In this document: one piece after another, positions 1 to 64,000 of the stretch
Position numbering within the stretch: the first letter of the stretch is position 1
Layout: each line of letters begins with the position of its first letter
DNA from: Enterococcaceae bacterium
Lineage (GTDB): Bacteria; Bacillota; Bacilli; Lactobacillales; Enterococcaceae
NCBI GenBank assembly: GCA_022649665.1
Contig: JALCOL010000001.1
Span: forward strand, 124,001-188,000
Reading direction: 5' to 3'
DNA length: 64,000 nt
Notes under the pieces: generated by a model
What the model was told of the DNA's origin: nothing
The model's input: only the letters and a program-made list of their open reading frames with translations
Database searches by the model: none
Made by a program: the position numbers and the translations under genes

Positions 1-1643
1 TGAGGCGCAGCTACTGGCGACAAGCTTTTCACCAGTCGTGGGAAAAACAGCAGGTCGCTCTTTTTGAAAAAATGAATGGGATGCTTTATTTTTTGCGCAA
101 GATCCCTTGGCTTGGAAAAAAGATCCCGCTGAAAATTTTCGCCGATGAAGATACGAAAACGGTTCTTTTTTGGTTTGTGGCCGCATTCAGCTTGCTGACA
201 CAGATCATATTCAAATTTATCTGGCTGTTCGGCTTGTCTTTTCTGGCAAAAGCACTCAGCAGCGGATTTTCGGTTTTTCCCGTTCCCAAGCACCTTTCAC
301 TGGCGGACGGTTTTTCAGTTTGGGTGATCTGGTTTGCGCTTTGGTGGATGGTCATGAATGGCATGACCGATCAGATGGATCAAAAGGAGTTGGCATTTGC
401 GCGGAACTTTGCACTGTCGCCGACGGTCTTTTTAAAAAATACAGCGATCGTCAACTGCTGCTACCAGATGATCTATTATTTGCCGGCCTTGCTGGTTTAT
501 GCGATCTTGTTCCGCAATCCCTTTTATTTGCTGAACGGGATGCTTCTTTATTTAGGAGGGTACCTCTTCGGTTTATGGGCGACCCGTGTGTTTTACATCC
601 GAAAATTCACGCACCGGACCGCATTTTTTATCGGCTACTCGTTAGTGATGCTGGGGCTTGCGATCGGCGGAGCTTTTTCGGGAGCAGCATATTATTTTTC
701 GGTCGTTTTTCGGAATTTTCTGCTCTTTCCGTTTCTTTTGGCAGCAGTGGTCTTGCTTTTGACGCGTCTGGGCAAATTCAAAAAAGAAAATGAGTATTTG
801 CATTACCGCGTGGAAAAAGGAAATATCGCCGAAGCCGCGCTGGTGAATGTAAAAAATCAGGGGTATTTTGCAACGGGCGTTGAGATGCAGAAAAAATTGA
901 CATTGACTGATGCGGCGATCCCTGCCAAATACACCGGCAGCCAGTATCTGAATGCCCTTTTATTTGCGCGCTACCGCCCGATGCTTTACGCTGGGATGAA
1001 GCGCCGCGTGGCGGGGCTGCTTGCCGCAGTCGTGCTCGCGATCATTTTAGGTATTTTGGCGCGCCGCGCGGTCGCTCAAAAAGAATTGTTGGAAATTGTG
1101 ACGATGATCTTGCCGCTTTTATTCTTTGTTTTTTATCTGCTTGGCTACGGGAAAAAGATCGTACAGATGGTGTTCGTCAATTGCGACATCGCGATGCTTT
1201 ACTATCCTTTTTACCGCGAACCGCGCGCGATCATCAATGGATTTTTATTTCGTTTCAAAAAAACCGTGCAGTATAATGCAGTGCTCGCGCTTGGGGTCTG
1301 GCTGATCTTTGCTGCTTTCGGCATCGCCAGCGGAAATCGGCTGCCATTGACATTTTACGGTGTATTGACGATTTTGCTCGTCGCTTTGATGCTTTTGTTC
1401 AGTTTTCATGAACTGTTCATCTATTATATACTGCAGCCGTTTACGAGTGATATGGAAGTCGTCAATCCGATCTATCGAATCGTTTCGGGGGCATTGTACT
1501 GGATCTCCTACATCAATACCCAGATCCATACCAGCGGCTTTACGTACTCGCTGATCATCTCGGCGGTCGTTTTCGTTTATTTCGGGGTCGGAATGGTCTT
1601 TTTGTACCGCAAAGCCCCGCAAACATTTAAAATCAAAAATTGA
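1..1643 (+). CDS. ABC transporter permease, 5' end at window edge
   Basis: Large polytopic membrane protein, very probably the permease subunit of an ABC exporter. The reading frame is open to the very first bases. The residues before the internal Met at base 72 (RRSYWRQAFHQSWEKQQ) look like real protein, so the true start is at or just left of base 1, where the two visible bases TG could end an ATG, GTG or TTG codon. A cytoplasmic amphipathic N-terminus is followed by about ten hydrophobic segments spread over the whole length. It is followed after 18 bp by an ABC ATPase and then a second permease, so the three probably form one heteromeric transporter operon. Substrate unknown; I do not recognise a specific family beyond ABC export permeases. 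Confidence 0.75.
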   Translation, partial: RRSYWRQAFHQSWEKQQVALFEKMNGMLYFLRKIPWLGKKIPLKIFADEDTKTVLFWFVAAFSLLTQIIFKFIWLFGLSFLAKALSSGFSVFPVPKHLSLADGFSVWVIWFALWWMVMNGMTDQMDQKELAFARNFALSPTVFLKNTAIVNCCYQMIYYLPALLVYAILFRNPFYLLNGMLLYLGGYLFGLWATRVFYIRKFTHRTAFFIGYSLVMLGLAIGGAFSGAAYYFSVVFRNFLLFPFLLAAVVLLLTRLGKFKKENEYLHYRVEKGNIAEAALVNVKNQGYFATGVEMQKKLTLTDAAIPAKYTGSQYLNALLFARYRPMLYAGMKRRVAGLLAAVVLAIILGILARRAVAQKELLEIVTMILPLLFFVFYLLGYGKKIVQMVFVNCDIAMLYYPFYREPRAIINGFLFRFKKTVQYNAVLALGVWLIFAAFGIASGNRLPLTFYGVLTILLVALMLLFSFHELFIYYILQPFTSDMEVVNPIYRIVSGALYWISYINTQIHTSGFTYSLIISAVVFVYFGVGMVFLYRKAPQTFKIKN

Positions 1644-1661
1644 TTCTTTGAGGAGGAAACT

Positions 1662-2561
1662 ATGTTAGAAGTCAAAGACCTTGTCAAACTGTTCGGCAGC
1701 TATCATGCCGTCGAACATTTGAGCTTTCAGATCGATGATGGTGAAATATTAGGGTTGATCGGTCAAAACGGTGCCGGCAAAACGACGACTTTTCGGTTGA
1801 TCTTGGATTTTTTGCGGCCCGATCACGGAGAAGTATTGTGGAATGGCAGTCATTTAGGGGCTGCTGAATACAATTTGATCGGCTATTTGCCGGAAGAACG
1901 CGGATTGTATCCGAAAGAAACGATCGAAGAGCAGCTCATTTACTTCGCCCGGCTGCGCGGCAAGACCAAAAAGGAAATCGAACCGAAAATCGATGAGTGG
2001 ATGACGAAATTTGAAGTCAAAGGGAAGAAAACCGACAAAGTCAAATCATTGTCAAAAGGAAATCAGCAAAAGGTCCAGCTGATCGCGACGCTGATCCATG
2101 ATCCGAAACTGATCATTTTAGATGAACCGTTCAGCGGTCTCGACCCGGTGAATGCGGAACTCTTGAAAAACGGGATCTTAGAGCTGAAGAAAAACGGCGC
2201 CTGCGTAATTTTTTCCAGCCACAATATGGAAAATGTTGAGAAGATCTGCGACCATTTGGTCATGCTCAAAAACGGCGAAACGGTTTTGAATGGCCGTGTT
2301 CATGAGATCCGCGAATCATTCGGCCGTACGAAAGTTTATTTGGAGTCGCCGCTTGCTGCAGAGGAGATCAAGCAGATAGCTGGGGTACAAACAGTTGCCG
2401 CGCATGACGACGGCAGCCTTGAGATCACGCTGAGTGAGCCGGACGCTGGTAAGGAAATCTTCACGCGCGCGACGGCCCATGGTTATATTCCCATGTTCAA
2501 TCAGCAGCCGCCGACACTCGAAGAAATATTCAAATGGAAGGCGGAGGGAACACATGCGTAA
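1662..2561 (+). CDS. ABC transporter ATP-binding protein, NatA-like
   Basis: ATPase of an ABC exporter, 299 residues. Walker A GQNGAGKTT lies near residue 35, the signature reads LSKGNQQK near residue 130 and Walker B LIILDEPFSGLDP follows. A C-terminal extension of about 80 residues (the DUF4162-like tail typical of NatA/CcmA-type ATPases) ends the protein. A strong GAGGAGG ribosome site precedes ATG 1662. It sits between two permease genes and overlaps the next by 8 bp, so it is translationally coupled to it. By family, sodium, drug or peptide export are all possible; the sequence does not decide. Confidence 0.85.
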   Translation: MLEVKDLVKLFGSYHAVEHLSFQIDDGEILGLIGQNGAGKTTTFRLILDFLRPDHGEVLWNGSHLGAAEYNLIGYLPEERGLYPKETIEEQLIYFARLRGKTKKEIEPKIDEWMTKFEVKGKKTDKVKSLSKGNQQKVQLIATLIHDPKLIILDEPFSGLDPVNAELLKNGILELKKNGACVIFSSHNMENVEKICDHLVMLKNGETVLNGRVHEIRESFGRTKVYLESPLAAEEIKQIAGVQTVAAHDDGSLEITLSEPDAGKEIFTRATAHGYIPMFNQQPPTLEEIFKWKAEGTHA

Positions 2562-3810
2562 ATTTTGGGTCATTGCCTTAGACGTCTACCGAAAAAATGT
2601 CAAATCGATCTCTTTTTTGATCATGATCTTGATTCCGTTTATTATGTTGGGGATCGTTTATTTGGCCGGGTTCTTTGCCTCGCAGGCAAACGATATCAAT
2701 AAAATCGGGATTTATTCGCAAAATGCGGAAGTCGCCAAGACACTAGCAGCTTCAAAGGACAAGGAATACGATTTTGTCGCGCTTTCTTCTGAAAAAGAAG
2801 GCGAGAAGCAGCTGAAAAATGAAAAAATCGATGCATTATTATCCGTTACGATCTCTGGCGATCAAATTTCGGGCGAACTGCTCAGTACTTCTTCACTAGG
2901 ACAATCAACAGATCTCCAGATCCAGCAGCTTTTGAGCGGTCTGCAGTCAAGTGCACGCGCCCAGCAGTTTGGTTTGACGGCTGAACAAGTAGCTGCGCTC
3001 TCGCAGCCGGCTAAATTTGAAAAGAAAAAAGTCAGCTTTGATGAAGGCAAGATGAAAGTCGGCGACGATCATGGCGCGATCCAATTCATGATCAGCTTCG
3101 CAGCGACGATCGTGTTGTTCGTCTTTATCATCACCTATGCGCAGATCATCGCCCAAGAGATCGCTTCAGAAAAAGGAACGCGCATCATGGAGATCATTCT
3201 CTCCAGTACTAAAGCGCGCACGCATTTTTACGGAAAGCTGGTCGGTGTGCTGCTGGTCGCGGTAACGCAGCTTCTGCTTTACGGGCTGATCTTCGGCGTC
3301 AGCTGGTCAAAAATCAAAGAGATGGATTTTGCGAAATCTTTTTTGGAAGGCTTCAGTTTGAAAGGGATCAGCGGATCGTTTATCGTCTTTACGATTTTAT
3401 TCGTGATCTTGGGGATCCTGCTGTATGCCATTCTCGCGGCCCTTTGCGGTTCACTGGTCAATAAAGCCGAAGACACGGCAAAAGCGATCCTGCCGGTGAC
3501 GTACCTTTCGCTTGGCGGATATATGCTCGGGATCACGCTCGGAACGAATGATCCGAATAACATCGTCGTGAAAGTCACTTCGTATATTCCGTTTCTTTCT
3601 TCCTACTTGATGCCGACGCGGCTCGCCAATGAAACGGTGAATACTGCTGGCGCTCTGATGTCAGTAGCGATCCTTGTCGTCTTCACGCTTCTGTTGATGA
3701 TGATCTCGGCAAGAATGTATAAATCAAATGTTTTGATCTACAACGCCAACGGGGTCTTTGCTTCGCTGAAACAATCCTTGGCGCTGATGCGGACAGAAAA
3801 AGAGAAATAA
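2554..3810 (+). CDS. ABC-2 type permease, NatB-like
   Basis: Membrane subunit of an ABC-2 exporter, 418 residues. It has one N-terminal membrane segment (about residues 20-42), a long extracytoplasmic loop of roughly 150 residues, then five or six membrane helices in the C-terminal half, the NatB/YhaP topology. The motif EKGTRIMEIILSS after the second helix is typical of this family. The start is ATG 2554 behind GGAGGG, overlapping the ATPase stop by 8 bp; frame upstream of this is only overlap with the ATPase. It ends the operon, a strong hairpin follows immediately. Substrate not predictable. Confidence 0.82.
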   Translation: MRKFWVIALDVYRKNVKSISFLIMILIPFIMLGIVYLAGFFASQANDINKIGIYSQNAEVAKTLAASKDKEYDFVALSSEKEGEKQLKNEKIDALLSVTISGDQISGELLSTSSLGQSTDLQIQQLLSGLQSSARAQQFGLTAEQVAALSQPAKFEKKKVSFDEGKMKVGDDHGAIQFMISFAATIVLFVFIITYAQIIAQEIASEKGTRIMEIILSSTKARTHFYGKLVGVLLVAVTQLLLYGLIFGVSWSKIKEMDFAKSFLEGFSLKGISGSFIVFTILFVILGILLYAILAALCGSLVNKAEDTAKAILPVTYLSLGGYMLGITLGTNDPNNIVVKVTSYIPFLSSYLMPTRLANETVNTAGALMSVAILVVFTLLLMMISARMYKSNVLIYNANGVFASLKQSLALMRTEKEK

Positions 3811-3817
3811 ATAAAAC

Positions 3818-3860
3818 AAGCGATCGGTCTTGCTGTTTTCAGCAGATCGGTCGCTTATTT
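3818..3860. terminator. Bidirectional intrinsic terminator
   Basis: Long hairpin whose arms start AAGCGATCGGTCT and end TCGGTCGCTT (about 15 pairs with G-U pairs and one bulge), with T-rich flanks on both sides. It lies between convergent genes and can end transcription of both the ABC operon and the leftward gene. Confidence 0.7.
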
Positions 3861-4241
3861 ATGTTTCGCTGGAAGATGATAGAAGAAGAGCAAGCCGAGA
3901 GGGCCTAAGATCCATGAGAATTTCCAAATAATGTAAAACAGCAAAATTTTCAGCAAGTACCAAACGATGACTTGCCAACTGCCAAGATGCAAAATGTTTT
4001 GATAGCTGGGAAAAAAAAGACTGCGGATTTTGCGCGGAAGGCGCTTTTTTGCCCAAACACCTAAAAAAAGGGCGGCAAAGGGAAAAGTGATCAGGTTGAG
4101 CAGATAAAGATAGGTTGCCAAAAGCGAAGTATAAGATTGCAGGCGGAACGCAATGAAAGAAAATAGAAAAGCCAAGAGCCAAAACTTTGCCGGCTGACTG
4201 CGCAAAAGCGGGCGGAAAAATGATTGATTATTATTTGTCAT
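3855..4241 (-). CDS. Small hypothetical membrane protein
   Basis: A 128-residue protein I do not recognise. It has about four hydrophobic segments (near residues 20-35, 40-62, 85-105, 108-122) linked by short basic loops (KKRLPRKIR), so it should be an integral membrane protein with cytoplasmic positive patches. It stands alone downstream of the nad operon terminator and converges on the ABC operon; its stop lies inside the shared terminator. The ribosome site AGGAG is placed well for ATG 4241. Coding status rests on the hydrophobic pattern and that ribosome site. Confidence 0.5.
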   Translation of the reverse strand: MTNNNQSFFRPLLRSQPAKFWLLAFLFSFIAFRLQSYTSLLATYLYLLNLITFPFAALFLGVWAKKRLPRKIRSLFFPSYQNILHLGSWQVIVWYLLKILLFYIIWKFSWILGPLGLLFFYHLPAKHK

Positions 4242-4342
4242 GAGGATTCTCCTGTTTCGATTGTTTCAGGTGCTTCTTGTAATATAGCATGTTTCAGAGA
4301 AGTAAGAAATATGAAAATGTTTTCTTCAAGCAGAATCCAATC

Positions 4343-4387
4343 AAAAAGACGAACAAACTGGGATTTCAGTCTGTTCGTCTTTTTTAA
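4343..4387 (-). terminator. Terminator of the nadBCA operon
   Basis: Hairpin with 15-base arms (AAGACGAACAAACTG and CAGTCTGTTCGTCTT, one mismatch) flanked by A and T runs. Read leftward it lies just after nadA and is followed by a T run. Confidence 0.75.
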
Positions 4388-4405
4388 AAGAGACTTAAGA
4401 AAAAA

Positions 4406-5500
4406 TCAGCTCAGTGCGAGCATTTTGTCAAGCGCGCGGAGCGCATCGCCCGTTGTTTTTTGATCTACCGTGACCGGCTGAAGCGGTCGGTTATTGGCCA
4501 AGCTGTCAAGTGTCCATGCCAAGTGCGGCAAGCGGATCCGGTTCATCGTCAAGCAAGCGCACGCGACAGGATTGATCAAAGAGATCTTTTGGGGAAGCCG
4601 CGCTTTCATCCGGGTCACTAGATTGTGATCGGTCCCGACCGCCCAATGGGTATCTTTCGGTGAATTTTTAACGGCATTCATGATCTTGTTCGTTGAACCA
4701 GAATCATCGGCGGCTTGAACGACTTCAAAAGGACATTCGGGATGGACGATCACTTTGATATCCGGATCATTTTTACGGAGTTTGTCGATCTGGTCCACTG
4801 TAAACTGCTGATGGACCGAACACCAGCCATTCCACAAAATCACGCGGATCTTTTCGGTTTCTTTGGCGCGGAGCCGGTTTGCTCCTTGATCCCACAAAGC
4901 CATTTGTTCAAGCGGGATTCCTAGATGATAAGCGGTATTGCGTCCCAGATGCTGATCAGGCAGAAAGAAGATGCGTTTCTTTTGCGTAAAAGCCCACTTC
5001 AATACTTTTTCAGCATTGCTCGAAGTCACGATCGCTCCGCCGTGGCGGCCGACAAAGGCTTTGATCGCTGCGCTTGAATTCACATAAGTGATCGGCATGA
5101 TTTCATTTGGATAGATCGTATCTAACGTGTCCCACGCTGTCTGCAGCTGATGGGGGTCGGCCATGTCAGCCATTGAACAGCCGGCATGCGGATCAGGCAG
5201 ATAAACGTGCTGATTTTGTTCGGTCAGCATATCGGCTGTCTCCGCCATAAAATGAACACCGCAGAAAACGATATGCTCTGCTGTTTTATTTTTTGCTGCA
5301 AGCTGCGCGAGCTGGAGTGAATCGCCAACTTCATCGGCAAAATCGACAACTTCATCTTTTTGGTAGTGATGCGCTAAAAGCAGCAATTGATCGCCGAGAG
5401 ACGCCTTGGCTTCGCGAATGATCGCCTGCAGCTGTTTTTGGTCTGCGTCCAAATAAAATGACGGAATTTGTTGGGCGCTGAAAGTATCAAGCAGATTCAT
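4406..5500 (-). CDS. nadA: Quinolinate synthase A
   Basis: Condenses iminoaspartate (from NadB) with dihydroxyacetone phosphate to quinolinate, the second step of NAD synthesis from aspartate. It is 364 residues, the long Bacillus-type form. The three cysteines expected to hold the oxygen-sensitive 4Fe-4S cluster are visible as C108 (HAGCSMAD), C227 (NGWCSVH) and C316 (ACACLTMN), close to the positions known in B. subtilis NadA. Substrate-site motifs LLAHHYQKDE, VFCGVHFMAETA and DDSGSTNKI are intact. ATG 5500 follows AAAGGAGC and overlaps the nadC stop by 4 bp. The cluster probably depends on the divergent NifS-like protein. Confidence 0.96.
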   Translation of the reverse strand: MNLLDTFSAQQIPSFYLDADQKQLQAIIREAKASLGDQLLLLAHHYQKDEVVDFADEVGDSLQLAQLAAKNKTAEHIVFCGVHFMAETADMLTEQNQHVYLPDPHAGCSMADMADPHQLQTAWDTLDTIYPNEIMPITYVNSSAAIKAFVGRHGGAIVTSSNAEKVLKWAFTQKKRIFFLPDQHLGRNTAYHLGIPLEQMALWDQGANRLRAKETEKIRVILWNGWCSVHQQFTVDQIDKLRKNDPDIKVIVHPECPFEVVQAADDSGSTNKIMNAVKNSPKDTHWAVGTDHNLVTRMKARLPQKISLINPVACACLTMNRIRLPHLAWTLDSLANNRPLQPVTVDQKTTGDALRALDKMLALS

Positions 5501-6339
5501 GACTTTGCTCCTTTCCGGCTGTTGAAGCTGATATCGAGGGCTTTTACGGAATGCGTCAAGCAGCCCAATGAAATATAATCGACGCCTGAACCGCGGTAAC
5601 TTGCGAGATTAGCCAAAGTGATCCCGCCAGACGCTTCGAGGATATTGTCTTTGCGGTAGGGCAAGTATTCTTTGATTTCCGCGGGCGTGCGGTTATCGAG
5701 CATGATCACGTCCGCCTTGGCAGCGACCGCCTCTTTGAATTGTGCGAGTGTTTCGACTTCAACTTCGACCTTGATCATGTGGCCGCACTTTTTTCGGACC
5801 GCCGCAACGGCTGCGGTGATCCCGCCGGCGTAAGCGATGTGATTATCTTTCAGCATGATCCCGTCGTCGAGCCCAAAACGATGATTGAAGCCGCCGCCTT
5901 GCGTGACGGCATATTTGTCAAGCATTCGGAGCCCGGGAACTGTTTTGCGGGTATCGCAGATCCGGATCTGCGGATCGTTCAGCGTTTCAACTGCGTGCCG
6001 CGTTGCGGTAGCGATGCCGCTCATGCGCTGCCATAAGTTTAAAATCACGCGTTCTGCTGTGAGAAGTGTTCGGGTCGGCCCTGTGGCAGTCGCTAAGATC
6101 GTTCCCTTTTTTTGGAAACTTCCTTCAGAAACGAGCGGCTGAAACACGACATCCGTGCTCAGCTGATGGTAAACGCGCGGGGCAATATCGAGACCGCAAA
6201 CGATCCCGTCTTCTTTTAAGAGAAATTCGCCTTCGTCAGTGTCTTCCGGCGAAAAAATAGCTTCGCTGCTCCAATCACCACGGCCGATATCTTCACTGAG
6301 AAAATGGCGCAGGCTTTTTTCAAGCTGAATGCTGTTCAT
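5497..6339 (-). CDS. nadC: Nicotinate-nucleotide pyrophosphorylase (carboxylating)
   Basis: Quinolinate phosphoribosyltransferase: turns quinolinate and PRPP into nicotinate mononucleotide, CO2 and PPi, the third step of the pathway. Family signatures present are DIGRGDWSSE near the N-terminus, LLTAERVILNLWQRMSGIAT, ICDTRKTVPGLR, HRFGLDDGIMLKDNH and the C-terminal ASGGITLANLASY. I place the start at ATG 6339, 9 bases after the AAAGGA ribosome site, giving 280 residues, the normal length; an in-frame ATG 30 bases upstream lacks a ribosome site. It overlaps nadB by 20 bp and nadA by 4 bp, so the three are translationally coupled. Confidence 0.95.
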   Translation of the reverse strand: MNSIQLEKSLRHFLSEDIGRGDWSSEAIFSPEDTDEGEFLLKEDGIVCGLDIAPRVYHQLSTDVVFQPLVSEGSFQKKGTILATATGPTRTLLTAERVILNLWQRMSGIATATRHAVETLNDPQIRICDTRKTVPGLRMLDKYAVTQGGGFNHRFGLDDGIMLKDNHIAYAGGITAAVAAVRKKCGHMIKVEVEVETLAQFKEAVAAKADVIMLDNRTPAEIKEYLPYRKDNILEASGGITLANLASYRGSGVDYISLGCLTHSVKALDISFNSRKGAKS

Positions 6340-7789
6340 AATGTTCATCCTTTCGGTAATGGGCGCCAAGACTCTTTGTCCGCTTTAAAGCGGCTTGCGC
6401 CGCGAATTGAGCGATCAGGCACAAGTTTGCGGTTTCCAGTTCGGAAAAAAGAAAGGCAGGCGGCAAGTCGAAAAATTGATAGCGGGCCAGCCATGCAAGC
6501 AGATCAAGAAGACCCGCTTCGGTACGCTCGATCCCAAGCTCGCGCCAAGCATGGGTCTGCAGTTCACTGCGGCTTGGCAGTTTGAAAACTGCCGCCGAAG
6601 GGAGATGTGCTGCGTGCTTGTTTTCGGGCACTGTTGGCGTGCTTAAAATCTGGCGGGCAGCACGTTCAGAAAAAACGAGGCATTCCAAAAGTGAATTGCT
6701 TGCCAAGCGGTTGGCGCCGTGAACGCCGGTACAAGCAGTTTCGCCGACTGCATACAAATTCGGCAGACTCGTCCGGCCGTTCAAATCAGTCTGGATGCCG
6801 CCCATCATAAAGTGCGCCCCTGGGCGAACCGGGATCCGCTTAGTGGTTCGATAAGGAATTTGATGCTTTTGGAGGTTGGCGGTGATCTGCGGGAAGCGCT
6901 CTTCAAAGTCGTGGATCGCCGAGATATCGAGAAATACTTTTTTTCCTTCAGCATAAGCTGTCGTCAAGACGCGCGCGACAACATCACGCGGCGAAAGATC
7001 TTTTAATGGATAATCTTTCATTAAAGGAGCGTCATCTTCATCCACTAGGATCGCACCGGCACCGCGGACTGCTTCTGAGATGAGACCATAGCATTTTTCG
7101 TTTTTGGTCAAAAGTGTCGGATGAAACTGGATAAATTCCATATCGCTCAAAGCAGCACCAGCCCTCAGCGCCATCGCCATTCCGTCACCGGTGATCGTCT
7201 GGTCATTCGTGCTGAGCGGGAACAAGCCGCCCAAGCCGCCGGTCGCCAGTATAACAAAGTCAGCGAAAGCGGACTGCAATTCGCCGTGTTCATCGAAATA
7301 GCGGATCCCAGTGCAGCGGCCCTCCGTCACGATCAAGGAAACGACCGGACAGTTTTCATGCCAAGCGACGTTGTTCAGCTCGCTTTGAACGAACAATGTG
7401 ACATATTTGCCGGTTTGGTCGCCGTGACAGTGCAAGATCCGCGGCAAACGGTGCGCGCCTTCTAAGCCAAAACGGAGCGTGCCATCCGGATTGCGGTCGA
7501 AAGCCATCCCTTCATTGATCAGTTCATGGATGACTGCGACGCCTTCTTTGGTCAAGGTTTCTACCGCACGGACATCATTGTGATGAACGCCGGCTTTAAG
7601 GGTGTCTTCAGCGTGAGCGTGCCATGAATCTTTTTCCGGCACCGCTGCGGCGACGCCCCCTTGCGCCAAGTAGGAGTTGCATTCCGTTCGGCGGCCTTTC
7701 GTATAAATCGAAACTTCGCAAGTATTCTGCAGATAATAGGCGGTGCGCGTCCCAGCCAAGCCGGAGCCGACAATCAGTACTTTCTTCAT
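6320..7789 (-). CDS. nadB: L-aspartate oxidase
   Basis: FAD enzyme that oxidises aspartate to iminoaspartate, feeding NadA. The N-terminal dinucleotide fold is VLIVGSGLAGTRTAYY; fumarate-reductase-family marks follow: YLAQGGVAAA, EFIQFHPT, SPRDVVAR and YAVGETACTGVHGANRLA. The protein has 489 residues, somewhat shorter than E. coli NadB because the C-terminal helical part is compact, but the final ESRGAHYR-like motif is present as LGAHYRKD. First gene of the leftward nadB-nadC-nadA operon, whose promoter overlaps that of the divergent nifS-like gene. The arrangement matches the nadBCA/nifS locus known in B. subtilis. Confidence 0.95.
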   Translation of the reverse strand: MKKVLIVGSGLAGTRTAYYLQNTCEVSIYTKGRRTECNSYLAQGGVAAAVPEKDSWHAHAEDTLKAGVHHNDVRAVETLTKEGVAVIHELINEGMAFDRNPDGTLRFGLEGAHRLPRILHCHGDQTGKYVTLFVQSELNNVAWHENCPVVSLIVTEGRCTGIRYFDEHGELQSAFADFVILATGGLGGLFPLSTNDQTITGDGMAMALRAGAALSDMEFIQFHPTLLTKNEKCYGLISEAVRGAGAILVDEDDAPLMKDYPLKDLSPRDVVARVLTTAYAEGKKVFLDISAIHDFEERFPQITANLQKHQIPYRTTKRIPVRPGAHFMMGGIQTDLNGRTSLPNLYAVGETACTGVHGANRLASNSLLECLVFSERAARQILSTPTVPENKHAAHLPSAAVFKLPSRSELQTHAWRELGIERTEAGLLDLLAWLARYQFFDLPPAFLFSELETANLCLIAQFAAQAALKRTKSLGAHYRKDEHYEQHSA

Positions 7790-7823
7790 TTATCCCATCC
7801 CTTTATGTAAAAAGCCAGTGATC

Positions 7824-7870
7824 TCTTGACAAGTATTTTCCGCTATTTTAGGATAAGTGTCAAGACACAT
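7824..7870. promoter_or_regulatory. Overlapping divergent promoters and operator of nadB and nifS
   Basis: Rightward promoter: -35 TTGACA at 7826-7831, 17 bp spacer, -10 TAGGAT at 7849-7854. Leftward promoter: -35 TTGACA read on the minus strand at 7858-7863, with -10 GAAAAT 17 bp further left. The two -35 boxes are the arms of an inverted repeat (TCTTGACA 7824-7831, TGTCAAGA 7858-7865). The right arm lies inside the palindrome GTGTC-AA-GACAC (7857-7868), which covers the leftward -35 and the expected rightward start point. A repressor there would close both promoters. By analogy with B. subtilis this could be NiaR (YrxA), but no niaR gene is in the window. Confidence 0.6.
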
Positions 7871-7885
7871 GCTGAGGTGAGAAAA

Positions 7886-8971
7886 ATGCTTTATTTTGAT
7901 TACGCGGCTACGGCACCGATGACGCCGAGTGCATTAGCGGCTTATACGCAAGCGGCAGAAAAATATTTCGGTAATCCCAATAGTCCGCACCTTGCCGGGC
8001 AAGAAGCGGCCGAACTGCTGGAGCTTTGCCGTTCAAGGTTCGCGGCACGCTTGCAAGTCCCAGCGGAAAGCATTATCTTCACTTCCGGCGGGAGCGAAAG
8101 CAACCGCTTGGCGCTGCAAATGAGTTTGAATCAATTGCCGGAAAAAAAGCGGGTAATTGCGACGCCGCTTGAACATTCGAGTATTTTGAATTATTTGCGG
8201 CAGGATCCAGCTGTTGAGCTAGTCCTCTTGCCGCTGCACGCAGGAAAAGTTTTAGCCGCTGATTTGAAACAAGCGCTGCAGGCGCCCGGCGGGTTGGTAG
8301 TGATCCAGCAGCTCCATTCGGTGACCGGGATCGTTCAGGATATTGCAGAGTTGGCAGCACTTGCGCGGCAGCACGGCTATTTATTTCATTGCGACGGTGT
8401 CCAGGCGTTCAGCAAACTCGCTTTTCCGCGCGCTGTGACCTCTTTCAGCTGCGCGGCGCATAAGATCGGCGGGCCCAAGAGCGGCGGAGCGCTCTATTTA
8501 GATCCGGCTGCGGGTTTTACGCCGCTGATCCCCGGCACGACGCAAGAAAACGGTTTTCGTGCGGGCACCGTCGATGTCCCGGCGGTCGCAAGCTTTACCA
8601 CCGCAGCGGAAGAAGCGTTCGATCACGGTGCAGAAACGCGAAAAAAATTTGCAGCGTATGAGCGACTGCTGGATGAAACGCTGCCGGATTGGCGGGGGAT
8701 CGCTTATTCGCATCATCCGGGGATCGTCGGGCTGTTTGCGCCGCAAAAGTCAGGAGCGCAAGTAATGGCGGAACTTTCGGCACGCGGGATCTGTTTATCG
8801 ACGACTTCGGCTTGCAATACAGGTGGCGGCGCGGACCAGTCGCTCTTAGCATTGGGCTATACGCCCGACGAAGCGCGGCGCTTTCTCCGGATCTCTTTTG
8901 GGGCAGCAACGACGGAAGAAGAAGTGCAGGAGTTGAGCCAAGCACTAAAAGAAACAGAATCGAGCATATAA
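7886..8971 (+). CDS. nifS: NifS-like cysteine desulfurase
   Basis: PLP enzyme that takes sulfur from cysteine for Fe-S assembly; here most likely dedicated to the NadA cluster, as known for the nad-linked NifS of B. subtilis. The class V aminotransferase fold is clear: N-terminal FDYAATAPMTP, HCDGVQAF near 168, the PLP lysine K193 in SCAAHKIGGPK, and the persulfide cysteine C310 in STTSACNTGGG. The short active-site loop around C310 fits the NifS/IscS group rather than SufS. The start is ATG 7886 behind GAGGTGAG, giving 361 residues; upstream in-frame codons lack a ribosome site. It is monocistronic here, since no regulator gene follows. Confidence 0.93.
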   Translation: MLYFDYAATAPMTPSALAAYTQAAEKYFGNPNSPHLAGQEAAELLELCRSRFAARLQVPAESIIFTSGGSESNRLALQMSLNQLPEKKRVIATPLEHSSILNYLRQDPAVELVLLPLHAGKVLAADLKQALQAPGGLVVIQQLHSVTGIVQDIAELAALARQHGYLFHCDGVQAFSKLAFPRAVTSFSCAAHKIGGPKSGGALYLDPAAGFTPLIPGTTQENGFRAGTVDVPAVASFTTAAEEAFDHGAETRKKFAAYERLLDETLPDWRGIAYSHHPGIVGLFAPQKSGAQVMAELSARGICLSTTSACNTGGGADQSLLALGYTPDEARRFLRISFGAATTEEEVQELSQALKETESSI

Positions 8972-8986
8972 ATCAGCTGATATTGC

Positions 8987-9025
8987 TGATGATTTGGGAA
9001 GATACACAAAAAAATCATCATTTCT
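8987..9025 (+). terminator. Possible weak terminator after nifS
   Basis: Inverted repeat TGATGATTT / AAATCATCA with a 16-base loop, followed only by TTTCT. The A/T-rich stem and short T run make it weak; the much stronger hairpin at 9086-9154 may do the real work. Confidence 0.3.
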
Positions 9026-9085
9026 AAAGTTATTTATTAGTTTATAAACAAAGTAAAAAAATTACAATTTTAATTATTTTCATAA

Positions 9086-9154
9086 CGAAGGTATATTATT
9101 TATCAAAAAAAGTACTCGGCGGGTGCTCTTTTGATAAAATACCTCGTTTTTTTT
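9086..9154 (+). terminator. Strong hairpin with T8: nifS terminator or adhesin leader attenuator
   Basis: A stem of about 17 pairs (left arm runs from CGAAGGTAT to TTATCAAAA, right arm TTTTGATAA to ATACCTCG, small bulges), 21-base loop, then eight T. Right behind it is a TATAAT box at 9158-9163, which would start the adhesin transcript just downstream. Alternatively it is an attenuator: loop bases CTCGGC (9115-9120) are complementary to GCCGAG (9196-9201). The rest of the 340-base gap before the adhesin is AT-rich and holds an AAAGGAGG at 9184-9191 with no start codon at a usable distance. Confidence 0.6.
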
Positions 9155-9311
9155 AGATATAATTATATTTGTAAAACAATGGGAAAGGAGGCTCTGCCGA
9201 GCAAAGTACTTATTTTTTGGCGATTCGATAAATGAAAGGGCTTTCAAAATGAATTTTGGCAAAATGGCGGAGTAAAACAGGAAACAAGTCCCGAAGACAA
9301 GGGTGAGGGTG

Positions 9312-11924
9312 ATGAAAAGATTGTTTCAAAATAAACGGTTTTTGGTGGTTGGGATATGGATCATTGTTTTTTCGAATTTTCTGCCGCTGCTGGCTTCTGC
9401 GGCAAGTCCGAGTACGCTTTATCCGTATGATGCGATTTCCGTCAACGGAGCAGAAAAAGATAAAGAATCACTCGTATTGGAACGCCGGACGGATGCCGCT
9501 GCGACGTATGTCATTACGTTGAAAAGCCGCATGGATGGGAAACTTTCAGTCGAAAAAAATCCAGATGCAATACTCGCACAATTAGCCACCGCAGAACAAA
9601 AAAATACGGGAAGTCCAGTCGTTGCGATGCATCAGGAGGCGGGGAAAGAATATGCAGATCTTGAATTAAAAAAGGGCGAGTCGGTCAGTTTCACAGTAAC
9701 ACTTCAAGAAAAAGGAACGCTGCAGGAACTCGATGCCCTGTTCACTCCGGCGCCCCTCGAAACGGATTTCACAGTTGCTGAAGCGGAGCCGGTGATCCAG
9801 CCGTTTGCATTCAAACTCTTTGAGATCAAAACCGCTGCAACGCCAGCGGCTTTGTCAACTTCTGCCAGCAGCGCATCAACGGGTCCATCAACAACGTCTG
9901 CGCGTGCGGGAACAACTACGACGGCAGCAGACGCAGCAAGTGATGCAGAGAAGCGTCCGCAAACGGATCGTGTCGGGGCAGTGCAGAGCGGATTTATCGG
10001 CAGCTGCCCATATACGCTGCAGTCTACGAATCTGGTTATTTATCCGGGCGACATGGGGCAAGCGGACTATCCAGGATCGATCGATATGAAAACTTTGCGG
10101 ACAGAATATGGTACACAAATATACTACATCAAGTTTGTCTCAGATAGTGCAGGCAATAAGATCTATGCGCCGGCTTCTTGCGAAGATCTTTTCAAAGGCG
10201 GTCTTCATGAGGCAGATTATGGAGGAGTTGATACATTTACTGATTTAGACTGGATTGATTTTGGTGATCACTTTGATACCAGCCGCGTCACCGATATGGA
10301 GGGAATGTTTCAGGGTAATCTTTTTTTGCACAATATCATTGGAATGTCCACTTGGGACACTTCGCAAGTGACGAATCTGGCTAGGATGTTCGCAAGAAAT
10401 CGATCGTTGAATTCAGTAGGCGATATCAGCGGCTGGAATACCAGCTGCGTCACAAATATGGCCGGATTATTTATCGATAATCGGACGCTGCGTACTGCGG
10501 GAAATCTTGGTAAATGGGACGTTTCCAAGGTCACAAATATGCAGCTAATGTTTAACGATTGTTCAAACATAAGACTTCCTGACGATTTGAACAGTTGGAA
10601 TACTTCAAACGTCACGGACATGTCATTTATGTTCTTTGGATGCACTTGGCAGGAGAAGCTTGGAAAAATCAGCAAGTGGGACACCTCGAGCGTTACGACA
10701 ATGGAAGGGATGTTTACCTACGACTGGGCGATCACAACGGAAGGCATCAGCGACTTGGGCAGTTGGGATGTCTCAAAAGTGACGAATTTCAAGCGAATGT
10801 TTCTAGATACGTGGAATTTGTCCACTCTTGATTTCGAAAATTGGAAGATCAGCAAAGGCGCTGTGGTCGATGATATGCTGAGCGGTTCCGGGATCAGCAA
10901 GATCATTTTAGGCACGGAAATCAAGCAAACGATCACGCTCCCCGGACAAAAGCTGCGTGTCGGTTCGAAAGAAAACGGTGATTGGACTGCTTGGGTCGGG
11001 GTCGGCACGGGTTCTGAAGCTGCTCCGGAAGGCGAAGTCTTAACGGCGAAAACATATCTCAGCGAAACGAATACAGCCGATACGTATATCATCGCCAAAC
11101 CGAAAGTCAAAGCGATCGATCTTCAAGTCAATGACGCGTGGAAGCCCGCGACCGGTGTTCCGAATATCAAATTTATGATCACCAATAAGAACGCGAAGGC
11201 GGTAAACAAAACAATCAATGAAGATGCATTCGGCGATGCGGCGACGTTCGTGACGGATCCGAACGGCAAGATCTTGATGCGCTATCTGCCCGCGACCGCC
11301 TTTTATGATTATCAGGCACAAGAAGATCTGGCGAATTCGAATCAAAATTACTGGCCGCTTGCCGAAGTGCCGGATGCCGCCTCGCCAGTCGCGACGGTTT
11401 ATGAGCTGCAGAGAAATGCTACTTCAGGAACGATCACGCCAATCAAAAATCCGCTTTATGTCGTGCCGAAAGTCGTGATCCACATCAACGCGCAAGACAC
11501 CAGCGGCAACGCGCTTTCGGGAATCGTTTTTGAATTAGATCATAACGGCATCCCGGTCACTCAACTCGGCAGCAAAACTTTCGTTCAGCCGGTGACGGGC
11601 GCTGACGGCAGCTATACGATCGAAAATTACTATATTAAAGAGCCGGGGGACTATACGCTCAAGATCGTGAAGGATCTTTCCGCTGGCTATGATCCGGCAA
11701 ACGGCGATACGTTCACTGCCGATACAGTCGATCCGACAAAAACGCTGATCAATTTTGGCGGCACTTACCAGATTAATGTGAAACTTGTAAAATACAAGAC
11801 CCGTTTGCCATTGACTGGCGGCAAGGGGTTTGGCCGATCGAGCGCGATGATTTTGATCAGCGGCGGAATCCTGGCAGTCGGTTTGAGCGCTAAACATAAG
11901 AAAAAACCGCGCGTAAAAAAATAG
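9312..11924 (+). CDS. LPxTG-anchored BspA-like surface protein
   Basis: Cell-wall-anchored secreted protein of about 870 residues, a likely adhesin. Order: signal peptide (MKRLFQNKR, hydrophobic core, cleavage near ASAA at about 33); a non-repeat region of about 140 residues; a Ser/Thr/Ala-rich linker (about 180-215); a block of BspA-type DUF285 repeats with the W-[DN]-[TV]-S-x-V-T-[DN]-M pattern seen seven times plus a decayed eighth; two beta-rich segments resembling Cna-B/SpaA folds; LPLTG near residue 832, a hydrophobic helix and a KHKKKPRVKK tail. ATG 9312 is preferred over GTG 9303 because GGTGAGG lies closer to the right distance. Monocistronic, closed by a strong terminator. Ligand unknown. 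Confidence 0.85.
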   Translation: MKRLFQNKRFLVVGIWIIVFSNFLPLLASAASPSTLYPYDAISVNGAEKDKESLVLERRTDAAATYVITLKSRMDGKLSVEKNPDAILAQLATAEQKNTGSPVVAMHQEAGKEYADLELKKGESVSFTVTLQEKGTLQELDALFTPAPLETDFTVAEAEPVIQPFAFKLFEIKTAATPAALSTSASSASTGPSTTSARAGTTTTAADAASDAEKRPQTDRVGAVQSGFIGSCPYTLQSTNLVIYPGDMGQADYPGSIDMKTLRTEYGTQIYYIKFVSDSAGNKIYAPASCEDLFKGGLHEADYGGVDTFTDLDWIDFGDHFDTSRVTDMEGMFQGNLFLHNIIGMSTWDTSQVTNLARMFARNRSLNSVGDISGWNTSCVTNMAGLFIDNRTLRTAGNLGKWDVSKVTNMQLMFNDCSNIRLPDDLNSWNTSNVTDMSFMFFGCTWQEKLGKISKWDTSSVTTMEGMFTYDWAITTEGISDLGSWDVSKVTNFKRMFLDTWNLSTLDFENWKISKGAVVDDMLSGSGISKIILGTEIKQTITLPGQKLRVGSKENGDWTAWVGVGTGSEAAPEGEVLTAKTYLSETNTADTYIIAKPKVKAIDLQVNDAWKPATGVPNIKFMITNKNAKAVNKTINEDAFGDAATFVTDPNGKILMRYLPATAFYDYQAQEDLANSNQNYWPLAEVPDAASPVATVYELQRNATSGTITPIKNPLYVVPKVVIHINAQDTSGNALSGIVFELDHNGIPVTQLGSKTFVQPVTGADGSYTIENYYIKEPGDYTLKIVKDLSAGYDPANGDTFTADTVDPTKTLINFGGTYQINVKLVKYKTRLPLTGGKGFGRSSAMILISGGILAVGLSAKHKKKPRVKK
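10270..10870 (+). repeat. DUF285 (BspA-type) coding repeats
   Basis: Tandem degenerate repeats inside the adhesin gene with a period of roughly 35-42 codons, each carrying W-[DN]-[TV]-S-x-V-T followed by an aromatic-rich M-F core (for example WDTSQVTNL, WNTSCVTNM, WDVSKVTNM, WNTSNVTDM). They are diverged at DNA level, so they are old repeats rather than a recent expansion. Confidence 0.8.
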
Positions 11925-11976
11925 TCTGGTCGCAGTGCGGCTGAGGCAAAGCTGCATAAAATATCGGGAAAAAAAT

Positions 11977-12026
11977 AAGGGATTTCACGAAGCACTCATT
12001 CGAATGTTTCGCGAAATCCCTTTTTT
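11977..12026. terminator. Bidirectional terminator between adhesin and flavoenzyme
   Basis: Arms AAGGGATTTCACGAA and TTCGCGAAATCCCTT (one mismatch), loop about 17 bases, A run before and T6 after. Placed between convergent genes. Confidence 0.8.
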
Positions 12027-12073
12027 AGTTCATAAAATGATTTTTGCTCTCGTTTGTGAGAAGCAAAATACGA

Positions 12074-14089
12074 CTAAATATCTTTAGCGATATAGTAAGC
12101 TTGCCAGATCGCGTCCATGATCTTGCCGGCATGGACCGCGTCGCCGATCAAGTAAGTTTCTTTATCGGCCGTTTGCAGCAATTGGGCAAATGGATCATTG
12201 GCTTTGTAGCCGATCGCACAGATGACAGTATCACCAGTGAACTCTTTTTTATGGCCGTCTTTGTCTTCAGCGATGACTGTAGTGCCGTCGATATGATCGA
12301 CTTTCGTATTGAGCTGGACATCGATATGTTCGTACGGCAATAATTCAGCCATCATTTGCCAGTTCGGGAACGGCGTTTGTTTCGGACCGCCGCAAATTTG
12401 ATCCGTCATTTCGATGATCGTGACCTTTTTGCCTTGGCGTTCCAGCCACAAGCCGGTTTCGCAGCCGACGAGCCCACCACCGATGATCGTGACGTTTTGG
12501 CCAACTTCCGCTTTTTTCAGCAAAACGTCCGCTGCCCGCAGCATTTGATCGCTGCCGAAGTTCGGCATGATGGGTTTCGAACCAGTTGCGGCAACGATGG
12601 CATCAAATGCAGGATCATCAAAATCATGTTTCGTTGCCGGATGGTTCAATTCAATGTGGACATTCGGCATTTTCGCGAGTTGTTTTTCAAACCAGATCAA
12701 CAGTTGGCGGTCATAATCTTTGAAGCTCGGTGCAGATCCTGGGATCAAAGCACCGCCCAAGCGTTCATTGGCTTCCAAGATCGTGACTTCATGTCCGCGC
12801 AAGCCGCAGATATATGCCATTTCCATACCAGCCGGCCCGCCGCCGATCACGAGGATATTTTTCTTGACGAGCGGTGCGGCTAATTTGTATTCAGCTTCGT
12901 GTCCGCACTCCGGGTTGACAGTACAAGAATAAGGCAGGCCGTTGATCAACCGATTCAAACAGCCGTCATGACAAGAAATACATGGACGGACATCTTCCCA
13001 GTTATCTTCTTTTATCTTGTTGATGATGTCTGGATCTGCTAAAAGCGGGCGGCCAAACTCAACGAGATCGATATTTTTATCAAAAGCATCATTCAATGCT
13101 TCTGGATCATCCATTCGACCCGCAACTGCGACTGGAATATTGACCGCTTCTTTGACTTTTGCGGCGAATTCGTTGTAAATGCCTTTCTTTTCAAAATACA
13201 TCGGCGGATGGTTCCAGAACCAGGCATCATAAGTACCGCAATCGACATTCAGCATATCATAGCCGGCTGCTTCGAAAGCTTGCGCGACTTTCAAGCCTTC
13301 CTCGACGTCGCGTCCTTGTTCAGCAAAATGTTCGCCAGGCAGGCCACCTTCACGCAAATGACGGATAAAGCTTTTCAGCGAATAGCGCAGCGTTACCGGG
13401 AAGTCTTCGCCGCATGCTTCTTTGATCGCTTTGACGATTTCGATCGGGAAGCGCAGCCGATTTTCCAAACTGCCGCCATATTCATCGGTCCGATGATTGA
13501 AAAACGACATCGTAAACTGATCCAGCAGATAACCTTCATGGACCGCGTGGATCTCGACACCGTCAAACCCGGATGCTTGACAGATTTTCGCGCCTTGTGC
13601 AAAGTGCTTGATCGTTTCTTTGATCTCGTCGACCGTCATGGCCCGATGATGCAGTTTCGGATCAAAGCGGTTTTCCTGCGGAGAAGGAGCCCACATTTTT
13701 TTCGAGGAGCCCGGGAAAGCCGAGCGGCCGGAGCCGGCGGAAATCATGCAGATGACTTTTGTCCCGTATTGATGGATCTGATCGACCATTTTCCGAGAAG
13801 AGTTCATGAAAGAAAATGGATCATAAATCGGACAAGGAACCGATAGGTCGCCCATGTCCTGATAATCGGCAGCGATCAGACCAGCGGTGATCATCCCGAC
13901 GCCGCCTTTCGCCCGGCGAATATAAAGTTCTTGGATATTTTTGTTGAAGCCGCCGCGCGCATCCGCGTAGCCGACAAGTCCGAGAGGCGCCATCACTGAG
14001 CGATTTTTCAACTGGATCTTTCCGATGTGAGTGGGCGTAAAGAGCCGAGAGACATCGCGCTTCTGGATATTTTCCGTTACTAATACCAT
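12074..14089 (-). CDS. Old Yellow Enzyme-type NADH:flavin oxidoreductase / enoate reductase-like
   Basis: Three-part flavoenzyme of 671 residues: an N-terminal FMN TIM barrel of the Old Yellow family (LFTPTHIGKIQLKNR, GYDMLNVDCGTYDAW), a cysteine cluster for a 4Fe-4S centre (CISCHDGCLNR, then C about 11 residues later in PYSCTVNPECG), and C-terminal FAD and NAD(P) folds (ILVIGGGPAGMEMAY, VTIIGGGLVGCETGLW). Length and order match 2,4-dienoyl-CoA reductase (FadH), clostridial 2-enoate reductase and bile-acid BaiCD/BaiH enzymes; the physiological substrate cannot be told. The start is ATG 14089 behind AAAGGAG; upstream in-frame codons overlap the promoter. No fatty-acid or bile genes lie nearby. 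Monocistronic, with its own promoter and operator. Confidence 0.88.
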   Translation of the reverse strand: MVLVTENIQKRDVSRLFTPTHIGKIQLKNRSVMAPLGLVGYADARGGFNKNIQELYIRRAKGGVGMITAGLIAADYQDMGDLSVPCPIYDPFSFMNSSRKMVDQIHQYGTKVICMISAGSGRSAFPGSSKKMWAPSPQENRFDPKLHHRAMTVDEIKETIKHFAQGAKICQASGFDGVEIHAVHEGYLLDQFTMSFFNHRTDEYGGSLENRLRFPIEIVKAIKEACGEDFPVTLRYSLKSFIRHLREGGLPGEHFAEQGRDVEEGLKVAQAFEAAGYDMLNVDCGTYDAWFWNHPPMYFEKKGIYNEFAAKVKEAVNIPVAVAGRMDDPEALNDAFDKNIDLVEFGRPLLADPDIINKIKEDNWEDVRPCISCHDGCLNRLINGLPYSCTVNPECGHEAEYKLAAPLVKKNILVIGGGPAGMEMAYICGLRGHEVTILEANERLGGALIPGSAPSFKDYDRQLLIWFEKQLAKMPNVHIELNHPATKHDFDDPAFDAIVAATGSKPIMPNFGSDQMLRAADVLLKKAEVGQNVTIIGGGLVGCETGLWLERQGKKVTIIEMTDQICGGPKQTPFPNWQMMAELLPYEHIDVQLNTKVDHIDGTTVIAEDKDGHKKEFTGDTVICAIGYKANDPFAQLLQTADKETYLIGDAVHAGKIMDAIWQAYYIAKDI

Positions 14090-14143
14090 TTCGCATTCTC
14101 CTTTTGTTTTGATCATTTGCGCAATAGTGCACATATACAAATT

Positions 14144-14172
14144 CAGTATAACAACTGTTTTACTGGTGGCAA
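14144..14172 (-). promoter_or_regulatory. Promoter with palindromic operator for the flavoenzyme gene
   Basis: On the minus strand: -35 TTGCCA (14172-14167), 16 bp, -10 TATACT (14150-14145). A 22-bp near-perfect palindrome with arms CAGTATAACA (14144-14153) and TGTTTTACTG (14156-14165), one mismatch, covers the -10 and most of the spacer. Position and symmetry suggest a dimeric repressor site. No regulator gene is adjacent. The remaining bases up to 14330 show nothing definite apart from a TATACT at 14276-14281 that could serve the rightward genes. Confidence 0.55.
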
Positions 14173-14351
14173 GAAAAGTGACTTCTATTATGCACAGATT
14201 TCCATCAAGTTTTTCGTCCAGAAGCTCTATTCATTTTTGCGACTTTCGGCGGATACCGTCAAAAAGCAGTCTTGATATACTGAAAGCAGCGCAGCAAGCA
14301 CTCATCATCTCAAATTTTATTTATTTTTAGCGAAGGAGCAGGAGGAGAAAC

Positions 14352-15104
14352 ATGAAAAATATCGTGGAAGTAAAAGATGTTAAAAAAGTATATGGCAAAA
14401 GCAACGAAAAGCAGACTGAAGCGTTGAAAGACATCAGTTTCAGTGTGGAAAAAGGCGAATTTGTCGGGATCATGGGGGCATCCGGCTCGGGAAAATCGAC
14501 ATTGCTGAATATTTTGTCAACGCTTGATCTGCCGACTGCCGGCACGGTCGCGATCGATCAAAAGGACGTCACGAAACTGCGCGGCAATCAGCTGGCAGAT
14601 TTCCGCAGCCGCGCGATTGGCTTTATTTTTCAAGAGTTCAATTTGTTGGAAAATTTGACGGTCAGAGAAAATATCGCGATCCCGCTCTCTTTGCAAGGCG
14701 TTCGGCCGCGGGAGATCAAGGAGCGGACGGAAAAAGTTGCCGCACGGCTTTCGATCACGGAAACACTCGACAAGTATCCTTCACAGATCTCCGGCGGCCA
14801 AAAACAGCGTGCCGCTTCCGCACGGGCTTTGATCACACAGCCGGCGATCCTTTTGGGGGATGAGCCAACCGGTTCGCTCGACTCGAAAAGTGCGCGCGAC
14901 TTGCTGGATATGATGGAAGAATTGAATCAAAAAGACGCGATCTCGATTTTGCTGGTGACACATGATCCGGCTGCTGCCAGCTATTGCCGGCGGATCCTTT
15001 TTATCAAAGACGGCGTGATCCATCAAGAGGTCAAACGCGAAGGCAAGAGTCGCGAAGCGTTTTACCGCGAAGTGCTTGCGATTCTCGGCAATTTAGAACA
15101 ATAA
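14352..15104 (+). CDS. ABC ATPase, BceA-type
   Basis: ATP-binding subunit of a BceAB/MacB-type transporter, 250 residues, the family's usual length. Walker A GASGSGKST near residue 43, Q-loop FQEFNLLENLT, signature ISGGQKQRAASARAL, Walker B and D-loop LLGDEPTGSLDS, switch VTHDPAAASYC. BceA-like ATPases power FtsX-type permeases that remove bacitracin or antimicrobial peptides from lipid II intermediates. AGGAGGAG precedes ATG 14352. The permease follows after 14 bp. Unlike most Bce loci there is no linked histidine kinase or response regulator in the window, so control must come from elsewhere or be different. Confidence 0.88.
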   Translation: MKNIVEVKDVKKVYGKSNEKQTEALKDISFSVEKGEFVGIMGASGSGKSTLLNILSTLDLPTAGTVAIDQKDVTKLRGNQLADFRSRAIGFIFQEFNLLENLTVRENIAIPLSLQGVRPREIKERTEKVAARLSITETLDKYPSQISGGQKQRAASARALITQPAILLGDEPTGSLDSKSARDLLDMMEELNQKDAISILLVTHDPAAASYCRRILFIKDGVIHQEVKREGKSREAFYREVLAILGNLEQ

Positions 15105-15118
15105 AGGGGGCTTTTGAA

Positions 15119-16927
15119 ATGCTTTGGAAATTATCGCTTACCGGCATCAAAAGCCGCTTGCGGGATTATATCGTGTTGTTTTCAGGTTTAGTAATGGCTT
15201 CAGCTATTTTTTATATGTTTCAGTCGATGGCAGCGAATGAAGCTTTTTTGAAAAGCAATTCGATCTTGTCTGTGATCGTCGTCGTGTTTTACATCGGCTC
15301 TTTTTTATTGGCTTTGATCACACTGGTCTATATTTTATATGCCAATTCTTTTCTAATGGCGATGCGCCAGAAAGATTATGCGATGTTTATGATGCTCGGC
15401 GCGCGCAGCAGCAAGATCGGCCAGATGATCTTCATTGAAACTTTTGCCGTCGGGATCATCGCGACAGCGGTGGGTTCAGCGATCGGTGTCGGCTTGACGA
15501 CCCTTGTCAATTATTTATTGACGAACCGGCTGGGGATCACGGTCAGCCATTTTTCACCGTTCAATCAAAAAGCGCTTTTGATCACGGGTGTATTTTTCAC
15601 ATTCTTGTTTTTGATCGCTTCGCTCAGCAATGCACGCAGGATCGCAAAAAAGCCGATCTTGTCACTTTTGCGCGCGAATCAAACACCGGTCCACGCAAAA
15701 CGCAAATGGGCCCTCCTGTTCTTGGAAGCAGTCGGCGGTCTTTTGTGTTTAGCAGTCGGATATTATTTGATGGCAAATATCAAAGTATTCCAGCTGCCAG
15801 GATTTGCGGCGGCCGTGCTGGTGATCGTGCTGGGAACATATTTTGTCTTTCATGCAGTACTGATTTTCGTGATCCAGCTGTTGAAACATTCAGACCGTTT
15901 TGCACTGAAAAAATTGAACAATTTCACATTGGCGCAGCTCGATTTTCGGATCCAAGACTACACCAGAATGTTATCAATGGTCTCGATTCTTTTCGCACTC
16001 GCACTCGGGGCACTGACAGTCGGGTTGGGTTTTCGAAATGAGATCCCGAAATGGGCAGCGATGTCGTCGGCTTATGACCTGGTTTTGAATAATGCCCAAG
16101 AAGTCGATCAAAAGAAAGTTGCAGCCCTTCGGCCGACGTATGATGTGAGCTACCAGCAAAAAGAGGATGCGCAAACAGTCTATTATGTCAAAGAGCAATT
16201 TGATGAGCATCCACTGAAGTCCCGCCTTTTTACCGGCACCTCCAACGCAAAAGCGGTCCAATATCGCGGCAGCGATCTGCTCTCTTCGACGGAAGCGCAA
16301 ATGAGCCTTAAACGAATGGAGCTGCCGGAGCAGCAGAAGAAAACGCAGAAATTTGTTTCGGCTGCGGAATTTGTCACACTTCCCGGAGCGACTGCGAATC
16401 TGGAAGTCGTTCAAGTCAAAGATTTTATGAAGCAGCGCGGTCCACTCAAAGCACTTGCGGAGAGCAATACAAAAAATAATCCGAGTCTAGCGGAAGATCC
16501 TTCTGGCGACTTTAAGCAAAAAGCCGTCGCATATGACATTTATAACGGAATGTTTTCAGGCTTTGAATTCATGGGATTCTTTTTAGGGATCGCATTTCTG
16601 GCAATGCTCGCCAGTTGTTTGATGTTCAAGATCCTCTCCGGTGCCAACAGCGACGAGATCCGCTATGCGATGCTTGCGAAGATCGGGACACGTAAAGCCC
16701 TTCTGAGCGGCTCCCTGCGCAAAGAGATCGGTGTCTTGTTCCTTGTTCCGGGGATTTTAGGAATGGTTCACGTCCTATTTGGATTAAAGATGTTTTCGAT
16801 CTTGATGATGAATCCATACGACCGGATCTGGCTGCCGTTTTTGATTTTCCTTGTCCTGTATTTCATTTATTATCTGTTGACGATCTGGATCTATCAAAGC
16901 ATCGTCTTGCGGAAAAAAGTGCAATAA
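15119..16927 (+). CDS. FtsX-family ABC permease, BceB-type
   Basis: Partner permease of the preceding ATPase, 602 residues. The BceB layout is visible: one N-terminal helix, three helices of the first FtsX domain (to about residue 170), a second helix group (about 190-330), a large extracytoplasmic domain (about 345-480) and three C-terminal helices. The extracytoplasmic domain is somewhat shorter than the roughly 200 residues usual in BceB. ATG 15119 follows GGGGG at a good distance. A peptide-antibiotic detoxification or sensing role is inferred from the family only. Confidence 0.85.
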   Translation: MLWKLSLTGIKSRLRDYIVLFSGLVMASAIFYMFQSMAANEAFLKSNSILSVIVVVFYIGSFLLALITLVYILYANSFLMAMRQKDYAMFMMLGARSSKIGQMIFIETFAVGIIATAVGSAIGVGLTTLVNYLLTNRLGITVSHFSPFNQKALLITGVFFTFLFLIASLSNARRIAKKPILSLLRANQTPVHAKRKWALLFLEAVGGLLCLAVGYYLMANIKVFQLPGFAAAVLVIVLGTYFVFHAVLIFVIQLLKHSDRFALKKLNNFTLAQLDFRIQDYTRMLSMVSILFALALGALTVGLGFRNEIPKWAAMSSAYDLVLNNAQEVDQKKVAALRPTYDVSYQQKEDAQTVYYVKEQFDEHPLKSRLFTGTSNAKAVQYRGSDLLSSTEAQMSLKRMELPEQQKKTQKFVSAAEFVTLPGATANLEVVQVKDFMKQRGPLKALAESNTKNNPSLAEDPSGDFKQKAVAYDIYNGMFSGFEFMGFFLGIAFLAMLASCLMFKILSGANSDEIRYAMLAKIGTRKALLSGSLRKEIGVLFLVPGILGMVHVLFGLKMFSILMMNPYDRIWLPFLIFLVLYFIYYLLTIWIYQSIVLRKKVQ

Positions 16928-17013
16928 AACGAATCGCTTCAGGGAAAGGGCTGCTGGAATCTTGATGATCCGGCGATTGGGACGGCGATAAAACTTTTTT
17001 CACGATCTTTCGT

Positions 17014-17041
17014 TTGCGCACGCGCGAATTTCTTGTATAAT
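17014..17041 (+). promoter_or_regulatory. Promoter of the cobalamin-controlled ECF operon
   Basis: A perfect TATAAT at 17036-17041 with a poor -35 (TTGCGC, 17014-17019, 16 bp spacer). The transcript would start near 17048, right where the riboswitch begins. Confidence 0.5.
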
Positions 17042-17047
17042 CAGGAC

Positions 17048-17225
17048 AATAGCATACGGAGATTTGATGGATCAGGAATAAGGTGAAAAGCCTTAACAGC
17101 CCCTTTCTACTGTAACGCGGACGAAATTCGAAAAGCTCACTGCTGAAGCGGGAAGAGCGAAGAGTAGGATGAAACGAAGTCAGGATACTGCCCATCACTG
17201 AGCCGATACAACGATATCAGGGTGA
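17048..17225 (+). promoter_or_regulatory. Cobalamin riboswitch aptamer
   Basis: The conserved core elements occur in order: GGTGAAAAGCC near 17082, CACTG near 17138, GGGAAGAGCGAAGAG near 17150, and the B12 box AGTCAGGATACTGCCC at 17178-17193, followed by CATCACTG. This is the adenosylcobalamin-type aptamer arrangement. The expression platform is the terminator at 17282-17317 directly before the ECF genes, so bound cobalamin is expected to stop transcription and cobalamin shortage to turn on uptake. Confidence 0.92.
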
Positions 17226-17281
17226 AATTGTTTGGCGTCCAAAATTCAGTCTATCCAATAGGCTTATTTTGCGGCGCCTGC

Positions 17282-17317
17282 AGGAGAAAACCATTCCTTG
17301 GTTTTCTCCTTTTTTTA
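17282..17317 (+). terminator. Riboswitch expression-platform terminator
   Basis: Perfect 12-bp stem AGGAGAAAACCA / TGGTTTTCTCCT, 5-base loop, T7. It lies between the cobalamin aptamer and the first structural gene, whose ribosome site begins only a few bases later. Confidence 0.88.
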
Positions 17318-17336
17318 TTGGAAAGAAGGTGCGACT

Positions 17337-18233
17337 TTGAAAGAACTTTCACGGCTCCATCCTTTTGCAGCGGCCGCTTATTTTACCGCAGTATTGTTTT
17401 TTTCAATGTTTGTTTTTCAGCCGCTGCTGCTTTCGATCTCACTTTCGGGTGCGATTTTCTTGGGCATTTGGGCCCGGTCCGCACGAACGATTTTTCAATG
17501 GATGCTGCGGCTTTTGCCGGGACTGGCGCTTGTTGTTTTTTTGAACGTATTTTTTGGTCCGCAAACGGGAAAGATCTTGTATCAAAATACCTTCTTTGCA
17601 GTCCATCAAACCAGTCTGGTGACCGGACTTTTGTTTGCCGCGCTGCTGTTGGCGATGGTCTTGTGGTTTGTCAGTTTCCAAGTCGTCCTGACGAAAGACA
17701 AGATTCTGTATGTATGCGGCCGGCTGTTTTCTTCACTCGGTTTGCTGCTTTCAATGATCTTCCGGCTTGTCCCGGTCTTCAGCCGTCAGCTGGAAAAAAT
17801 CCAGCTCACTCAGTACAGTCTTGGTTTTTCACAACAGACGCTGCGGGAGAAAACAGCATTTCAAAAGCGCGTCTATACATTGCTGTTCACGTGGGGCGGC
17901 GAATACGCGATTCAGATGACTGACAGCATGCGCGCCAGAGGATACGGTACGAAAAAACGCACGACCTTCAATCCGTTTTACTCTTGGCGGACTGCTTGGA
18001 AAAGTGCAGGGTTTATTTTACTCACGAGCGCTGCTGCAGCGTGGTGTTTGCGCGGAGAATTCGGAATGCGCTTTTTCAATGAAGGATTTTTCGAACGGCC
18101 TTCTCAGTTGGTACTTATCGGGAATCTGCTGTTTTTACTGCTGGTTTTTTTGCCGGTTTGGCTCCATTTGGCGGAGATTTTTATTTGGCGGTATGCCCAA
18201 ATGCGCTGGATGCGCGCAGAAAGGAGCCGCTGA
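17337..18233 (+). CDS. ecfT: ECF transporter T component
   Basis: Membrane coupling subunit (298 residues) that transmits ATP hydrolysis to the substrate-binding S component. Hydrophobic segments cluster at residues 12-50, 55-75, 85-115 and 135-160, and a C-terminal part carries the coupling motif MRARGYGTK near 200, matching the Ala-Arg-Gly signature of EcfT. The start is TTG 17337, five bases behind AAGGTG; the in-frame TTG at 17298 lies in the terminator stem and is unlikely. It overlaps the next start by one base. First gene of the riboswitch-controlled operon and distinct from the general EcfT normally sited near ribosomal protein genes, so this looks like a dedicated (group I) system. 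Confidence 0.87.
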   Translation: MKELSRLHPFAAAAYFTAVLFFSMFVFQPLLLSISLSGAIFLGIWARSARTIFQWMLRLLPGLALVVFLNVFFGPQTGKILYQNTFFAVHQTSLVTGLLFAALLLAMVLWFVSFQVVLTKDKILYVCGRLFSSLGLLLSMIFRLVPVFSRQLEKIQLTQYSLGFSQQTLREKTAFQKRVYTLLFTWGGEYAIQMTDSMRARGYGTKKRTTFNPFYSWRTAWKSAGFILLTSAAAAWCLRGEFGMRFFNEGFFERPSQLVLIGNLLFLLLVFLPVWLHLAEIFIWRYAQMRWMRAERSR

Positions 18234-19909
18234 TGATAGAGATCGAGGATTTCTCTTTTTATTATCCGCAAAATGATGTACCCGCTTTGGATCAGCTGAC
18301 GCTCAAGATCCCGAACGGCACTTTCAATGTCGTGATCGGCGAGAGCGGCAGCGGGAAGACAACACTGCTGCGGCAGTTCAAGCAGCGCCTGCGCCCGGCC
18401 GGTGTTCAGATCGGCACGATCAAATTGGACGGACAGACGCTGGCTGAGCTGCCGGAAATAAGCGAAGCCGCGAAGATCGGGTTTGTCGCGCAGCGAGCCG
18501 ACGAACAGCTGGTGAGTGACAAAGTGTGGCATGAGCTGGCGTTCGGCTTGGAAAACCTGGGGATGCCGCAAGAAGTGATCTATCAGCGGATCGCGGAGAT
18601 GAGCACCTTTTTCGGGATCGAAAGCTGGTTTGAACGCGATACGGATGCACTTTCCGGTGGGCAAAAACAGATCTTGAATCTGGCAAGCGTTTTAGCGATG
18701 CATCCAGCGCTCATCTTGCTGGATGAACCGGCGGCCCAACTAGATCCGCTGGCAGCCGCTGATTTTTTCCAGCTGCTGCGGCGCATCAACCAAGAGCTGG
18801 GGATCACGATCCTGCTGGCAGAGCATCGGTTGGAAGAGGTGCTGCCGCTGGCGGATCAATTACTGATCCTTGAACGCGGGAAACAAATTTTCTGTGCACC
18901 GCCCCAGCAATTGACACCGCAATTTTACCGCGAATACCCGGCGCTCTTCCATTATTTGCCGGCCGCCGCTCAGCTTGCACTCAAGACGCGCGATGAGTCC
19001 AATGAAAATGCGGCCCTTCCATTAACGATCCGGGACGGCCGCACCTATTTGCAAAGTTTCGGCTGTCCGCGTGCCGCCGCCCCTGCGGAAAACCAAGCGG
19101 CTCCTCGCTTGCAAAAGGCTGTGATTTTATCGGCGGAACATCTTTGGTTCCGCTATGAAAAAGCGGAGCAGGCGGTGTTGAGTGATTTATCGCTGAAAGT
19201 CCCTGAAAATGAGATTTTGGCGTTAGCCGGCGGCAATGGCTCCGGAAAAAGCACGCTCCTTACTTTATTGTCCGGGCTGCGCCCGCCGCTGCGCGGAACG
19301 CTCAAGCTTGCCGGCAAAAAAATCGGGAAATACCCGCCTGCCGTACTTGCGGAGCAGTGGATCGGCTACTTGCCGCAAGATCCGCAATTGGTCATGACGG
19401 AAGAGGCTGTCGCCGCGGATCTAAAGCTGGTCAGCAAATCACAAACTGCTTTTATGCGGGCCGCTGCAGCATTTTCACTTACACCGCTTCTAGAACGCCA
19501 TCCATTTGATCTTTCCGGCGGCGAGCTGCAGTTGGCGGCGCTTGCGAAAGTCTGTTTGACAGAACCAAAGATCCTGCTCTTAGATGAGCCGACGAATGGA
19601 ATCGATCCGGCGAAGCGCCAAGCACTGGGAGAAATTTTCTTGCAATTGAAAAAAGGCGGCACGACGATCATTTTTGCAACGCACGATTTAGAATTCGCGG
19701 CACAATTTGCCGACGAATGCGCGCTGCTCTTCAACGGACGGATCGTGATGCAAAAAGCAGTCAATGAGTTTTTGCGCACGAATTATTTTTATACGACAGC
19801 TGCGAACCGGATCGCGCGCGACTATTTTCCGCAAGCGGTCACGATCAAGGAGGTGGTACAATGTCTCAAAACGCATCTGCGCCAAAAAAATCCCGCGCAG
19901 CCCGACTGA
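18233..19909 (+). CDS. ecfA: ECF transporter fused double ATPase (EcfA-EcfA')
   Basis: Two complete ABC ATPase domains in one 558-residue chain. Domain 1: Walker A GESGSGKTTLL near 37, LSGGQKQ near 140, Walker B LILLDEPAAQLDP. Domain 2: Walker A GGNGSGKSTLL near 335, LSGGELQLAA, ILLLDEPTNGIDP. A poorly conserved linker of about 40 residues (260-300) joins them. Most Lactobacillales use two separate ATPases, so the fusion supports a dedicated system. ATG 18233 overlaps the ecfT stop (A of ATG is the A of TGA) and the S gene starts 49 bp before this gene ends, so the operon is tightly coupled. Confidence 0.88.
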   Translation: MIEIEDFSFYYPQNDVPALDQLTLKIPNGTFNVVIGESGSGKTTLLRQFKQRLRPAGVQIGTIKLDGQTLAELPEISEAAKIGFVAQRADEQLVSDKVWHELAFGLENLGMPQEVIYQRIAEMSTFFGIESWFERDTDALSGGQKQILNLASVLAMHPALILLDEPAAQLDPLAAADFFQLLRRINQELGITILLAEHRLEEVLPLADQLLILERGKQIFCAPPQQLTPQFYREYPALFHYLPAAAQLALKTRDESNENAALPLTIRDGRTYLQSFGCPRAAAPAENQAAPRLQKAVILSAEHLWFRYEKAEQAVLSDLSLKVPENEILALAGGNGSGKSTLLTLLSGLRPPLRGTLKLAGKKIGKYPPAVLAEQWIGYLPQDPQLVMTEEAVAADLKLVSKSQTAFMRAAAAFSLTPLLERHPFDLSGGELQLAALAKVCLTEPKILLLDEPTNGIDPAKRQALGEIFLQLKKGGTTIIFATHDLEFAAQFADECALLFNGRIVMQKAVNEFLRTNYFYTTAANRIARDYFPQAVTIKEVVQCLKTHLRQKNPAQPD

Positions 19910-20586
19910 CCAGGACGATGCTCGCTTATTTGCTTTTTTTAGCTCTTTTTTTCTGGGCAGCGGTGCGGTACGGGCGCAGCAGTTATCTGCTGCTGAGTTT
20001 TCTGCTGATCGCAAGTTCGCTGCTGTTTTTCTTTTTCACATTTGAACATCGTCGTCCGCAAGCGCGCGAGCTGGTGATCGTTGCGGTCTTTGTCGTTTTT
20101 GCAGTGATCGGCCGCGTAGCGCTTTTTATGCTGCCGCAGTTTAAAGCGATGGCAGCGCTTGTGATTTTGAGCGGGATCGTCTTAGGCGCTGAGAGCGGCT
20201 TTTTAGTCGGCGCATTGAGTGCGCTCGTATCCAATATTTTTTTTACACAGGGTCCATGGACCCTGTGGCAAATGCTTGGCTTCGGACTGCTCGGCTTTTT
20301 GGCGGGGTGCTTGTATCGCGCCGGCTGGCTGAAAAAAAACCGCATCGCACTGAGTATTTTCGGATTTCTCAGCGTATGGCTGCTTTACGGCGGCATCATG
20401 AATGCGTCTTCGGTCGTCATGTTCACAAGCCGCTTCAGTTTCAAAGCTTTTCTGGCAATGATGGTCTCAAGCGCGCCGGCGGACTTCATTCATGCGCTGG
20501 CGACTGTTTTCTTTTTAAATCTTTTTTCGCACACGGTTTTTCAACAGATGCATCGTCTCAAGACGAAGTATCAAATTTTTGAATAA
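19861..20586 (+). CDS. ECF S component, probable corrinoid (cobalamin) binding
   Basis: Integral membrane substrate-capture subunit, 241 residues with seven or so hydrophobic segments; only residues 15-60 and 68-225 are membrane. ATG 19861 follows GGAGGTGG and overlaps the ATPase gene by 49 bp in another frame. Substrate assignment is by context: upstream B12 riboswitch, dedicated ECF module and downstream DUF4430 lipoprotein. Known cobalamin S components (such as CbrT of Lactobacillus delbrueckii) exist in this order of bacteria, but I cannot confirm orthology by eye. Small Ala/Gly-rich helix 1, which would contact EcfT, is not obvious. An N-terminal KKSRAARLTR stretch should be cytoplasmic. 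Confidence 0.75.
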   Translation: MSQNASAPKKSRAARLTRTMLAYLLFLALFFWAAVRYGRSSYLLLSFLLIASSLLFFFFTFEHRRPQARELVIVAVFVVFAVIGRVALFMLPQFKAMAALVILSGIVLGAESGFLVGALSALVSNIFFTQGPWTLWQMLGFGLLGFLAGCLYRAGWLKKNRIALSIFGFLSVWLLYGGIMNASSVVMFTSRFSFKAFLAMMVSSAPADFIHALATVFFLNLFSHTVFQQMHRLKTKYQIFE

Positions 20587-20600
20587 ATGGAGGAATTATT

Positions 20601-21017
20601 ATGAAAAAGTATTGGGCTCTATTTGCAGTGATCCTCAGCAGTTTGTTGCTGGTCACCGCCTGCGACAGCAGCAAGTCGCAGGAATCAGCAACATCGGAAA
20701 CATCAGTGAGTACTGCCAGCAAGGAAAAAAGCCAGCAGGAAGCTGAGATCATTTTGCAAGAAGACGGCAAACAGCTTTCTGAAAAGACAGTCAAATTTTC
20801 CGAGGGCGCAAAATTGTTCGACGTATTGAGCAAGACATACTCAGTTGAAGCAAGTCAAGACGGCTTCATCACGGCGATCGATGGGCATAAACAAGACGCT
20901 GACGCTCAAAAATTCTGGCTCTTTACCGTCAACGGCAAACAAGCCGAAAAAGGCGCAAAAGACATCACGCTCCACGCTGGCGACAAAGTGGTATTCGATC
21001 TCCAAGTGACGAAGTAA
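20601..21017 (+). CDS. DUF4430 lipoprotein, putative corrinoid-capture protein
   Basis: Exported lipoprotein of 138 residues. Lipobox LVTAC puts the lipid on C21; a Ser/Thr/Glu-rich tether to about residue 46 leads into one compact domain with TVKFSEGAKLFDVLSKTY, FWLFTVNGKQAEKGA and the terminal HAGDKVVFDLQVTK. This pattern is the DUF4430 fold, which is related to the C-terminal beta domain of intrinsic factor and transcobalamin. Last gene of the riboswitch operon, 14 bp after the S component with GGAGG upstream. A role in capturing corrinoids outside the membrane for the ECF transporter is inferred from domain and context. Confidence 0.8.
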   Translation: MKKYWALFAVILSSLLLVTACDSSKSQESATSETSVSTASKEKSQQEAEIILQEDGKQLSEKTVKFSEGAKLFDVLSKTYSVEASQDGFITAIDGHKQDADAQKFWLFTVNGKQAEKGAKDITLHAGDKVVFDLQVTK

Positions 21018-21032
21018 AAACAAGTTAGATGA

Positions 21033-21069
21033 AAAAAGGGCGCTGACTTTTTTGTCAGGGCCCTTTTTT
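21033..21069. terminator. Terminator of the ECF operon, shared with the convergent gene
   Basis: AAAGGGCGCTGAC and GTCAGGGCCCTTT pair apart from one mismatch, loop TTTTTT, then T7. The leftward gene's stop codon overlaps its edge. Confidence 0.8.
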
Positions 21070-21587
21070 TAACGCTTATGCTTTTGTTTTTTGCGGATTT
21101 TACGCATGATTTTTTCACGTTCTTTGGCTGGATAAGATCGCAATGGTTTGCCGACTTTCGGCAATTGGACAGCTTGCTGGACCATTTGCTGGAAGGTTTG
21201 CGCCACTTTTTCGGTTTCCGCGGGAGCTTTTTCCGCCGTATCTTGCAGCGCGAGGGCGTTGATGATCGCTGAAGCATTGCGGATATAATTTTTTTCGTCT
21301 AAAAACTTCAAAAAGTCGCGGATCAATTCGCCAAAGCGATTTTCAAAACGCACGAACTGCGGGATCTTTTGCGGTAAAACAGTATCCCAGACTTCTCTAA
21401 CGGCTTTGCCGGTCCAGCGTTTCGGGGTCAGCTGTTTTTCCTGATAGATCGTCAGCGCAAAGTCGTGCAAGAAGCCTGCTTGAGATTTGTCGCGCTTGCT
21501 GCCCGTCGAAGAAGCAAAAAATTCATCCGCCCATTCATTGATTTGTTTGTTGATATATTCGGCAGTTTTTTCTGAATACTGCGCCAT
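21069..21587 (-). CDS. Conserved-looking hypothetical cytosolic protein
   Basis: 172 residues, no signal or membrane segment; I do not recognise the family. The N-terminal two thirds look helical (YSEKTAEYINKQINEWADEFF, then VWDTVLPQKIPQFVRFENRFG), followed by an Ala/Glu/Gln-rich stretch and a strongly basic tail (REKIMRKIRKKQKHKR) that could touch nucleic acid. ATG 21587 has GGAGTG at a usable distance upstream. Isolated between two terminators, convergent with the ECF operon and divergent from the VanZ-like gene. Ordinary codon use supports that it is a real gene. Confidence 0.6.
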   Translation of the reverse strand: MAQYSEKTAEYINKQINEWADEFFASSTGSKRDKSQAGFLHDFALTIYQEKQLTPKRWTGKAVREVWDTVLPQKIPQFVRFENRFGELIRDFLKFLDEKNYIRNASAIINALALQDTAEKAPAETEKVAQTFQQMVQQAVQLPKVGKPLRSYPAKEREKIMRKIRKKQKHKR

Positions 21588-21711
21588 TGCTCACACTCCA
21601 TTTCTATTCCATGGATATTTTACCATATCGCCGGGGCTTGTCTAGCTGTCTGGGTGATTGCATCCCGCCGCAGAATCGATTAAGATACAAAAAGAAGATG
21701 AGGAGGAGCGT

Positions 21712-22200
21712 ATGAAAAAAGAAGGATCATGGTTTTTGGTGATCGCTTTTGCGGTCATGGCGCTTTTGTTTTTCAGTTCAGCACAAACTTACGAACAGCA
21801 GTCGCAGATCGGTCTTTTGGGGCGCCTTTTGCACAACGAACCATTCAAAGCTTCATTGAGCAAGATCTCGTTTGATTATGCAGGAACGAATATTTCGATC
21901 CGCACCAACGGCTATTTTCATTTTGTTGAATTTTTTGTCCGCAAAGGGGCGCACTTTTTGACGTATTTCATTTTGGGCTTCAGCTGGTTTTTAGGCTTGA
22001 TGCCGCGCGTCAAAAGTTATTCTTTGACTGCTATCGTCGCGTGGCTGGCCGCGACCGGTTATGCGGGACTCGACGAATTTCACCAGATGCTCACTGGCGG
22101 ACGAACGCCGCTGTTTCAAGACGTTGTGCTCGACAGCTGTGCAGCGCTTGCCGCCGTCTTGCTTTTTGCGATGATCCGCCGGTTGCGGCGCGGCCGCTAG
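21712..22200 (+). CDS. VanZ-like membrane protein
   Basis: 162 residues with an N-terminal membrane helix and three or four C-terminal helices. The VanZ-family marks are present: VEFFVRKGAHFLTYFILGF with the KxxHF core and GYAGLDEFHQMLTGGRTPLFQDV with the DEFHQ and QD motifs. VanZ proteins are linked to low-level teicoplanin resistance in VanA elements, but stand-alone chromosomal copies like this are common and their role is unclear. ATG 21712 follows AGGAGGAG; the frame upstream has no ribosome site. No van genes are nearby. Confidence 0.8.
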   Translation: MKKEGSWFLVIAFAVMALLFFSSAQTYEQQSQIGLLGRLLHNEPFKASLSKISFDYAGTNISIRTNGYFHFVEFFVRKGAHFLTYFILGFSWFLGLMPRVKSYSLTAIVAWLAATGYAGLDEFHQMLTGGRTPLFQDVVLDSCAALAAVLLFAMIRRLRRGR

Positions 22201-22206
22201 CGGATT

Positions 22207-22234
22207 TTGCGATTTTCATGGAAAGTAGTATGAT
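22207..22234 (+). promoter_or_regulatory. Promoter of yebC
   Basis: TTGCGA (22207-22212), 16 bp, TATGAT (22229-22234), about 45 bp before the yebC start. Confidence 0.45.
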
Positions 22235-22279
22235 AGTATTGTCTACTGGACGCTAAAGAAATTGAGGAGGAAAAATACC

Positions 22280-23002
22280 ATGTCAGGACATAGTAAATGG
22301 AACAATATTCAAGGCCGAAAAAATGCGCAAGACGCAAAACGAGGCAAGATCTTTCAAAAGATCTCCAAGGAGATCTATATGGCGGCTAAAGCGGGCGGCC
22401 CTGACCCGACGTCCAACCCTCAATTGCGTTTGATGATCGATAAAGCACGTGCGAGCAATATGCCGAAAGACAATATTCAGCGCGCGATCAAAAAAGCAAC
22501 TTCCGCAACTGACGGCGAGAATTATGAAGAAGTCGTTTATGAAGGATATGCACCAGGCGGAGTAGCGATCTTGGTCCACGCTTTGACGGACAACCGCAAC
22601 CGGACGTCGACCAATGTACGGGTTGCTTTCAATAAAAATGGCGGTTCTTTAGGGGAAGCCGGTTCGGTCAGCTATATGTTCGACCGGAAAGGCTACATCG
22701 TGATCGAGCGTGAAGGACTGGATGTCACTGAAGACGAAATGCTGGATGAAGCGTTGGAAGCTGGCGCAGAAGACTTGCAAACTTCGCCGGAAGTTTTTGA
22801 ACTTTATACTGCACCGGAAGACTTTACTGCTGTGCGCGACCAACTGGAAAAAGACGGATTCAAACTTGCGCACGCTGAGCTGACGATGGTTCCGCAAACG
22901 GAAACGCCAGTGCCGGAAAATAAGCAGGAACAATTCGATAATTTGATCGAACGCTTGGAAGAGGACGATGACGTCTCAGACGTCTATACGGCCGCTGAAT
23001 AA
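22280..23002 (+). CDS. yebC: YebC/PmpR/TACO1-family protein
   Basis: 240 residues with the hallmark start [25 protein letters not shown] and domain marks [23 protein letters not shown] and VYEGYAPGG. The family includes DNA-binding regulators (PmpR) and the mitochondrial translation factor TACO1; recent work ties bacterial members to relief of ribosome stalling. ATG 22280 follows GAGGAGG; the six extra in-frame codons upstream lie over the ribosome site. Monocistronic: own promoter and a perfect terminator. Confidence 0.95.
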
Positions 23003-23027
23003 AAAAATAATTTAGCAGCTGCTTAAG

Positions 23028-23058
23028 AAGCATGGCAAAAGTGCCATGCTTTTTTTTT
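23028..23058 (+). terminator. yebC terminator
   Basis: Perfect AGCATGGCA / TGCCATGCT stem with AAAG-type loop and T8. Confidence 0.88.
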
Positions 23059-23088
23059 GCGTATCTTTTGGTAAGGAGGTGAGAAGAC

Positions 23089-24126
23089 GTGGAGATCCAG
23101 GAGACGGTCGAAGAACTGCTGGCGGCGGGCTTGGCAGCGGGGACCGCCGATATTTATTTTTTGCCCCGAAGCGATACATGCGAGATCAGCTTTCGCGGAC
23201 AAAGAGAGAAAAAATGCTGGAAAAAGCTCGACTTGGCAGCCGGTGAAAAATTGATCCGTCACTTCAAATTTTTAGCAGCCATGGATATCGGCGAAAAACG
23301 CAAGCCGCAGACTGGCGCAGCAACTTTATATGTACACGAAGAAACAGTCCGGTTGCGCTTGTCGAGCGTTGGCGATTTTCAAGGAAAAGAGAGTTTGGTG
23401 ATCCGGATTTTGCCGACGGAAGCAAGCGGGGCGAAAAAGGCTTCCTACTTTTTTCAAGAACAGCTCAGCTCCATTGAGTCTGCCCTCGGTCGGCGCGGTT
23501 TGTTTGTTTTTGCAGGACCGGTCGGCAGCGGGAAAACAACGACAATGTATCATTTGGCCCGCAAGAAATTTTACGGACGGCAAGTGATCGCGATCGAAGA
23601 CCCGGTCGAAATCGAGGAGCCCGCCTTTTTGCAGCTGCAGACAAATGAAAAGATCCAAATGGATTATGAGGAGCTGATCAAGGCTTGTTTGCGCCACCGG
23701 CCAGATTGTTTGATTTTAGGCGAGATCCGCGATGCTGAAACAGCGAAAATGGCGGTGCGTGCTGCACTGACCGGCCATACCGTGCTGGCGACCGTCCACT
23801 CAGGGGAGTTGGCCGGGATCCCGGCGCGCTTGCGGGAACTCGGCGTATCGCAATCCGAAATCGAAGAGTGCATCAAAGGCATGATCTTTCAGCGTCTTCT
23901 GCCCGTCGCCTTTGAACACGGAAAAGAAGCAGTGCTCTTCGACCTCTATTTGCCGGAAAGGGGGGATCTTCATAGCAGCTGGAATCAAAGCCTCAAAAAA
24001 TGCTGGTCAGCTGGATTCATTGAAACAAAAATTTTGCAGGAAGAAAAAATCATTGAATCCCAAAGCGGAGCAGCGCCTCTTATATTTCATGAAAGAGCTG
24101 CTGAAAAACGGCTTTTCGATCAATGA
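23089..24126 (+). CDS. comGA: Competence ATPase ComGA
   Basis: Secretion ATPase that powers assembly of the competence pseudopilus. GspE family, 345 residues: Walker A GPVGSGKTT at 143-150, Asp box IAIEDPVEIEE, Walker B CLILGEIRD, His box LATVHSGE. The usual C-terminal tetracysteine Zn motif of GspE is absent, as normal for ComGA. GTG 23089 is chosen because AAGGAGGTGAG lies at the right spacing. First gene of the comG operon. The last 36 codons run past the usual ComGA end and overlap comGB. Confidence 0.95.
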   Translation: MEIQETVEELLAAGLAAGTADIYFLPRSDTCEISFRGQREKKCWKKLDLAAGEKLIRHFKFLAAMDIGEKRKPQTGAATLYVHEETVRLRLSSVGDFQGKESLVIRILPTEASGAKKASYFFQEQLSSIESALGRRGLFVFAGPVGSGKTTTMYHLARKKFYGRQVIAIEDPVEIEEPAFLQLQTNEKIQMDYEELIKACLRHRPDCLILGEIRDAETAKMAVRAALTGHTVLATVHSGELAGIPARLRELGVSQSEIEECIKGMIFQRLLPVAFEHGKEAVLFDLYLPERGDLHSSWNQSLKKCWSAGFIETKILQEEKIIESQSGAAPLIFHERAAEKRLFDQ

Positions 24127-25048
24127 AAGCTTGGCGTTTATCACGAAATTGGAGGGGCCGGAAAAAGCCGCAGCGGCAGCTCTCTTACGTGAATTGGAAA
24201 AAGGTGCTCCGCTTGCGGAAGGATTCAAAGCAGTCGGCGCCTCGAAAAGTCTTCAGACACAAATCGCGCTTGCCGAGATCCATGGTGACTTTTTGGGAAC
24301 GATCACGATCAGCGAAAAGACCCACCGAATGCTCGAAAAACAAAAGAAGCAGCTGCTCAAAGTCGCACTTTATCCGTGTATCCTGCTCTTGTTTTTACTG
24401 GGAATGCTCTTGGTGATGCAAGTCTATCTGCTGCCGCAGCTTCTTGAGATGCAGGAGGGCAAAAAAAGTTGGAGTTTCGCATTTTTTGAAGCCCTCCCGC
24501 AGATCATTTTACTGACAGTGCTCGGCCTTTTGCTAGCGGCATCTCTCGGCAAACGCTTCATGAGCCGCTGGCCCGTCTACCGGCGGACTTTGTTTTTGAT
24601 CCGTTTGCCGATTATAGGCAAATGCTATCGTGAGTATTTGAGCGCTTATTTCAGCCGCGAGCTGGGGAAACTGTTCGCCCAAGGGCTGGAGATGAAAAAG
24701 ATCTTGCAAGTACTGGTGGCAGAAGCCGCGCTGCCGGTCATGAAAGCTTGGGCGGAAGAGGTCGCGGAGGATACCGCAAAGGGGCTGGAAACCTTGAAGA
24801 CTTTTGACCGCTGGGAATTTTTCAATACGGAGATGGGGCACATCGCAAACACCAGCAGCATGAGCGGACATTTAGGCGAAGAGCTGCTGCTCTATAGCGA
24901 GATGTGCTGGGAACGCTTGATGCAGCGCTTTGAAAAAATGATCCATTTGATCCAGCCGCTTGTTTTTTTATTTATTGCCTGCATGATTTTGCTGCTCTAT
25001 AGTGCGCTGCTTTTGCCGATCTATAACACCAGCTGGGGGGATATGTGA
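24020..25048 (+). CDS. comGB: Competence pseudopilus membrane protein ComGB
   Basis: GspF-type polytopic protein, platform of the pseudopilus. 342 residues from TTG 24020, compared with about 320-345 in relatives; two related halves each begin with a GspF repeat (LYFMKELLKNGFSINESLAF and SRELGKLFAQGLEMKKILQV) and there are three hydrophobic helices (about 120-150, 165-185, 315-335). The start is uncertain: no ATG fits, and TTG 24020 gives the expected N-terminus LKQKFCRKKKSLNP but has only a weak ribosome site, implying coupling from comGA, which it overlaps by 107 bp. It overlaps comGC by one base. Confidence 0.88.
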   Translation: MKQKFCRKKKSLNPKAEQRLLYFMKELLKNGFSINESLAFITKLEGPEKAAAAALLRELEKGAPLAEGFKAVGASKSLQTQIALAEIHGDFLGTITISEKTHRMLEKQKKQLLKVALYPCILLLFLLGMLLVMQVYLLPQLLEMQEGKKSWSFAFFEALPQIILLTVLGLLLAASLGKRFMSRWPVYRRTLFLIRLPIIGKCYREYLSAYFSRELGKLFAQGLEMKKILQVLVAEAALPVMKAWAEEVAEDTAKGLETLKTFDRWEFFNTEMGHIANTSSMSGHLGEELLLYSEMCWERLMQRFEKMIHLIQPLVFLFIACMILLLYSALLLPIYNTSWGDM

Positions 25049-25338
25049 TGAAAAAGAAAAGAAAGAACGGTTTTACACTTTTAGAAATGCTGATCGTTTT
25101 AGGGATCATTGCAGTGCTGTTTTTGCTGTTTATTCCAAACATTACCAAACAAAGCGACAATATCCAGGGAACTGAAAAAGAAACGATCACGAATGTCGTC
25201 AAAACACAGCGCGAACTGTATACGCTGGAAAAAAATGAAAAACCGACAAGTTTGGATATGATGTATCAAGAAAAATATTTGACGAAAAAGCAGTTTGAGA
25301 AAGCCCAAAAATTATCGATCCCGGTCGATGTGGAATAA
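25048..25338 (+). CDS. comGC: Major competence pseudopilin ComGC
   Basis: Main subunit of the transformation pilus, 96 residues. Prepilin leader MKKKRKNG ends at G/FTLLEMLIVLGIIAVL with the Glu at position 5 of the mature protein, the substrate pattern for ComC peptidase, then a helical region and a short C-terminal globular part, the normal ComGC size. ATG 25048 overlaps the comGB stop (ATGA-type junction) and is preferred to GTG 25045. Confidence 0.95.
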   Translation: MKKKRKNGFTLLEMLIVLGIIAVLFLLFIPNITKQSDNIQGTEKETITNVVKTQRELYTLEKNEKPTSLDMMYQEKYLTKKQFEKAQKLSIPVDVE

Positions 25339-25852
25339 ACGCGGCTTCACGCTTTTAGAAACGCTGATCGTGATGATGATCGCCAGTATGATGATGCTGC
25401 TAGCGCTTTTTGGCTGGGGACGCCTCCAGGACGACTTGGAGGAACAGCGTTTTTTAGCCAATTTTGAGCGCAATATCCAGCACATTCAGCAAGTAGCGAT
25501 CATCCAAGAAGTCGTGACCTTCTTCCGTTTTTCAAAACAGGACGGCGAAATCACTTTTTACAGCCGGAAAAACGGATATTTGACCAAGATCCATGAGATG
25601 AAGATCCCGTCTGCGATCGAAGCGGCAGGCAGTGCGGAGACTCAGTTTCTGCGCGGTTCGGGGAATATCTCAAAGCTGACCAGCTATACGTTTCAATTAA
25701 AAAATCAACAGAAGAAAGTGACCTATCAATTTCAAGTAGGGAGCGGTCGATTTGAAATCAAAACGAACAGTACGAAAACTGCCGGCTTACCTGCTTTTGG
25801 AAACATTGTTTGCGCTGGGAATCGTCGCGGTGATCTTTACGACGATGTTTGA
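25328..25852 (+). CDS. comGD: Minor pseudopilin ComGD
   Basis: 174 residues with class III prepilin leader MWNKRG/FTLLETLIVMMIAS, then a beta-rich domain (GEITFYSRKNGYLTKI). Minor pseudopilins prime pilus assembly. ATG 25328 lies within the end of comGC (11 bp overlap). The last 33 codons overlap comGE, as is common in this compact operon; the tail sequence after SGRFEIKT (NSTKTAGLPAFGN...) looks non-conserved. Confidence 0.88.
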   Translation: MWNKRGFTLLETLIVMMIASMMMLLALFGWGRLQDDLEEQRFLANFERNIQHIQQVAIIQEVVTFFRFSKQDGEITFYSRKNGYLTKIHEMKIPSAIEAAGSAETQFLRGSGNISKLTSYTFQLKNQQKKVTYQFQVGSGRFEIKTNSTKTAGLPAFGNIVCAGNRRGDLYDDV

Positions 25853-26072
25853 AGCGACGCTGTTTTTGGAAGAACAAAAACGAACTGTGCGCGCCCAAAC
25901 GGCTGCTGCGCGGATCCTTTATGAACAGGCGCGCAGTTTGCGGTTAAACAAAGCGTATCCGCAGGAAGTCGAGCGGCAAGGGAAAACATTCGCGGTCACA
26001 GTCGATGCAGCCGCACGCCCGACGATCAGCGTTAAAGCCGCAGGGATCGATTATCATGTTGCCCCGGAATAA
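25752..26072 (+). CDS. comGE: Minor pseudopilin ComGE
   Basis: 106 residues; N-terminus KRTVRKLPAYLLLETLFALGIVAVIF has the prepilin-like hydrophobic helix with Glu, although the cleavage residue is not a clear Gly, as usual in ComGE. TTG 25752 is behind AGGGAG and lies inside comGD (101 bp overlap). It overlaps comGF by 17 bp. Confidence 0.8.
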   Translation: MKSKRTVRKLPAYLLLETLFALGIVAVIFTTMFEATLFLEEQKRTVRAQTAAARILYEQARSLRLNKAYPQEVERQGKTFAVTVDAAARPTISVKAAGIDYHVAPE

Positions 26073-26505
26073 AGCGGCGTTCACGCTGCTTGAATGTCTT
26101 TGTGCGATGATGTTTATTGGTTGTTTGTTTCTCAGTTTGACAACGATCGTACAGCAAGTTGAAAAAACAAACTCGCGACTGGCGGGGCGTGCAGAAAAAG
26201 AGTGGGAACTATTTTTGCGCCAGCTGGCTTATGAAACAAAAGAGGCAGCTTTGACGCAAGTCACCCAATATAATTTGTATTTCTCCGATCCGACGATCGA
26301 AAGCCGAGAGATCGTGATCCGCCGTTATCAGGCAGATAAGATCCGCAAGACGACCGGCAGTAATAAGGGGCATCAGCTGCTTTTGACCGGACTAAAAGAC
26401 GCGCGCTTCTCGGAAGAAGGCGAACAAGTGAAAGTAGAGGTCGAATTTTTGAGTGGAGAAAAATTTTGGACATATTGTCAATTTGAAACCGCAGCGGATC
26501 ACTAA
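26056..26505 (+). CDS. comGF: Minor pseudopilin ComGF
   Basis: 149 residues. Prepilin-type start MLPRNKAAFTLLECLCAMMF, then a beta-rich domain with QYNLYFSDP and FSEEGEQVKVEVEF, consistent with ComGF. Note that Ala replaces Gly before FTLLE, the residue normally at the cleavage site, which ComC peptidase may still accept. ATG 26056 lies in the end of comGE. Confidence 0.85.
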   Translation: MLPRNKAAFTLLECLCAMMFIGCLFLSLTTIVQQVEKTNSRLAGRAEKEWELFLRQLAYETKEAALTQVTQYNLYFSDPTIESREIVIRRYQADKIRKTTGSNKGHQLLLTGLKDARFSEEGEQVKVEVEFLSGEKFWTYCQFETAADH

Positions 26506-26768
26506 AAAATCCGGCGGGGTCTTGTTCACGATGCTGGTTTTTTACTGCTGCTCAGTCAGCTTTTGAGCTGGCAAATGGCTGAGCAGCAGCGCAGCTACCA
26601 GTTTTATCATGAATTGCAGCAGTCATATCAACGCCAGGCGCTGATCGAGTGCGCGCAATACGAATTGGAGCAATTGGGAGAGATCCCTGAAACCGGAAAA
26701 TTGGAGTATTTGGAGGGAACTGTCAGCTATCGTTACCGCGAGGGAAAGTATGAATGGACTGTTGATTT

Positions 26769-26797
26769 AAAAAAGCCTGCCGCCCGCAGGTTTTTTT
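26769..26797 (+). terminator. Probable comG operon terminator inside the comGG tail
   Basis: Stem AAAAAGCCTGC / GCAGGTTTTTT around a CGCCC loop, continuing into T7. It lies in the distal comGG frame, which suggests that the functional operon ends here. Confidence 0.6.
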
Positions 26798-26841
26798 GGT
26801 GTTCTTTTCTGGGACTGTTTCCGCAAAATGGCGAAAAGCAA

Positions 26842-26870
26842 TTGCACTTTGAGGTTGAATTCGTTACAAT
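26842..26870 (+). promoter_or_regulatory. Promoter of ytxK-ackA
   Basis: TTGCAC (26842-26847), 17 bp, TACAAT (26865-26870). It lies after the comG terminator and 70 bp before ytxK, so ytxK-ackA is probably expressed independently of competence. Confidence 0.55.
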
Positions 26871-26940
26871 AAAACAGGTGCTCAATTGGAGTATAAACAG
26901 ATGACCCAAAAGGACGTTTTTCCCGTAAAGGGGTGAATTT

Positions 26941-27954
26941 TTGACACAGAAACAGATCGAAACAGCATATGAAAAAATGCTGGAAGCTATCCAGATTTTA
27001 GAAAATGCGTTGAAGTCCGGCTTCTTGGAAGCGTATATCGAGAACGGCGAAAATATGCTGGAAGATTTCAAAGTCCAAGTGACTGACGGGATCCCAAATG
27101 AAACAGATCAAGCAGCACTGCATGATCTGTACCTGGCGATCAAGGACTTGAATGAAAAGCTCAGCCGTGCAGAAAAGCTGAAAGTTCTGGAGCTGCTGCT
27201 TTTACGCGGTTCAAAAGAAGACCATTTGCAGCCGAACCATCAGCTGACACCGGACGCTTTAGGGTTTCTATTTGTATTTTTTATCGAACAGTTTTATCCG
27301 AAAGGGCCAGTGCGTATTCTGGATGGGACCGTCGGCATGGGCAATTTGCTTTTAACGGTTTTGATCCATTTGAATGCGGCCGGTTGGAAGCCGTTCGGGA
27401 TCGGGGTGGAAAATGATGACGCCTTGATCGAGATCGCAGCGATCAACAGTGAATTGACCGCTGCGCCGGTCCAGTTTTATCATCAAGATGCTCTGCAGCC
27501 GCTGTTGGAAGACGCGGTCGATGTGGCGATCGCCGATCTGCCGGTCGGCTACTATCCGCAAAATGAAACGGCAGAAAAATTTGCAGTCGCCGCGCCCGAC
27601 GACGTTCATACTTATGCGCACCACATTTTGATGGAAGCGCTGATGAAGCAAGTCAAACCGGGCGGATTCGGGATTTTTCTTGTTCCGGCAAACCTGTTTG
27701 AAAGCCGGCAGACGAAAAATCTGAATCGATGGCTGAAAAAAACTGTTTATCTGCAAGGCATGATCCAGCTGCCTGAAAGGATGTTTGCGAGCAAGTCCTC
27801 ACAAAAAAGTATTTTGATTCTCCAGCAGCCCGGCGAAAATGTGCAGCAAGCGCGGGAAGTATTGCTGGCTAAGCTGCCGTCTTTGAAAGATCCGGCAAAA
27901 ATGCAAGAATTTTTCGCCGCTTTTCATACATGGAAAACCGAGAATCTCTCATAA
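26941..27954 (+). CDS. ytxK: Class I SAM-dependent methyltransferase, YtxK family
   Basis: 337 residues. An N-terminal helical domain (to about 100) precedes a methyltransferase fold related to N6-adenine DNA methylases: motif I ILDGTVGMGNLLL, acidic loop GVENDDALIEIA, and ADLPVGYYP in place of the NPPY motif, typical of the YtxK group found next to comG and ackA in Firmicutes. The target is unknown. TTG 26941 is placed well behind AAAGGGGTG. Its 26 bp spacing to ackA suggests cotranscription. Confidence 0.85.
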   Translation: MTQKQIETAYEKMLEAIQILENALKSGFLEAYIENGENMLEDFKVQVTDGIPNETDQAALHDLYLAIKDLNEKLSRAEKLKVLELLLLRGSKEDHLQPNHQLTPDALGFLFVFFIEQFYPKGPVRILDGTVGMGNLLLTVLIHLNAAGWKPFGIGVENDDALIEIAAINSELTAAPVQFYHQDALQPLLEDAVDVAIADLPVGYYPQNETAEKFAVAAPDDVHTYAHHILMEALMKQVKPGGFGIFLVPANLFESRQTKNLNRWLKKTVYLQGMIQLPERMFASKSSQKSILILQQPGENVQQAREVLLAKLPSLKDPAKMQEFFAAFHTWKTENLS

Positions 27955-27980
27955 TTTAAAGAAAATCAAAGGAGTCTATC

Positions 27981-29186
27981 ATGGCAAAAACAATTTCGAT
28001 CAATGCAGGCAGTTCCAGTTTAAAATGGCAATTATTCAACATGCCAGAAGAACAAGTCGTTGCAAAAGGATTGGTAGAACGGATCGGCTTGAAAGATTCG
28101 ATCTTCACGATCAAATATGACGATGGCAAAAAATACGAAGAGGTTTTGGACATCAACGATCATAATGTGGCAGTAAAGATGCTGCTTGAAAAATTGATCG
28201 ATCTCAAAATCATCAAATCTTTTGACGAAATCACCGGCGTTGGCCACCGGATCGTTGCTGGCGGAGAATACTTCAAAAAGTCTGCGCTGATCGATGACGA
28301 TGTACTGAAGAAAATCGAAGACTTGAGCGCCCTTGCACCGCTTCACAACCCGGCGAATGCGATGGGGATCAAAGCGTTCCGCAAAATCTTGCCGAACATC
28401 ACCAGCGTGGCAGTGTTCGATACTTCTTTCCATGCCAACATGCCGAAAGTCAACTACTTGTATTCGATCCCGATGGAATATTATACAAAATATGCGGCCC
28501 GCAAATATGGCGCACACGGGACCAGCCATCGTTATGTGGCGAACCGCTGTGCAGACATCATGGGTCAGCCGATCGAAGATTTGAAATTGATCACTTGCCA
28601 CATCGGAAACGGTGCATCAGTTTGTGCAGTCGAAGGCGGAAAATCTGTCGATACTTCGATGGGCTTCACGCCGCTTGCCGGCGTAACGATGGGGACTCGT
28701 TCAGGCGACGTCGATGCTTCCCTTTTGCCTTATTTGATGGATCACCTTGGGATGACGGATGTTCATAAAATGATCGACATCCTGAACACAAAATCCGGGA
28801 TCCTCGGTTTGTCCGGAATCTCCAGCGATATGCGCGATATCGAAGCTGCTGTCAAAGAAGATAACGAGGCCGCGGAACTGGCGCTTGAAATCTATTGCGA
28901 CCGGATCCGCAAATATATCGCTCAATATATTTCTGTTATGAATGGGGTCGACGCGATCGTATTCACAGCCGGTGTAGGCGAAAATGATACTGGGATGCGC
29001 GAACGTGTTTTGAAACCGATGACTTGGTTCGGGATCGATTTTGATGTTGAAACCAATAACAAGATCCACGGGAAAGAAGCCGAGATCACACTTCCCGACT
29101 CAAAAATCCGGGCATTCGTCATTCCGACCGATGAAGAATTGATGATCGCTCGCGATGTAGAACATTTCAAAAAATTAGGTAAATAA
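27981..29186 (+). CDS. ackA: Acetate kinase
   Basis: Interconverts acetyl phosphate and ADP with acetate and ATP, the ATP-yielding step of mixed-acid fermentation. 401 residues, normal length. Diagnostic segments: [14 protein letters not shown] at the N-terminus, [34 protein letters not shown] and [16 protein letters not shown] precedes ATG 27981. The ytxK-ackA order is conserved in many Lactobacillales and Bacillales. A strong terminator follows. Confidence 0.97.
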
Positions 29187-29211
29187 GCGCTAAAACAGAT
29201 GACACATGCGA

Positions 29212-29242
29212 TCGACCCGCTTTTGCGGGTCGGTTTTTTTTT
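29212..29242 (+). terminator. ackA terminator
   Basis: Perfect CGACCCGC / GCGGGTCG stem, TTTT loop, T8. Confidence 0.9.
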
Positions 29243-29260
29243 ATGCAAAAGAGTTATTAT

Positions 29261-29289
29261 TTGCACAATAAGTCCATCCGCTTTACGAT
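29261..29289 (+). promoter_or_regulatory. Promoter of aspD-aspT
   Basis: TTGCAC (29261-29266), 17 bp, TACGAT (29284-29289), about 50 bp before the aspD ribosome site GAGGAGGAAG. Confidence 0.4.
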
Positions 29290-29342
29290 GGGTTGGTAGA
29301 TAACTTAAGGAATTTATAAAGAAAACGAGGAGGAAGAAGAAA

Positions 29343-30941
29343 ATGGACAAGATCAACAAGAATGATGAAAAGCAGCTGGAACATTTAGGAGCCTTTGAAA
29401 TCAGCAATAAAATGCTGTCATTGGCACAAAAAAACGAAAAAAATAATATCTTTTTGAATGCTGGCCGCGGAAACCCGAACTGGATCAATAAAAAAGCCCG
29501 TTTGGCTTTCACTCGCATCGTTGAATTTGGGGTCCTTGAATCAGAACGCACAATGAAAGACGGCGATTTAGCCGGATATACCGAAAAAGACGGGATCCGC
29601 GAACGTTTTGAAACATTCCTCGATCCGGATAAAAACGAAACCGATCAATTTTTGATGAACGTCTTGAGTTATATCAAAGATGAGCTGCATTTGGACCGCG
29701 ATGAAGTCGTAAAAGAATTTGTGGATGGCGTCATCGGCAATAATTATCCGGTCCCAAGCCGCATCCTGAAAAATTCCGAAACGATCATCAATCATTATCT
29801 GCAATCTGTCTTGTATCACGGAGAAGATTTGGAAAATGAAACGCAATTGTTCCCAACAGAAGGCGGGACTGCAGCGATCGTTTATATTTTCAATTCGCTG
29901 AAAGAAAACAAATTGATCAAACCGGGCGACAAGATCGCGCTCAACACGCCGATCTTTACGCCGTACATCCAGATCCCAGCCTTGAACGACTATGAAATGG
30001 TCGAAATCGACTTGGGCTCGAAAGAAGAAAATAATTGGGAAGTTTCGCCGAAAGAGATCGACAAATTACAGGATCCCGATATCAAAGCTTTCTTCATTGT
30101 CAATCCAAGCAACCCAGGTTCCAAAGCATTTGACCAAAAAGCATTGAATGAAATCAAAAAAGCCGTTGCGAAGAATCCGAACTTGATGATCATTACTGAT
30201 GATGTTTACGGAACGTTCGTTGACGATTTCCAAACAGTTTACAGTGTCGCACCGAAAAATACTTTGCTTGTTTATTCTTACTCGAAACTCTTCGGAGCGA
30301 CCGGCTGGCGCTTAGGGGTGATCGGTGTCAGCAAGGACAACGTCTTTGATAAATTGATCGCGGCACTTCCGCAAGCAGATAAACAAGCACTCGAAAAACG
30401 TTACAGTCTTGTTGTTTTGGAACCCGAAAAGATGAAATTCATCGACCGGATGGTAGCAGATTCCCGTTCGATCGGCTTGTATCATACTTCAGGCTTGTCA
30501 ACACCGCAGCAGATCATGGAAGTCCTCTTCAGCTTGACGCATTTGGTTGAGAAGACGAAAAACGATCCGTATATCGCAGCTTCGAACAAATTGATCGATA
30601 AACGCTACGACGATTTGCATAAAGCCTTGACGTATCCGGAAGACAACAGCGAAACTTCTGCGAAATATTATTCGATCATCGATATTTACGAATTGGCTGA
30701 AAAGCGTCACGGCAAAGCGTTCCGCGAATACTTGGCAGACAACTTCGAACAAGTCGACTTCTTGCTGAAATTGGCTGAGAAGAACGGCGTTGTATTGATG
30801 GATGGTGTCGGGTTCGGTGCAGCACCTGGCGATTTGCGGGTTTCTGAGGCGAACCTGCCGACGGAAGATTACCGCTTGATCGGCCGTCAAGTATTGGAAC
30901 TGCTTGATGAATATTATAAAACGTTTGAAGCACAAAAATAG
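29343..30941 (+). CDS. aspD: Aspartate 4-decarboxylase
   Basis: PLP enzyme converting L-aspartate to L-alanine and CO2 (with side aminotransferase activity). 532 residues, the length of the large AspD-type enzymes. Fold type I marks: NAGRGNPNW, FPTEGGTAAIVYIF, NPSNPGSKAF, IITDDVYGTFVDDF and the PLP lysine in YSYSKLFGATGWRLG. It consumes a cytoplasmic proton per turnover. With the following exchanger AspT it forms the electrogenic aspartate-alanine cycle known in Tetragenococcus halophilus, which makes proton motive force and resists acid. GAGGAGG precedes ATG 29343; 12 bp to aspT. Confidence 0.95.
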   Translation: MDKINKNDEKQLEHLGAFEISNKMLSLAQKNEKNNIFLNAGRGNPNWINKKARLAFTRIVEFGVLESERTMKDGDLAGYTEKDGIRERFETFLDPDKNETDQFLMNVLSYIKDELHLDRDEVVKEFVDGVIGNNYPVPSRILKNSETIINHYLQSVLYHGEDLENETQLFPTEGGTAAIVYIFNSLKENKLIKPGDKIALNTPIFTPYIQIPALNDYEMVEIDLGSKEENNWEVSPKEIDKLQDPDIKAFFIVNPSNPGSKAFDQKALNEIKKAVAKNPNLMIITDDVYGTFVDDFQTVYSVAPKNTLLVYSYSKLFGATGWRLGVIGVSKDNVFDKLIAALPQADKQALEKRYSLVVLEPEKMKFIDRMVADSRSIGLYHTSGLSTPQQIMEVLFSLTHLVEKTKNDPYIAASNKLIDKRYDDLHKALTYPEDNSETSAKYYSIIDIYELAEKRHGKAFREYLADNFEQVDFLLKLAEKNGVVLMDGVGFGAAPGDLRVSEANLPTEDYRLIGRQVLELLDEYYKTFEAQK

Positions 30942-30953
30942 GGGTGGATAGTG

Positions 30954-32612
30954 ATGAAAGCAATTGTGGATTATTTGCTTGCCAATCCGATCATTCCGGT
31001 ATTTCTTAGTCTGAGCCTAGGCTATCTGCTGGGGCGTCTCAAGATCAAAAGCTTCTCCGTCGGTTCGACGGTCGGGGTCTTGATCATTGCGCTTATTATC
31101 GGTCAAATCGGAGCTTTTAAGATCGATCCGCTTGTCAAAAGCATTTTCTTCGATCTCTTTATCTTTACGATCGGCTATGAAGTCGGACCTTCATTTATTC
31201 GCAGTTTGAAGAGTACCGGACTTAAGATCGTTGGCCAAAGTGTCTTCTTCGCGGTAGTTGCGTTTGCGATCGCGATGGTCTTGTTTAAACTATTCAAAGT
31301 CGACCTTGGCGAAGCGGCTGGGATCATCGCCGGCGCTTTAACGCAGTCGGCGGTCATCGGGACTGCCAACTCGTCGATCAATGGTCTTGATATTTCTTCA
31401 GCTGCTAAGGCAGCCTACAACTCGGAAGTCGCGATCGCGTACGCTTTGACCTATGTTTTCGGGACCGTCGGGGTGCTGGTCTTCTTGAAGAATATCGCGC
31501 CAGCGATCCTGCACGTCGATTTGAAAGAAGAAACGAAAAAATTGGCAGAAAAACTCAACTTCACTTCCGGAAGTTTTTCGCCATTGACTAGTTCTGTGCG
31601 GGTCAGAGGATTTTTGCTGGGAGACGATTCTCCGCTTGTCGGCAAAAAGATCTTGCAAATCGAAAAACAATATCACTATGAATTTGTTGTTGAGGCTGTG
31701 CTGCGCAAGGAAGAAAGCATCCCGGCAACCAGCGACTTGGTCCTTTCGCCAGGCGACGAGATCGTGGTCGTGGGCAATATGGAAGAATTTTTACAGTTGG
31801 AACAAAGTCATGGAACGACCGAAGTTTCAAACAAACAGTATCGTAATATCCAATTGAAAACGATCAATGTGATGCTGACGAATGCTTTTAATTTCCATGC
31901 TTTGCAAGATATGGTCAAGAGCGGCTTGATGATTACTTCCGTCGAACGCGACGGCAAAAAAGTGACCGATCTGACAACGATGCGCAGCGGTGACCGCTTG
32001 ACGATTATCGGAACTCCGCGGGCACTGCAAAAGATCTTGCCGGAAATCGGCTATGAGATCGCCGAAGGACAAACGACCGATATCAGCTTCTTGACTATCG
32101 GGATCGTTCTCGGGGTTCTCTTGGGATCGATCGTGGTCAAAGCTTTCAATATCCCGATCACACTCGGTGAAGGCGGCGGCGCACTTTTCTTGGGGCTCTT
32201 CTTCGGATGGTACCAAGAAAAACACGCCAACATCGGCAATATCCCCGGACCCGTCCGCTGGGTCTTCAAGAGTCTCGGTTTGAACTTGTTCATCGCGGTA
32301 GTCGGGCTGCAAGCCGGCTCAGACTTTGTCAGCGCCCTAGTGAAGATGGGCTGGAAAGTATTGATCATCGGGGCGATCATCTCGATCCTTCCGCATTTCA
32401 TCACATTGCTGTTCGGCCGATATGTCTTGAAGCTGAACGCGATCGATAATATCGGCTCCTTGACCGGGGCGGGTACGATCACCGCTGCTTTGAACGCGAT
32501 CAATGAAGAAACCGGCAGCAGTTTGTTCGCCCTCAGTTATACACCAGGGTATGCAGTCGGCAATATTCTCTTGACGATCCTCGGACCGTTGACAGTTGCG
32601 CTTTTGAGTTAG
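30954..32612 (+). CDS. aspT: Aspartate:alanine exchanger
   Basis: Electrogenic antiporter swapping aspartate in for alanine out. About 552 residues in the AAE-family layout: five N-terminal helices (to about 180), a cytoplasmic part with two TrkA-C domains (about 200-370, SSVRVRGFLLGDDSPLVGKK and KTINVMLTNAF), then five or six C-terminal helices. The motif GEGGGALFLGL and the closing GSLTGAGTITAALNAI are typical. ATG 30954 is preferred over GTG 30951 because of spacing to AGGGGTGG. Cotranscribed with aspD. Confidence 0.94.
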   Translation: MKAIVDYLLANPIIPVFLSLSLGYLLGRLKIKSFSVGSTVGVLIIALIIGQIGAFKIDPLVKSIFFDLFIFTIGYEVGPSFIRSLKSTGLKIVGQSVFFAVVAFAIAMVLFKLFKVDLGEAAGIIAGALTQSAVIGTANSSINGLDISSAAKAAYNSEVAIAYALTYVFGTVGVLVFLKNIAPAILHVDLKEETKKLAEKLNFTSGSFSPLTSSVRVRGFLLGDDSPLVGKKILQIEKQYHYEFVVEAVLRKEESIPATSDLVLSPGDEIVVVGNMEEFLQLEQSHGTTEVSNKQYRNIQLKTINVMLTNAFNFHALQDMVKSGLMITSVERDGKKVTDLTTMRSGDRLTIIGTPRALQKILPEIGYEIAEGQTTDISFLTIGIVLGVLLGSIVVKAFNIPITLGEGGGALFLGLFFGWYQEKHANIGNIPGPVRWVFKSLGLNLFIAVVGLQAGSDFVSALVKMGWKVLIIGAIISILPHFITLLFGRYVLKLNAIDNIGSLTGAGTITAALNAINEETGSSLFALSYTPGYAVGNILLTILGPLTVALLS

Positions 32613-32639
32613 GCAAAGCGCAAAATCAAAATCATAAGT

Positions 32640-32682
32640 AAAGGATCCCGCTTTTGCAGATGCAAAGGCGGGATCCTTTTTA
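32640..32682. terminator. Bidirectional terminator between aspT and the Mga-like gene
   Basis: Very strong hairpin: AAAGGATCCCGC / GCGGGATCCTTT with an inner TTTTGC / GCAAAG extension and AGAT loop; T run on each strand. Confidence 0.9.
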
Positions 32683-34113
32683 TTTCATTTTATATTTTTT
32701 TCGGCAGATCTGCATAAAAGCATCGTCCAAAAGCTGCAGATCTTTTTCGTTGATCGGGAAATGGACTAGAAGCGCTCGTTCTCCAGCTGAGCGGCTTTCT
32801 TCATTGAGTGAAGAAGCATAAATGAATAGATCGGATTTCTCTAGGTCAGCAGTAAAGCGCAGCTCGAATTTGTTTTGAAAATAGTTTTCCAAAATGCTCT
32901 TTAAGAAGCCTTCCGCCAGATGATTGAAGCTGGAGGACAAGCTGAGAACGACCCGCGGTTTATAGCAGGAAAACGGACAGAAGTAATTGCATAAAAAAAA
33001 GGAGAGGAACTGCATATGATCGGTCCGCCACGAGGGATGCTGATCGGAAAAAGTTTCCCAGAACTGTAAAAAGCGTTCTTGGTAAAAAGAGTCGCCAAAC
33101 AGTGCATTTCGCTTGTTGAACGGCGATAAAAAGTGAAAAAGCGGATCGTTGAGCCGCAAAAAATCATTTGAGATCGTCCGCTTATAAAAAAAAGCATTTA
33201 AATCGAACGCCGGCTGTTCGTTGCATTTCAGCGGGAAGTATTGAAAAAAGGCACTGAGCCAATCCCTTTTTAATTCTTCAATATGTTCAACTGGTTTTTT
33301 TAAGCGCAGCAAAAAATCAAATAGTTCGGAACCATATAAAGAAATCAAAAAAAAGCGCCAATCGTCGCCGCTCCAAGCGGGCAAAAAATCGGGCAGAGGC
33401 GGCATCACAAAATGACCCAGCAGCATTTTTTCGGTATGGAGAAAAACCACCGGATCCCCGCGCTGGATCGCCTGGTTGATGATGTACAGCATAAAACTGA
33501 GATAGATCGTCTTCTCTTCAGACAGATCCAAATCGATATAGCGGGCGACTTTTTTTGCCAGCGGGGTGCACCGGCCGATCTCGCCGCCGGAAAGCTGGTC
33601 GGCTGCTTGGGATGAAAAGGCATTCAAAAAAGTATAAAAAAGCAGCCGGCGCTTCACTTCGTTGCCTTTGAGCCGCATTCGGCTCGAGAAGATGATCCGG
33701 AGATCGTATTCTTTGATGCCTTCGTTGATCAAGCGGATCTTGCGGGCCAAAGTCGACTCGCTGACGCCGTGGATTTGGCAAAATTCAGCGACAAGCACTT
33801 CTTCATTGAAAAAAACAGCGGCAAAAACTTCGAAAAGCAGCTCGCTTTGATTGAATTTTTGATAAAGTTCTTCCAGACTGACGAAATTTCGGATCAATTC
33901 GACACCGTTATGATTGATATTGAGAAGAACACTGCCGTCCGGGTATAAATTTTTAAGCGTTTCCTGCAAGTCCTTGCAGACCGCCAGAATCGTATTTGGA
34001 CTGCTATAGCCCAGCAGCTCCTTGAGCGTCTTCGTAGAAATGATCGTTGCCTGATCATTTAAAATCTCGATGATGTCTTTTTGGATCTGGATATTTTTTT
34101 CTGTTTCCAGCAT
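32680..34113 (-). CDS. Mga/AtxA-family transcriptional regulator
   Basis: 477-residue protein of the Mga type: an N-terminal winged-helix region with two helix-turn-helix motifs (about residues 15-60 and the stronger EFCQIHGVSESTLARKIRLI near 110-130), then long PRD-like helical domains and a C-terminal EIIB-like region (RVVLSLSSSFNHLAEGF). Such regulators act as activators and are often tuned by PTS phosphorylation. ATG 34113 follows GAGGTGA; the upstream frame has none. It converges on aspDT and is divergent from a secreted protein, so either unit could be its target. Palindromes on its own promoter suggest autoregulation. Confidence 0.78.
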   Translation of the reverse strand: MLETEKNIQIQKDIIEILNDQATIISTKTLKELLGYSSPNTILAVCKDLQETLKNLYPDGSVLLNINHNGVELIRNFVSLEELYQKFNQSELLFEVFAAVFFNEEVLVAEFCQIHGVSESTLARKIRLINEGIKEYDLRIIFSSRMRLKGNEVKRRLLFYTFLNAFSSQAADQLSGGEIGRCTPLAKKVARYIDLDLSEEKTIYLSFMLYIINQAIQRGDPVVFLHTEKMLLGHFVMPPLPDFLPAWSGDDWRFFLISLYGSELFDFLLRLKKPVEHIEELKRDWLSAFFQYFPLKCNEQPAFDLNAFFYKRTISNDFLRLNDPLFHFLSPFNKRNALFGDSFYQERFLQFWETFSDQHPSWRTDHMQFLSFFLCNYFCPFSCYKPRVVLSLSSSFNHLAEGFLKSILENYFQNKFELRFTADLEKSDLFIYASSLNEESRSAGERALLVHFPINEKDLQLLDDAFMQICRKKYKMK

Positions 34114-34132
34114 CTTTTTCACCTCGAATAAA

Positions 34133-34195
34133 CCGAGAATCTCGGGAAAGCACGCAGCAATTCTGATTCTTTGCAATTATTATAGCGAGAATCGC
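34133..34195 (-). promoter_or_regulatory. Promoter and palindromes of the Mga-like gene
   Basis: Minus-strand -10 TATAAT at 34184-34179; no good -35. GCGA-GAA-TCGC (34185-34195) abuts the -10 on its upstream side, and CCGAGA-A-TCTCGG (34133-34145) lies in the 5' untranslated part. Both contain CGAGAATC, so they may bind one protein. Confidence 0.4.
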
Positions 34196-34280
34196 AAGTA
34201 AAATAAACTTCCTTTCACAAGAAAAGCCAAATACTAAAGAAATACTTCATATTCTTACCCGCGCCGTCCCAAATTTTGAA

Positions 34281-34310
34281 CTGATAATACTATCAGAAAA
34301 TTCATATAAT
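34281..34310 (+). promoter_or_regulatory. Promoter with operator-like palindrome upstream of the secreted protein gene
   Basis: TATAAT at 34305-34310. The -35 position is occupied by the palindrome CTGATA-ATAC-TATCAG (34281-34296), suggesting control by a DNA-binding protein. Confidence 0.45.
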
Positions 34311-34406
34311 TGAATTATAAAAATGGTATCGGCTTGCAGAAAAATGATTCGAAAGTAATCGAAGATGCTTTAGCAGCTGATGCTTGCTGAAGCGAGGTGA
34401 GCGATC

Positions 34407-35201
34407 ATGAACAAAGCGATCATCATTTTGCTGATGGCAGCTGGACTTCTCAATATGGCAGGCGGCTATCGAGTGTGTGCCGCAGCGGAGGTCGATATTA
34501 TTCAAGAAACTGCTTTTCTGCTGCAGCAGTTCGGCAGTCATTTCAAAATCAATCGCAAAACGTCTGAAGATGTCGGGAAGATGCACACAGCAGAGCAAAA
34601 GAGCCTGGCGAAACTGGAAGAAGATGCGCGGGAATTTCCGCCAAAGATCCGTGAAAAAAAACAAGACAAAAAAGCAGCTGCATCGACAAAGACGGCTGAA
34701 ACCTCGTTGAGCGAAACGACCGCTTCGAAAGAGCCAAGTGAAACCTCATCCTCTTCGGAAGAGTCAACTGAAATTTCGACCGCTTCGGCTTCTGCTGAAA
34801 GCAGTGTCCCGGAAACAACAGATCCGAAAGCTGCAGTCGTGCCGCAGCCGGCTCAGCGCACGGATGGATTTTATTTTAATGGAAATAATTTTGAACTGGC
34901 AGCTTTTTCGGGCAGCGGCTATACACCGCAGAACACGCCATATGTATATCAATGGAGCGATGATCCGACACATTATTTATTTGAAAGAAATTCGCCGGCG
35001 GGACGCATAGTTCGGTCATTGACTGTCGGCAGTACGGTTTCGATCAGGGGCGTGAACTATACCGTTTTTGAAGTCGAGATCGGCATTTCAAATGATGAGC
35101 GTGCATATGATCATCTGAAATCTAAGGGGGCGACCGTTACTTGGCAAGTTTGCGACACGAATGCACCAGAATCGACTTTGTCCTTCTGGTATGCTAAGTA
35201 A
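34407..35201 (+). CDS. Secreted protein with possible sortase-like C-terminal domain
   Basis: 264 residues; no family recognised with confidence. Signal peptide (about 1-26, ending near VCAAA), a helical region (27-85), a Lys-rich then Ser/Thr/Glu-rich linker (86-150), and a C-terminal beta-rich domain (about 152-264). That domain has the order HYLFERN, then VRSLTVGSTVSIRGVNYTVF, then TWQVCD and TLSFWYA, which resembles the His, strand and TLxTC-strand order of sortases, but the terminal Arg of sortases is missing. No lipobox or LPxTG. GAGGTGAG precedes ATG 34407. Divergent from the Mga-like regulator; a hairpin follows directly. Confidence 0.65.
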   Translation: MNKAIIILLMAAGLLNMAGGYRVCAAAEVDIIQETAFLLQQFGSHFKINRKTSEDVGKMHTAEQKSLAKLEEDAREFPPKIREKKQDKKAAASTKTAETSLSETTASKEPSETSSSSEESTEISTASASAESSVPETTDPKAAVVPQPAQRTDGFYFNGNNFELAAFSGSGYTPQNTPYVYQWSDDPTHYLFERNSPAGRIVRSLTVGSTVSIRGVNYTVFEVEIGISNDERAYDHLKSKGATVTWQVCDTNAPESTLSFWYAK

Positions 35202-35207
35202 TGTTAA

Positions 35208-35252
35208 AAACATCAAGACTTCGAGAGGGATGAGGAGTCTTGATGTTTATTT
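35208..35252 (+). terminator. Terminator after the secreted protein gene
   Basis: 13-bp perfect stem AAACATCAAGACT / AGTCTTGATGTTT, 15-base loop, short T-rich tail. Confidence 0.65.
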
Positions 35253-35331
35253 GCGTGTCGAAATCTGCTTGCTTTTTGTCGCCGCTTCGCGGAGGATAGA
35301 GAAGAAAAGGACAAAGCAAAGGAGAAATATA

Positions 35332-35967
35332 ATGGAGACGATCGATTTTGAAAAATGGCCGCGAAAGGCACACTACCGCTTTTTTGAACAAATGGACAGT
35401 CCGCTGTATTTTATTTGCGCCGCAGTCGATGTGACTGCTTTTTATCAGGAAATCAAAAGACAAGGATTGCCGTTTTACTATAGTACGCTTTATGCCGCAA
35501 CAAAAGCGCTCGACGCCATCGAGGCTTTCCGCTACCGCATCCATCAGCAAAAAATCGTAAAGATCAGCGGATCTATTCCGTCTTTCGTTGATTTGAAAAA
35601 AGGCAGCGAACTTTTTCAAATCACAAATTTGGCGATCGAAGGCCGAGATGCAGCACAATATTGCGCTGCGGCAGCCGAAAAGAGTGCTGCCCAGCTGGAA
35701 CCCTTTCCAAAAGAGGAAGACCGCTGCGATATGATCTTTTTCTCGAGCATTCCCTGGGTCAGCTTTACCAGCTTATCCAACGAACTGACGCTTGATAAAT
35801 ATGATTCCAATCCGCGCATCACTTTCGGCAAATATCAAGCAGACGCTAACGGGCGCTTAATGATGCCAGTGTCGCTCCAAGTCAACCACATGTTGATCGA
35901 CGGCCTCCATATCGGTCAATTTTTCAGCGAATTCCAAGAAATGCTCGACTGTTTTCCAGCTGTTTGA
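35332..35967 (+). CDS. Chloramphenicol acetyltransferase-like protein
   Basis: 211 residues, the CAT monomer size. CAT-fold marks: N-terminal FEKWPRKAHYRFFEQM, DVTAFYQEIKRQG, NPRITFGKYQ and the active-site region VNHMLIDGLHIGQFFSEFQ, where the catalytic His of HHxxxDG is kept although the first His is Asn. Acetyl-CoA-dependent acylation is likely; whether chloramphenicol is a substrate is doubtful, since many chromosomal CAT-like proteins act on other molecules. ATG 35332 follows AAAGGAG. Its last 44 bp overlap the convergent next gene. Confidence 0.82.
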   Translation: METIDFEKWPRKAHYRFFEQMDSPLYFICAAVDVTAFYQEIKRQGLPFYYSTLYAATKALDAIEAFRYRIHQQKIVKISGSIPSFVDLKKGSELFQITNLAIEGRDAAQYCAAAAEKSAAQLEPFPKEEDRCDMIFFSSIPWVSFTSLSNELTLDKYDSNPRITFGKYQADANGRLMMPVSLQVNHMLIDGLHIGQFFSEFQEMLDCFPAV

Positions 35968-37273
35968 GTTTGCGGGTCATCCGTTTGACAGCACGCTGGT
36001 AGCGCCGACGATTTTGCCGCTCTTTTTTGGAATCAAAAGCCGGTGCATGGCAGCCGCGGAGGGCCTGCTTGCGCAAAGCCGGATCTTTTCTTTCAGAGTC
36101 AGCAGCTCCTTTTGGATCATAATGGTAATCAAGGAGCCGGTGAAGATGGTCATTTTGATCGGCATAATTAAAGGAACTTGTATTGATGATCGCTTCCAAG
36201 CGGTTTTCAGCTGGATGCCGAAGATCCATAAAAAGAAATTCACCCGCTTGATTCAAAATAAACTCTGCATGAAAATAATAGACGCGTTTATAATTCCAGC
36301 CGTGCGAAACTGCACGGCCTTCTTTGATTTTATTGTGGAGCCGGGCCGGTTCGCTGGTGCTTGGCGAAAACCCTTGCATTTTGCATTCGACATCGTATCG
36401 CAGGAGACGCTCGCGATCGGTCGCGCACAGCGGATAACTCTGGCGGATGAAAGTAACGAGCGCTTCATCCAGATAGTAGCGCAGCTGATGGGTTTGGCGC
36501 GCGAGCGGGCTTATTTCTTGCAAGCCGGCGGGGAAAGCGCGCTGGACCGCGGCAGAAAAATACCGCAAAAATGGATCGAGCGGACTCAACTGCCGCCAAA
36601 AATGTTTTTCCAGCTGCAGGTCGCCCTTTTCATCAAGTGTTGCACCAAGCAGCTGGAAAACGACCGCGAGCAAGCGGCGGGCATTTTTTTGTGTCCACGG
36701 AAAACGATTCATTTGATTACTGAATATGCGCGTCATGATAGGTGTTCCGACAATCGCAGTTTGCGCCAGCAGATTTTTCAAAGTCGCGCGGCGAGCTGAA
36801 CCGGAAATTTTTTCCAATTTGCGATATAAAAGGTGGATCCAATAAGCGCGGACTGCTTCTTCCCAAGGTCTAAGGGCAGCGGACGCGAGGGCAGCGAAGA
36901 TCAGCGGAAATTCCGCGAGTTCTTCAGTGATTCTTTCCGCGGCTGTCGCGTCAAAAGCATCTTCTTGCAGGAGCGTCAAACTGTCTGCAAGCACGGTGCA
37001 TAAGCGCTCAAGAAGTGTGCCGGCCGCTTCTGCAGCGTTTTTTCGGAGGAGGCTTCTGAAGCTTGCTGCGGGAGCGAGGAGTTCGCGGAAAGCTGCAGCG
37101 GTTGCTGGATTCTCTAGATCCGCGCCTTCAAAAGGCATCCAGCCCGAAAAAGCGTCCGGCCTCTGCGCGGTTTGGATCAGCGGGCTGCTCTCGGCCAGCA
37201 AGAGCATGATCCCGTCGTTTGCCGCATGCAAAAGATCGTGTTTTTTACTTGATAAGCAGTCTGACATTTTCAT
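35924..37273 (-). CDS. Unrecognised cytosolic protein
   Basis: 449 residues without signal peptide or clear membrane segments; family not recognised. The N-terminal half is helical and Ala/Leu-rich. The C-terminal half has more distinctive pieces: NYKRVYYFHAEFILN, FLFMDLRHPAENRLE, FNYADQNDHLHRLLDYHYDP and a basic end (ERQNRRRYQRAVKRMTRKLK). Conserved-looking Tyr, His and Asp could form a ligand site, but I will not assign a function. ATG 37273 follows AAAGGAGG at good spacing. The 3' end overlaps the CAT-like gene tail to tail by 44 bp, with no terminator between. Base use is like its neighbours. Confidence 0.65.
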   Translation of the reverse strand: MKMSDCLSSKKHDLLHAANDGIMLLLAESSPLIQTAQRPDAFSGWMPFEGADLENPATAAAFRELLAPAASFRSLLRKNAAEAAGTLLERLCTVLADSLTLLQEDAFDATAAERITEELAEFPLIFAALASAALRPWEEAVRAYWIHLLYRKLEKISGSARRATLKNLLAQTAIVGTPIMTRIFSNQMNRFPWTQKNARRLLAVVFQLLGATLDEKGDLQLEKHFWRQLSPLDPFLRYFSAAVQRAFPAGLQEISPLARQTHQLRYYLDEALVTFIRQSYPLCATDRERLLRYDVECKMQGFSPSTSEPARLHNKIKEGRAVSHGWNYKRVYYFHAEFILNQAGEFLFMDLRHPAENRLEAIINTSSFNYADQNDHLHRLLDYHYDPKGAADSERKDPALRKQALRGCHAPAFDSKKERQNRRRYQRAVKRMTRKLKQLENSRAFLGIR

Positions 37274-37302
37274 CGCTTTCCTCCTTTCGCGAAGCTGTCC
37301 CG

Positions 37303-37331
37303 TTGCCGGCACGGAAAAATGGTGGTAGAAT
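37303..37331 (+). promoter_or_regulatory. Promoter of the ABC-F leader
   Basis: TTGCCG (37303-37308), 17 bp, TAGAAT (37326-37331). It gives a transcript start near 37338 and a leader of about 190 nt. Confidence 0.6.
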
Positions 37332-37365
37332 ACTTATATTATAAAGAGAAATGAGGGATCTTGCA

Positions 37366-37377
37366 TTGAAAAACTAA
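37366..37377 (+). CDS. Predicted three-codon leader peptide
   Basis: TTG AAA AAC TAA (Met-Lys-Asn) with GAGGG 8 bases upstream. The 13-base ribosome-site block GAAATGAGGGATC is repeated identically before the main gene (37513-37525), so the leader ORF copies the real start region. Three-residue upstream ORFs are known for the Listeria lmo0919 (rli53) leader. An alternative is TTG CAT TGA at 37361, too close to the ribosome site. Confidence 0.45.
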   Translation: MKN

Positions 37378-37478
37378 ATCGACCCGTAAAGCTGCATTCA
37401 GACGAAGACCATCTCGGGGATTCGTGTGCAGATTTTCAGGATTGGTTTGGTTTTCGGCAGGGTCCTTTTTGCGTTCCT

Positions 37479-37509
37479 GCCTATCCTGAAAATAAGATAG
37501 GCTTTTTTT
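37479..37509 (+). terminator. Attenuator terminator
   Basis: GCCTATC / GATAGGC stem, loop CTGAAAATAA, T7, ending 18 bases before the ABC-F start codon. Confidence 0.78.
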
Positions 37510-37527
37510 GACGAAATGAGGGATCGC

Positions 37528-39033
37528 ATGTCAAAAATCGAATGCAAACAAGTTACTTTCGGTTTTGATCTTCAAGGAAAGAATTTATTTGAGCAGGTCT
37601 CGCTGGTGATCGACGATACATGGAAACTCGGTTTGATCGGCCGCAACGGCCGCGGAAAGACGACTTTTCTGCAGCTGCTTTTAGGAACTTATCCTTATCA
37701 AGGAAAGATCATCCATCAAAAGCATTTCCATTACTTTCCGCAGCCGATCGAAACACCAACGCGGCAGGTCAGTGAAATATTGGCGGAATCGGGAGAATTT
37801 GAGCGTTGGGAGATCGAAAAGGAATTCTACGAGCTCGGCCTTGCTCCTGCGCTTTTGGAACGTCCATTTGCGGAATTGTCTGGCGGCGAGCAAACAAAAG
37901 TCCGGCTGGCAGCACTCTTTTTGAACCAAAATGATTTTTTGCTGATCGATGAGCCGACCAATCATCTGGATCAGGCGGGCCGTGCGCTGGTCGCGGAATA
38001 TCTGCGCAAAAAGCGGCAAGGATTTATTGTGGTCAGTCACGACCGGGCTTTTGTGGATGCAGTCGTTGATCATATCTTGAGTTTGGAAAAACAGCAAGTG
38101 ACCTTGATCCAAGGCGACTTCACGCGTTATGAAGCACAAAAGCAGCGGACCGATGCTGCGGAAGCCGCACGCCAAACGAAACTGCAAAGCGAAATCAGCC
38201 GTTTGAAAGAAACCGCGGCACAAAAAAGTGTCTGGTCAGCGGGCCGCGAAAAAGAAAAGCACGGCGATCCGCGCAAAAAAGGAAGCGGTGCGATCAATGA
38301 TAAAGGGTTTATCGGGGCCCGCGCGGCCCGTACGATGAACCGCGCGAAAAGCCTCGAAGCCCGCGCGGCACGCGAGATCAGCGAAAAAGAGCAGCTCTTG
38401 AAAAATCTTGAATACGTCGATTCGCTTTCGATCAAGATGCTGCCAAGCCATCACCGGATCCTGCTTGAAACCGAAGCACTTGAGTTAGCCTATGAGCAGC
38501 CGCTTTTTGCACCGCTCACTTTTCAGCTGAAGCGCGGCGAACAACGGGCGATTTTGGGGGCGAACGGTGCCGGCAAATCATCTTTGCTGAAAGCGCTGCT
38601 GGGAGACTTCAGCGGCACGATCAAAGGTACGGTCGCCCGGTCGGCTTCTGTGAAAATCAGCTGGATCCGGCAAGACTTTGAGAAAAATCACGGCACATTG
38701 CGCGAATTTGCACGCGTGCACCAGTTGGATTATCAAGAATTTTTAAATAATCTGCACAAACTTGGCGTTGAACGCCGCGTATTTGCACAAAGAATCGAAT
38801 CAATGAGCATGGGGCAGCGCAAACGCGTCGAAGTCGCCAAGTCGCTGAGCACGCCCGCTGAACTTTATATTTGGGACGAACCGCTCAATTATTTGGATGT
38901 GTTCAATATCGAGCAGCTGGAGACCTTGATCGCCACCCAAAAGCCGACGCTGCTTTTGGTGGAACATGATCAAGCATTTATTCAGAACATCCACGCGCGG
39001 ACGACCGTACTTGAAAGAGCCGATTCAGTGTAA
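37528..39033 (+). CDS. ABC-F ribosomal protection protein, Lsa/Vga-like
   Basis: Cytosolic protein of 501 residues with two ABC domains and no membrane part. Domain 1: Walker A GRNGRGKTTF, signature LSGGEQTKVRLAAL, DEPTNHLDQ. Linker of about 90 charged residues (the arm that reaches the ribosome). Domain 2: GANGAGKSSLL, MSMGQRKRVEVAKS, DEPLNYLDV. The start SKIECKQVTFGF and overall length match Lsa(A)-type proteins, which dislodge lincosamides, streptogramins A and pleuromutilins from the ribosome. ATG 37528 is chosen behind GAGGG. The attenuator leader supports drug-induced expression. The actual drug spectrum cannot be read from the sequence. Confidence 0.88.
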   Translation: MSKIECKQVTFGFDLQGKNLFEQVSLVIDDTWKLGLIGRNGRGKTTFLQLLLGTYPYQGKIIHQKHFHYFPQPIETPTRQVSEILAESGEFERWEIEKEFYELGLAPALLERPFAELSGGEQTKVRLAALFLNQNDFLLIDEPTNHLDQAGRALVAEYLRKKRQGFIVVSHDRAFVDAVVDHILSLEKQQVTLIQGDFTRYEAQKQRTDAAEAARQTKLQSEISRLKETAAQKSVWSAGREKEKHGDPRKKGSGAINDKGFIGARAARTMNRAKSLEARAAREISEKEQLLKNLEYVDSLSIKMLPSHHRILLETEALELAYEQPLFAPLTFQLKRGEQRAILGANGAGKSSLLKALLGDFSGTIKGTVARSASVKISWIRQDFEKNHGTLREFARVHQLDYQEFLNNLHKLGVERRVFAQRIESMSMGQRKRVEVAKSLSTPAELYIWDEPLNYLDVFNIEQLETLIATQKPTLLLVEHDQAFIQNIHARTTVLERADSV

Positions 39034-39050
39034 AATCTTTTCTGTTTACG

Positions 39051-39095
39051 ACCGAAGCCTGCTTCCTTTTTGAGGAAGAGGCTTCGGTTTTTTTT
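39051..39095 (+). terminator. Terminator after the ABC-F gene
   Basis: ACCGAAGCCT / AGGCTTCGGT stem extended by CTTCC / GGAAG inside, T8. Confidence 0.88.
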
Positions 39096-39121
39096 AGTTT
39101 TCATTTTTGCGAAGATATTCG

Positions 39122-39169
39122 TTGACCAGTTGGTCAATAAGCAGTACACTCAACTCGAAAGCAGAGTTG
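39122..39169 (+). promoter_or_regulatory. Promoter with TetR-type operator
   Basis: Perfect palindrome TTGACCA-GT-TGGTCAA (39122-39137). Its left arm is also the -35 (TTGACC), followed after 17 bp by TACACT (39145-39150). A second inverted repeat CAACTC / GAGTTG lies at 39151-39169, over the start point. The operon's own TetR-family protein is the obvious candidate ligand. Confidence 0.62.
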
Positions 39170-39200
39170 GGTAAACGCCATATACAAAGGAGTGATCCAA

Positions 39201-40124
39201 ATGACAGAGACGATCATCAAACTTGAGCATCTCCAAAAGAGTTTTGGGAAAGTCCAAGCATTGAAAGATGTTACGTTTGCTTTGCCGCAAGGGGAAGTAC
39301 TAGGTTTTTTGGGGCCGAACGGTTCTGGCAAGTCGACGACGATCCGGATCTTGCTGGGGATGTTGAAAAAAGACGGCGGAAGCGCGGCGGTCTTCGGTGA
39401 GGACCCGTGGCATGATGACCTTTCGATCCATCCGCGCGTTTCATATATTCCGGGGGATGTGTACCTTTGGCCAAATTTATCAGGCGGCGAGATCATTGAT
39501 CTGCTGCTGCGCCTGAATGATCATGAACACAATGCCAAGACTGATGAATTGATCAAAATTTTTCAGTTCGATCCGAAAAAGAAGGCGCGGACCTATTCAA
39601 AAGGAAATCGGCAGAAAGTCGCTTTGATCGCAGCACTTTCGCAAGACGCGGAGCTGTATATTTTCGATGAGCCGACTGCGGGACTAGATCCTTTAAACGA
39701 GCTGACTTTTCAAAATGAAGTCCTCAAGCTGAAAGCGGCCGGGAAAAGTGTGCTTCTTTCCAGTCACATTCTCTCTGAAGTCGAGCGGATGTGCGACGCG
39801 ATCGTGATCATCCGGGAAGGCGTCGTGATCGAAAACGGCAATCTAGCGCAGCTGCAGCATTTATCGCGGCTTCATATCAAAGTACAAACGAAAAAATCAC
39901 TGGAAGAAGTCGCAAAGCTGAAAGGGATCCATGAGATCCATTTTGGCGATGACGCAAAAATGATCGCGGATTTCGATGTCGACCGTGCGGAAATGGGCGC
40001 CGTGATGGATGCACTGGCAGCGCGTGAAATCGTTGATTTGACATCGACGCCGCCAACACTGGAAGACCTTTTCATGCACTATTATGCGGAGCATCAAGGG
40101 AGTGATCAGCATGACACGCAATGA
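39201..40124 (+). CDS. ABC exporter ATPase
   Basis: 307 residues: Walker A GPNGSGKSTT near 40, RTYSKGNRQKVALIAAL as signature, YIFDEPTAGLDP as Walker B, SSHILSEVERM as switch region, and a C-terminal tail of about 80 residues. Drug-exporter (DrrA/CcmA-like) type. ATG 39201 follows AAAGGAGTGA. It overlaps the permease start by 14 bp. With the permease and the TetR regulator it forms a three-gene operon. Confidence 0.88.
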   Translation: MTETIIKLEHLQKSFGKVQALKDVTFALPQGEVLGFLGPNGSGKSTTIRILLGMLKKDGGSAAVFGEDPWHDDLSIHPRVSYIPGDVYLWPNLSGGEIIDLLLRLNDHEHNAKTDELIKIFQFDPKKKARTYSKGNRQKVALIAALSQDAELYIFDEPTAGLDPLNELTFQNEVLKLKAAGKSVLLSSHILSEVERMCDAIVIIREGVVIENGNLAQLQHLSRLHIKVQTKKSLEEVAKLKGIHEIHFGDDAKMIADFDVDRAEMGAVMDALAAREIVDLTSTPPTLEDLFMHYYAEHQGSDQHDTQ

Positions 40125-41724
40125 TCATCACTTCGGCTATTTATTAAAAGCGAATCTTAAACAAAACTTGCGCTTTATTTTGATTTGGATGCTGGTCTTG
40201 GTCCTGATGATCGTCAGCGGGGCTGTCAAGTTTCAAGCGTTGTTCGAATCCGATGCCAAAGGAGTCGCAAAAATGATCGCAATGCTGAAAACACCGGGAA
40301 TGGCGGGAGTTTTCGGGGCACTGCCAAGTGCGGGAACGGAGAGCCAAGCGACAGTTTTCGCGGGAGTCATGATCGTTTTTATGGTGATCTTAGGCGCGCT
40401 TTTCATGATTCCGCTGGCAATCAACAACACACGCGGCCAGGAAGAAGACGGTCTTTTGGAAATGGTCCGCGCGCGCAATGTCGGGCGGACAGCTTCACTC
40501 ACGGCAACGATCGTCGAGCTGGTTGGTTTGAACGTGCTCCTTGGACTTTTATATTTCATCGGACTGAGTGCGGCGCATCTCAAAGGTGCTGATCTCGCCG
40601 GCAATCTGCTTTTCTGTTTGGATCTGGCGGTTGCCAATTTGATGTTTGCGGCATTGGCGCTTTTGATCGCACAGCTCGCCAGTTCAACGCGCAGTGCAAC
40701 GATGCTGACGTATGCGATCGTCGCCGTGATATATTTGGTGCGTGTCGTGACAGACATCAAAGACCCCACGCTGACTTGGCTTTCGCCGATGGGCTGGGCG
40801 CAAAAAACCGATGCGTATACCACGAATAATTTTTGGCCGGTCATTTTGATGTTGGCGGCGGCAAGTCTTCTGGCCGGCGCAGCCGCCGTGATCAGCAAAA
40901 ATCGTGATCTGGGTGCCGGGATTCTTCCTGAACGGAGCGGCAGAGCGCGCGCTTCTGAGTGGTTGCGATCGGTGCCGGCGTTATTGATCCGGACGGAACG
41001 CAATGCGATCGCTGCATGGCTGATCGGCAGCGTACTTTTCGGTGCAGTCTTCGGGAGCGTGATCGGCAATGCCGGGGATGTGCTCAAAGAAAATCCGGTT
41101 TATCGCAAGATGCTGAGTATCGAGCAGCTCAATGTCGCTGACCGGACGATGACGCTTTCCTTTATGAATATGTTTATCCTGATTTTTATTACGCTGGCGA
41201 TCGTGGCGGGCGCGCAGCTGATTTTTCGTTTGCGGCACGATGATGATCACGGATATCTCGACATCATCCACGCGGAAAAAGCGAGTCGCATGAAAATCGC
41301 TGCCAGCTATTTCGGGATCGGGCTGCTCTTTGCGATCATCGTCTATGCACTCAGTGTCTTTGTCGTCTTTTTTATCGGCAACGCGACCCTTAAAACACCG
41401 CTTGAGCTGAAATATTTGCTGCGGATGATGGCGGCTGGAATTCCGGCAGTGACGGCATTTCTCGGTTTGGCGATTCTTTTGATCGGCGCCGTACCGCGCG
41501 TCGCCAGTCTTTTTTGGATCTATATGGGAAGCGGCTTGATCGTTCAGCTTTTCGGGGCGCTCTTAAGTTTGCCGAAACATGCCGGAGCGTTCACACCGTT
41601 CGGCTGGCTGAATGATACCCCGCTCCATGCGCCGCAAACTCTGGCGATCTGGCTGATGATGATCGCGACGATTCTCTTAGTCGCCGGCGGGATGCTGGGA
41701 TATAAACGGCGGGATCTGGAGTGA
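40111..41724 (+). CDS. ABC exporter permease, two-module type
   Basis: 537 residues with two sets of about six membrane helices (about 25-265 and 315-530), separated by a cytoplasmic loop. This duplicated ABC-2 layout resembles the polyketide-antibiotic exporter (tetronasin-resistance TnrB3) group. Short motifs: TRGQEEDGLLEMVRARNVGR in the first half and RHDDDHGYLDIIHAEKASR at the matching place in the second half show the internal duplication. ATG 40111 behind GGGAGTGA. Substrate unknown. Confidence 0.84.
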   Translation: MTRNDHHFGYLLKANLKQNLRFILIWMLVLVLMIVSGAVKFQALFESDAKGVAKMIAMLKTPGMAGVFGALPSAGTESQATVFAGVMIVFMVILGALFMIPLAINNTRGQEEDGLLEMVRARNVGRTASLTATIVELVGLNVLLGLLYFIGLSAAHLKGADLAGNLLFCLDLAVANLMFAALALLIAQLASSTRSATMLTYAIVAVIYLVRVVTDIKDPTLTWLSPMGWAQKTDAYTTNNFWPVILMLAAASLLAGAAAVISKNRDLGAGILPERSGRARASEWLRSVPALLIRTERNAIAAWLIGSVLFGAVFGSVIGNAGDVLKENPVYRKMLSIEQLNVADRTMTLSFMNMFILIFITLAIVAGAQLIFRLRHDDDHGYLDIIHAEKASRMKIAASYFGIGLLFAIIVYALSVFVVFFIGNATLKTPLELKYLLRMMAAGIPAVTAFLGLAILLIGAVPRVASLFWIYMGSGLIVQLFGALLSLPKHAGAFTPFGWLNDTPLHAPQTLAIWLMMIATILLVAGGMLGYKRRDLE

Positions 41725-41731
41725 GGAGCAA

Positions 41732-42379
41732 ATGAAAAATATCGTGAGCGATCCGCAAAAAGTCGCGCGTATTCTTCGTGCGGCAATGAATATTTTCGGC
41801 GAGTCCGGCTACGCGGACAGCAGCACCAATCGAATCGCCCAGGAAGCCGAAGTTTCCAAGGGCCTGATCTTTCACTATTTCGGCAGCAAGAGCGAACTGT
41901 ATATCGACACCTATCACGATACGTATACCCGGATCTATGCAGCGATGGACCGGCGGATCTGGACCGATGCAGAAGATCTGGTAAAAATGGTGACCCAAGC
42001 TACCCGCTATAAGATCAGTTTGCAGCTGGCTTATCCGGCAGAGTTCCGTTTTTTCCTGCAAGCATACCGTGATCTTCCCCATCTGCCTGAGCCGCTGCGT
42101 GAAAAAATGCAGCAGGAATTGAAGCAGGTTAATGTGCTCGGGGAAGAGATCATCAGTGAAACGATCGAAAAGATGCCGCTGCGCGCCGGGGTCGAGCGCA
42201 AAAATGTGATTTTCCTTGTTTCGGCAGTGGTCGCCAGCGAGACTGCAAAAGTTGCAGACTTGCTGGCGGCAGGCGGCAAGTATCAGCGCATCGAAGACTT
42301 TCAGCCGATCATCGACAGTATCCGCGCGCAGCTGGATATCATCGAGCACGGCTTTGCTCCGAAAGACGTCGAATCGTAA
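41732..42379 (+). CDS. TetR/AcrR-family regulator
   Basis: 215 residues. The N-terminal helix-turn-helix is textbook (ARILRAAMNIFGESGYADSS, then AEVSKGLIFHYFGSKSELY); the rest is a helical ligand-binding domain. AGGAG precedes ATG 41732, 7 bp after the permease. As third gene of the exporter operon it probably represses it through the 16-bp palindrome at 39122-39137, released by the exporter's substrate. Confidence 0.9.
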   Translation: MKNIVSDPQKVARILRAAMNIFGESGYADSSTNRIAQEAEVSKGLIFHYFGSKSELYIDTYHDTYTRIYAAMDRRIWTDAEDLVKMVTQATRYKISLQLAYPAEFRFFLQAYRDLPHLPEPLREKMQQELKQVNVLGEEIISETIEKMPLRAGVERKNVIFLVSAVVASETAKVADLLAAGGKYQRIEDFQPIIDSIRAQLDIIEHGFAPKDVES

Positions 42380-42395
42380 ATTGATCCAAAAAATC

Positions 42396-42440
42396 AGCGG
42401 GACCGCGACAAGATTTTTTTGCCGCGGTCCCGCTTTTTTT
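42396..42440 (+). terminator. Terminator of the exporter operon
   Basis: AGCGGGACCGCG / CGCGGTCCCGCT perfect 12-bp stem, about 15-base loop, T7. Confidence 0.9.
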
Positions 42441-42498
42441 CGCACGCGCCCGTAAAATCGGCTATAGTTAAGAAAACAGAAGAAAAGAGGGTGAAAAG

Positions 42499-43407
42499 AT
42501 GCAGGGAATTTTGATCAATGCCGCGAGTCTGCTCTTGATGATCGCTTTGGGCTATCTGCTGAAACGGATCGGCTTTTTGCGCAAAGCGGACGGCGGGGTG
42601 ATCTCGATGATCGTATTGAATCTAACACTGCCGGCAGCGATCGTTGTCAATCTATCGCGGATGGATTTTCAATTTGATCAGCTGTTCATGATCATCGCGG
42701 GGATCGGACTGACCTTTCTCCAATTAGCGGTTGCTTGGTGGTTCAGCCGCAAAAGCGATCCGCTGGCGCGTTCCTTTGTGATGTTCCTGGCGTCTGGTTT
42801 CAATATCGGCAACTTCACGCTGCCGTTCGTCCAAAGTTTTGTACCAGCCGGGATCCCGCCGCTGTCGATGTTCGATATGGGGAACAGCATCATGCTGGCC
42901 GGCGGAACGGAAGTCGTGGTCGACCGCATGGGAAAAACGAAGCAGGCGTTCGATGTTCGCAAAGTCGCGCTTCAGCTGTTGAAGTCGGTCCCGTATACTT
43001 GCTATATCGTGATGTTTCTTTTGGGAATCTTTCATTTGCGGCTGCCGGCGGGAGTTATTCAGCTTATCCAGCCGATGGCCTCTTCGAACACGTTTTTGTC
43101 GATGTTTATGATCGGACTATATTTGGAACTGCAGCTGCCGAAGTCTGAAAGCCGCTTAGTTTGGAAGACCCTTTTGATCCGTTACGGCACTGGCGGACTT
43201 TTTATTCTGTTCTTTTTATTGTTGCCGCTCTCTGCACTCGATCAAATGATCCTTTGCTTGCTGGCGATCACACCCGTTCCGGTGTTCGGCGTGATCAATG
43301 CAGTCAAAAAAGGGGCTGCTGCAGAAACAGTCGGCTTTTGTTCCTCGATCAGTTTTTTGATCAGTTTGCCGCTGATGACGCTGATTTTGCTTCTTTTTCA
43401 GAAATAA
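42499..43407 (+). CDS. AEC-family (auxin efflux carrier type) permease
   Basis: 302 residues, ten predicted membrane helices in two groups of five. Family traits: MIVLNLTLPAAIVVNLSRM in helix 2 and the polar GFNIGNFTLPF in helix 4. Bacterial members carry malate, malonate or other organic acids; no metabolic neighbour decides here. AGAGGGTG precedes ATG 42499. A TATAGT lies about 35 bp upstream, so it seems to have its own promoter. No terminator is visible before the Pho box, so reading into pstS is possible. Confidence 0.82.
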   Translation: MQGILINAASLLLMIALGYLLKRIGFLRKADGGVISMIVLNLTLPAAIVVNLSRMDFQFDQLFMIIAGIGLTFLQLAVAWWFSRKSDPLARSFVMFLASGFNIGNFTLPFVQSFVPAGIPPLSMFDMGNSIMLAGGTEVVVDRMGKTKQAFDVRKVALQLLKSVPYTCYIVMFLLGIFHLRLPAGVIQLIQPMASSNTFLSMFMIGLYLELQLPKSESRLVWKTLLIRYGTGGLFILFFLLLPLSALDQMILCLLAITPVPVFGVINAVKKGAAAETVGFCSSISFLISLPLMTLILLLFQK

Positions 43408-43415
43408 TTTTTAGT

Positions 43416-43470
43416 TTTACATATGTTTTACATTCCAAAGGTAATAGATTTTACATTTTTTTCCTATACT
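43416..43470 (+). promoter_or_regulatory. Pho box and promoter of the pst operon
   Basis: Direct repeats TTTACAT at 43416 and 43427 (11-bp period) and again at 43450, followed by -10 TATACT at 43465-43470 with no -35. This is how PhoP-activated promoters look in Bacillales and Lactobacillales. The PhoPR genes lie at the end of this cluster. Confidence 0.75.
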
Positions 43471-43503
43471 CGATTTGTAATCACAAAAGAAAGAGGGAAG
43501 AAA

Positions 43504-44379
43504 ATGAAAAAATGGATCGGGGTCACAGTTGTTTTAGCGGCACTTTTGCTTAGCGGATGTGGAAAAGGATCCGCCTCGGCAGAAAAAAGTTCTTCTGCTG
43601 AAGGAGCGAGCGGTGCGATTTCCGTGATTTCGCGGGAAGACGGCTCAGGAACACGCGGTGCATTTACTGAACTTTTCGGTGTCGAAGCCAAAAAAGACGG
43701 CAAAAAAGTCGATCAAACGACGGATCAGGCAGAAATCACCAATAGTACTTCGGTCATGATGACGACCGTTGCCGGTAATCAGCAGGCGATCGGCTACATT
43801 TCACTCGGCTCACTCAATAAAACGGTCAAAGCTCTTAAAATCGATGGGGTCGCGCCCAGCAAAGAAACGGTCAAAGACGGCACCTATAAAATCAGCCGGC
43901 CGTTCAATATCGTTCAAAAATCAACTGATAATCCTGTCGCACAAGACTTCATCAAATTTATTTTAAGTGACGACGGTCAAAAAGTTGTTGAAGACAACGG
44001 TTATATCTCGAAAGAAAAGACCGGCGCGTTCACTAGCGAAAAGCCGCAAGGCAAAATCGTCGTTGCCGGATCTTCCTCAGTGACCCCAGTCATGGAAAAA
44101 CTGAAAGAAGCTTATTTGAAACTCAATTCTGGCGTGGATATCGATATCCAGCAGAGCGACTCGACGACCGGGATCAGTTCCGCGAAACAAGGGATCGCCG
44201 ACATCGGCATGGCTTCCCGCGAACTGCAAGACAGCGAAAAGGATCTGAAAGCAACAGTGATCGCCCAAGACGGTATCGCGGTGATCGTCAATAAAAAGCA
44301 ACCGATCGATCAGCTGTCCTCTGACACGGTCAAGAAGATCTATACCGGAAAAATCACTGATTGGTCAGAAGCCAAATAG
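43504..44379 (+). CDS. pstS: Phosphate-binding lipoprotein PstS
   Basis: Binds phosphate outside the membrane and hands it to PstCA. 291 residues; lipobox LLSGC with lipid Cys19; a Ser-rich tether; binding-protein motifs ISREDGSGTRGAFTEL, STSVMMTTVAG, GSSSVTPVMEKL and STTGISSAKQGIADIGMASR. ATG 43504 follows AGAGGGAAG. First gene of the pst operon under the Pho box. Confidence 0.95.
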   Translation: MKKWIGVTVVLAALLLSGCGKGSASAEKSSSAEGASGAISVISREDGSGTRGAFTELFGVEAKKDGKKVDQTTDQAEITNSTSVMMTTVAGNQQAIGYISLGSLNKTVKALKIDGVAPSKETVKDGTYKISRPFNIVQKSTDNPVAQDFIKFILSDDGQKVVEDNGYISKEKTGAFTSEKPQGKIVVAGSSSVTPVMEKLKEAYLKLNSGVDIDIQQSDSTTGISSAKQGIADIGMASRELQDSEKDLKATVIAQDGIAVIVNKKQPIDQLSSDTVKKIYTGKITDWSEAK

Positions 44380-44397
44380 CCGTTTATCCGGAAATCG

Positions 44398-44430
44398 GGA
44401 CCGTGACAAGACTTACGTCACGGTCCTGTT
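44398..44430 (+). terminator. Hairpin between pstS and pstC
   Basis: Perfect 10-bp stem GGACCGTGAC / GTCACGGTCC with weak T-rich tail TGTTTCTT. Probably a partial terminator or RNA-stabilising stem that gives more PstS than transporter. Confidence 0.6.
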
Positions 44431-44466
44431 TCTTGACTCGCTGCTTTGAAAGAAAGGAAGATTTTT

Positions 44467-45321
44467 ATGACGATGGAAAAAGTATGCCGGCGCCTCTTTC
44501 TTTTTAGTGCGCTAGCTTCGATAGTCGCGCTGGGCGTGATCAGTTTGTTTCTGGTGCTGAATAGTCTGCCGGCTTTTCAAAAAGTCGGGATCCGCGCGAT
44601 CCTGACGGGGACAGTTTGGCAGCCTTCCAGTCAGCTGTTCGGGATCTTGCCGATGATCATGGGCTCGCTTTACGTGACGCTCGGGGCACTGTTGATCGGC
44701 GGGCCGCTGGGGTTGTTCGGTGCGATTTTTTTGGCCTTTTTTTGTCCGAAAAAAATCTATCCGCTTTTTAAACAAATGATCAATTTGATGGCCGGGATTC
44801 CGTCGATCGTCTACGGTTTTTTCGGACTCGTCGTCCTAGTCCCGCTGATCCAGCCGGCAAACGGCAGCGGCAAAGGGATCATTACGGCGTCGCTGCTCCT
44901 CGGGATCATGATTTTGCCAACAGTCATCACAGTTGCTGAAGACGCGCTCCAAGCAGTGCCGAAAAGCTATTATGAAGGGTCGACTGCGCTCGGAGCAACG
45001 CACGAACGTACGATTTTCCGCGTGATGCTGCCGGCTGCCAAGTCCGGCATTTTTGCGGCGATCGTTTTGGGCCTGGGACGCGCGATCGGGGAAACGATGG
45101 CGGTCATGATGGTCGCGGGCAATCAAGCGATCTTCCCGCACAGTCTTTTTTCCGGCGTACGGACACTGACGACGAATATCGTTCTGGAAATGGGCTATGC
45201 GGCGGGACTCCACCGGCAGATGCTGATCGCGACAGCGGTCGTGTTGTTCTTGATCATTTTAGTGCTGAATTTTGGGTTGGGACGTTTGAAAGAACGGGGG
45301 ATAAATGATGGATCTCGCTAG
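44467..45321 (+). CDS. pstC: Phosphate ABC permease PstC
   Basis: 284 residues, six membrane helices. The binding-protein-dependent permease loop is AVPKSYYEGSTALGATHERT, preceded by MAGIPSIVYGFFGL. ATG 44467 follows AAAGGAAG; the 7 in-frame codons upstream cover the ribosome site. Overlaps pstA by 17 bp. Confidence 0.94.
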   Translation: MTMEKVCRRLFLFSALASIVALGVISLFLVLNSLPAFQKVGIRAILTGTVWQPSSQLFGILPMIMGSLYVTLGALLIGGPLGLFGAIFLAFFCPKKIYPLFKQMINLMAGIPSIVYGFFGLVVLVPLIQPANGSGKGIITASLLLGIMILPTVITVAEDALQAVPKSYYEGSTALGATHERTIFRVMLPAAKSGIFAAIVLGLGRAIGETMAVMMVAGNQAIFPHSLFSGVRTLTTNIVLEMGYAAGLHRQMLIATAVVLFLIILVLNFGLGRLKERGINDGSR

Positions 45322-46183
45322 TCATACAGAAGAAGCGGCGCTGCTCAAAAAAGGGCAGCGTAAAAAACCGCATTCTTTTGCGAAACTTTTAAAAGGGCTG
45401 GTCTATCTCAGTATTGTCTTGATCAGCGGACTTCTTTTGTGGATGCTCGGCTACATTCTGTTGAAGGGAGTACCATATTTGACAACAGCGATGTTTTCGC
45501 TGACGTATACGACTGAGAATTTGTCGATGTTTCCGGCGATCTTGAACACGCTCAGCATGATCTTGCTGACGCTTTTGATCGCATGTCCGGTCGGGATCTT
45601 CGCTGCGATCTATTTTGTCGAATATGCCGCAGGAAGCCGCGGGGTAAAACTGCTGCGGCTGGCCACGGAGACACTGGCCGGAGTGCCGTCGATCATCTTC
45701 GGGCTGTTCGGTTATTTGTGTTTCGTCGTTTTCTTCAAAATGGGCTATTCGCTGCTGGCTGGCTGTTTGACGCTCGCGATCTTAGTATTGCCGGTCATCA
45801 TCCGGACGACCGAAGAAGCGTTGATCGCGACTCCGCAATCTTATCGCGAAGCAAGTTTTGCCCTCGGTGCTGGAAAAGTTCGGACGATCTTCCGGATCGT
45901 TTTGCCGAACGCTTTGCCCGGGATCGTCAGCGGGATCATTTTAAGTGTCGGGCGCATCATCGGCGAGACCGCTGCACTGATCTACACTGCCGGCACGATC
46001 GCAAACGTCGCCGGGCCGCTTGACTCTGGGCGGACGCTCGCCGTTCACATGTTCAGCCTGCTCTCAGAAGGGATCCACGTCGAACAAGCGAATGCCACCG
46101 CAGTCATTTTGATCCTGCTCGTCGTTTTGCTGAATTTGGCCGCTTCGCTCATTACGAAAAAATTACGGAGGAACCGCTCATGA
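45305..46183 (+). CDS. pstA: Phosphate ABC permease PstA
   Basis: 292 residues, six helices after a cytoplasmic N-terminus. [17 protein letters not shown] and [19 protein letters not shown] are the PstA counterparts of the PstC motifs. Starts at ATG 45305 (or 45308) within pstC; its stop overlaps pstB by 4 bp. Confidence 0.94.
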
Positions 46184-46923
46184 TCACAACGAAAATGCTG
46201 AATGTTTATTATGGAGATTTCCATGCGCTGAAAAATATCGAGCTGGAAGTTCCTGACAACCAGATCACCGCTTTGATCGGACCGTCCGGCTGCGGGAAAT
46301 CAACGCTTTTAAAAACACTCAACCGCATGAATGACCTTGTGCCCAACTGCCGCGTCGAAGGCGAAGTCGCAGTTGACGGCGAAAATATTTATCAAATCAA
46401 ACAAATCGAAGAGTTGCGCAAAAAAGTTGGGATGGTCTTCCAAAAAGCGAATACCTTTCCAATGTCGATCTTCGACAATATTGCTTACGGCATCAAGACG
46501 CATGAAAAATTGAGCCACTATGAGCTGGCCGAACGCGTCGAAGAAGCACTCAAACAAGCGGCATTGTGGGAAGAAGTCAAAGACCGGCTCCACAAAAGCG
46601 CGATGGGTCTTTCCGGCGGGCAGCAGCAGCGTCTTTGCATCGCCCGGGCACTTGCGATCCATCCCGAGATCCTCTTGATGGATGAATCGACGAGCGCGCT
46701 CGATCCTTTGGCGACAGCAAAAATCGAAGAGCTTGCACAGGTGCTGAAAACTAAGTACACTATCGTTATGGTGACACATAATATGCAGCAGGCGGCACGT
46801 GCTTCCGACCGAACAGCGTTCTTTTTGGATGGCGAATTGATCGAAAGCCAAGCGACTGCCGATTTGTTCAGCACACCGCTCAAAGAACAAACTTCCAATT
46901 ACATCACGGGCCGCTTCGGTTAA
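46180..46923 (+). CDS. pstB: Phosphate ABC ATPase PstB
   Basis: 247 residues. Walker [20 protein letters not shown], signature [16 protein letters not shown], Walker [14 protein letters not shown], switch [10 protein letters not shown], and the typical end [12 protein letters not shown] 46180 behind GGAGG. Many Lactobacillales carry two pstB copies and phoU here; this cluster has one pstB and goes straight to phoPR. Confidence 0.95.
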
Positions 46924-46984
46924 GGATCTTTTTCGTTTTCCTGACAGAAACACTCGTGCAGCGCATAAAACGAGGAGGAAAATG

Positions 46985-47683
46985 ATGATCTATATCGTAG
47001 AAGATGACGACAATATCCGCGAACTGGCGGGCTATACGTTATCGAGTCTCCATTTTGATACTGCCGGATTCCCGGACAGCGAAACGTTTGAAAAAGCACT
47101 CAAAAAAGAGCTGCCGCAGCTGGTGATCTTAGATTTGATGCTGCCGGGCAAAGACGGCTTGACGATCTTAAAGGAGCTGCGGGCGCAGCCGAAGACTGCC
47201 CATTTGCCGGTCTTGATCTTGAGTGCAAAAGACAGCGAATTCGATAAAGTGATGGGGCTCAATCTCGGAGCAGATGATTATTTGACGAAGCCGTTCGGCG
47301 CGATGGAACTCGCGGCGCGGGTCAATGCGCTCTTGCGGCGGGCCTCCAAATCTGAAGAAGCGGTCGCCAAAAAAGCCGCCGGCGGCCGATTGATCTATCA
47401 GCCGAATGCCCATCAGTTTGTTTTGGACGGCGAGCCGCTGGCGCTGACGTCAAAAGAATTCGATCTTTTGCGGCTGTTTATCCAATATCCAAAAAAGGCA
47501 TTCAGCCGCGAGCAGCTTTTGGCCGATGTCTGGGGCTACCATTATGACGGCGAGAGCCGGACGGTCGATGTCCATATCGGTTCATTGCGGCAGAAGCTGG
47601 GCGAGATCGGCGAATCGATCCATACGATCCGCGGATTCGGCTACCGCTGGCAGGAAACGGCCGGCGACAAGGTGGAAAATTAG
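46985..47683 (+). CDS. phoP: Response regulator PhoP
   Basis: OmpR-type regulator, 232 residues. Receiver domain with acidic pocket EDDDN, phospho-Asp D50 in VILDLMLPGKDG, and lysine in YLTKPFGAMEL; C-terminal winged helix with SREQLLADVWGY and SRTVDVHIGSLRQKLGE. PhoP identity rests on its place behind pstSCAB and the Pho box. ATG 46985 is better spaced to GGAGG than ATG 46982. Only one base-pair step separates it from phoR. Confidence 0.9.
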   Translation: MIYIVEDDDNIRELAGYTLSSLHFDTAGFPDSETFEKALKKELPQLVILDLMLPGKDGLTILKELRAQPKTAHLPVLILSAKDSEFDKVMGLNLGADDYLTKPFGAMELAARVNALLRRASKSEEAVAKKAAGGRLIYQPNAHQFVLDGEPLALTSKEFDLLRLFIQYPKKAFSREQLLADVWGYHYDGESRTVDVHIGSLRQKLGEIGESIHTIRGFGYRWQETAGDKVEN

Positions 47684-49411
47684 ATGCAGAAAAAAATATT
47701 TACTTCGCTTTTATTTCTGACCAGCTGTGCGCTCTTGTTTTCTTTGATCGCGATCGGGCTGGTCGCTTTTTCGCAAATGGAAGAGCGTTTTTGGAGCGAG
47801 CTTAAAACGGAATTGGGCTATACGGAAACGATCTATGAAAAAGAGGGGATCGCGGGACTGGCAGCACTCAAAGCGTCGGAACGGATCACTTTGATCGACT
47901 CCGCCGGCAAAGTCCTCTACGATAATCAAGCCGATGCTGCCAAAATGGATAATCATCGCACGCGTCCGGAGGTGAAAGCGGCGGCCGCCAGCGGTGTGGG
48001 GCGATCGCGCCGGGAATCGGACACGCTTTTTTCAAAAAATTTTTATTATGCTGAGAAAATGCCGAACCAAATGATTTTGCGGATCTCAAAAACTCAAAGC
48101 GGGCTAGTGCATCTGTATACACGCATGGCGCTCCTGGGGTTCTTGATTTTCCTGATCCTTCTGGTGCTGGCTTATTTTGCGTCGCGGCTGACCGCCAGAC
48201 GGATCACCCGCCCGATCAACGAATTGGATCTTCAAGATCCGGACAAAAAGCGGATCTATCCGGAGATCACGCCGCTTGTTCGCCGTTTGGTAGAACAGAA
48301 CGGCCAAATCGCGCTTCAGATCAAAGAATTGAAGGCCCAAGAAGAGCAATTTTCGCTGATCACGACTCATATGCAGGAAGGACTGCTGCTTTTAGACCGC
48401 GAGAAAAAAGTTTTATTTGCCAATCCCGCGGCACGCGCACTTTTTGAGATCCAGCAGCAGAAATATCAGCTGCCGGTCCAATTGTTTGAACATCATGAAG
48501 ACTTTTTACAAGCACTTTCGCGTGTTTTAACAGGCCAAGACCAAGAGTTGAAGCTGCCGTTCAAAGACCGGATCTATCAATTGATCCTAAACCCGGTCTA
48601 TCAGGAAAAACAAGTGAGCGGCGCGCTGGTTTTTTTGATCGATGTGACTTCTGCTGAAAAGCAGGCCCAATTGCGCCGTGAATTCACGTCAAACGTGACG
48701 CATGAGCTGCGCACACCGCTGACAAGCATTTCAGGATATGCGGAGATCATTCATGCCGGGCTCGTCCAGCCGGCTGATATTCCGCGCTTTTCCGGCAAGA
48801 TCTATGATGAAGCGCAGCGGCTGATCCAATTGATCAATGATATTTTGAAACTATCGCGGCTGGAACAAGATCCGCATTTGCAAGAAGGCGAAGTTTTTTG
48901 GCCGGCACTGCTGAAAAAAATCGCGGAAAGTCTTGAACCAGCGCTCGAAAAAAAACAGCAGCACTTGTTGATCCAAGGGCTGCCGGTCAAACAAAACGCT
49001 TTTCCGAATATTTTATTCGATATGGTCTATAATTTAGCGGAAAATGCCAGCAAATACAGTCCGAACGGCACGACGATCACGATCGCTTTGGCAGAAGAGG
49101 CGGAAGATTATCAGCTGCGGGTCAGCGATGAGGGGCCGGGGATCCCCGAAAAAGAACGCGACCGGATCTTTGAGCGTTTTTACCGCGGCGATAAAAGCCA
49201 CAGCTCGCAGATCCCGGGGACGGGCTTGGGGCTTGCGATCGTCAAACACGGTGTCCAGCTCCACCGCGGGAAAATAGCGCTGGAAGCTAATCAGCCGCAC
49301 GGCAGTTCATTTGTGATCCGTTTTCCTAAATCAGAATTTCTTCCGCGGGTCGCGCATGATGAGGCGGTCGAGCCGGTCCAAGGCGATCCGCAGCCAGCGG
49401 ACGATGAATGA
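47684..49411 (+). CDS. phoR: Sensor histidine kinase PhoR
   Basis: 575 residues: membrane helix 1 (7-29), extracytoplasmic sensor (30-145), helix 2 (148-168), HAMP-like linker, a PAS-like domain (about 220-320), HisKA with phospho-His H340 in SNVTHELRTPLTS, and HATPase (N454, DEGPG 482-486, GTGLGL 512-517). A short acidic tail (EPVQGDPQPADDE) closes it. Domain order matches PhoR of Firmicutes. Its 3' end overlaps the convergent acyltransferase gene by 81 bp. Confidence 0.9.
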   Translation: MQKKIFTSLLFLTSCALLFSLIAIGLVAFSQMEERFWSELKTELGYTETIYEKEGIAGLAALKASERITLIDSAGKVLYDNQADAAKMDNHRTRPEVKAAAASGVGRSRRESDTLFSKNFYYAEKMPNQMILRISKTQSGLVHLYTRMALLGFLIFLILLVLAYFASRLTARRITRPINELDLQDPDKKRIYPEITPLVRRLVEQNGQIALQIKELKAQEEQFSLITTHMQEGLLLLDREKKVLFANPAARALFEIQQQKYQLPVQLFEHHEDFLQALSRVLTGQDQELKLPFKDRIYQLILNPVYQEKQVSGALVFLIDVTSAEKQAQLRREFTSNVTHELRTPLTSISGYAEIIHAGLVQPADIPRFSGKIYDEAQRLIQLINDILKLSRLEQDPHLQEGEVFWPALLKKIAESLEPALEKKQQHLLIQGLPVKQNAFPNILFDMVYNLAENASKYSPNGTTITIALAEEAEDYQLRVSDEGPGIPEKERDRIFERFYRGDKSHSSQIPGTGLGLAIVKHGVQLHRGKIALEANQPHGSSFVIRFPKSEFLPRVAHDEAVEPVQGDPQPADDE

Positions 49412-50338
49412 ACGGCTCAACAGCTGGACGATCGCTACACTCGCCGCAGCGAGGATCGTAAAATGGATCCCGGCGTTCGGGATCCGCTGGGTCGCCTGGA
49501 CTAGCGGGCCGATCAAATAAACATGCAGCAGATAGATCGTCAGTGTCCGCTCCCCCCAAACTGTCAAAAAGTGGCGTTTGGCGGGCGCGAGGACCATCAA
49601 GACAAAGACGAATCCGAAACCGATGAAGTACGAAAGCATCCCGAACGCCAGCTCATAGAAAAGTTCCATCGAGAGCAGACGATAGGAACGGTCGCCCCAG
49701 AAAAATTCTGGTTTCAGATTTTCATGGATCCAAAAAGCTGCGATCAAAAGGCTGGCCGCGATGATCAAGGCGGCTTTTACATATTTCCACTTGGCGCTGC
49801 GCATTTTTAAGAGATACGCTTCTTTGACGAAATAGCCGCCTAAAAAATAAGGGAGGAAGCGCAAGAGGCGCGCCATCGACATATAAGCGCCGAATTCGCT
49901 TGAAAAGCCGTACAATACGCCGACGAGCAGGCTGATTTTGAAGACATTCCTGATCTTGACCAAGTCCGGCAGCAAAAGGCGCCACAAAAACATGCAGTAC
50001 AAATACCACAATGTCCAGCCCGGTCGGAAAAATTGGAAGCTTTCGACTTTACCGGTCAAAATCGCCAGGATCGTCAAGATGATATTGAAAAAGATAAACG
50101 GGATCGCGAAGGTCCGCAAGGCGGTATTGCGGCCTTTTTCCAGATTTTTCGAAAAGAACCCGGAGATAAAGATGAAAACCGGCATGTGAAACTCATAGAT
50201 CCAAATATAGACGAATTTCGTCGGCACATCGCTCAGCCGCAAATATTCGAGCGCATGGCCGAGGACGACCAGCAAGATCAAGATCCCTTTGATATTATCG
50301 AAAAGCGGATCGCGCCCGGCTTTAGTTTTCAGTTCGAT
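49331..50338 (-). CDS. Membrane acyltransferase, acyltransferase-3 family
   Basis: Multi-helix O-acyltransferase (Acyl_transf_3) that may acetylate envelope polysaccharide. The conserved opening [22 protein letters not shown] includes the catalytic His, and EFHMPVFIFISGFF follows; about ten helices in all. The frame has no ATG, GTG or TTG upstream of the conserved opening; the first TTG (base 50281) would cut into it. A perfect GAGGAGG sits 9 bases before an ATC codon (50338-50336), so a rare ATC start, giving 335 residues, is my best reading. It overlaps the esterase gene by 17 bp and phoR by 81 bp. Confidence 0.75.
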   Translation of the reverse strand: MELKTKAGRDPLFDNIKGILILLVVLGHALEYLRLSDVPTKFVYIWIYEFHMPVFIFISGFFSKNLEKGRNTALRTFAIPFIFFNIILTILAILTGKVESFQFFRPGWTLWYLYCMFLWRLLLPDLVKIRNVFKISLLVGVLYGFSSEFGAYMSMARLLRFLPYFLGGYFVKEAYLLKMRSAKWKYVKAALIIAASLLIAAFWIHENLKPEFFWGDRSYRLLSMELFYELAFGMLSYFIGFGFVFVLMVLAPAKRHFLTVWGERTLTIYLLHVYLIGPLVQATQRIPNAGIHFTILAAASVAIVQLLSRSFIVRWLRIALDRLDRLIMRDPRKKF

Positions 50339-51320
50339 GGGAAACGCCCTCCTCGCACTGAAGCAAGCGGTCCCGCACGATCGCGATCGTCTCTTCAGCT
50401 TCAGGGATCGGATAAAGCGAAAAGATGTGATCCATATTTTCGAAAATATGAAAAGTCAGCGGCCAATCAGGATGTTGGCGCGCTTCCTGCTGCAGCTTTT
50501 CAGCGTCCGCATACAACAAGTCATGTGTGCCAAAGAAAATATCGACCGGCGGCAGGTCGGAAAAATCCGCATAGCGCGGGCTGATCAGTGGATCTTTCGT
50601 GGACAGATCTCCGGCATACCATTCGCCGCGAAAACTCAAATTTTCAAGCTCCAGCAAAGGATCATCTTGCTGAAGCTTTTTCATTTTCGGATTGCTGTCT
50701 GAAACATCGAGCCACGGCGAAAACAGAAATGCCATCAGCGGCAGCGGCTTTTTTTCAGTGCGCAATATTTGGAGCAGTGACAAAGCGAGTCCGCCGCCCG
50801 CCGAATCGCCCATCAAGAGGACTTTTTTCGGGTCAGCGCGATGTTTTTTCAAGAAAGCGCAATAATTGTCGGCGACCATCCGGATCGCATCGACGGCGTG
50901 GAAATCAGGGGATTTGGGGTAGAGCGGCATCACGATCTTGGCATCGAGCTGATTGGCGAGCCGGTGAAGAAAAGAATAATGGATCCCAAGCGGCTGGTTC
51001 CAGTAAGCGCCGCCGTGAAGATAATAGATCCAAAAGGCAGGTCGTTCCGCTCCGAAGGTCACCGTCTCTTTTAGTGCCGGATCCCACGCAACTTGATAGA
51101 AGTTTTGGATGCCCCGCGGCAGATGATACGGCCGGTTGCCGTTTTCCAGCGCGCGCAAGTCTTTCCATTCACGGGACAAATTGATGAGCGTTGAATTTTT
51201 CTGCAAGAATTCCTCGATCAATAAACTTGGCAGACTCTGCTTGCGCTGCCAGGCTTTTCTTTTTTTATTCAAAAGGAAGAGCGCCGCGGCGCTCGAGAAG
51301 ATCAATGGCGTTTTTTTCAC
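50322..51320 (-). CDS. Alpha/beta hydrolase, hormone-sensitive lipase family
   Basis: 332 residues. Oxyanion motif YYLHGGAYW near 100, nucleophile GDSAGGG near 175, acid DIFFGTHDLL near 270 and catalytic His in MDHIF near 300. The N-terminus KKTPLIFSSAAALFLLNKK is hydrophobic and may be a membrane anchor or uncleaved signal. GTG 51320 is preferred because GAGGTGA lies just upstream of it (the GTG at 51329 is within that ribosome site). Carboxylesterase activity likely, substrate unknown. It precedes and overlaps the acyltransferase, so esterification and de-esterification could be linked; this is inference. Confidence 0.85.
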   Translation of the reverse strand: MKKTPLIFSSAAALFLLNKKRKAWQRKQSLPSLLIEEFLQKNSTLINLSREWKDLRALENGNRPYHLPRGIQNFYQVAWDPALKETVTFGAERPAFWIYYLHGGAYWNQPLGIHYSFLHRLANQLDAKIVMPLYPKSPDFHAVDAIRMVADNYCAFLKKHRADPKKVLLMGDSAGGGLALSLLQILRTEKKPLPLMAFLFSPWLDVSDSNPKMKKLQQDDPLLELENLSFRGEWYAGDLSTKDPLISPRYADFSDLPPVDIFFGTHDLLYADAEKLQQEARQHPDWPLTFHIFENMDHIFSLYPIPEAEETIAIVRDRLLQCEEGVSHRTEN

Positions 51321-51400
51321 CCGATTCACCTCGCTTTTTTTCTATTATATCATGCAGCATGGTAAACTAAAAAAAACAAAAGAGTGAAAGGGTGATCGAT

Positions 51401-52393
51401 TTGGCGATCGAAAAAATGCGAAAATGGTTTTGGATCGGACAGGATACGGATCTTGCGGCGATGACCGGCTGCTCAGTGATCGTTGCACCCAGCGGAGCTG
51501 TCGGCGGGGTCGACGTCCGCGGCGGCTCTCCCAATACGCGCGATACTGATGCGCTGAAGCCGGAGAATAATCGCAAATTTGTGCATGCAGTCATGCTTTC
51601 GGGCGGCAGCGCATTCGGCTTGGCGGCCGGGGACGGGGCAGCAGACTTTTTGGAAACGAAAAAAATCGGCCGCGACATGGGGATCGCGTATATTCCTAAT
51701 GTAAGCGGCGCAAGTTTATTTGATTTGTTTTGCGGATCGGCGGCGGTTCGTCCGAACGCTGCCAGCGGATACCGGGCGGCGCAAAATGCTTTTTCAAATC
51801 AAAAATTTCTTTCGGGCAATTTTGGGGCAGGGACGGGGGCAACGGTCGGCAATATCAATGGCGAAGAGCGGGCGATGAAAGGCGGGATCGGCCAGGCAGT
51901 CGCAAGTGCCGGTGAGCTCATGGTCGGTGCGGTCGTTGCTGTCAATGCGATCGGCGACGTCTTTGATGAAAAGAGCGGACACTTGATTGCTGGTGCGCGG
52001 GATGAAAAAAATCAGCGGTTGATCAATTCAGAAGAATTTTTCCTAAAACATTATCAAAAACTCCCGGGAAGGTTTGCCGGCAATACGGTGATCGGCTGCG
52101 TCATGACGAATGCCCGGTTGAATAAAGCGCAGGCAAACAAGCTGGCCGCGATCGCCCACAACGGGATCGCCCGCAGCATCCGCCCGGCGCACACAACATT
52201 CGACGGCGACACTTTGTTTGCACTGGCGGCCGGTGAAGTGGCGGCAACTTTTGAAGCGGTCGCGATCTTAAGCGTTGAGGCAGTTCGGCGGGCGATCCTT
52301 GATGGGGTAAAAAGTGCAGAAAGTTATCAAAAATTTATTTCTTTTCACGAGTTTCAACAGAAAAATAAAGGAAATTTATCAGATATCTTTTGA
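51401..52393 (+). CDS. P1 (S58/DmpA) family peptidase
   Basis: About 330 residues. Family motifs: TGCSVIVAPSGAVGGVDVRG, LSGGSAFGLAAGDG, GNFGAGTGATVG and the autocleavage region AGNTVIGCVMTNARL, where the residue after cleavage (Thr) becomes the nucleophile in this Ntn-like family. DmpA relatives cut N-terminal residues from beta-peptides or amides. The start is TTG 51401 five bases after AAAGGGTGA, or ATG 51416; the GTG at 51392 is part of the ribosome site. Divergent from the esterase, no terminator before the next promoter. Confidence 0.85.
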   Translation: MAIEKMRKWFWIGQDTDLAAMTGCSVIVAPSGAVGGVDVRGGSPNTRDTDALKPENNRKFVHAVMLSGGSAFGLAAGDGAADFLETKKIGRDMGIAYIPNVSGASLFDLFCGSAAVRPNAASGYRAAQNAFSNQKFLSGNFGAGTGATVGNINGEERAMKGGIGQAVASAGELMVGAVVAVNAIGDVFDEKSGHLIAGARDEKNQRLINSEEFFLKHYQKLPGRFAGNTVIGCVMTNARLNKAQANKLAAIAHNGIARSIRPAHTTFDGDTLFALAAGEVAATFEAVAILSVEAVRRAILDGVKSAESYQKFISFHEFQQKNKGNLSDIF

Positions 52394-52405
52394 ATTATCG
52401 TGCAA

Positions 52406-52434
52406 TTGTAGGTATACTTTATATTAGGTATATA
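52406..52434 (+). promoter_or_regulatory. Promoter of the peptidoglycan hydrolase gene
   Basis: TTGTAG (52406-52411), 17 bp, TATATA (52429-52434). Confidence 0.45.
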
Positions 52435-52519
52435 TAACATTTCTCTATCGAAGATGTTTTTTTGCAATTATTGAATGATGACTATTGGAGATCCAGGGTA
52501 CATAGCCAAGGAGGATATA

Positions 52520-54436
52520 TTGGAAATGAAGCCAAAAAATTATTATACAGCTGCGGCAGTCTCTCTTCTGTTAGCTCCGTACTGCTTATTTCCATCCGCT
52601 GCATTTGCCGAAGACAGCACGACCGTCACGACAGAAACTGCAGCAGCACAAACAACGAGCAGTCCCAGCAGCATGCAGCCAAGCAGTACCGTTCCGGCGA
52701 CTTCCGCGACTTCGACCACTACGAGTACTGTCCCGGCGGAGCCGACCGAGTATAAAGTGCTTTCTTACGAACTGACAAATGGGAATCAGCTGCTGTTTTC
52801 AAAAGGCGGCTCAGCGGTATTCAATCCGCAAGTGTCTTACCAGGCAGGCGATGTGATCCACTATCAGGTGAAGCCGGCAGCCAGCTTTACACTTTCCACT
52901 TTGAAATTTATCAGCGAAAAAACGGGTCAAGCGCTGACTTTGACGCCGACTGACAATAGCGGCACTGCGGGGAGCTTCATCGCTCCGGAAGATAATGTCA
53001 AAGTCGAAGCGGTCTTTACGCAAAAAGATACACCGGACCCGAATCCGGGTCCAAATCCAGGGCCAGATCCGCAGCCTGAGTCTTCGACAAGCTCCAGTTC
53101 GAGCAGTACAACCTCTTCTTCCGCAGAGACGCCTGCGACAACGCCTTCCAGTTCCAGTGCAGCAACACCGTCGACTCCTGATCCGCAACAGCCAGCGGAC
53201 CAAACCACCAGTCCGGTCATCAAAACACCGGTCAATGCGACAGTCAGCAATATTGACAACGCAGTCCAGCAAGCGCTTGTCAAAGAAGCGTATCAGCATT
53301 TGGGCAAACCATATGTCTGGGGCGCCAAGGGACCGAATACCTTTGATTGTTCCGGTTTGACGTATTATATTTATCAAAAAGTGACCGGTATTTATATCGG
53401 CGGCTGGACCGGCGAGCAGCAAAATGCCGGGACCAAGATCCCTGTCAGCCAAGCGCAGCCGGGTGATTTGCTTTTTTGGGGACCGTCGAACGGGATCACG
53501 CATCATGTCGCGATCTATATCGGCAATGGTCAATATATCCAAGCACCTCAGCCAGGTGACGTTGTGAAGATCACGCGTATCAGCGACTTTACGCCGGACT
53601 TTGCAGTGCGGGTCAATGTAGCCGGCTTGCCGAAAGCGACTTTCAGTTTGGCAGAGGATCTTCCGCTGTCGGACGGGACATTTTCTTTCGTCAAAAATCA
53701 ATCGACAGATGAATTTTTAGCGAAAGTGGCTGAACAAGCACGTGCGATCGGGCAAAAAGAAGGGATCTATGCTTCAGTCATGCTGGCGCAAGCCATTTTG
53801 GAAAGCGGCTCCGGCAACTCACAGCTGGCGAGTGAACCCAACTATAATTTGTTCGGGATCAAAGGCAGTTTCAAAGGCGAAAAAGTGGACTTCCATACGC
53901 TCGAACAAGAAACTGACGGGACCGTTTATTCGATCGTCGCAAGCTTCCGGAAATATCCTTCCTATAAGGAAAGTCTCGAAGATTATGCGAAACTGATCAA
54001 GACCGGGATCAACGGCAATACTGATTTTTATAAACCAGTCTGGAAGTCGGAAACGACCAATTATCAAGATGCGACCAAGTATCTGCAAGGAAAATATGCA
54101 ACAGATACGCAGTATGCTTTGAAACTGAACAGCATTATCGAAGCTTACGGTCTGACCGAATATGATCAGGCAAAAGCGGAACCGGCGGCAAAAACGATGA
54201 GTGTTTCAGAACGGAAGCTGCATGCCAACTTAAGCAGTTTGAAAACTGCCCAGCTTTTCACTTTTCCGCTCCATATCAAATACAAATGGATCTTGAAGCC
54301 GACAGTCTATTCGATCTATACGAAAAAAGCCGACTTCGTGAATATGTTCCTGCTGCCAAAGATCTCGCAAAGCATCGATCCAGTTTATCTGGGGTGGACC
54401 CCGTTCCTTTTGGATATCCTACCGAAAACAAAATAA
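52520..54436 (+). CDS. Secreted two-domain peptidoglycan hydrolase (NlpC/P60 plus glucosaminidase)
   Basis: About 638 residues. Order: signal peptide (1-30, ending AAFA); Ser/Thr-rich stretch (31-75); a small beta domain (78-168); a Pro-Gly-Asp then Ser/Thr linker (170-235); NlpC/P60 endopeptidase (250-365) with Cys277 in FDCSG and His329 in THHVAIYIG; a GH73-type glucosaminidase (395-545) with Glu428 in LAQAILESGSGNS; and a C-terminal part (555-638) that may be a decayed cell-wall-binding module. It can thus cut both peptide and glycan. TTG 52520 is 5 bases behind AAGGAGG; ATG 52526 is an alternative. Confidence 0.87.
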   Translation: MEMKPKNYYTAAAVSLLLAPYCLFPSAAFAEDSTTVTTETAAAQTTSSPSSMQPSSTVPATSATSTTTSTVPAEPTEYKVLSYELTNGNQLLFSKGGSAVFNPQVSYQAGDVIHYQVKPAASFTLSTLKFISEKTGQALTLTPTDNSGTAGSFIAPEDNVKVEAVFTQKDTPDPNPGPNPGPDPQPESSTSSSSSSTTSSSAETPATTPSSSSAATPSTPDPQQPADQTTSPVIKTPVNATVSNIDNAVQQALVKEAYQHLGKPYVWGAKGPNTFDCSGLTYYIYQKVTGIYIGGWTGEQQNAGTKIPVSQAQPGDLLFWGPSNGITHHVAIYIGNGQYIQAPQPGDVVKITRISDFTPDFAVRVNVAGLPKATFSLAEDLPLSDGTFSFVKNQSTDEFLAKVAEQARAIGQKEGIYASVMLAQAILESGSGNSQLASEPNYNLFGIKGSFKGEKVDFHTLEQETDGTVYSIVASFRKYPSYKESLEDYAKLIKTGINGNTDFYKPVWKSETTNYQDATKYLQGKYATDTQYALKLNSIIEAYGLTEYDQAKAEPAAKTMSVSERKLHANLSSLKTAQLFTFPLHIKYKWILKPTVYSIYTKKADFVNMFLLPKISQSIDPVYLGWTPFLLDILPKTK

Positions 54437-54466
54437 CTGAAACATAAACGGGACACTGTTTATCCG

Positions 54467-54507
54467 AAAACAAGGACTGTGGCAACTTTTGCCGCGGTCC
54501 TTGTTTT
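54467..54507 (+). terminator. Terminator of the hydrolase gene
   Basis: AAAACAAGGACTGTGGCA / TGCCGCGGTCCTTGTTTT pair fully counting two G-U pairs; T run included. Confidence 0.85.
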
Positions 54508-54512
54508 GCTGT

Positions 54513-54689
54513 TTGACATTCACACCCCTTTGGTGCTATTCTTGAAGGGCTGATTTTTTGGACACGAAGGGTTCATCAGCGGTCAATCGCTCATTTATAT
54601 TTGTCGAATGGATCCTTTTTCGATCTCGGGAAAATTCATTAGAAGATAAAAAGTCTTGCTGCGGAGGGTCGTTTATCCGCAGCTTTTTT
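54513..54689 (+). promoter_or_regulatory. Promoter and attenuator-like leader of the second ABC-F gene
   Basis: TTGACA (54513-54518), 18 bp, TATTCT (54537-54542), then about 150 nt of leader ending in an intrinsic terminator: GCTGCGGA (54658-54665), loop, TCCGCAGC (54676-54683), T6. The terminator lies just before the ribosome site. A 13-codon ORF (ATG 54608) is present but lacks a ribosome site. I see GCTGAT/ATCAGC pairing further up but no clear antiterminator. Confidence 0.6.
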
Positions 54690-54711
54690 CATTGGAAGGA
54701 AAGAAATCAAT

Positions 54712-56241
54712 ATGTTGACATTAAGCCATGTCTCCCAGCAATTCGGAGATAAAATATTATACGAAGATGTAAGCGTGCAGATCAACCGCAGTGAAAAAGT
54801 CGGCTTGATCGGGCGCAACGGTGCCGGGAAAAGTACGCTGATCAAGATCATTACCGGTGAACTCTTGCCGGATGACGGTGCGGTCGCTTTTCCAAAAAAT
54901 TTGAAGATGGGGTATTTGGATCAATACGTCAATGTTGATGAAACACAGAATATCCGCGATTTTTTGCGTTCGGCATTTGCGGAAGATTTTAAAAAAGCGG
55001 ATCAGATCGCCGCATTGTATGAAAAGTATGCAGAAACTCCGGAAGAGCACCTTTTGATCAAAGCGGGCGAGCTGCAGACGCAGCTGGATCAAGGGGATTT
55101 TTATCAAATGGATATTTTGATCGATGATTTGGCAGATGGCTTAGGGATCAAAGTGCTGGGAATGGAGACGCCGCTTGCGAATTTGAGCGGCGGCCAGCGT
55201 TCAAAACTGATCTTGGCCAAAATGCTGCTGGAAAAGCCGGATCTTTTGATCTTAGATGAACCGACCAATCATTTGGATGATAATCATATCCAGTGGCTGA
55301 TCGAATTTTTGCAGGATTTTTCGGGAACTTATTTAGTTGTTTCGCATGATCGTCATTTTTTGAATCAGATCACGACGCATATCATCGATATCGAATTCGG
55401 CAAACTGACCAAATATACCGGAAATCTGGAAAAAGCTTTAAAATTGAAAGAACTGCAAAATGAAAGCTATTTGAAGCAGTACGAAGCGCAGCAGGCGCAC
55501 ATCAAAAAGACTGAGGCCTATATCCGCAAATACAAAGCCGGTTCGCGCTCGACGATGGCGAAAAGCCGCGAGAAGCAGCTGGCAAAGATCGATCGACTGA
55601 CACCGCCGACCGATGCGCCGAAACCGCATTTGGCGTTTTCCTATGCGCCGATCGTGACGACGCTCGCGTTAGAGACGGAAGGCTTGGTGATCGGCTACCA
55701 GCGGCCGCTTTTGGACGCGATCGATCTGACGATCCGCTACGGTGAAAAGATCGCGATCCGCGGATTCAACGGAATCGGAAAGTCGACGCTGCTTAAAACA
55801 CTTTTAGGCGAGATCCCGGCGATCGAAGGAACGTATCATTTTCCGCAGCACACTCAGATCGATTATTTTTCGCAAGATCTCGAATGGGCGCATCCGCTGC
55901 AAAATGGCCTGCAGTATTTGAGCGACTTGTATCCGAAAGCCTCGATCAAAGAATTGCGCCGTCAGCTGTCAAGAGCCGGCTTGCCCGATCAATTAGCACA
56001 AGAAAAGTTGAAATTTTTGAGCGGCGGCGAACAAACGAAAGTCAAACTGGCGGAAATGATGATGAAAAAAAGTAATTTTCTGATTCTTGATGAACCGACG
56101 AACCACATCGATCAAGATACTAAAAATAATTTGCGGGATACGCTCGCCAAATTTCCTGGGACGATCATCGTTGTTTCCCACGAAGCGGAATTTTATGAAA
56201 GCTTTATCGACCGCGTGATCGCGCTGGATCAAGAACGCTGA
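54712..56241 (+). CDS. ABC-F family ATPase
   Basis: 509 residues, two ABC domains without membrane parts. Domain 1: GRNGAGKSTLIKII, LSGGQRSKLILAKML, DEPTNHLDDNH. Linker with IKKTEAYIRKYKAGSRSTMA. Domain 2: [39 protein letters not shown], then VVSHEAEFYESF. The linker and general pattern are closer to housekeeping YkpA/YbiT-type factors than to Lsa, though an attenuator-like leader hints at induction by ribosome stress. GGAAGGA precedes ATG 54712. Confidence 0.87.
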   Translation: MLTLSHVSQQFGDKILYEDVSVQINRSEKVGLIGRNGAGKSTLIKIITGELLPDDGAVAFPKNLKMGYLDQYVNVDETQNIRDFLRSAFAEDFKKADQIAALYEKYAETPEEHLLIKAGELQTQLDQGDFYQMDILIDDLADGLGIKVLGMETPLANLSGGQRSKLILAKMLLEKPDLLILDEPTNHLDDNHIQWLIEFLQDFSGTYLVVSHDRHFLNQITTHIIDIEFGKLTKYTGNLEKALKLKELQNESYLKQYEAQQAHIKKTEAYIRKYKAGSRSTMAKSREKQLAKIDRLTPPTDAPKPHLAFSYAPIVTTLALETEGLVIGYQRPLLDAIDLTIRYGEKIAIRGFNGIGKSTLLKTLLGEIPAIEGTYHFPQHTQIDYFSQDLEWAHPLQNGLQYLSDLYPKASIKELRRQLSRAGLPDQLAQEKLKFLSGGEQTKVKLAEMMMKKSNFLILDEPTNHIDQDTKNNLRDTLAKFPGTIIVVSHEAEFYESFIDRVIALDQER

Positions 56242-56261
56242 CCCAAATAATTTTGTTGCGC

Positions 56262-56302
56262 AAAAAAGCGAAGCCGAGAATCATTCGGCTTCGCTTTTTT
56301 TA
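56262..56302. terminator. Bidirectional terminator between the ABC-F gene and sstT
   Basis: AGCGAAGCCGA / TCGGCTTCGCT stem, short loop, A6 before and T7 after. Confidence 0.88.
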
Positions 56303-56303
56303 T

Positions 56304-57548
56304 TTACATTTGTTTCGCTTCGCGGACGCGCTGATTGACATCGACCGGTTTGCCGGCACGGCGCAGATCAGCGAATTCAGCAGTCGCGGTGAATAACAGA
56401 TCACTCGCGGAGTTGACAGCCGTTTCAACGGAATCTTGGATGACACCGATAATGAAACCGACACCGACGACTTGCATCGCAATATCGTTTGAGATATTGA
56501 ACAGGCTGCAGGCCAGCGGGATCAAAAGCAGGCTTCCGCCGGCGATCCCGGAAACACCGGTCGCGGAGATCGCTGAGAGCAGGCACAAAAGGAATGAAAG
56601 GAAGAACGGCACCTGCATTCCTAATGTCCAAGCAGTCGCGAGCGTCATGATCGAGATCGTCATCGCCGCGCCGCCGCTATTTGCAGTCGCTCCGAGCGGG
56701 ATCGAGATCGAATAAGAAGTTTTATCCAGCTGCAGCTTTTCGGAAAGTTCCATATTGATCGGGATATTGACCGCAGAGCTGCGGGTGAAGAAGGCGGGGA
56801 TGCCGCTTTCTTTCATACAATAGAACGTCAGCGGGAAAGGATTCTGGCGGATCATGACGAAAACCATGAAAGGATATACGATATATGCCACGAACAGCAT
56901 CGTCCCGACGACCAGAATGATCAGTTTCCCGTATTGGGCAAGCCCTTTGATTCCTAATTCAGCAACAGAATGATACACTAAACCTATAATACCGATCGGT
57001 GCGAACTGAATGACGATCTGCACGACTTCAGTGACTGCCCCGGAGAGGTCGGAAATCACTTTTTTCGTCGATTCGCCGAAAGAGCGCAAAGTAAAGCCCA
57101 GCATACTGGACCAGAAAAGAACTGCTAAATAATTGCCTTCTGCTAAAGCTTGGAACGGGTTCATCACCGCGCTTGTCAAAATGCCGGTCAGGATCTCTTT
57201 CAAGCCGGTCGGGGCTTTGTGGCCGGTCACCGCATCCGGCAAGATCATTTTGACCGGGAAGATGTAGCAGGCGATCACGGCTGTCAAAGCGGCAATAAAT
57301 GTTGCCAAAAGGTAGAGCACGACGACTGTTTTCATATGCGTCTGGCTTCCTTTTTTGTGCTTGGACAACGAGGACATGATCAGCATGAATACCAAGAGCG
57401 GTGCGATCGCTTTCAGTGCGCCGACGAATAAATCACCTAAGATACTGAGGAATGTCCAGCTGGGAACCAGCCAGCCGAGGATTGCCCCAATGACGATCCC
57501 AATTGCGATCTTTTTGATTAATGACATTTCTTTAATTTTTTCAATCAT
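56304..57548 (-). CDS. sstT: Serine/threonine:Na+ symporter SstT
   Basis: DAACS-family transporter, 414 residues. N-terminal SLIKKIAIGIVIGAILGW, the re-entrant Ser-rich FFTRSSAVNIPINM, SIPLGATANSGGAAMTI, ATGVSGIAGGSLLLIP and the closing IGVIQDSVETAVNSASDLLF are as expected for SstT. Eight helices plus two re-entrant loops. AGAAGTG precedes ATG 57548. Monocistronic. Confidence 0.93.
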   Translation of the reverse strand: MIEKIKEMSLIKKIAIGIVIGAILGWLVPSWTFLSILGDLFVGALKAIAPLLVFMLIMSSLSKHKKGSQTHMKTVVVLYLLATFIAALTAVIACYIFPVKMILPDAVTGHKAPTGLKEILTGILTSAVMNPFQALAEGNYLAVLFWSSMLGFTLRSFGESTKKVISDLSGAVTEVVQIVIQFAPIGIIGLVYHSVAELGIKGLAQYGKLIILVVGTMLFVAYIVYPFMVFVMIRQNPFPLTFYCMKESGIPAFFTRSSAVNIPINMELSEKLQLDKTSYSISIPLGATANSGGAAMTISIMTLATAWTLGMQVPFFLSFLLCLLSAISATGVSGIAGGSLLLIPLACSLFNISNDIAMQVVGVGFIIGVIQDSVETAVNSASDLLFTATAEFADLRRAGKPVDVNQRVREAKQM

Positions 57549-57707
57549 ATTTTCACTTCTCTTTTTAATAATTTTCTTTAAGTATAATTGAATTTACACC
57601 ATCTGCCAACACAAATTTTCAGATTTATCAGATAAGTCAAATGAAAAGAAGAATGAAAACGCTTATATCGCAAGCGGCGGAAGTGTTTTTCGGAAAGGGT
57701 ACGAAAA

Positions 57708-58355
57708 TTGAAAAAAGCAACGATGCATCGGGTGTATTTAGCAGCCATGATTTTACTCTATTTCGTTTTTCTCGTGCTGGATCTCTTTTTCCCGCAAGCT
57801 GCGGCTTTATCTGATGTACTGAAATGGCTCAGTATCTGTCTCAATTTTGCCGGCTGTGCGTGGACGATTCGGCCATATTCCCTCAGTGATTGGCGTCTTA
57901 CCTGCACCGGTCTTCTTTTAACTGTCGTTTGTGACTTCTTCCTGCTGTTCACCACCGCGTATTTGTGGGGCGTGCTGCTGTTTATTCTTGTGCAGGGACA
58001 GTATCTAAAACGGACCGGTGTGCATTCAGTCAGTTTTTTTTACACCGCATATATAGTGCTTCTGGCGGTGAGCATGTTCGCCGAGATGACAAAAATTTTT
58101 GATCCGCTCTACGTTGTTTCGGCTTTTTATGCCTTTGCGCTTTTCACGGTCTGGGTCCGTTCGCTTCATGCGCCGCTGCCGCAAAAAAACCGACGCGCAT
58201 TTTTTGGGGGAATGAGTTTGTTTTTGCTGTGTGATGTGAATGTCGCACTCACGAACCTATTCAGCGGGGATCCCTTTTCTTCATGGTTCCAGTTTTTTAT
58301 GTGGTTTTTCTATCTTCCGGCGCAGCTATTGATTGCCAAAAGTACGGAAGAATGA
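57708..58355 (+). CDS. Polytopic membrane protein, YhhN/TMEM86-like
   Basis: 215 residues with seven or eight hydrophobic segments. LLLTVVCDFFLLF and FFGGMSLFLLCDVNVAL place an Asp after a small residue in two helices, as in the YhhN/TMEM86 (lysoplasmalogenase) family; the match is partial. TTG 57708 lies 8 bases behind GAAAGGG and gives an MKKATMHR start; ATG 57723 is an alternative. Followed closely by proC. Enzymatic activity is not proven by what I see. Confidence 0.6.
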   Translation: MKKATMHRVYLAAMILLYFVFLVLDLFFPQAAALSDVLKWLSICLNFAGCAWTIRPYSLSDWRLTCTGLLLTVVCDFFLLFTTAYLWGVLLFILVQGQYLKRTGVHSVSFFYTAYIVLLAVSMFAEMTKIFDPLYVVSAFYAFALFTVWVRSLHAPLPQKNRRAFFGGMSLFLLCDVNVALTNLFSGDPFSSWFQFFMWFFYLPAQLLIAKSTEE

Positions 58356-58403
58356 TTATGATAAAAGAAAAAGAGAATCAGCAACAGGAAACGGGGAAAG
58401 AGA

Positions 58404-59204
58404 ATGAAAAATAGTATCAGTATTTTTGGCGGCGGAAATATGGGGCGGGCGATCGTGGAAGGTCTGCTGCGGGCAAAGATCTATTTGCCGGAAAATATTT
58501 TCGTGTACGATGTGAATCCGGCAACACGGCAAGCACTGCAAGAGGTGCTGCATGTCCAAACGCCGGAAACGCCGGAAGCAGCAGTCAAAGCTGCACAAAC
58601 GCTGTTGTTTGCCGTTAAGCCGAATATTTTGCCGGAGCTGATGCGAAGTCTTGCGCCTAAAATCACGACCAAGCAGATCGTGATCTCGATCGCGGCAGGG
58701 ATCACGCTGGCGCAGCTGGAAGGATTTTTGAGCACCAAGCACAAAATCGTGCGGGTGATGCCGAATACTCCGGCTTTAGTCGGCGAAGGGATGTCAGCGG
58801 TCGCGCCGAATGCTAATCTTTCAGCTGCTGAAAAAGAACAGGTCATGCAGATCTTTACGAGTTTCGGCAAAGCAGAAATGCTCGATGAACATTTGATCGA
58901 CGCGACAGTCGGCGTCAGCGGCTCTTCACCGGCATATGTTTATATGTTCATCGAAGCTTTGGCCGATGGTGCAGTTTTAGAAGGAATGCCGCGCCAAATG
59001 GCATATGAATTCGCCGCGCAAGCTGTCTTGGGGTCCGCAAAAATGGTCCTTGAAACGGGCGAACATCCCGGAACGCTGAAAGACCAAGTGACCTCTCCCG
59101 GCGGCACGACGATCGCGGCAGTTGCTTCCCTTGAAGCCCAAGGTTTTCGCGCGGCTGTGATCGAAGCGGTGCGCGTGGCGGCCGAGAAAAATAAACAGAT
59201 GTAG
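58404..59204 (+). CDS. proC: Pyrroline-5-carboxylate reductase
   Basis: Final step of proline synthesis, NAD(P)H-dependent. 266 residues. Rossmann motif IFGGGNMGRAIVEGLL, FAVKPNILPELM, VRVMPNTPALVGEGMSA, VSGSSPAYVYMFIEALADG and the C-terminal DQVTSPGGTTIAAV are all present. GGGGAAAGAG precedes ATG 58404. A weak hairpin (AACCG / CGGTT, T5, near 59221-59243) follows. Confidence 0.95.
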   Translation: MKNSISIFGGGNMGRAIVEGLLRAKIYLPENIFVYDVNPATRQALQEVLHVQTPETPEAAVKAAQTLLFAVKPNILPELMRSLAPKITTKQIVISIAAGITLAQLEGFLSTKHKIVRVMPNTPALVGEGMSAVAPNANLSAAEKEQVMQIFTSFGKAEMLDEHLIDATVGVSGSSPAYVYMFIEALADGAVLEGMPRQMAYEFAAQAVLGSAKMVLETGEHPGTLKDQVTSPGGTTIAAVASLEAQGFRAAVIEAVRVAAEKNKQM

Positions 59205-59286
59205 CTTGTGTTGCGATTGCAACCGATTATGCGGCGGTTTTTAGTTATAATCAAAAGATCAAATATAGTGAAAAGGAAGCGATCTA

Positions 59287-59511
59287 ATGGAAACGATCCA
59301 CATGAATCAAGCAGTCGCAGCAATCGTATTGGCACACCCGGAATTGGCGGAGGACTTTTTTGCATTGGGATTCAAACATGCGATTCAGCCGGAAGTTTTG
59401 AAAAAAGCGACTTGCGGCACGACGCTTGCCCAAGGGATGCTGAAAAAAGGAATTCCAATGGAGAAACTCCAGGATATTTTGGCACGTCATCAGTTGAAAC
59501 TGGCTGAATAG
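59287..59511 (+). CDS. DUF1858-type small protein (first of a pair)
   Basis: 74 residues, one compact helical DUF1858-like domain: repeated hydrophobic helices, AIVLAHPELAEDFFALGFKHA, then CGTTLAQGMLKKGIPMEKL. In other bacteria this domain occurs alone or fused to hybrid-cluster-type or ScdA-like proteins linked to redox or nitrosative stress, so a metal or redox role is conceivable. A single Cys (about residue 43) is the only candidate ligand. A TATAAT lies at 59246-59251. AGGAAG is upstream. It pairs with the next gene. Confidence 0.68.
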   Translation: METIHMNQAVAAIVLAHPELAEDFFALGFKHAIQPEVLKKATCGTTLAQGMLKKGIPMEKLQDILARHQLKLAE

Positions 59512-59530
59512 CCGGAAAGCGAGGAAGCAA

Positions 59531-59755
59531 ATGAAAAAAATCGCACTGGAACAAACGATTACGGACATCATCCAAGAGTATCCGGAAACCGAGCCGCTTT
59601 TTTTGGAGCTTGGGTTCCACCATGTAAGTGACGAAGGAATGCGGGACACGGTCGGGAAAACATTAACGTTGGCAAAAGGGATGGAATTAAAAGCGATTTC
59701 GCGTGAAAAAATCGATAAATTTTTTGCTGCACATGGTTTCGAGATTATTGAATAA
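59531..59755 (+). CDS. DUF1858-type small protein (second of a pair)
   Basis: Also exactly 74 residues with the same fold plan: DIIQEYPETEPLFLELGFHHV, then VGKTLTLAKGMELKAISREKI. It aligns end to end with its neighbour but is diverged, and it lacks the Cys (Val-Gly in place of Cys-Gly). 19 bp apart with GCGAGGAAG upstream. The pair looks like an old tandem duplication. Confidence 0.68.
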   Translation: MKKIALEQTITDIIQEYPETEPLFLELGFHHVSDEGMRDTVGKTLTLAKGMELKAISREKIDKFFAAHGFEIIE

Positions 59756-59812
59756 TGACTGCCGTGTTTTTTGAAGCGCTGTCTTTCTACTATCTATTTT
59801 TTAAGAATACGG

Positions 59813-59818
59813 TATAAT
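59813..59818 (+). promoter_or_regulatory. -10 box of the mannose PTS operon
   Basis: A perfect TATAAT about 60 bp before manL with no recognisable -35, so an activator may be needed. I see no sigma-54 type GG-N10-GC promoter. An imperfect cre-like TTGAAGCGCTGTC lies at about 59771. Confidence 0.4.
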
Positions 59819-59876
59819 TAAAGGGACAAGAAGTCTTTGTCGCAAATTAAATTTCTTTGGAAAGGAGTTATGCAAA

Positions 59877-60878
59877 ATGGTAGGAATTATTCTTGCAAGC
59901 CATGGCGACTTTGCCAAAGGCATTCTGCAATCGGGCAGCATGATCTTTGGCGAACAAGAAAATGTACAGGCTGTGACCCTCGCTGCGCATGAAGGACCAG
60001 ATGACATCAAGAAAAAGATGGAAGATGCCATCGCAACGTTTAAGCCGGACGACCCAGTACTTTTCTTGATTGATTTGTGGGGAGGCACGCCGTTTAACCA
60101 GGCGAGCGGACTGCTCAATGGTCATGAGGACAAATGGGCGATCATTACCGGAATGAATTTGCCGATGCTGATCGAAGCCTACTCATCAAGGTTCTCCATG
60201 AACTCAGCGCAAGAGATCGCCGCACACATCTACGAAACTGCTCGTGATGGTGTCAAGATCAAACCAGAGACTCTCCAGCCGAAAGAAGCGGCAGCGCCCG
60301 CAGCAGCAGCCGTTCCAAAAGGGGAGATCCCGCCTGGAACTGTCTTGGGAGATGGAAAAATCAAGATCGTTCTGGCACGGATCGACTCCCGGCTCCTGCA
60401 CGGCCAAGTTGCAACTGCATGGACAAAATCGGTGAATCCGACGCGGATCATCGTTGTTTCTGATGCGGTGGCCAAAGACAAATTGCGGAAAGAATTGATC
60501 ACACAGGCCGCTCCTCCGGGAGTAAAAGCCAATGTCGTTCCCATCAAAAAAATCGATGAGGTTGCGAAAGATCCACGTTTTGGAAATACTCGCGCACTGT
60601 TATTATTCGAAAATCCGGAAGATGTCGTCCGCGCAGTTGAAGGCGGTCTGGATCTGAAGGAGGTCAACCTCGGTTCAATGGCGCATTCGGTCGGCAAAGT
60701 AGCGGTAAATAAAGTCGTATCGATGGGGCCGGAAGATGTGAAAGCTTTCGAAACGCTGAAAGCCAAAGGCATTAAATTCGATGTCCGCAAAGTGCCTGCT
60801 GACTCAAGCGGCAGTCTCGATGATATTTTGAACAAAGCGAAACGCATGCTTGCTGAACAACAGAATGAGAAAGAATAG
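59877..60878 (+). CDS. manL: Mannose PTS EIIAB
   Basis: Cytoplasmic phosphotransfer protein of the mannose/glucose PTS, IIA and IIB fused, 333 residues. IIA: phospho-His H9 in ILASHGDFAKG. Ala/Pro-rich hinge (about 135-155, EAAAPAAAAVPKGE). IIB: phospho-His H175 in RIDSRLLHGQVATAW. Fused ManL is the main glucose/mannose uptake form in Lactobacillales and also affects catabolite control. GAAAGGAG precedes ATG 59877. Confidence 0.96.
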   Translation: MVGIILASHGDFAKGILQSGSMIFGEQENVQAVTLAAHEGPDDIKKKMEDAIATFKPDDPVLFLIDLWGGTPFNQASGLLNGHEDKWAIITGMNLPMLIEAYSSRFSMNSAQEIAAHIYETARDGVKIKPETLQPKEAAAPAAAAVPKGEIPPGTVLGDGKIKIVLARIDSRLLHGQVATAWTKSVNPTRIIVVSDAVAKDKLRKELITQAAPPGVKANVVPIKKIDEVAKDPRFGNTRALLLFENPEDVVRAVEGGLDLKEVNLGSMAHSVGKVAVNKVVSMGPEDVKAFETLKAKGIKFDVRKVPADSSGSLDDILNKAKRMLAEQQNEKE

Positions 60879-60890
60879 GAGGGAGAAAAC

Positions 60891-61691
60891 ATGTCAGTAA
60901 TTTCAATGGTCCTAGTCGTCATCGTCGCGTTTTTCGCAGGGATGGAAGGGATCCTGGATGAATTTCAGTTCCACCAACCACTCGTTGCATGTACGCTGAT
61001 CGGGCTCGTTACCGGAAATCTAGAAGCCGGAATCATTCTGGGCGGATCGCTTCAGATGATCGCACTTGGCTGGGCGAATATCGGAGCAGCCGTAGCACCG
61101 GATGCTGCACTGGCTTCCGTTGCATCCGCAATTATTTTAGTATTAGGCGGTCAAGGCGTCAAAGGCGTTTCTACCGCGATCGCAGTGGCGATCCCGCTGG
61201 CAGTCGCTGGTTTGTTCTTGACGATGATCGTTCGTACCTTGGCAGTGCCGATCGTCCATTTCATGGACCGGGCGGCTGAAGATGCCGATATGCGCAAAAT
61301 CTCGATGTGGCAGATCGTTGCGATCTGCATGCAAGGGTTGCGGATCGCGATCCCTGCGGCTGCACTCTTGGTCATTCCCGCTCATACCGTCCAAGCTTTC
61401 TTGAATTCGATGCCGGCTTGGCTGACAGATGGAATGGCGATCGGCGGCGGAATGGTCGTTGCCGTTGGTTACGCGATGGTCATCAATATGATGGCTTCCC
61501 GTGAAGTATGGCCGTTTTTCGTTATCGGCTTTGTCGTTGCGGCAATTTCTGAATTGACCTTGATCGCCCTAGGTGCATTGGGGATCTCGTTTGCTTTGAT
61601 CTACTTGAACCTCTCCAAGATGGGCGGCTCTTCTGCCGGAGGCGGCGGAGGAAGCGGCGACCCGCTTGGCGATATTTTGAATGATTATTAA
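60891..61691 (+). CDS. manM: Mannose PTS EIIC
   Basis: Membrane channel subunit, 266 residues. GILDEFQFHQPLVACTLIGL and GGSLQMIALGWANIGAAVAPD are the family signature. Gly-rich tail (SSAGGGGGSGDP). GGAGGGAG precedes ATG 60891; 12 bp after manL. In related species the EIIC/EIID pair is also the receptor for class IIa bacteriocins. Confidence 0.96.
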   Translation: MSVISMVLVVIVAFFAGMEGILDEFQFHQPLVACTLIGLVTGNLEAGIILGGSLQMIALGWANIGAAVAPDAALASVASAIILVLGGQGVKGVSTAIAVAIPLAVAGLFLTMIVRTLAVPIVHFMDRAAEDADMRKISMWQIVAICMQGLRIAIPAAALLVIPAHTVQAFLNSMPAWLTDGMAIGGGMVVAVGYAMVINMMASREVWPFFVIGFVVAAISELTLIALGALGISFALIYLNLSKMGGSSAGGGGGSGDPLGDILNDY

Positions 61692-61708
61692 GAAAGGAGA
61701 GAGAAGAA

Positions 61709-62620
61709 ATGGCTGAAGAAATCAAATTAACGAAAAAAGACCGCTTAGCCGTTGCTTGGCGCTCGACATTTATCCAAGGTTCTTGGAACTATGAGCGGAT
61801 GCAAAATGGCGGCTGGTGTTTCGCCATGATCCCGGCGATCAAGAAATTATACAAAACCAAAGAAGACCGGGCTGCAGCATTGAAACGCCACTTGGAATTC
61901 TTTAATACTCACCCATACTTGGCTTCTCCGATTTTAGGAGTTACGCTGGCACTTGAACAAGATCGTGCGAACGGTGCACCCGTCGACGATGTCGCGATCC
62001 AGGGGGTCAAGGTCGGGATGATGGGGCCGCTCGCCGGTGTTGGTGACCCGGTGTTCTGGTTTACCGTTCGTCCGATGCTCGGAGCGCTTGGAGCTTCCTT
62101 AGCGCTTGGCGGCAATATTTTAGGACCGATCATCTTCTTTGTTGCTTGGAATATCATCCGCTGGGCATTCATGTGGTACACACAAGAGTTCGGCTACCGT
62201 GCCGGATCGAAGATCACGGAAGATATGTCAGGCGGTCTTTTGCAAGACGTCACGAAAGGCGCATCGATCCTCGGGATGTTCGTCTTGGCGGCTTTGGTAG
62301 AAAGATGGGTCAATATCAAATTCGTGCCGATCGTCTCTGAAGTCAAACTGAGTAAAGGTGCTTATATCGAGTGGGACAAACTGCCGGGCGGCGCAGAAGG
62401 AATCAAAAAAGCGCTCGAAGAAGTAGGCTCAGGCAAAGCGCTCGCTGCGACGAAAGTGACGACGCTGCAAGACAACTTGAACCAGCTGATCCCGGGGCTG
62501 GCACCGCTTCTCTTGACTTTCCTTTGTATGTGGCTTTTGCGGAAAAAAGTTTCCCCGATCGTTATCATTTTGGGATTGTTCGTTGTAGGGATTGTCGGAC
62601 ACCTGATTCATTTGCTATAA
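61709..62620 (+). CDS. manN: Mannose PTS EIID
   Basis: 303 residues. N-terminal cytoplasmic part with FIQGSWNYERMQNGGWCFAM, then GVKVGMMGPLAGVGDPVFW and C-terminal membrane helices (about 255-300). The extracytoplasmic segment (VSEVKLSKGAYIEWDKLPGG) is present. GAAAGGAGAG precedes ATG 61709. Confidence 0.96.
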   Translation: MAEEIKLTKKDRLAVAWRSTFIQGSWNYERMQNGGWCFAMIPAIKKLYKTKEDRAAALKRHLEFFNTHPYLASPILGVTLALEQDRANGAPVDDVAIQGVKVGMMGPLAGVGDPVFWFTVRPMLGALGASLALGGNILGPIIFFVAWNIIRWAFMWYTQEFGYRAGSKITEDMSGGLLQDVTKGASILGMFVLAALVERWVNIKFVPIVSEVKLSKGAYIEWDKLPGGAEGIKKALEEVGSGKALAATKVTTLQDNLNQLIPGLAPLLLTFLCMWLLRKKVSPIVIILGLFVVGIVGHLIHLL

Positions 62621-62630
62621 TCGAATAGTA

Positions 62631-62677
62631 AAAGAGGACGCACAACACTCCGCGGAGCTCTGTGCGTTCTCTTTTTA
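62631..62677 (+). terminator. Hairpin between manN and manO
   Basis: AGAGGACGCACA / TGTGCGTTCTCT with one G-U pair, inner CTCCGCGGAG, T5. manO must be reached by read-through or its own promoter. Confidence 0.75.
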
Positions 62678-62734
62678 TGGATTTTGCCTTTTTTATTTTT
62701 TGAAAGTTCAGCTCGATCAAAGAGGGAGGAGAAT

Positions 62735-63124
62735 ATGGTACAGTCATTGAACACAAAAGTCGATCTGGTCATGGAAGCGACCGCATTTTTGGGGATCGCA
62801 CAATATGGCGAAGTGATGATCGGCGATAAAGGATTTGAATTTTATGATGCGCGCAATCCGCAGAAATTTATTCAAATTCCGTGGGATGAAGTGAATTATG
62901 TGACCGCCGCGGTCGTCTTTGGCGGCAAATGGATCCCGCGCTATTCGTTTCAAACCAAACGCGACGGCACTTTTTCATTCTCTTCGAAACATCCAAAAAA
63001 AGTGCTGCGGGCAATCAGCAATTATATCGCACCAGACCACATGGTGCGTTCGATCGGCTTCTTCGATGTATTGAAGAATGCTTTCCGCTCGATCATCCAC
63101 GGTAAAAACAGTAAAAAAAAATAA
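62735..63124 (+). CDS. manO: DUF956 protein ManO
   Basis: 129-residue cytosolic protein of the DUF956 family, always found behind mannose PTS genes in Lactobacillales. Visible pieces: MVQSLNTKVDLVMEATAFLG, NPQKFIQIPWDEVNYV and FGGKWIPRYSFQTKRDG, a PH-like beta fold, and a Lys-rich end. ATG 62735 follows GGGAGGAG. Proposed regulator of the man operon; mechanism not shown by the sequence. Confidence 0.88.
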   Translation: MVQSLNTKVDLVMEATAFLGIAQYGEVMIGDKGFEFYDARNPQKFIQIPWDEVNYVTAAVVFGGKWIPRYSFQTKRDGTFSFSSKHPKKVLRAISNYIAPDHMVRSIGFFDVLKNAFRSIIHGKNSKKK

Positions 63125-63152
63125 GAATCAGCTGGCAAGACTGATTCTTTGA
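63123..63152 (+). terminator. Terminator after manO
   Basis: AAGAATCAG / CTGATTCTT perfect 9-bp stem with 9-base loop but only a short T tail. Confidence 0.55.
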
Positions 63153-63202
63153 CTGAAAATGAAAGGGCTTTATATTACGGATGTGATCTCCTTGAGTATC
63201 AT

Positions 63203-63991
63203 TTATTCAGCCTTTAGCTCCGGGATGATCGCAAGACGCTCCTGCAGATAGGGAATAAAGTGGACGCCTTTGCCGTAAAACGTTTCAAGCGTCTGACGAT
63301 TCAAGATCTCTTTGCGCGAACCTTGACGGATCACTCTTCCGGCTTTCAGCAGCATGACGTGGCTGAAGACCGGCAGCAGTTCTTCGACATGGTGCGTGAC
63401 ATAGATCAGCGTCGGGCCGTTTTCCTGATTTGCTAAGTTTTTAAAGATCTGCAAAAGTTCTTCGCGGGCAAACAAGTCGAGGCTGTTGCATGGTTCGTCC
63501 AGGATCAAAACTTCCGGATCGCTCATCATCGCACGTGCAACGAGCACTAGCTGGCGCTGACCTTGCGAGAGCATTTCATACGGACGTTTTTGGATCTCGG
63601 CGATTCCCAAGACTTCTAGGATTTCGGCCGCTTTTTCAAGATCCTCGCGGGTCGTTTTTTCATATACGCCGATACTCGCGAATTTGCCGGATAAAACGAT
63701 CGACTCGACTGTGTCGAATTGATGCAGCTTCTGCTGGAGGGCGTTGGAGACCCAGCCGATCCTTTTTTGCAAAGAAGGGATCGACGTTTGGCCGAATTTT
63801 TCACCCAGTACAGTCAGATTTCCCGAAGAAGGCCACACTTGACCCGTGACCATTTGCAGCAGCATGCTTTTGCCGGCACCGTTCAATCCGAGGATCCCCC
63901 AGTGTTCATGCGGTGCGATTTGCCAGTCTATTTGATCCAATAGTTTTTTATTGTTTTTTACCAACGAAACATTTTCAAAATTCAAAATCAT
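63203..63991 (-). CDS. ABC ATPase, YlmA-like
   Basis: Single-domain ABC ATPase, 262 residues. Walker A GLNGAGKSMLL (Met where Thr is usual after GKS), signature LSQGQRQLVLVARAM, Walker B VLILDEPCNSLDL, switch VTHHVEELLP. The sequence style (WGILGLNGAGKS, CNSLD) is that of YlmA and molybdate ModF-like proteins without a linked permease. ATG 63991 is nine bases from the window end, so ribosome site and promoter lie outside. Convergent with manO; about 50 bases between hold nothing else definite. Confidence 0.83.
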   Translation of the reverse strand: MILNFENVSLVKNNKKLLDQIDWQIAPHEHWGILGLNGAGKSMLLQMVTGQVWPSSGNLTVLGEKFGQTSIPSLQKRIGWVSNALQQKLHQFDTVESIVLSGKFASIGVYEKTTREDLEKAAEILEVLGIAEIQKRPYEMLSQGQRQLVLVARAMMSDPEVLILDEPCNSLDLFAREELLQIFKNLANQENGPTLIYVTHHVEELLPVFSHVMLLKAGRVIRQGSRKEILNRQTLETFYGKGVHFIPYLQERLAIIPELKAE

Positions 63992-64000
63992 ATGATCGAT

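Follow-up and report, generated by a model that had tools for sequence, protein, structure and literature searches.

A probable ribosome-mediated transcription attenuator with three competing structures upstream of an Lsa-like ABC-F gene in the Enterococcaceae

The closest described systems are the leaders of three ABC-F genes. In Listeria monocytogenes, rli53 precedes the ARE ABC-F gene lmo0919 (vgaL). It contains an anti-antiterminator (AAT)/antiterminator that overlaps a three-amino-acid ORF, and its premature termination was found by experiment to be relieved by lincomycin (Dar et al. 2016, as reported in PMC8079631). The vmlR leader of Bacillus subtilis likewise has a tripeptide upstream ORF (uORF; MIN) inside an AAT, an antiterminator, and an intrinsic terminator (PMC9226507). 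The vmlR switch responds to lincosamides and pleuromutilins, and its logic was shown by experiment; its authors describe it as analogous to, and probably not homologous with, an earlier system (PMC9226507). The cplR leader of Clostridioides difficile likewise has a three-codon uORF (MR[I/M]), induced and repressed conformations, and a terminator before its ABC-F gene (PMC10201436). Lincosamides, pleuromutilins, and streptogramins A act at an early stage of translation (PMC9226507, PMC10201436).

The locus reported here lies in a 64,000-nt stretch of contig JALCOL010000001.1 from an Enterococcaceae bacterium (the window). The gene at 37528-39033 (+) encodes a 501-aa ABC-F ribosome-protection protein that scores 467.5 bits against NCBIfam ribo_prot_ABC_F (cut-off, 380). 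The best of 191 models is ABCF_Lsa_all (NCBIfam NF000167). The score is 646 bits and the curated cut-off of 750 is not reached, so the protein is called Lsa-like and is not filed as Lsa. Its closest solved structure is Lsa(A) (PDB 7nhk), to which it is 56% identical. By its sequence, the controlled gene is an antibiotic-resistance ABC-F gene. It appears to be monocistronic, since a terminator (ACCGAAGCC ... GGCTTCGGT and a T-run; sequence reading) lies directly past it at 39051-39096 (+).

The surrounding genes were also read. A DUF3114 protein is encoded at 35924-37312 (-), divergent from the leader. The start listed for it overlaps the promoter region; translation more likely begins at an ATG near 37274 that follows a good ribosome site. 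A chloramphenicol acetyltransferase-like protein (PF00302, 100 bits) is encoded at 35335-35967 (+), two genes from the ABC-F gene. Downstream, 39192-41724 (+) encodes an ABC transporter ATPase and a 546-aa protein without a Pfam or NCBIfam match that is probably its permease. These genes are followed by a TetR-type regulator at 41732-42379. The sole Rfam match within the window is a cobalamin riboswitch (RF00174, 64.9 bits) at 17033-17208 (+).

The leader of the ABC-F gene occupies 37303-37528. It begins with a predicted promoter at 37303-37331 (+), read from the sequence as TTGCCG-17-TAGAAT; a TG precedes the second hexamer. The uORF and its ribosome site start about 20-35 nt past the predicted promoter. 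The ribosome-binding site of the uORF, GAGGGATC, is at 37353-37360 (+) and is near-invariant among the leaders compared. The uORF itself, TTG AAA AAC TAA (Met-Lys-Asn), is at 37366-37377 (+) and has a UUG start; it was assigned from the sequence and from comparison of leaders. The antiterminator is an inverted repeat. Its 5' arm, ATTTTCAGGATTGG, is at 37432-37445 (+), and its 3' arm, CCTATCCTGAAAAT, is at 37480-37493 (+). The arms ATTTTCAGGAT (37432) and ATCCTGAAAAT (37483) form one 14-nt inverted repeat that is 93% complementary, with an inner pairing of GGCAGG at 37456-37461 and CCTGCC at 37476-37481. The 3' arm overlaps the 5' arm of a predicted intrinsic terminator, GCCTATC-N10-GATAGGC-T7, at 37479-37509 (+). 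The terminator hairpin has a predicted energy of -8.1 kcal/mol, and its arms are at 37479-37485 and 37496-37502.

A first-pass annotation of this DNA had listed the promoter, the ribosome site, the uORF, and two mutually exclusive hairpins, one made by the antiterminator arms with GGCAGG/CCTGCC and the other by GCCTATC/GATAGGC with T7. All of these lie where it placed them, base for base. It had also stressed an exact duplication of the ribosome-site block before the uORF and before the main gene. The duplication is present: GAAATGAGGGATC is found as exact 13-nt copies at 37348-37360 and 37513-37525, and a repeat search placed the main-gene ribosome-binding site, also GAGGGATC, within the second copy at 37518-37525 (+). 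The stress laid on it is unsupported. The exact duplication is private to this genome; words shared in 26 other leaders reach 4-7 nt at most. As a general feature, a second functional sensor copy was therefore rejected.

The minimum-energy fold of the leader is neither of these hairpins. Instead, 37353-37385 pairs with 37439-37468 in a long helix (about 33 pairs) that is capped at its tip by a smaller hairpin (37388-37436); the terminator comes next. This helix holds the uORF. It is the strongest structure of the leader, and the first-pass annotation missed it. Its 5' strand (37353-37385, +) consists of the ribosome site, which forms the outer part, the uORF, and the bases after it; the strand was assigned from the unconstrained fold and from co-variation with the 3' strand. 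The 3' strand (37439-37468, +), assigned from the fold and the comparison of leaders, runs into a U-run at 37466-37470. The tip hairpin (37388-37436, +; GCTGCATTCAGAC ... GTGTGCAG) was assigned from the fold and contains the most conserved sequence of the element. The long helix contains the 5' arm of the antiterminator, which is buried once the helix forms. The helix is therefore read as an AAT that would link translation of the uORF to the fate of transcription. The leader RNA folds at -60.5 kcal/mol; shuffled sequences fold at -41.8 +/- 3.9 kcal/mol (z = -4.8; 0/200 shuffles as good). From this difference and the conservation of the element in other genera, the structure exceeds chance.

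Relatives of the leader were collected by a genome search, because a protein scan of the genome contigs returned distant relatives only. A covariance model (R1) was built from 22 leaders. It detected the element in 86 of 105 Enterococcaceae genomes, representing 14 of 17 genera. Outside the Enterococcaceae, it detected the element in some genomes from four further Lactobacillales families. There was no match to the model outside the Lactobacillales in 399 sampled Bacilli genomes, a sample from which Listeria may be absent. The relatives' upstream regions share GAGGGATC, a two- or three-codon UUG uORF, GCTGCATTCAGAC, GTGTGCAGATTTTCAGGATTGG, and GGGTCTTTTT. A promoter-like pair (at least 9/12) within 60 nt upstream was found for 52 of 79 distinct leaders and for 17% of shuffled ones. 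The element is found almost only before lsa-type ABC-F genes. Among the Enterococcaceae genomes, 85 have both the gene and the element, 13 have neither, 6 have the gene only, and 1, where the contig ends, has only the element. Leaders of the same architecture and diverged sequence precede the gene in at least two of those six (L011 and L020, genus g7).

Several other leaders were encountered. Two leaders of unrelated sequence in family f9 (L026 and L027) have the UUG uORF TTG CGT TTT TAA; when L026 was folded, it had the same layout of AAT plus U-run and antiterminator/terminator. Second lsa-type paralogs, including those in one genus's larger genomes, are found behind a related but diverged leader (L073-L081 and L083; genera g10, g11, and g14). 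These paralog leaders have ATG-started uORFs of six or seven codons (MRNFTK, MFYSSMK, MRTFTN, and others). Two leaders in family f8, genus g45 (L093 and L100), are orphans without an ABC-F gene. Movement of the element to other genes was considered for these two and rejected, as their non-ABC-F neighborhoods look like sites of ABC-F loss; L093 has a stub, ATGTCGAATATTTAA, that is similar to the beginning of the lost gene. No copy of the element precedes the mobile lsa(E) gene (L038).

The leader DNA had no match when compared with plasmids. It had no Rfam match at gathering scores. For five related leaders searched at E values up to 1, no match fell on the leader, and the three matches listed lie outside it. 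A literature search found no description of the element, and the lsa leader may have been noticed earlier in Dar et al. 2016. No mention of this leader was found in the literature on E. faecalis transcript maps and premature terminators.

The UUG start is present in nearly all main-class leaders. An in-frame stop follows two or three codons on, and a strong ribosome site precedes the start. Codons 2 and 3 vary among Lys-Asn, Lys-Ile, Lys-Lys, Arg-Ile, Asn-Asn, Ile-Asn, and others. The stop is TAA or TGA (TGA in L114 and L118). Two leaders (L096 and L105) encode MRI, as in the cplR uORF, MR[I/M]. The weight that the first-pass annotation had put on the peptide Met-Lys-Asn is therefore not borne out, since the peptide varies among leaders. 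The start and the stop are kept while the residues drift, which fits a sensor of stalling at the first step and not of the peptide. This suggests that the sensor reads stalling at initiation rather than peptide sequence, although the argument has limits, because these bases also form the AAT, so that conservation of the AAT and conservation of the uORF are confounded. The uORF of genus g10 may instead start at an in-frame ATG two codons earlier than the UUG, giving MPLKN. A longer in-frame reading from an ATG at 37351 in the present leader (MRDLALKN) was rejected as a real uORF; this ATG is not conserved and is GTG, ACG, AAG, or GCG in many relatives.

The pairing of the AAT strands was examined by swapping strands between leaders. 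A real AAT predicts that the 5' strand of a leader pairs more stably with the 3' strand of the same leader than with 3' strands from other leaders. Cognate strands paired at -34.2 kcal/mol and swapped strands at -24.1 kcal/mol among 21 mostly genus-level representatives (0/100,000 permutations as good). Among 79 distinct leaders, the values were -32.7 and -23.2 kcal/mol (0/20,000 permutations). Changes on both sides of a pair were counted in 23 of 41 columns of the AAT 5' strand; pairs in this count were predicted sequence by sequence, which leans toward pairing, and the strand-swap test is free of that bias. An RNAalifold consensus on a MAFFT alignment recovered only part of the AAT because loop lengths differ, with 6 of 20 pairs changed on both sides, and the strand-swap test was used instead. 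The tip hairpin (37388-37436; GCTGCATTCAGAC, GTGTGCAGATTTTCAGG) is conserved beyond the needs of pairing alone.

The antiterminator arms co-vary as well. Cognate arms paired at -17.0 kcal/mol and swapped arms at -13.0 kcal/mol (0/20,000 permutations), and the pairing is kept in 26 of the 27 leaders examined. In most genera, the terminator shares bases with the 3' arm. A terminator is lacking, or its overlap with the antiterminator is unclear, in a probable E. faecalis leader (L010), in genera g3, g5, and g8, and in family f9. Where the distal terminator is poor, the U-run is still kept.

Folding of 26 representative leaders gave a switch that depends on the uORF. The free RNA formed the AAT (14-37 pairs) and no antiterminator in 26/26. 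When transcripts ended at the antiterminator, the antiterminator formed in 1/26 unmasked and in 26/26 with a 30-nt mask over the ribosome site and uORF (offsets of +2 to +14 from the element start). Masks over the tip hairpin gave the antiterminator in few or none of the 26. With the terminator included, the masked fold switched to the antiterminator in 17-19 of 26, and about a third stayed unswitched at equilibrium; this fraction is expected at equilibrium and understates co-transcriptional folding, where the antiterminator forms first.

We consider it highly probable that the leader is a drug-inducible, ribosome-mediated transcription attenuator of the Lsa-type ABC-F gene and that it has three competing structures. 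Without drug, a ribosome would translate the three-codon UUG uORF and then leave. The uORF and its ribosome site would then pair with the strand 60-90 nt downstream to form the AAT helix. The AAT would bury the antiterminator 5' arm, the terminator at 37479-37509 would fold, and transcription would halt just before the gene. If a drug stalled the ribosome as translation begins, the ribosome would stay parked over the 5' strand of the AAT. Since the uORF and ribosome site pair with the antiterminator strand, a parked ribosome would free that strand. The freed arm, ATTTTCAGGAT, would pair with ATCCTGAAAAT once that is made, the terminator would not form, and the ABC-F gene would be transcribed. 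By analogy with vmlR and lmo0919, the candidate drugs are lincosamides, streptogramins A, and pleuromutilins. We infer uORF translation, termination, stalling, and induction.

The first-pass annotation had already proposed that the lsa-like ABC-F gene is preceded by an attenuator with a three-codon uORF, and had named a covariation search of homologous leaders as a check. The proposal survived comparative tests able to fail it: the antiterminator pairing is kept among homologous leaders, and the overlap with the terminator is kept in most genera. Its suggested likeness to rli53/lmo0919 also holds, as the leader fits the logic published for rli53/lmo0919 and for vmlR (PMC8079631; PMC9226507). 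By sequence and predicted fold, the leader has the uORF, the exclusive antiterminator and terminator, and the uORF-containing AAT of rli53/vmlR-type attenuators.

There are also differences from each system. Rli53 shares with this leader a conserved AAT/antiterminator that overlaps a short uORF before an ARE ABC-F gene (PMC8079631), but the rli53 gene is of type ARE1 (VgaL) and the gene type here is ARE3 (Lsa) (PMC10201436). In vmlR, the ribosome site of the uORF is single-stranded and lies before the hairpin, whereas here the helix encloses the whole site and the uORF, which has a UUG start; vmlR also has a NusG pause and a hairpin hiding the vmlR ribosome site (PMC9226507). The cplR terminator hairpin contains the main ribosome site, and its taxon and sequence differ from those of this element (PMC10201436). 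The element would work like rli53 and vmlR, a likeness of logic that need not reflect common descent.

The U-run at the end of the AAT bears on how many terminators the leader has. A run of at least five Us follows the AAT in 64 of 67 leaders. Its partners are purines of the ribosome site, and most of these pairs are G-U. A C in their place would pair more strongly, so something other than pairing may preserve the Us, and a second role in pausing or termination is suggested. The AAT hairpin with its U-run could itself terminate or pause transcription first, with the distal hairpin as a second terminator; a stalled ribosome would remove both. Retention of the U-run where the distal terminator is poor is in keeping with this possibility. 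The stem, however, is long and interrupted, unlike a typical terminator, and the Us could merely keep the hold on the ribosome site weak. The downstream antiterminator arm is also conserved, which a single early terminator would not need. We regard this reading as tentative and somewhat doubtful. It refines the attenuator explanation rather than opposing it.

Control could instead be mainly translational, with the element governing access to the main ribosome site and termination secondary, as is partly the case in cplR. That system is regulated at both levels (PMC10201436), vmlR has the hairpin over its ribosome site (PMC9226507), and some of the present leaders are without a clear terminator. 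The main ribosome site is more open under the uORF mask in four leaders (L096, L103, L007, and L005), but the average opening over 26 leaders is small (unpaired 0.21 free and 0.30 masked) and the site has no consistent partner. A conserved GUGUACC after the U-run was considered as a sequence hiding the main site and was rejected, as it gave no consistent signal. In the present leader, the T7 terminator is clear and the main site is nearly unchanged (0.56 free and 0.59 masked). Mainly translational control is accordingly an improbable account, though an added layer of control at translation may be present. A protein- or ligand-binding leader (riboswitch) with an incidental short ORF would explain why the tip hairpin, GCTGCATTCAGAC ... 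GTGTGCAG, is conserved beyond pairing needs, but it is very hard to credit given a UUG and nearby in-frame stop kept behind a strong ribosome site while amino acids and stop codon change, an element tied to one ribosome-protection gene, and the lack of an Rfam match.

The attenuator reading also bears on lsa(A), the gene for the intrinsic clindamycin and streptogramin A resistance of E. faecalis. One genome (G002, leader L010) encodes an LsaA that is 98.4% identical to the PDB 7nhk protein and is, judged by this protein, almost certainly E. faecalis. Its element carries the uORF TTG AAA ATT TAA (Met-Lys-Ile) at -183 from the lsa start. The predicted promoter of this leader has its -35 box at -247, and ATGGCGGGGAACTAG stands before it, at -325. 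For E. faecalis LsaA, the sole published uORF that was found is the uORF4u consensus MAGN (PMC10201436), and we infer that the MAGN sequence in L010 is this published uORF. With the MAGN site placed ahead of the predicted promoter, the better sensor candidate is the conserved UUG uORF (Met-Lys-Ile). The published start of the lsa(A) sensor thus appears to be misplaced, outside the transcript. The uORF4u program handles alternative starts as an option (PMC10219788), and the UUG uORF may have been missed earlier for this reason.

The attenuation logic itself was already known. Three things go beyond the first-pass annotation: the AAT, how widely the element is conserved, and a likely correction to the uORF of lsa(A). 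The element would make a new Rfam family. A broader scenario can be sketched as a speculation, and we think it rather improbable. One ancestral attenuator would predate the split of several Lactobacillales families and would have kept a UUG sensor, two or three codons long, with a peptide of little importance. It would have a double terminator (the AAT with its U-run and then the distal hairpin), both relieved by stalling at initiation, and would control intrinsic lsa/eat-type resistance throughout Enterococcus. A sensor of initiation stalling with a free peptide would contrast with macrolide sensors. The element conserved in about four fifths of the Enterococcaceae genomes represents a different candidate lsa sensor that is directly testable. 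Its distribution suggests that inducible, and not constitutive, ABC-F resistance is ancestral in the enterococci.
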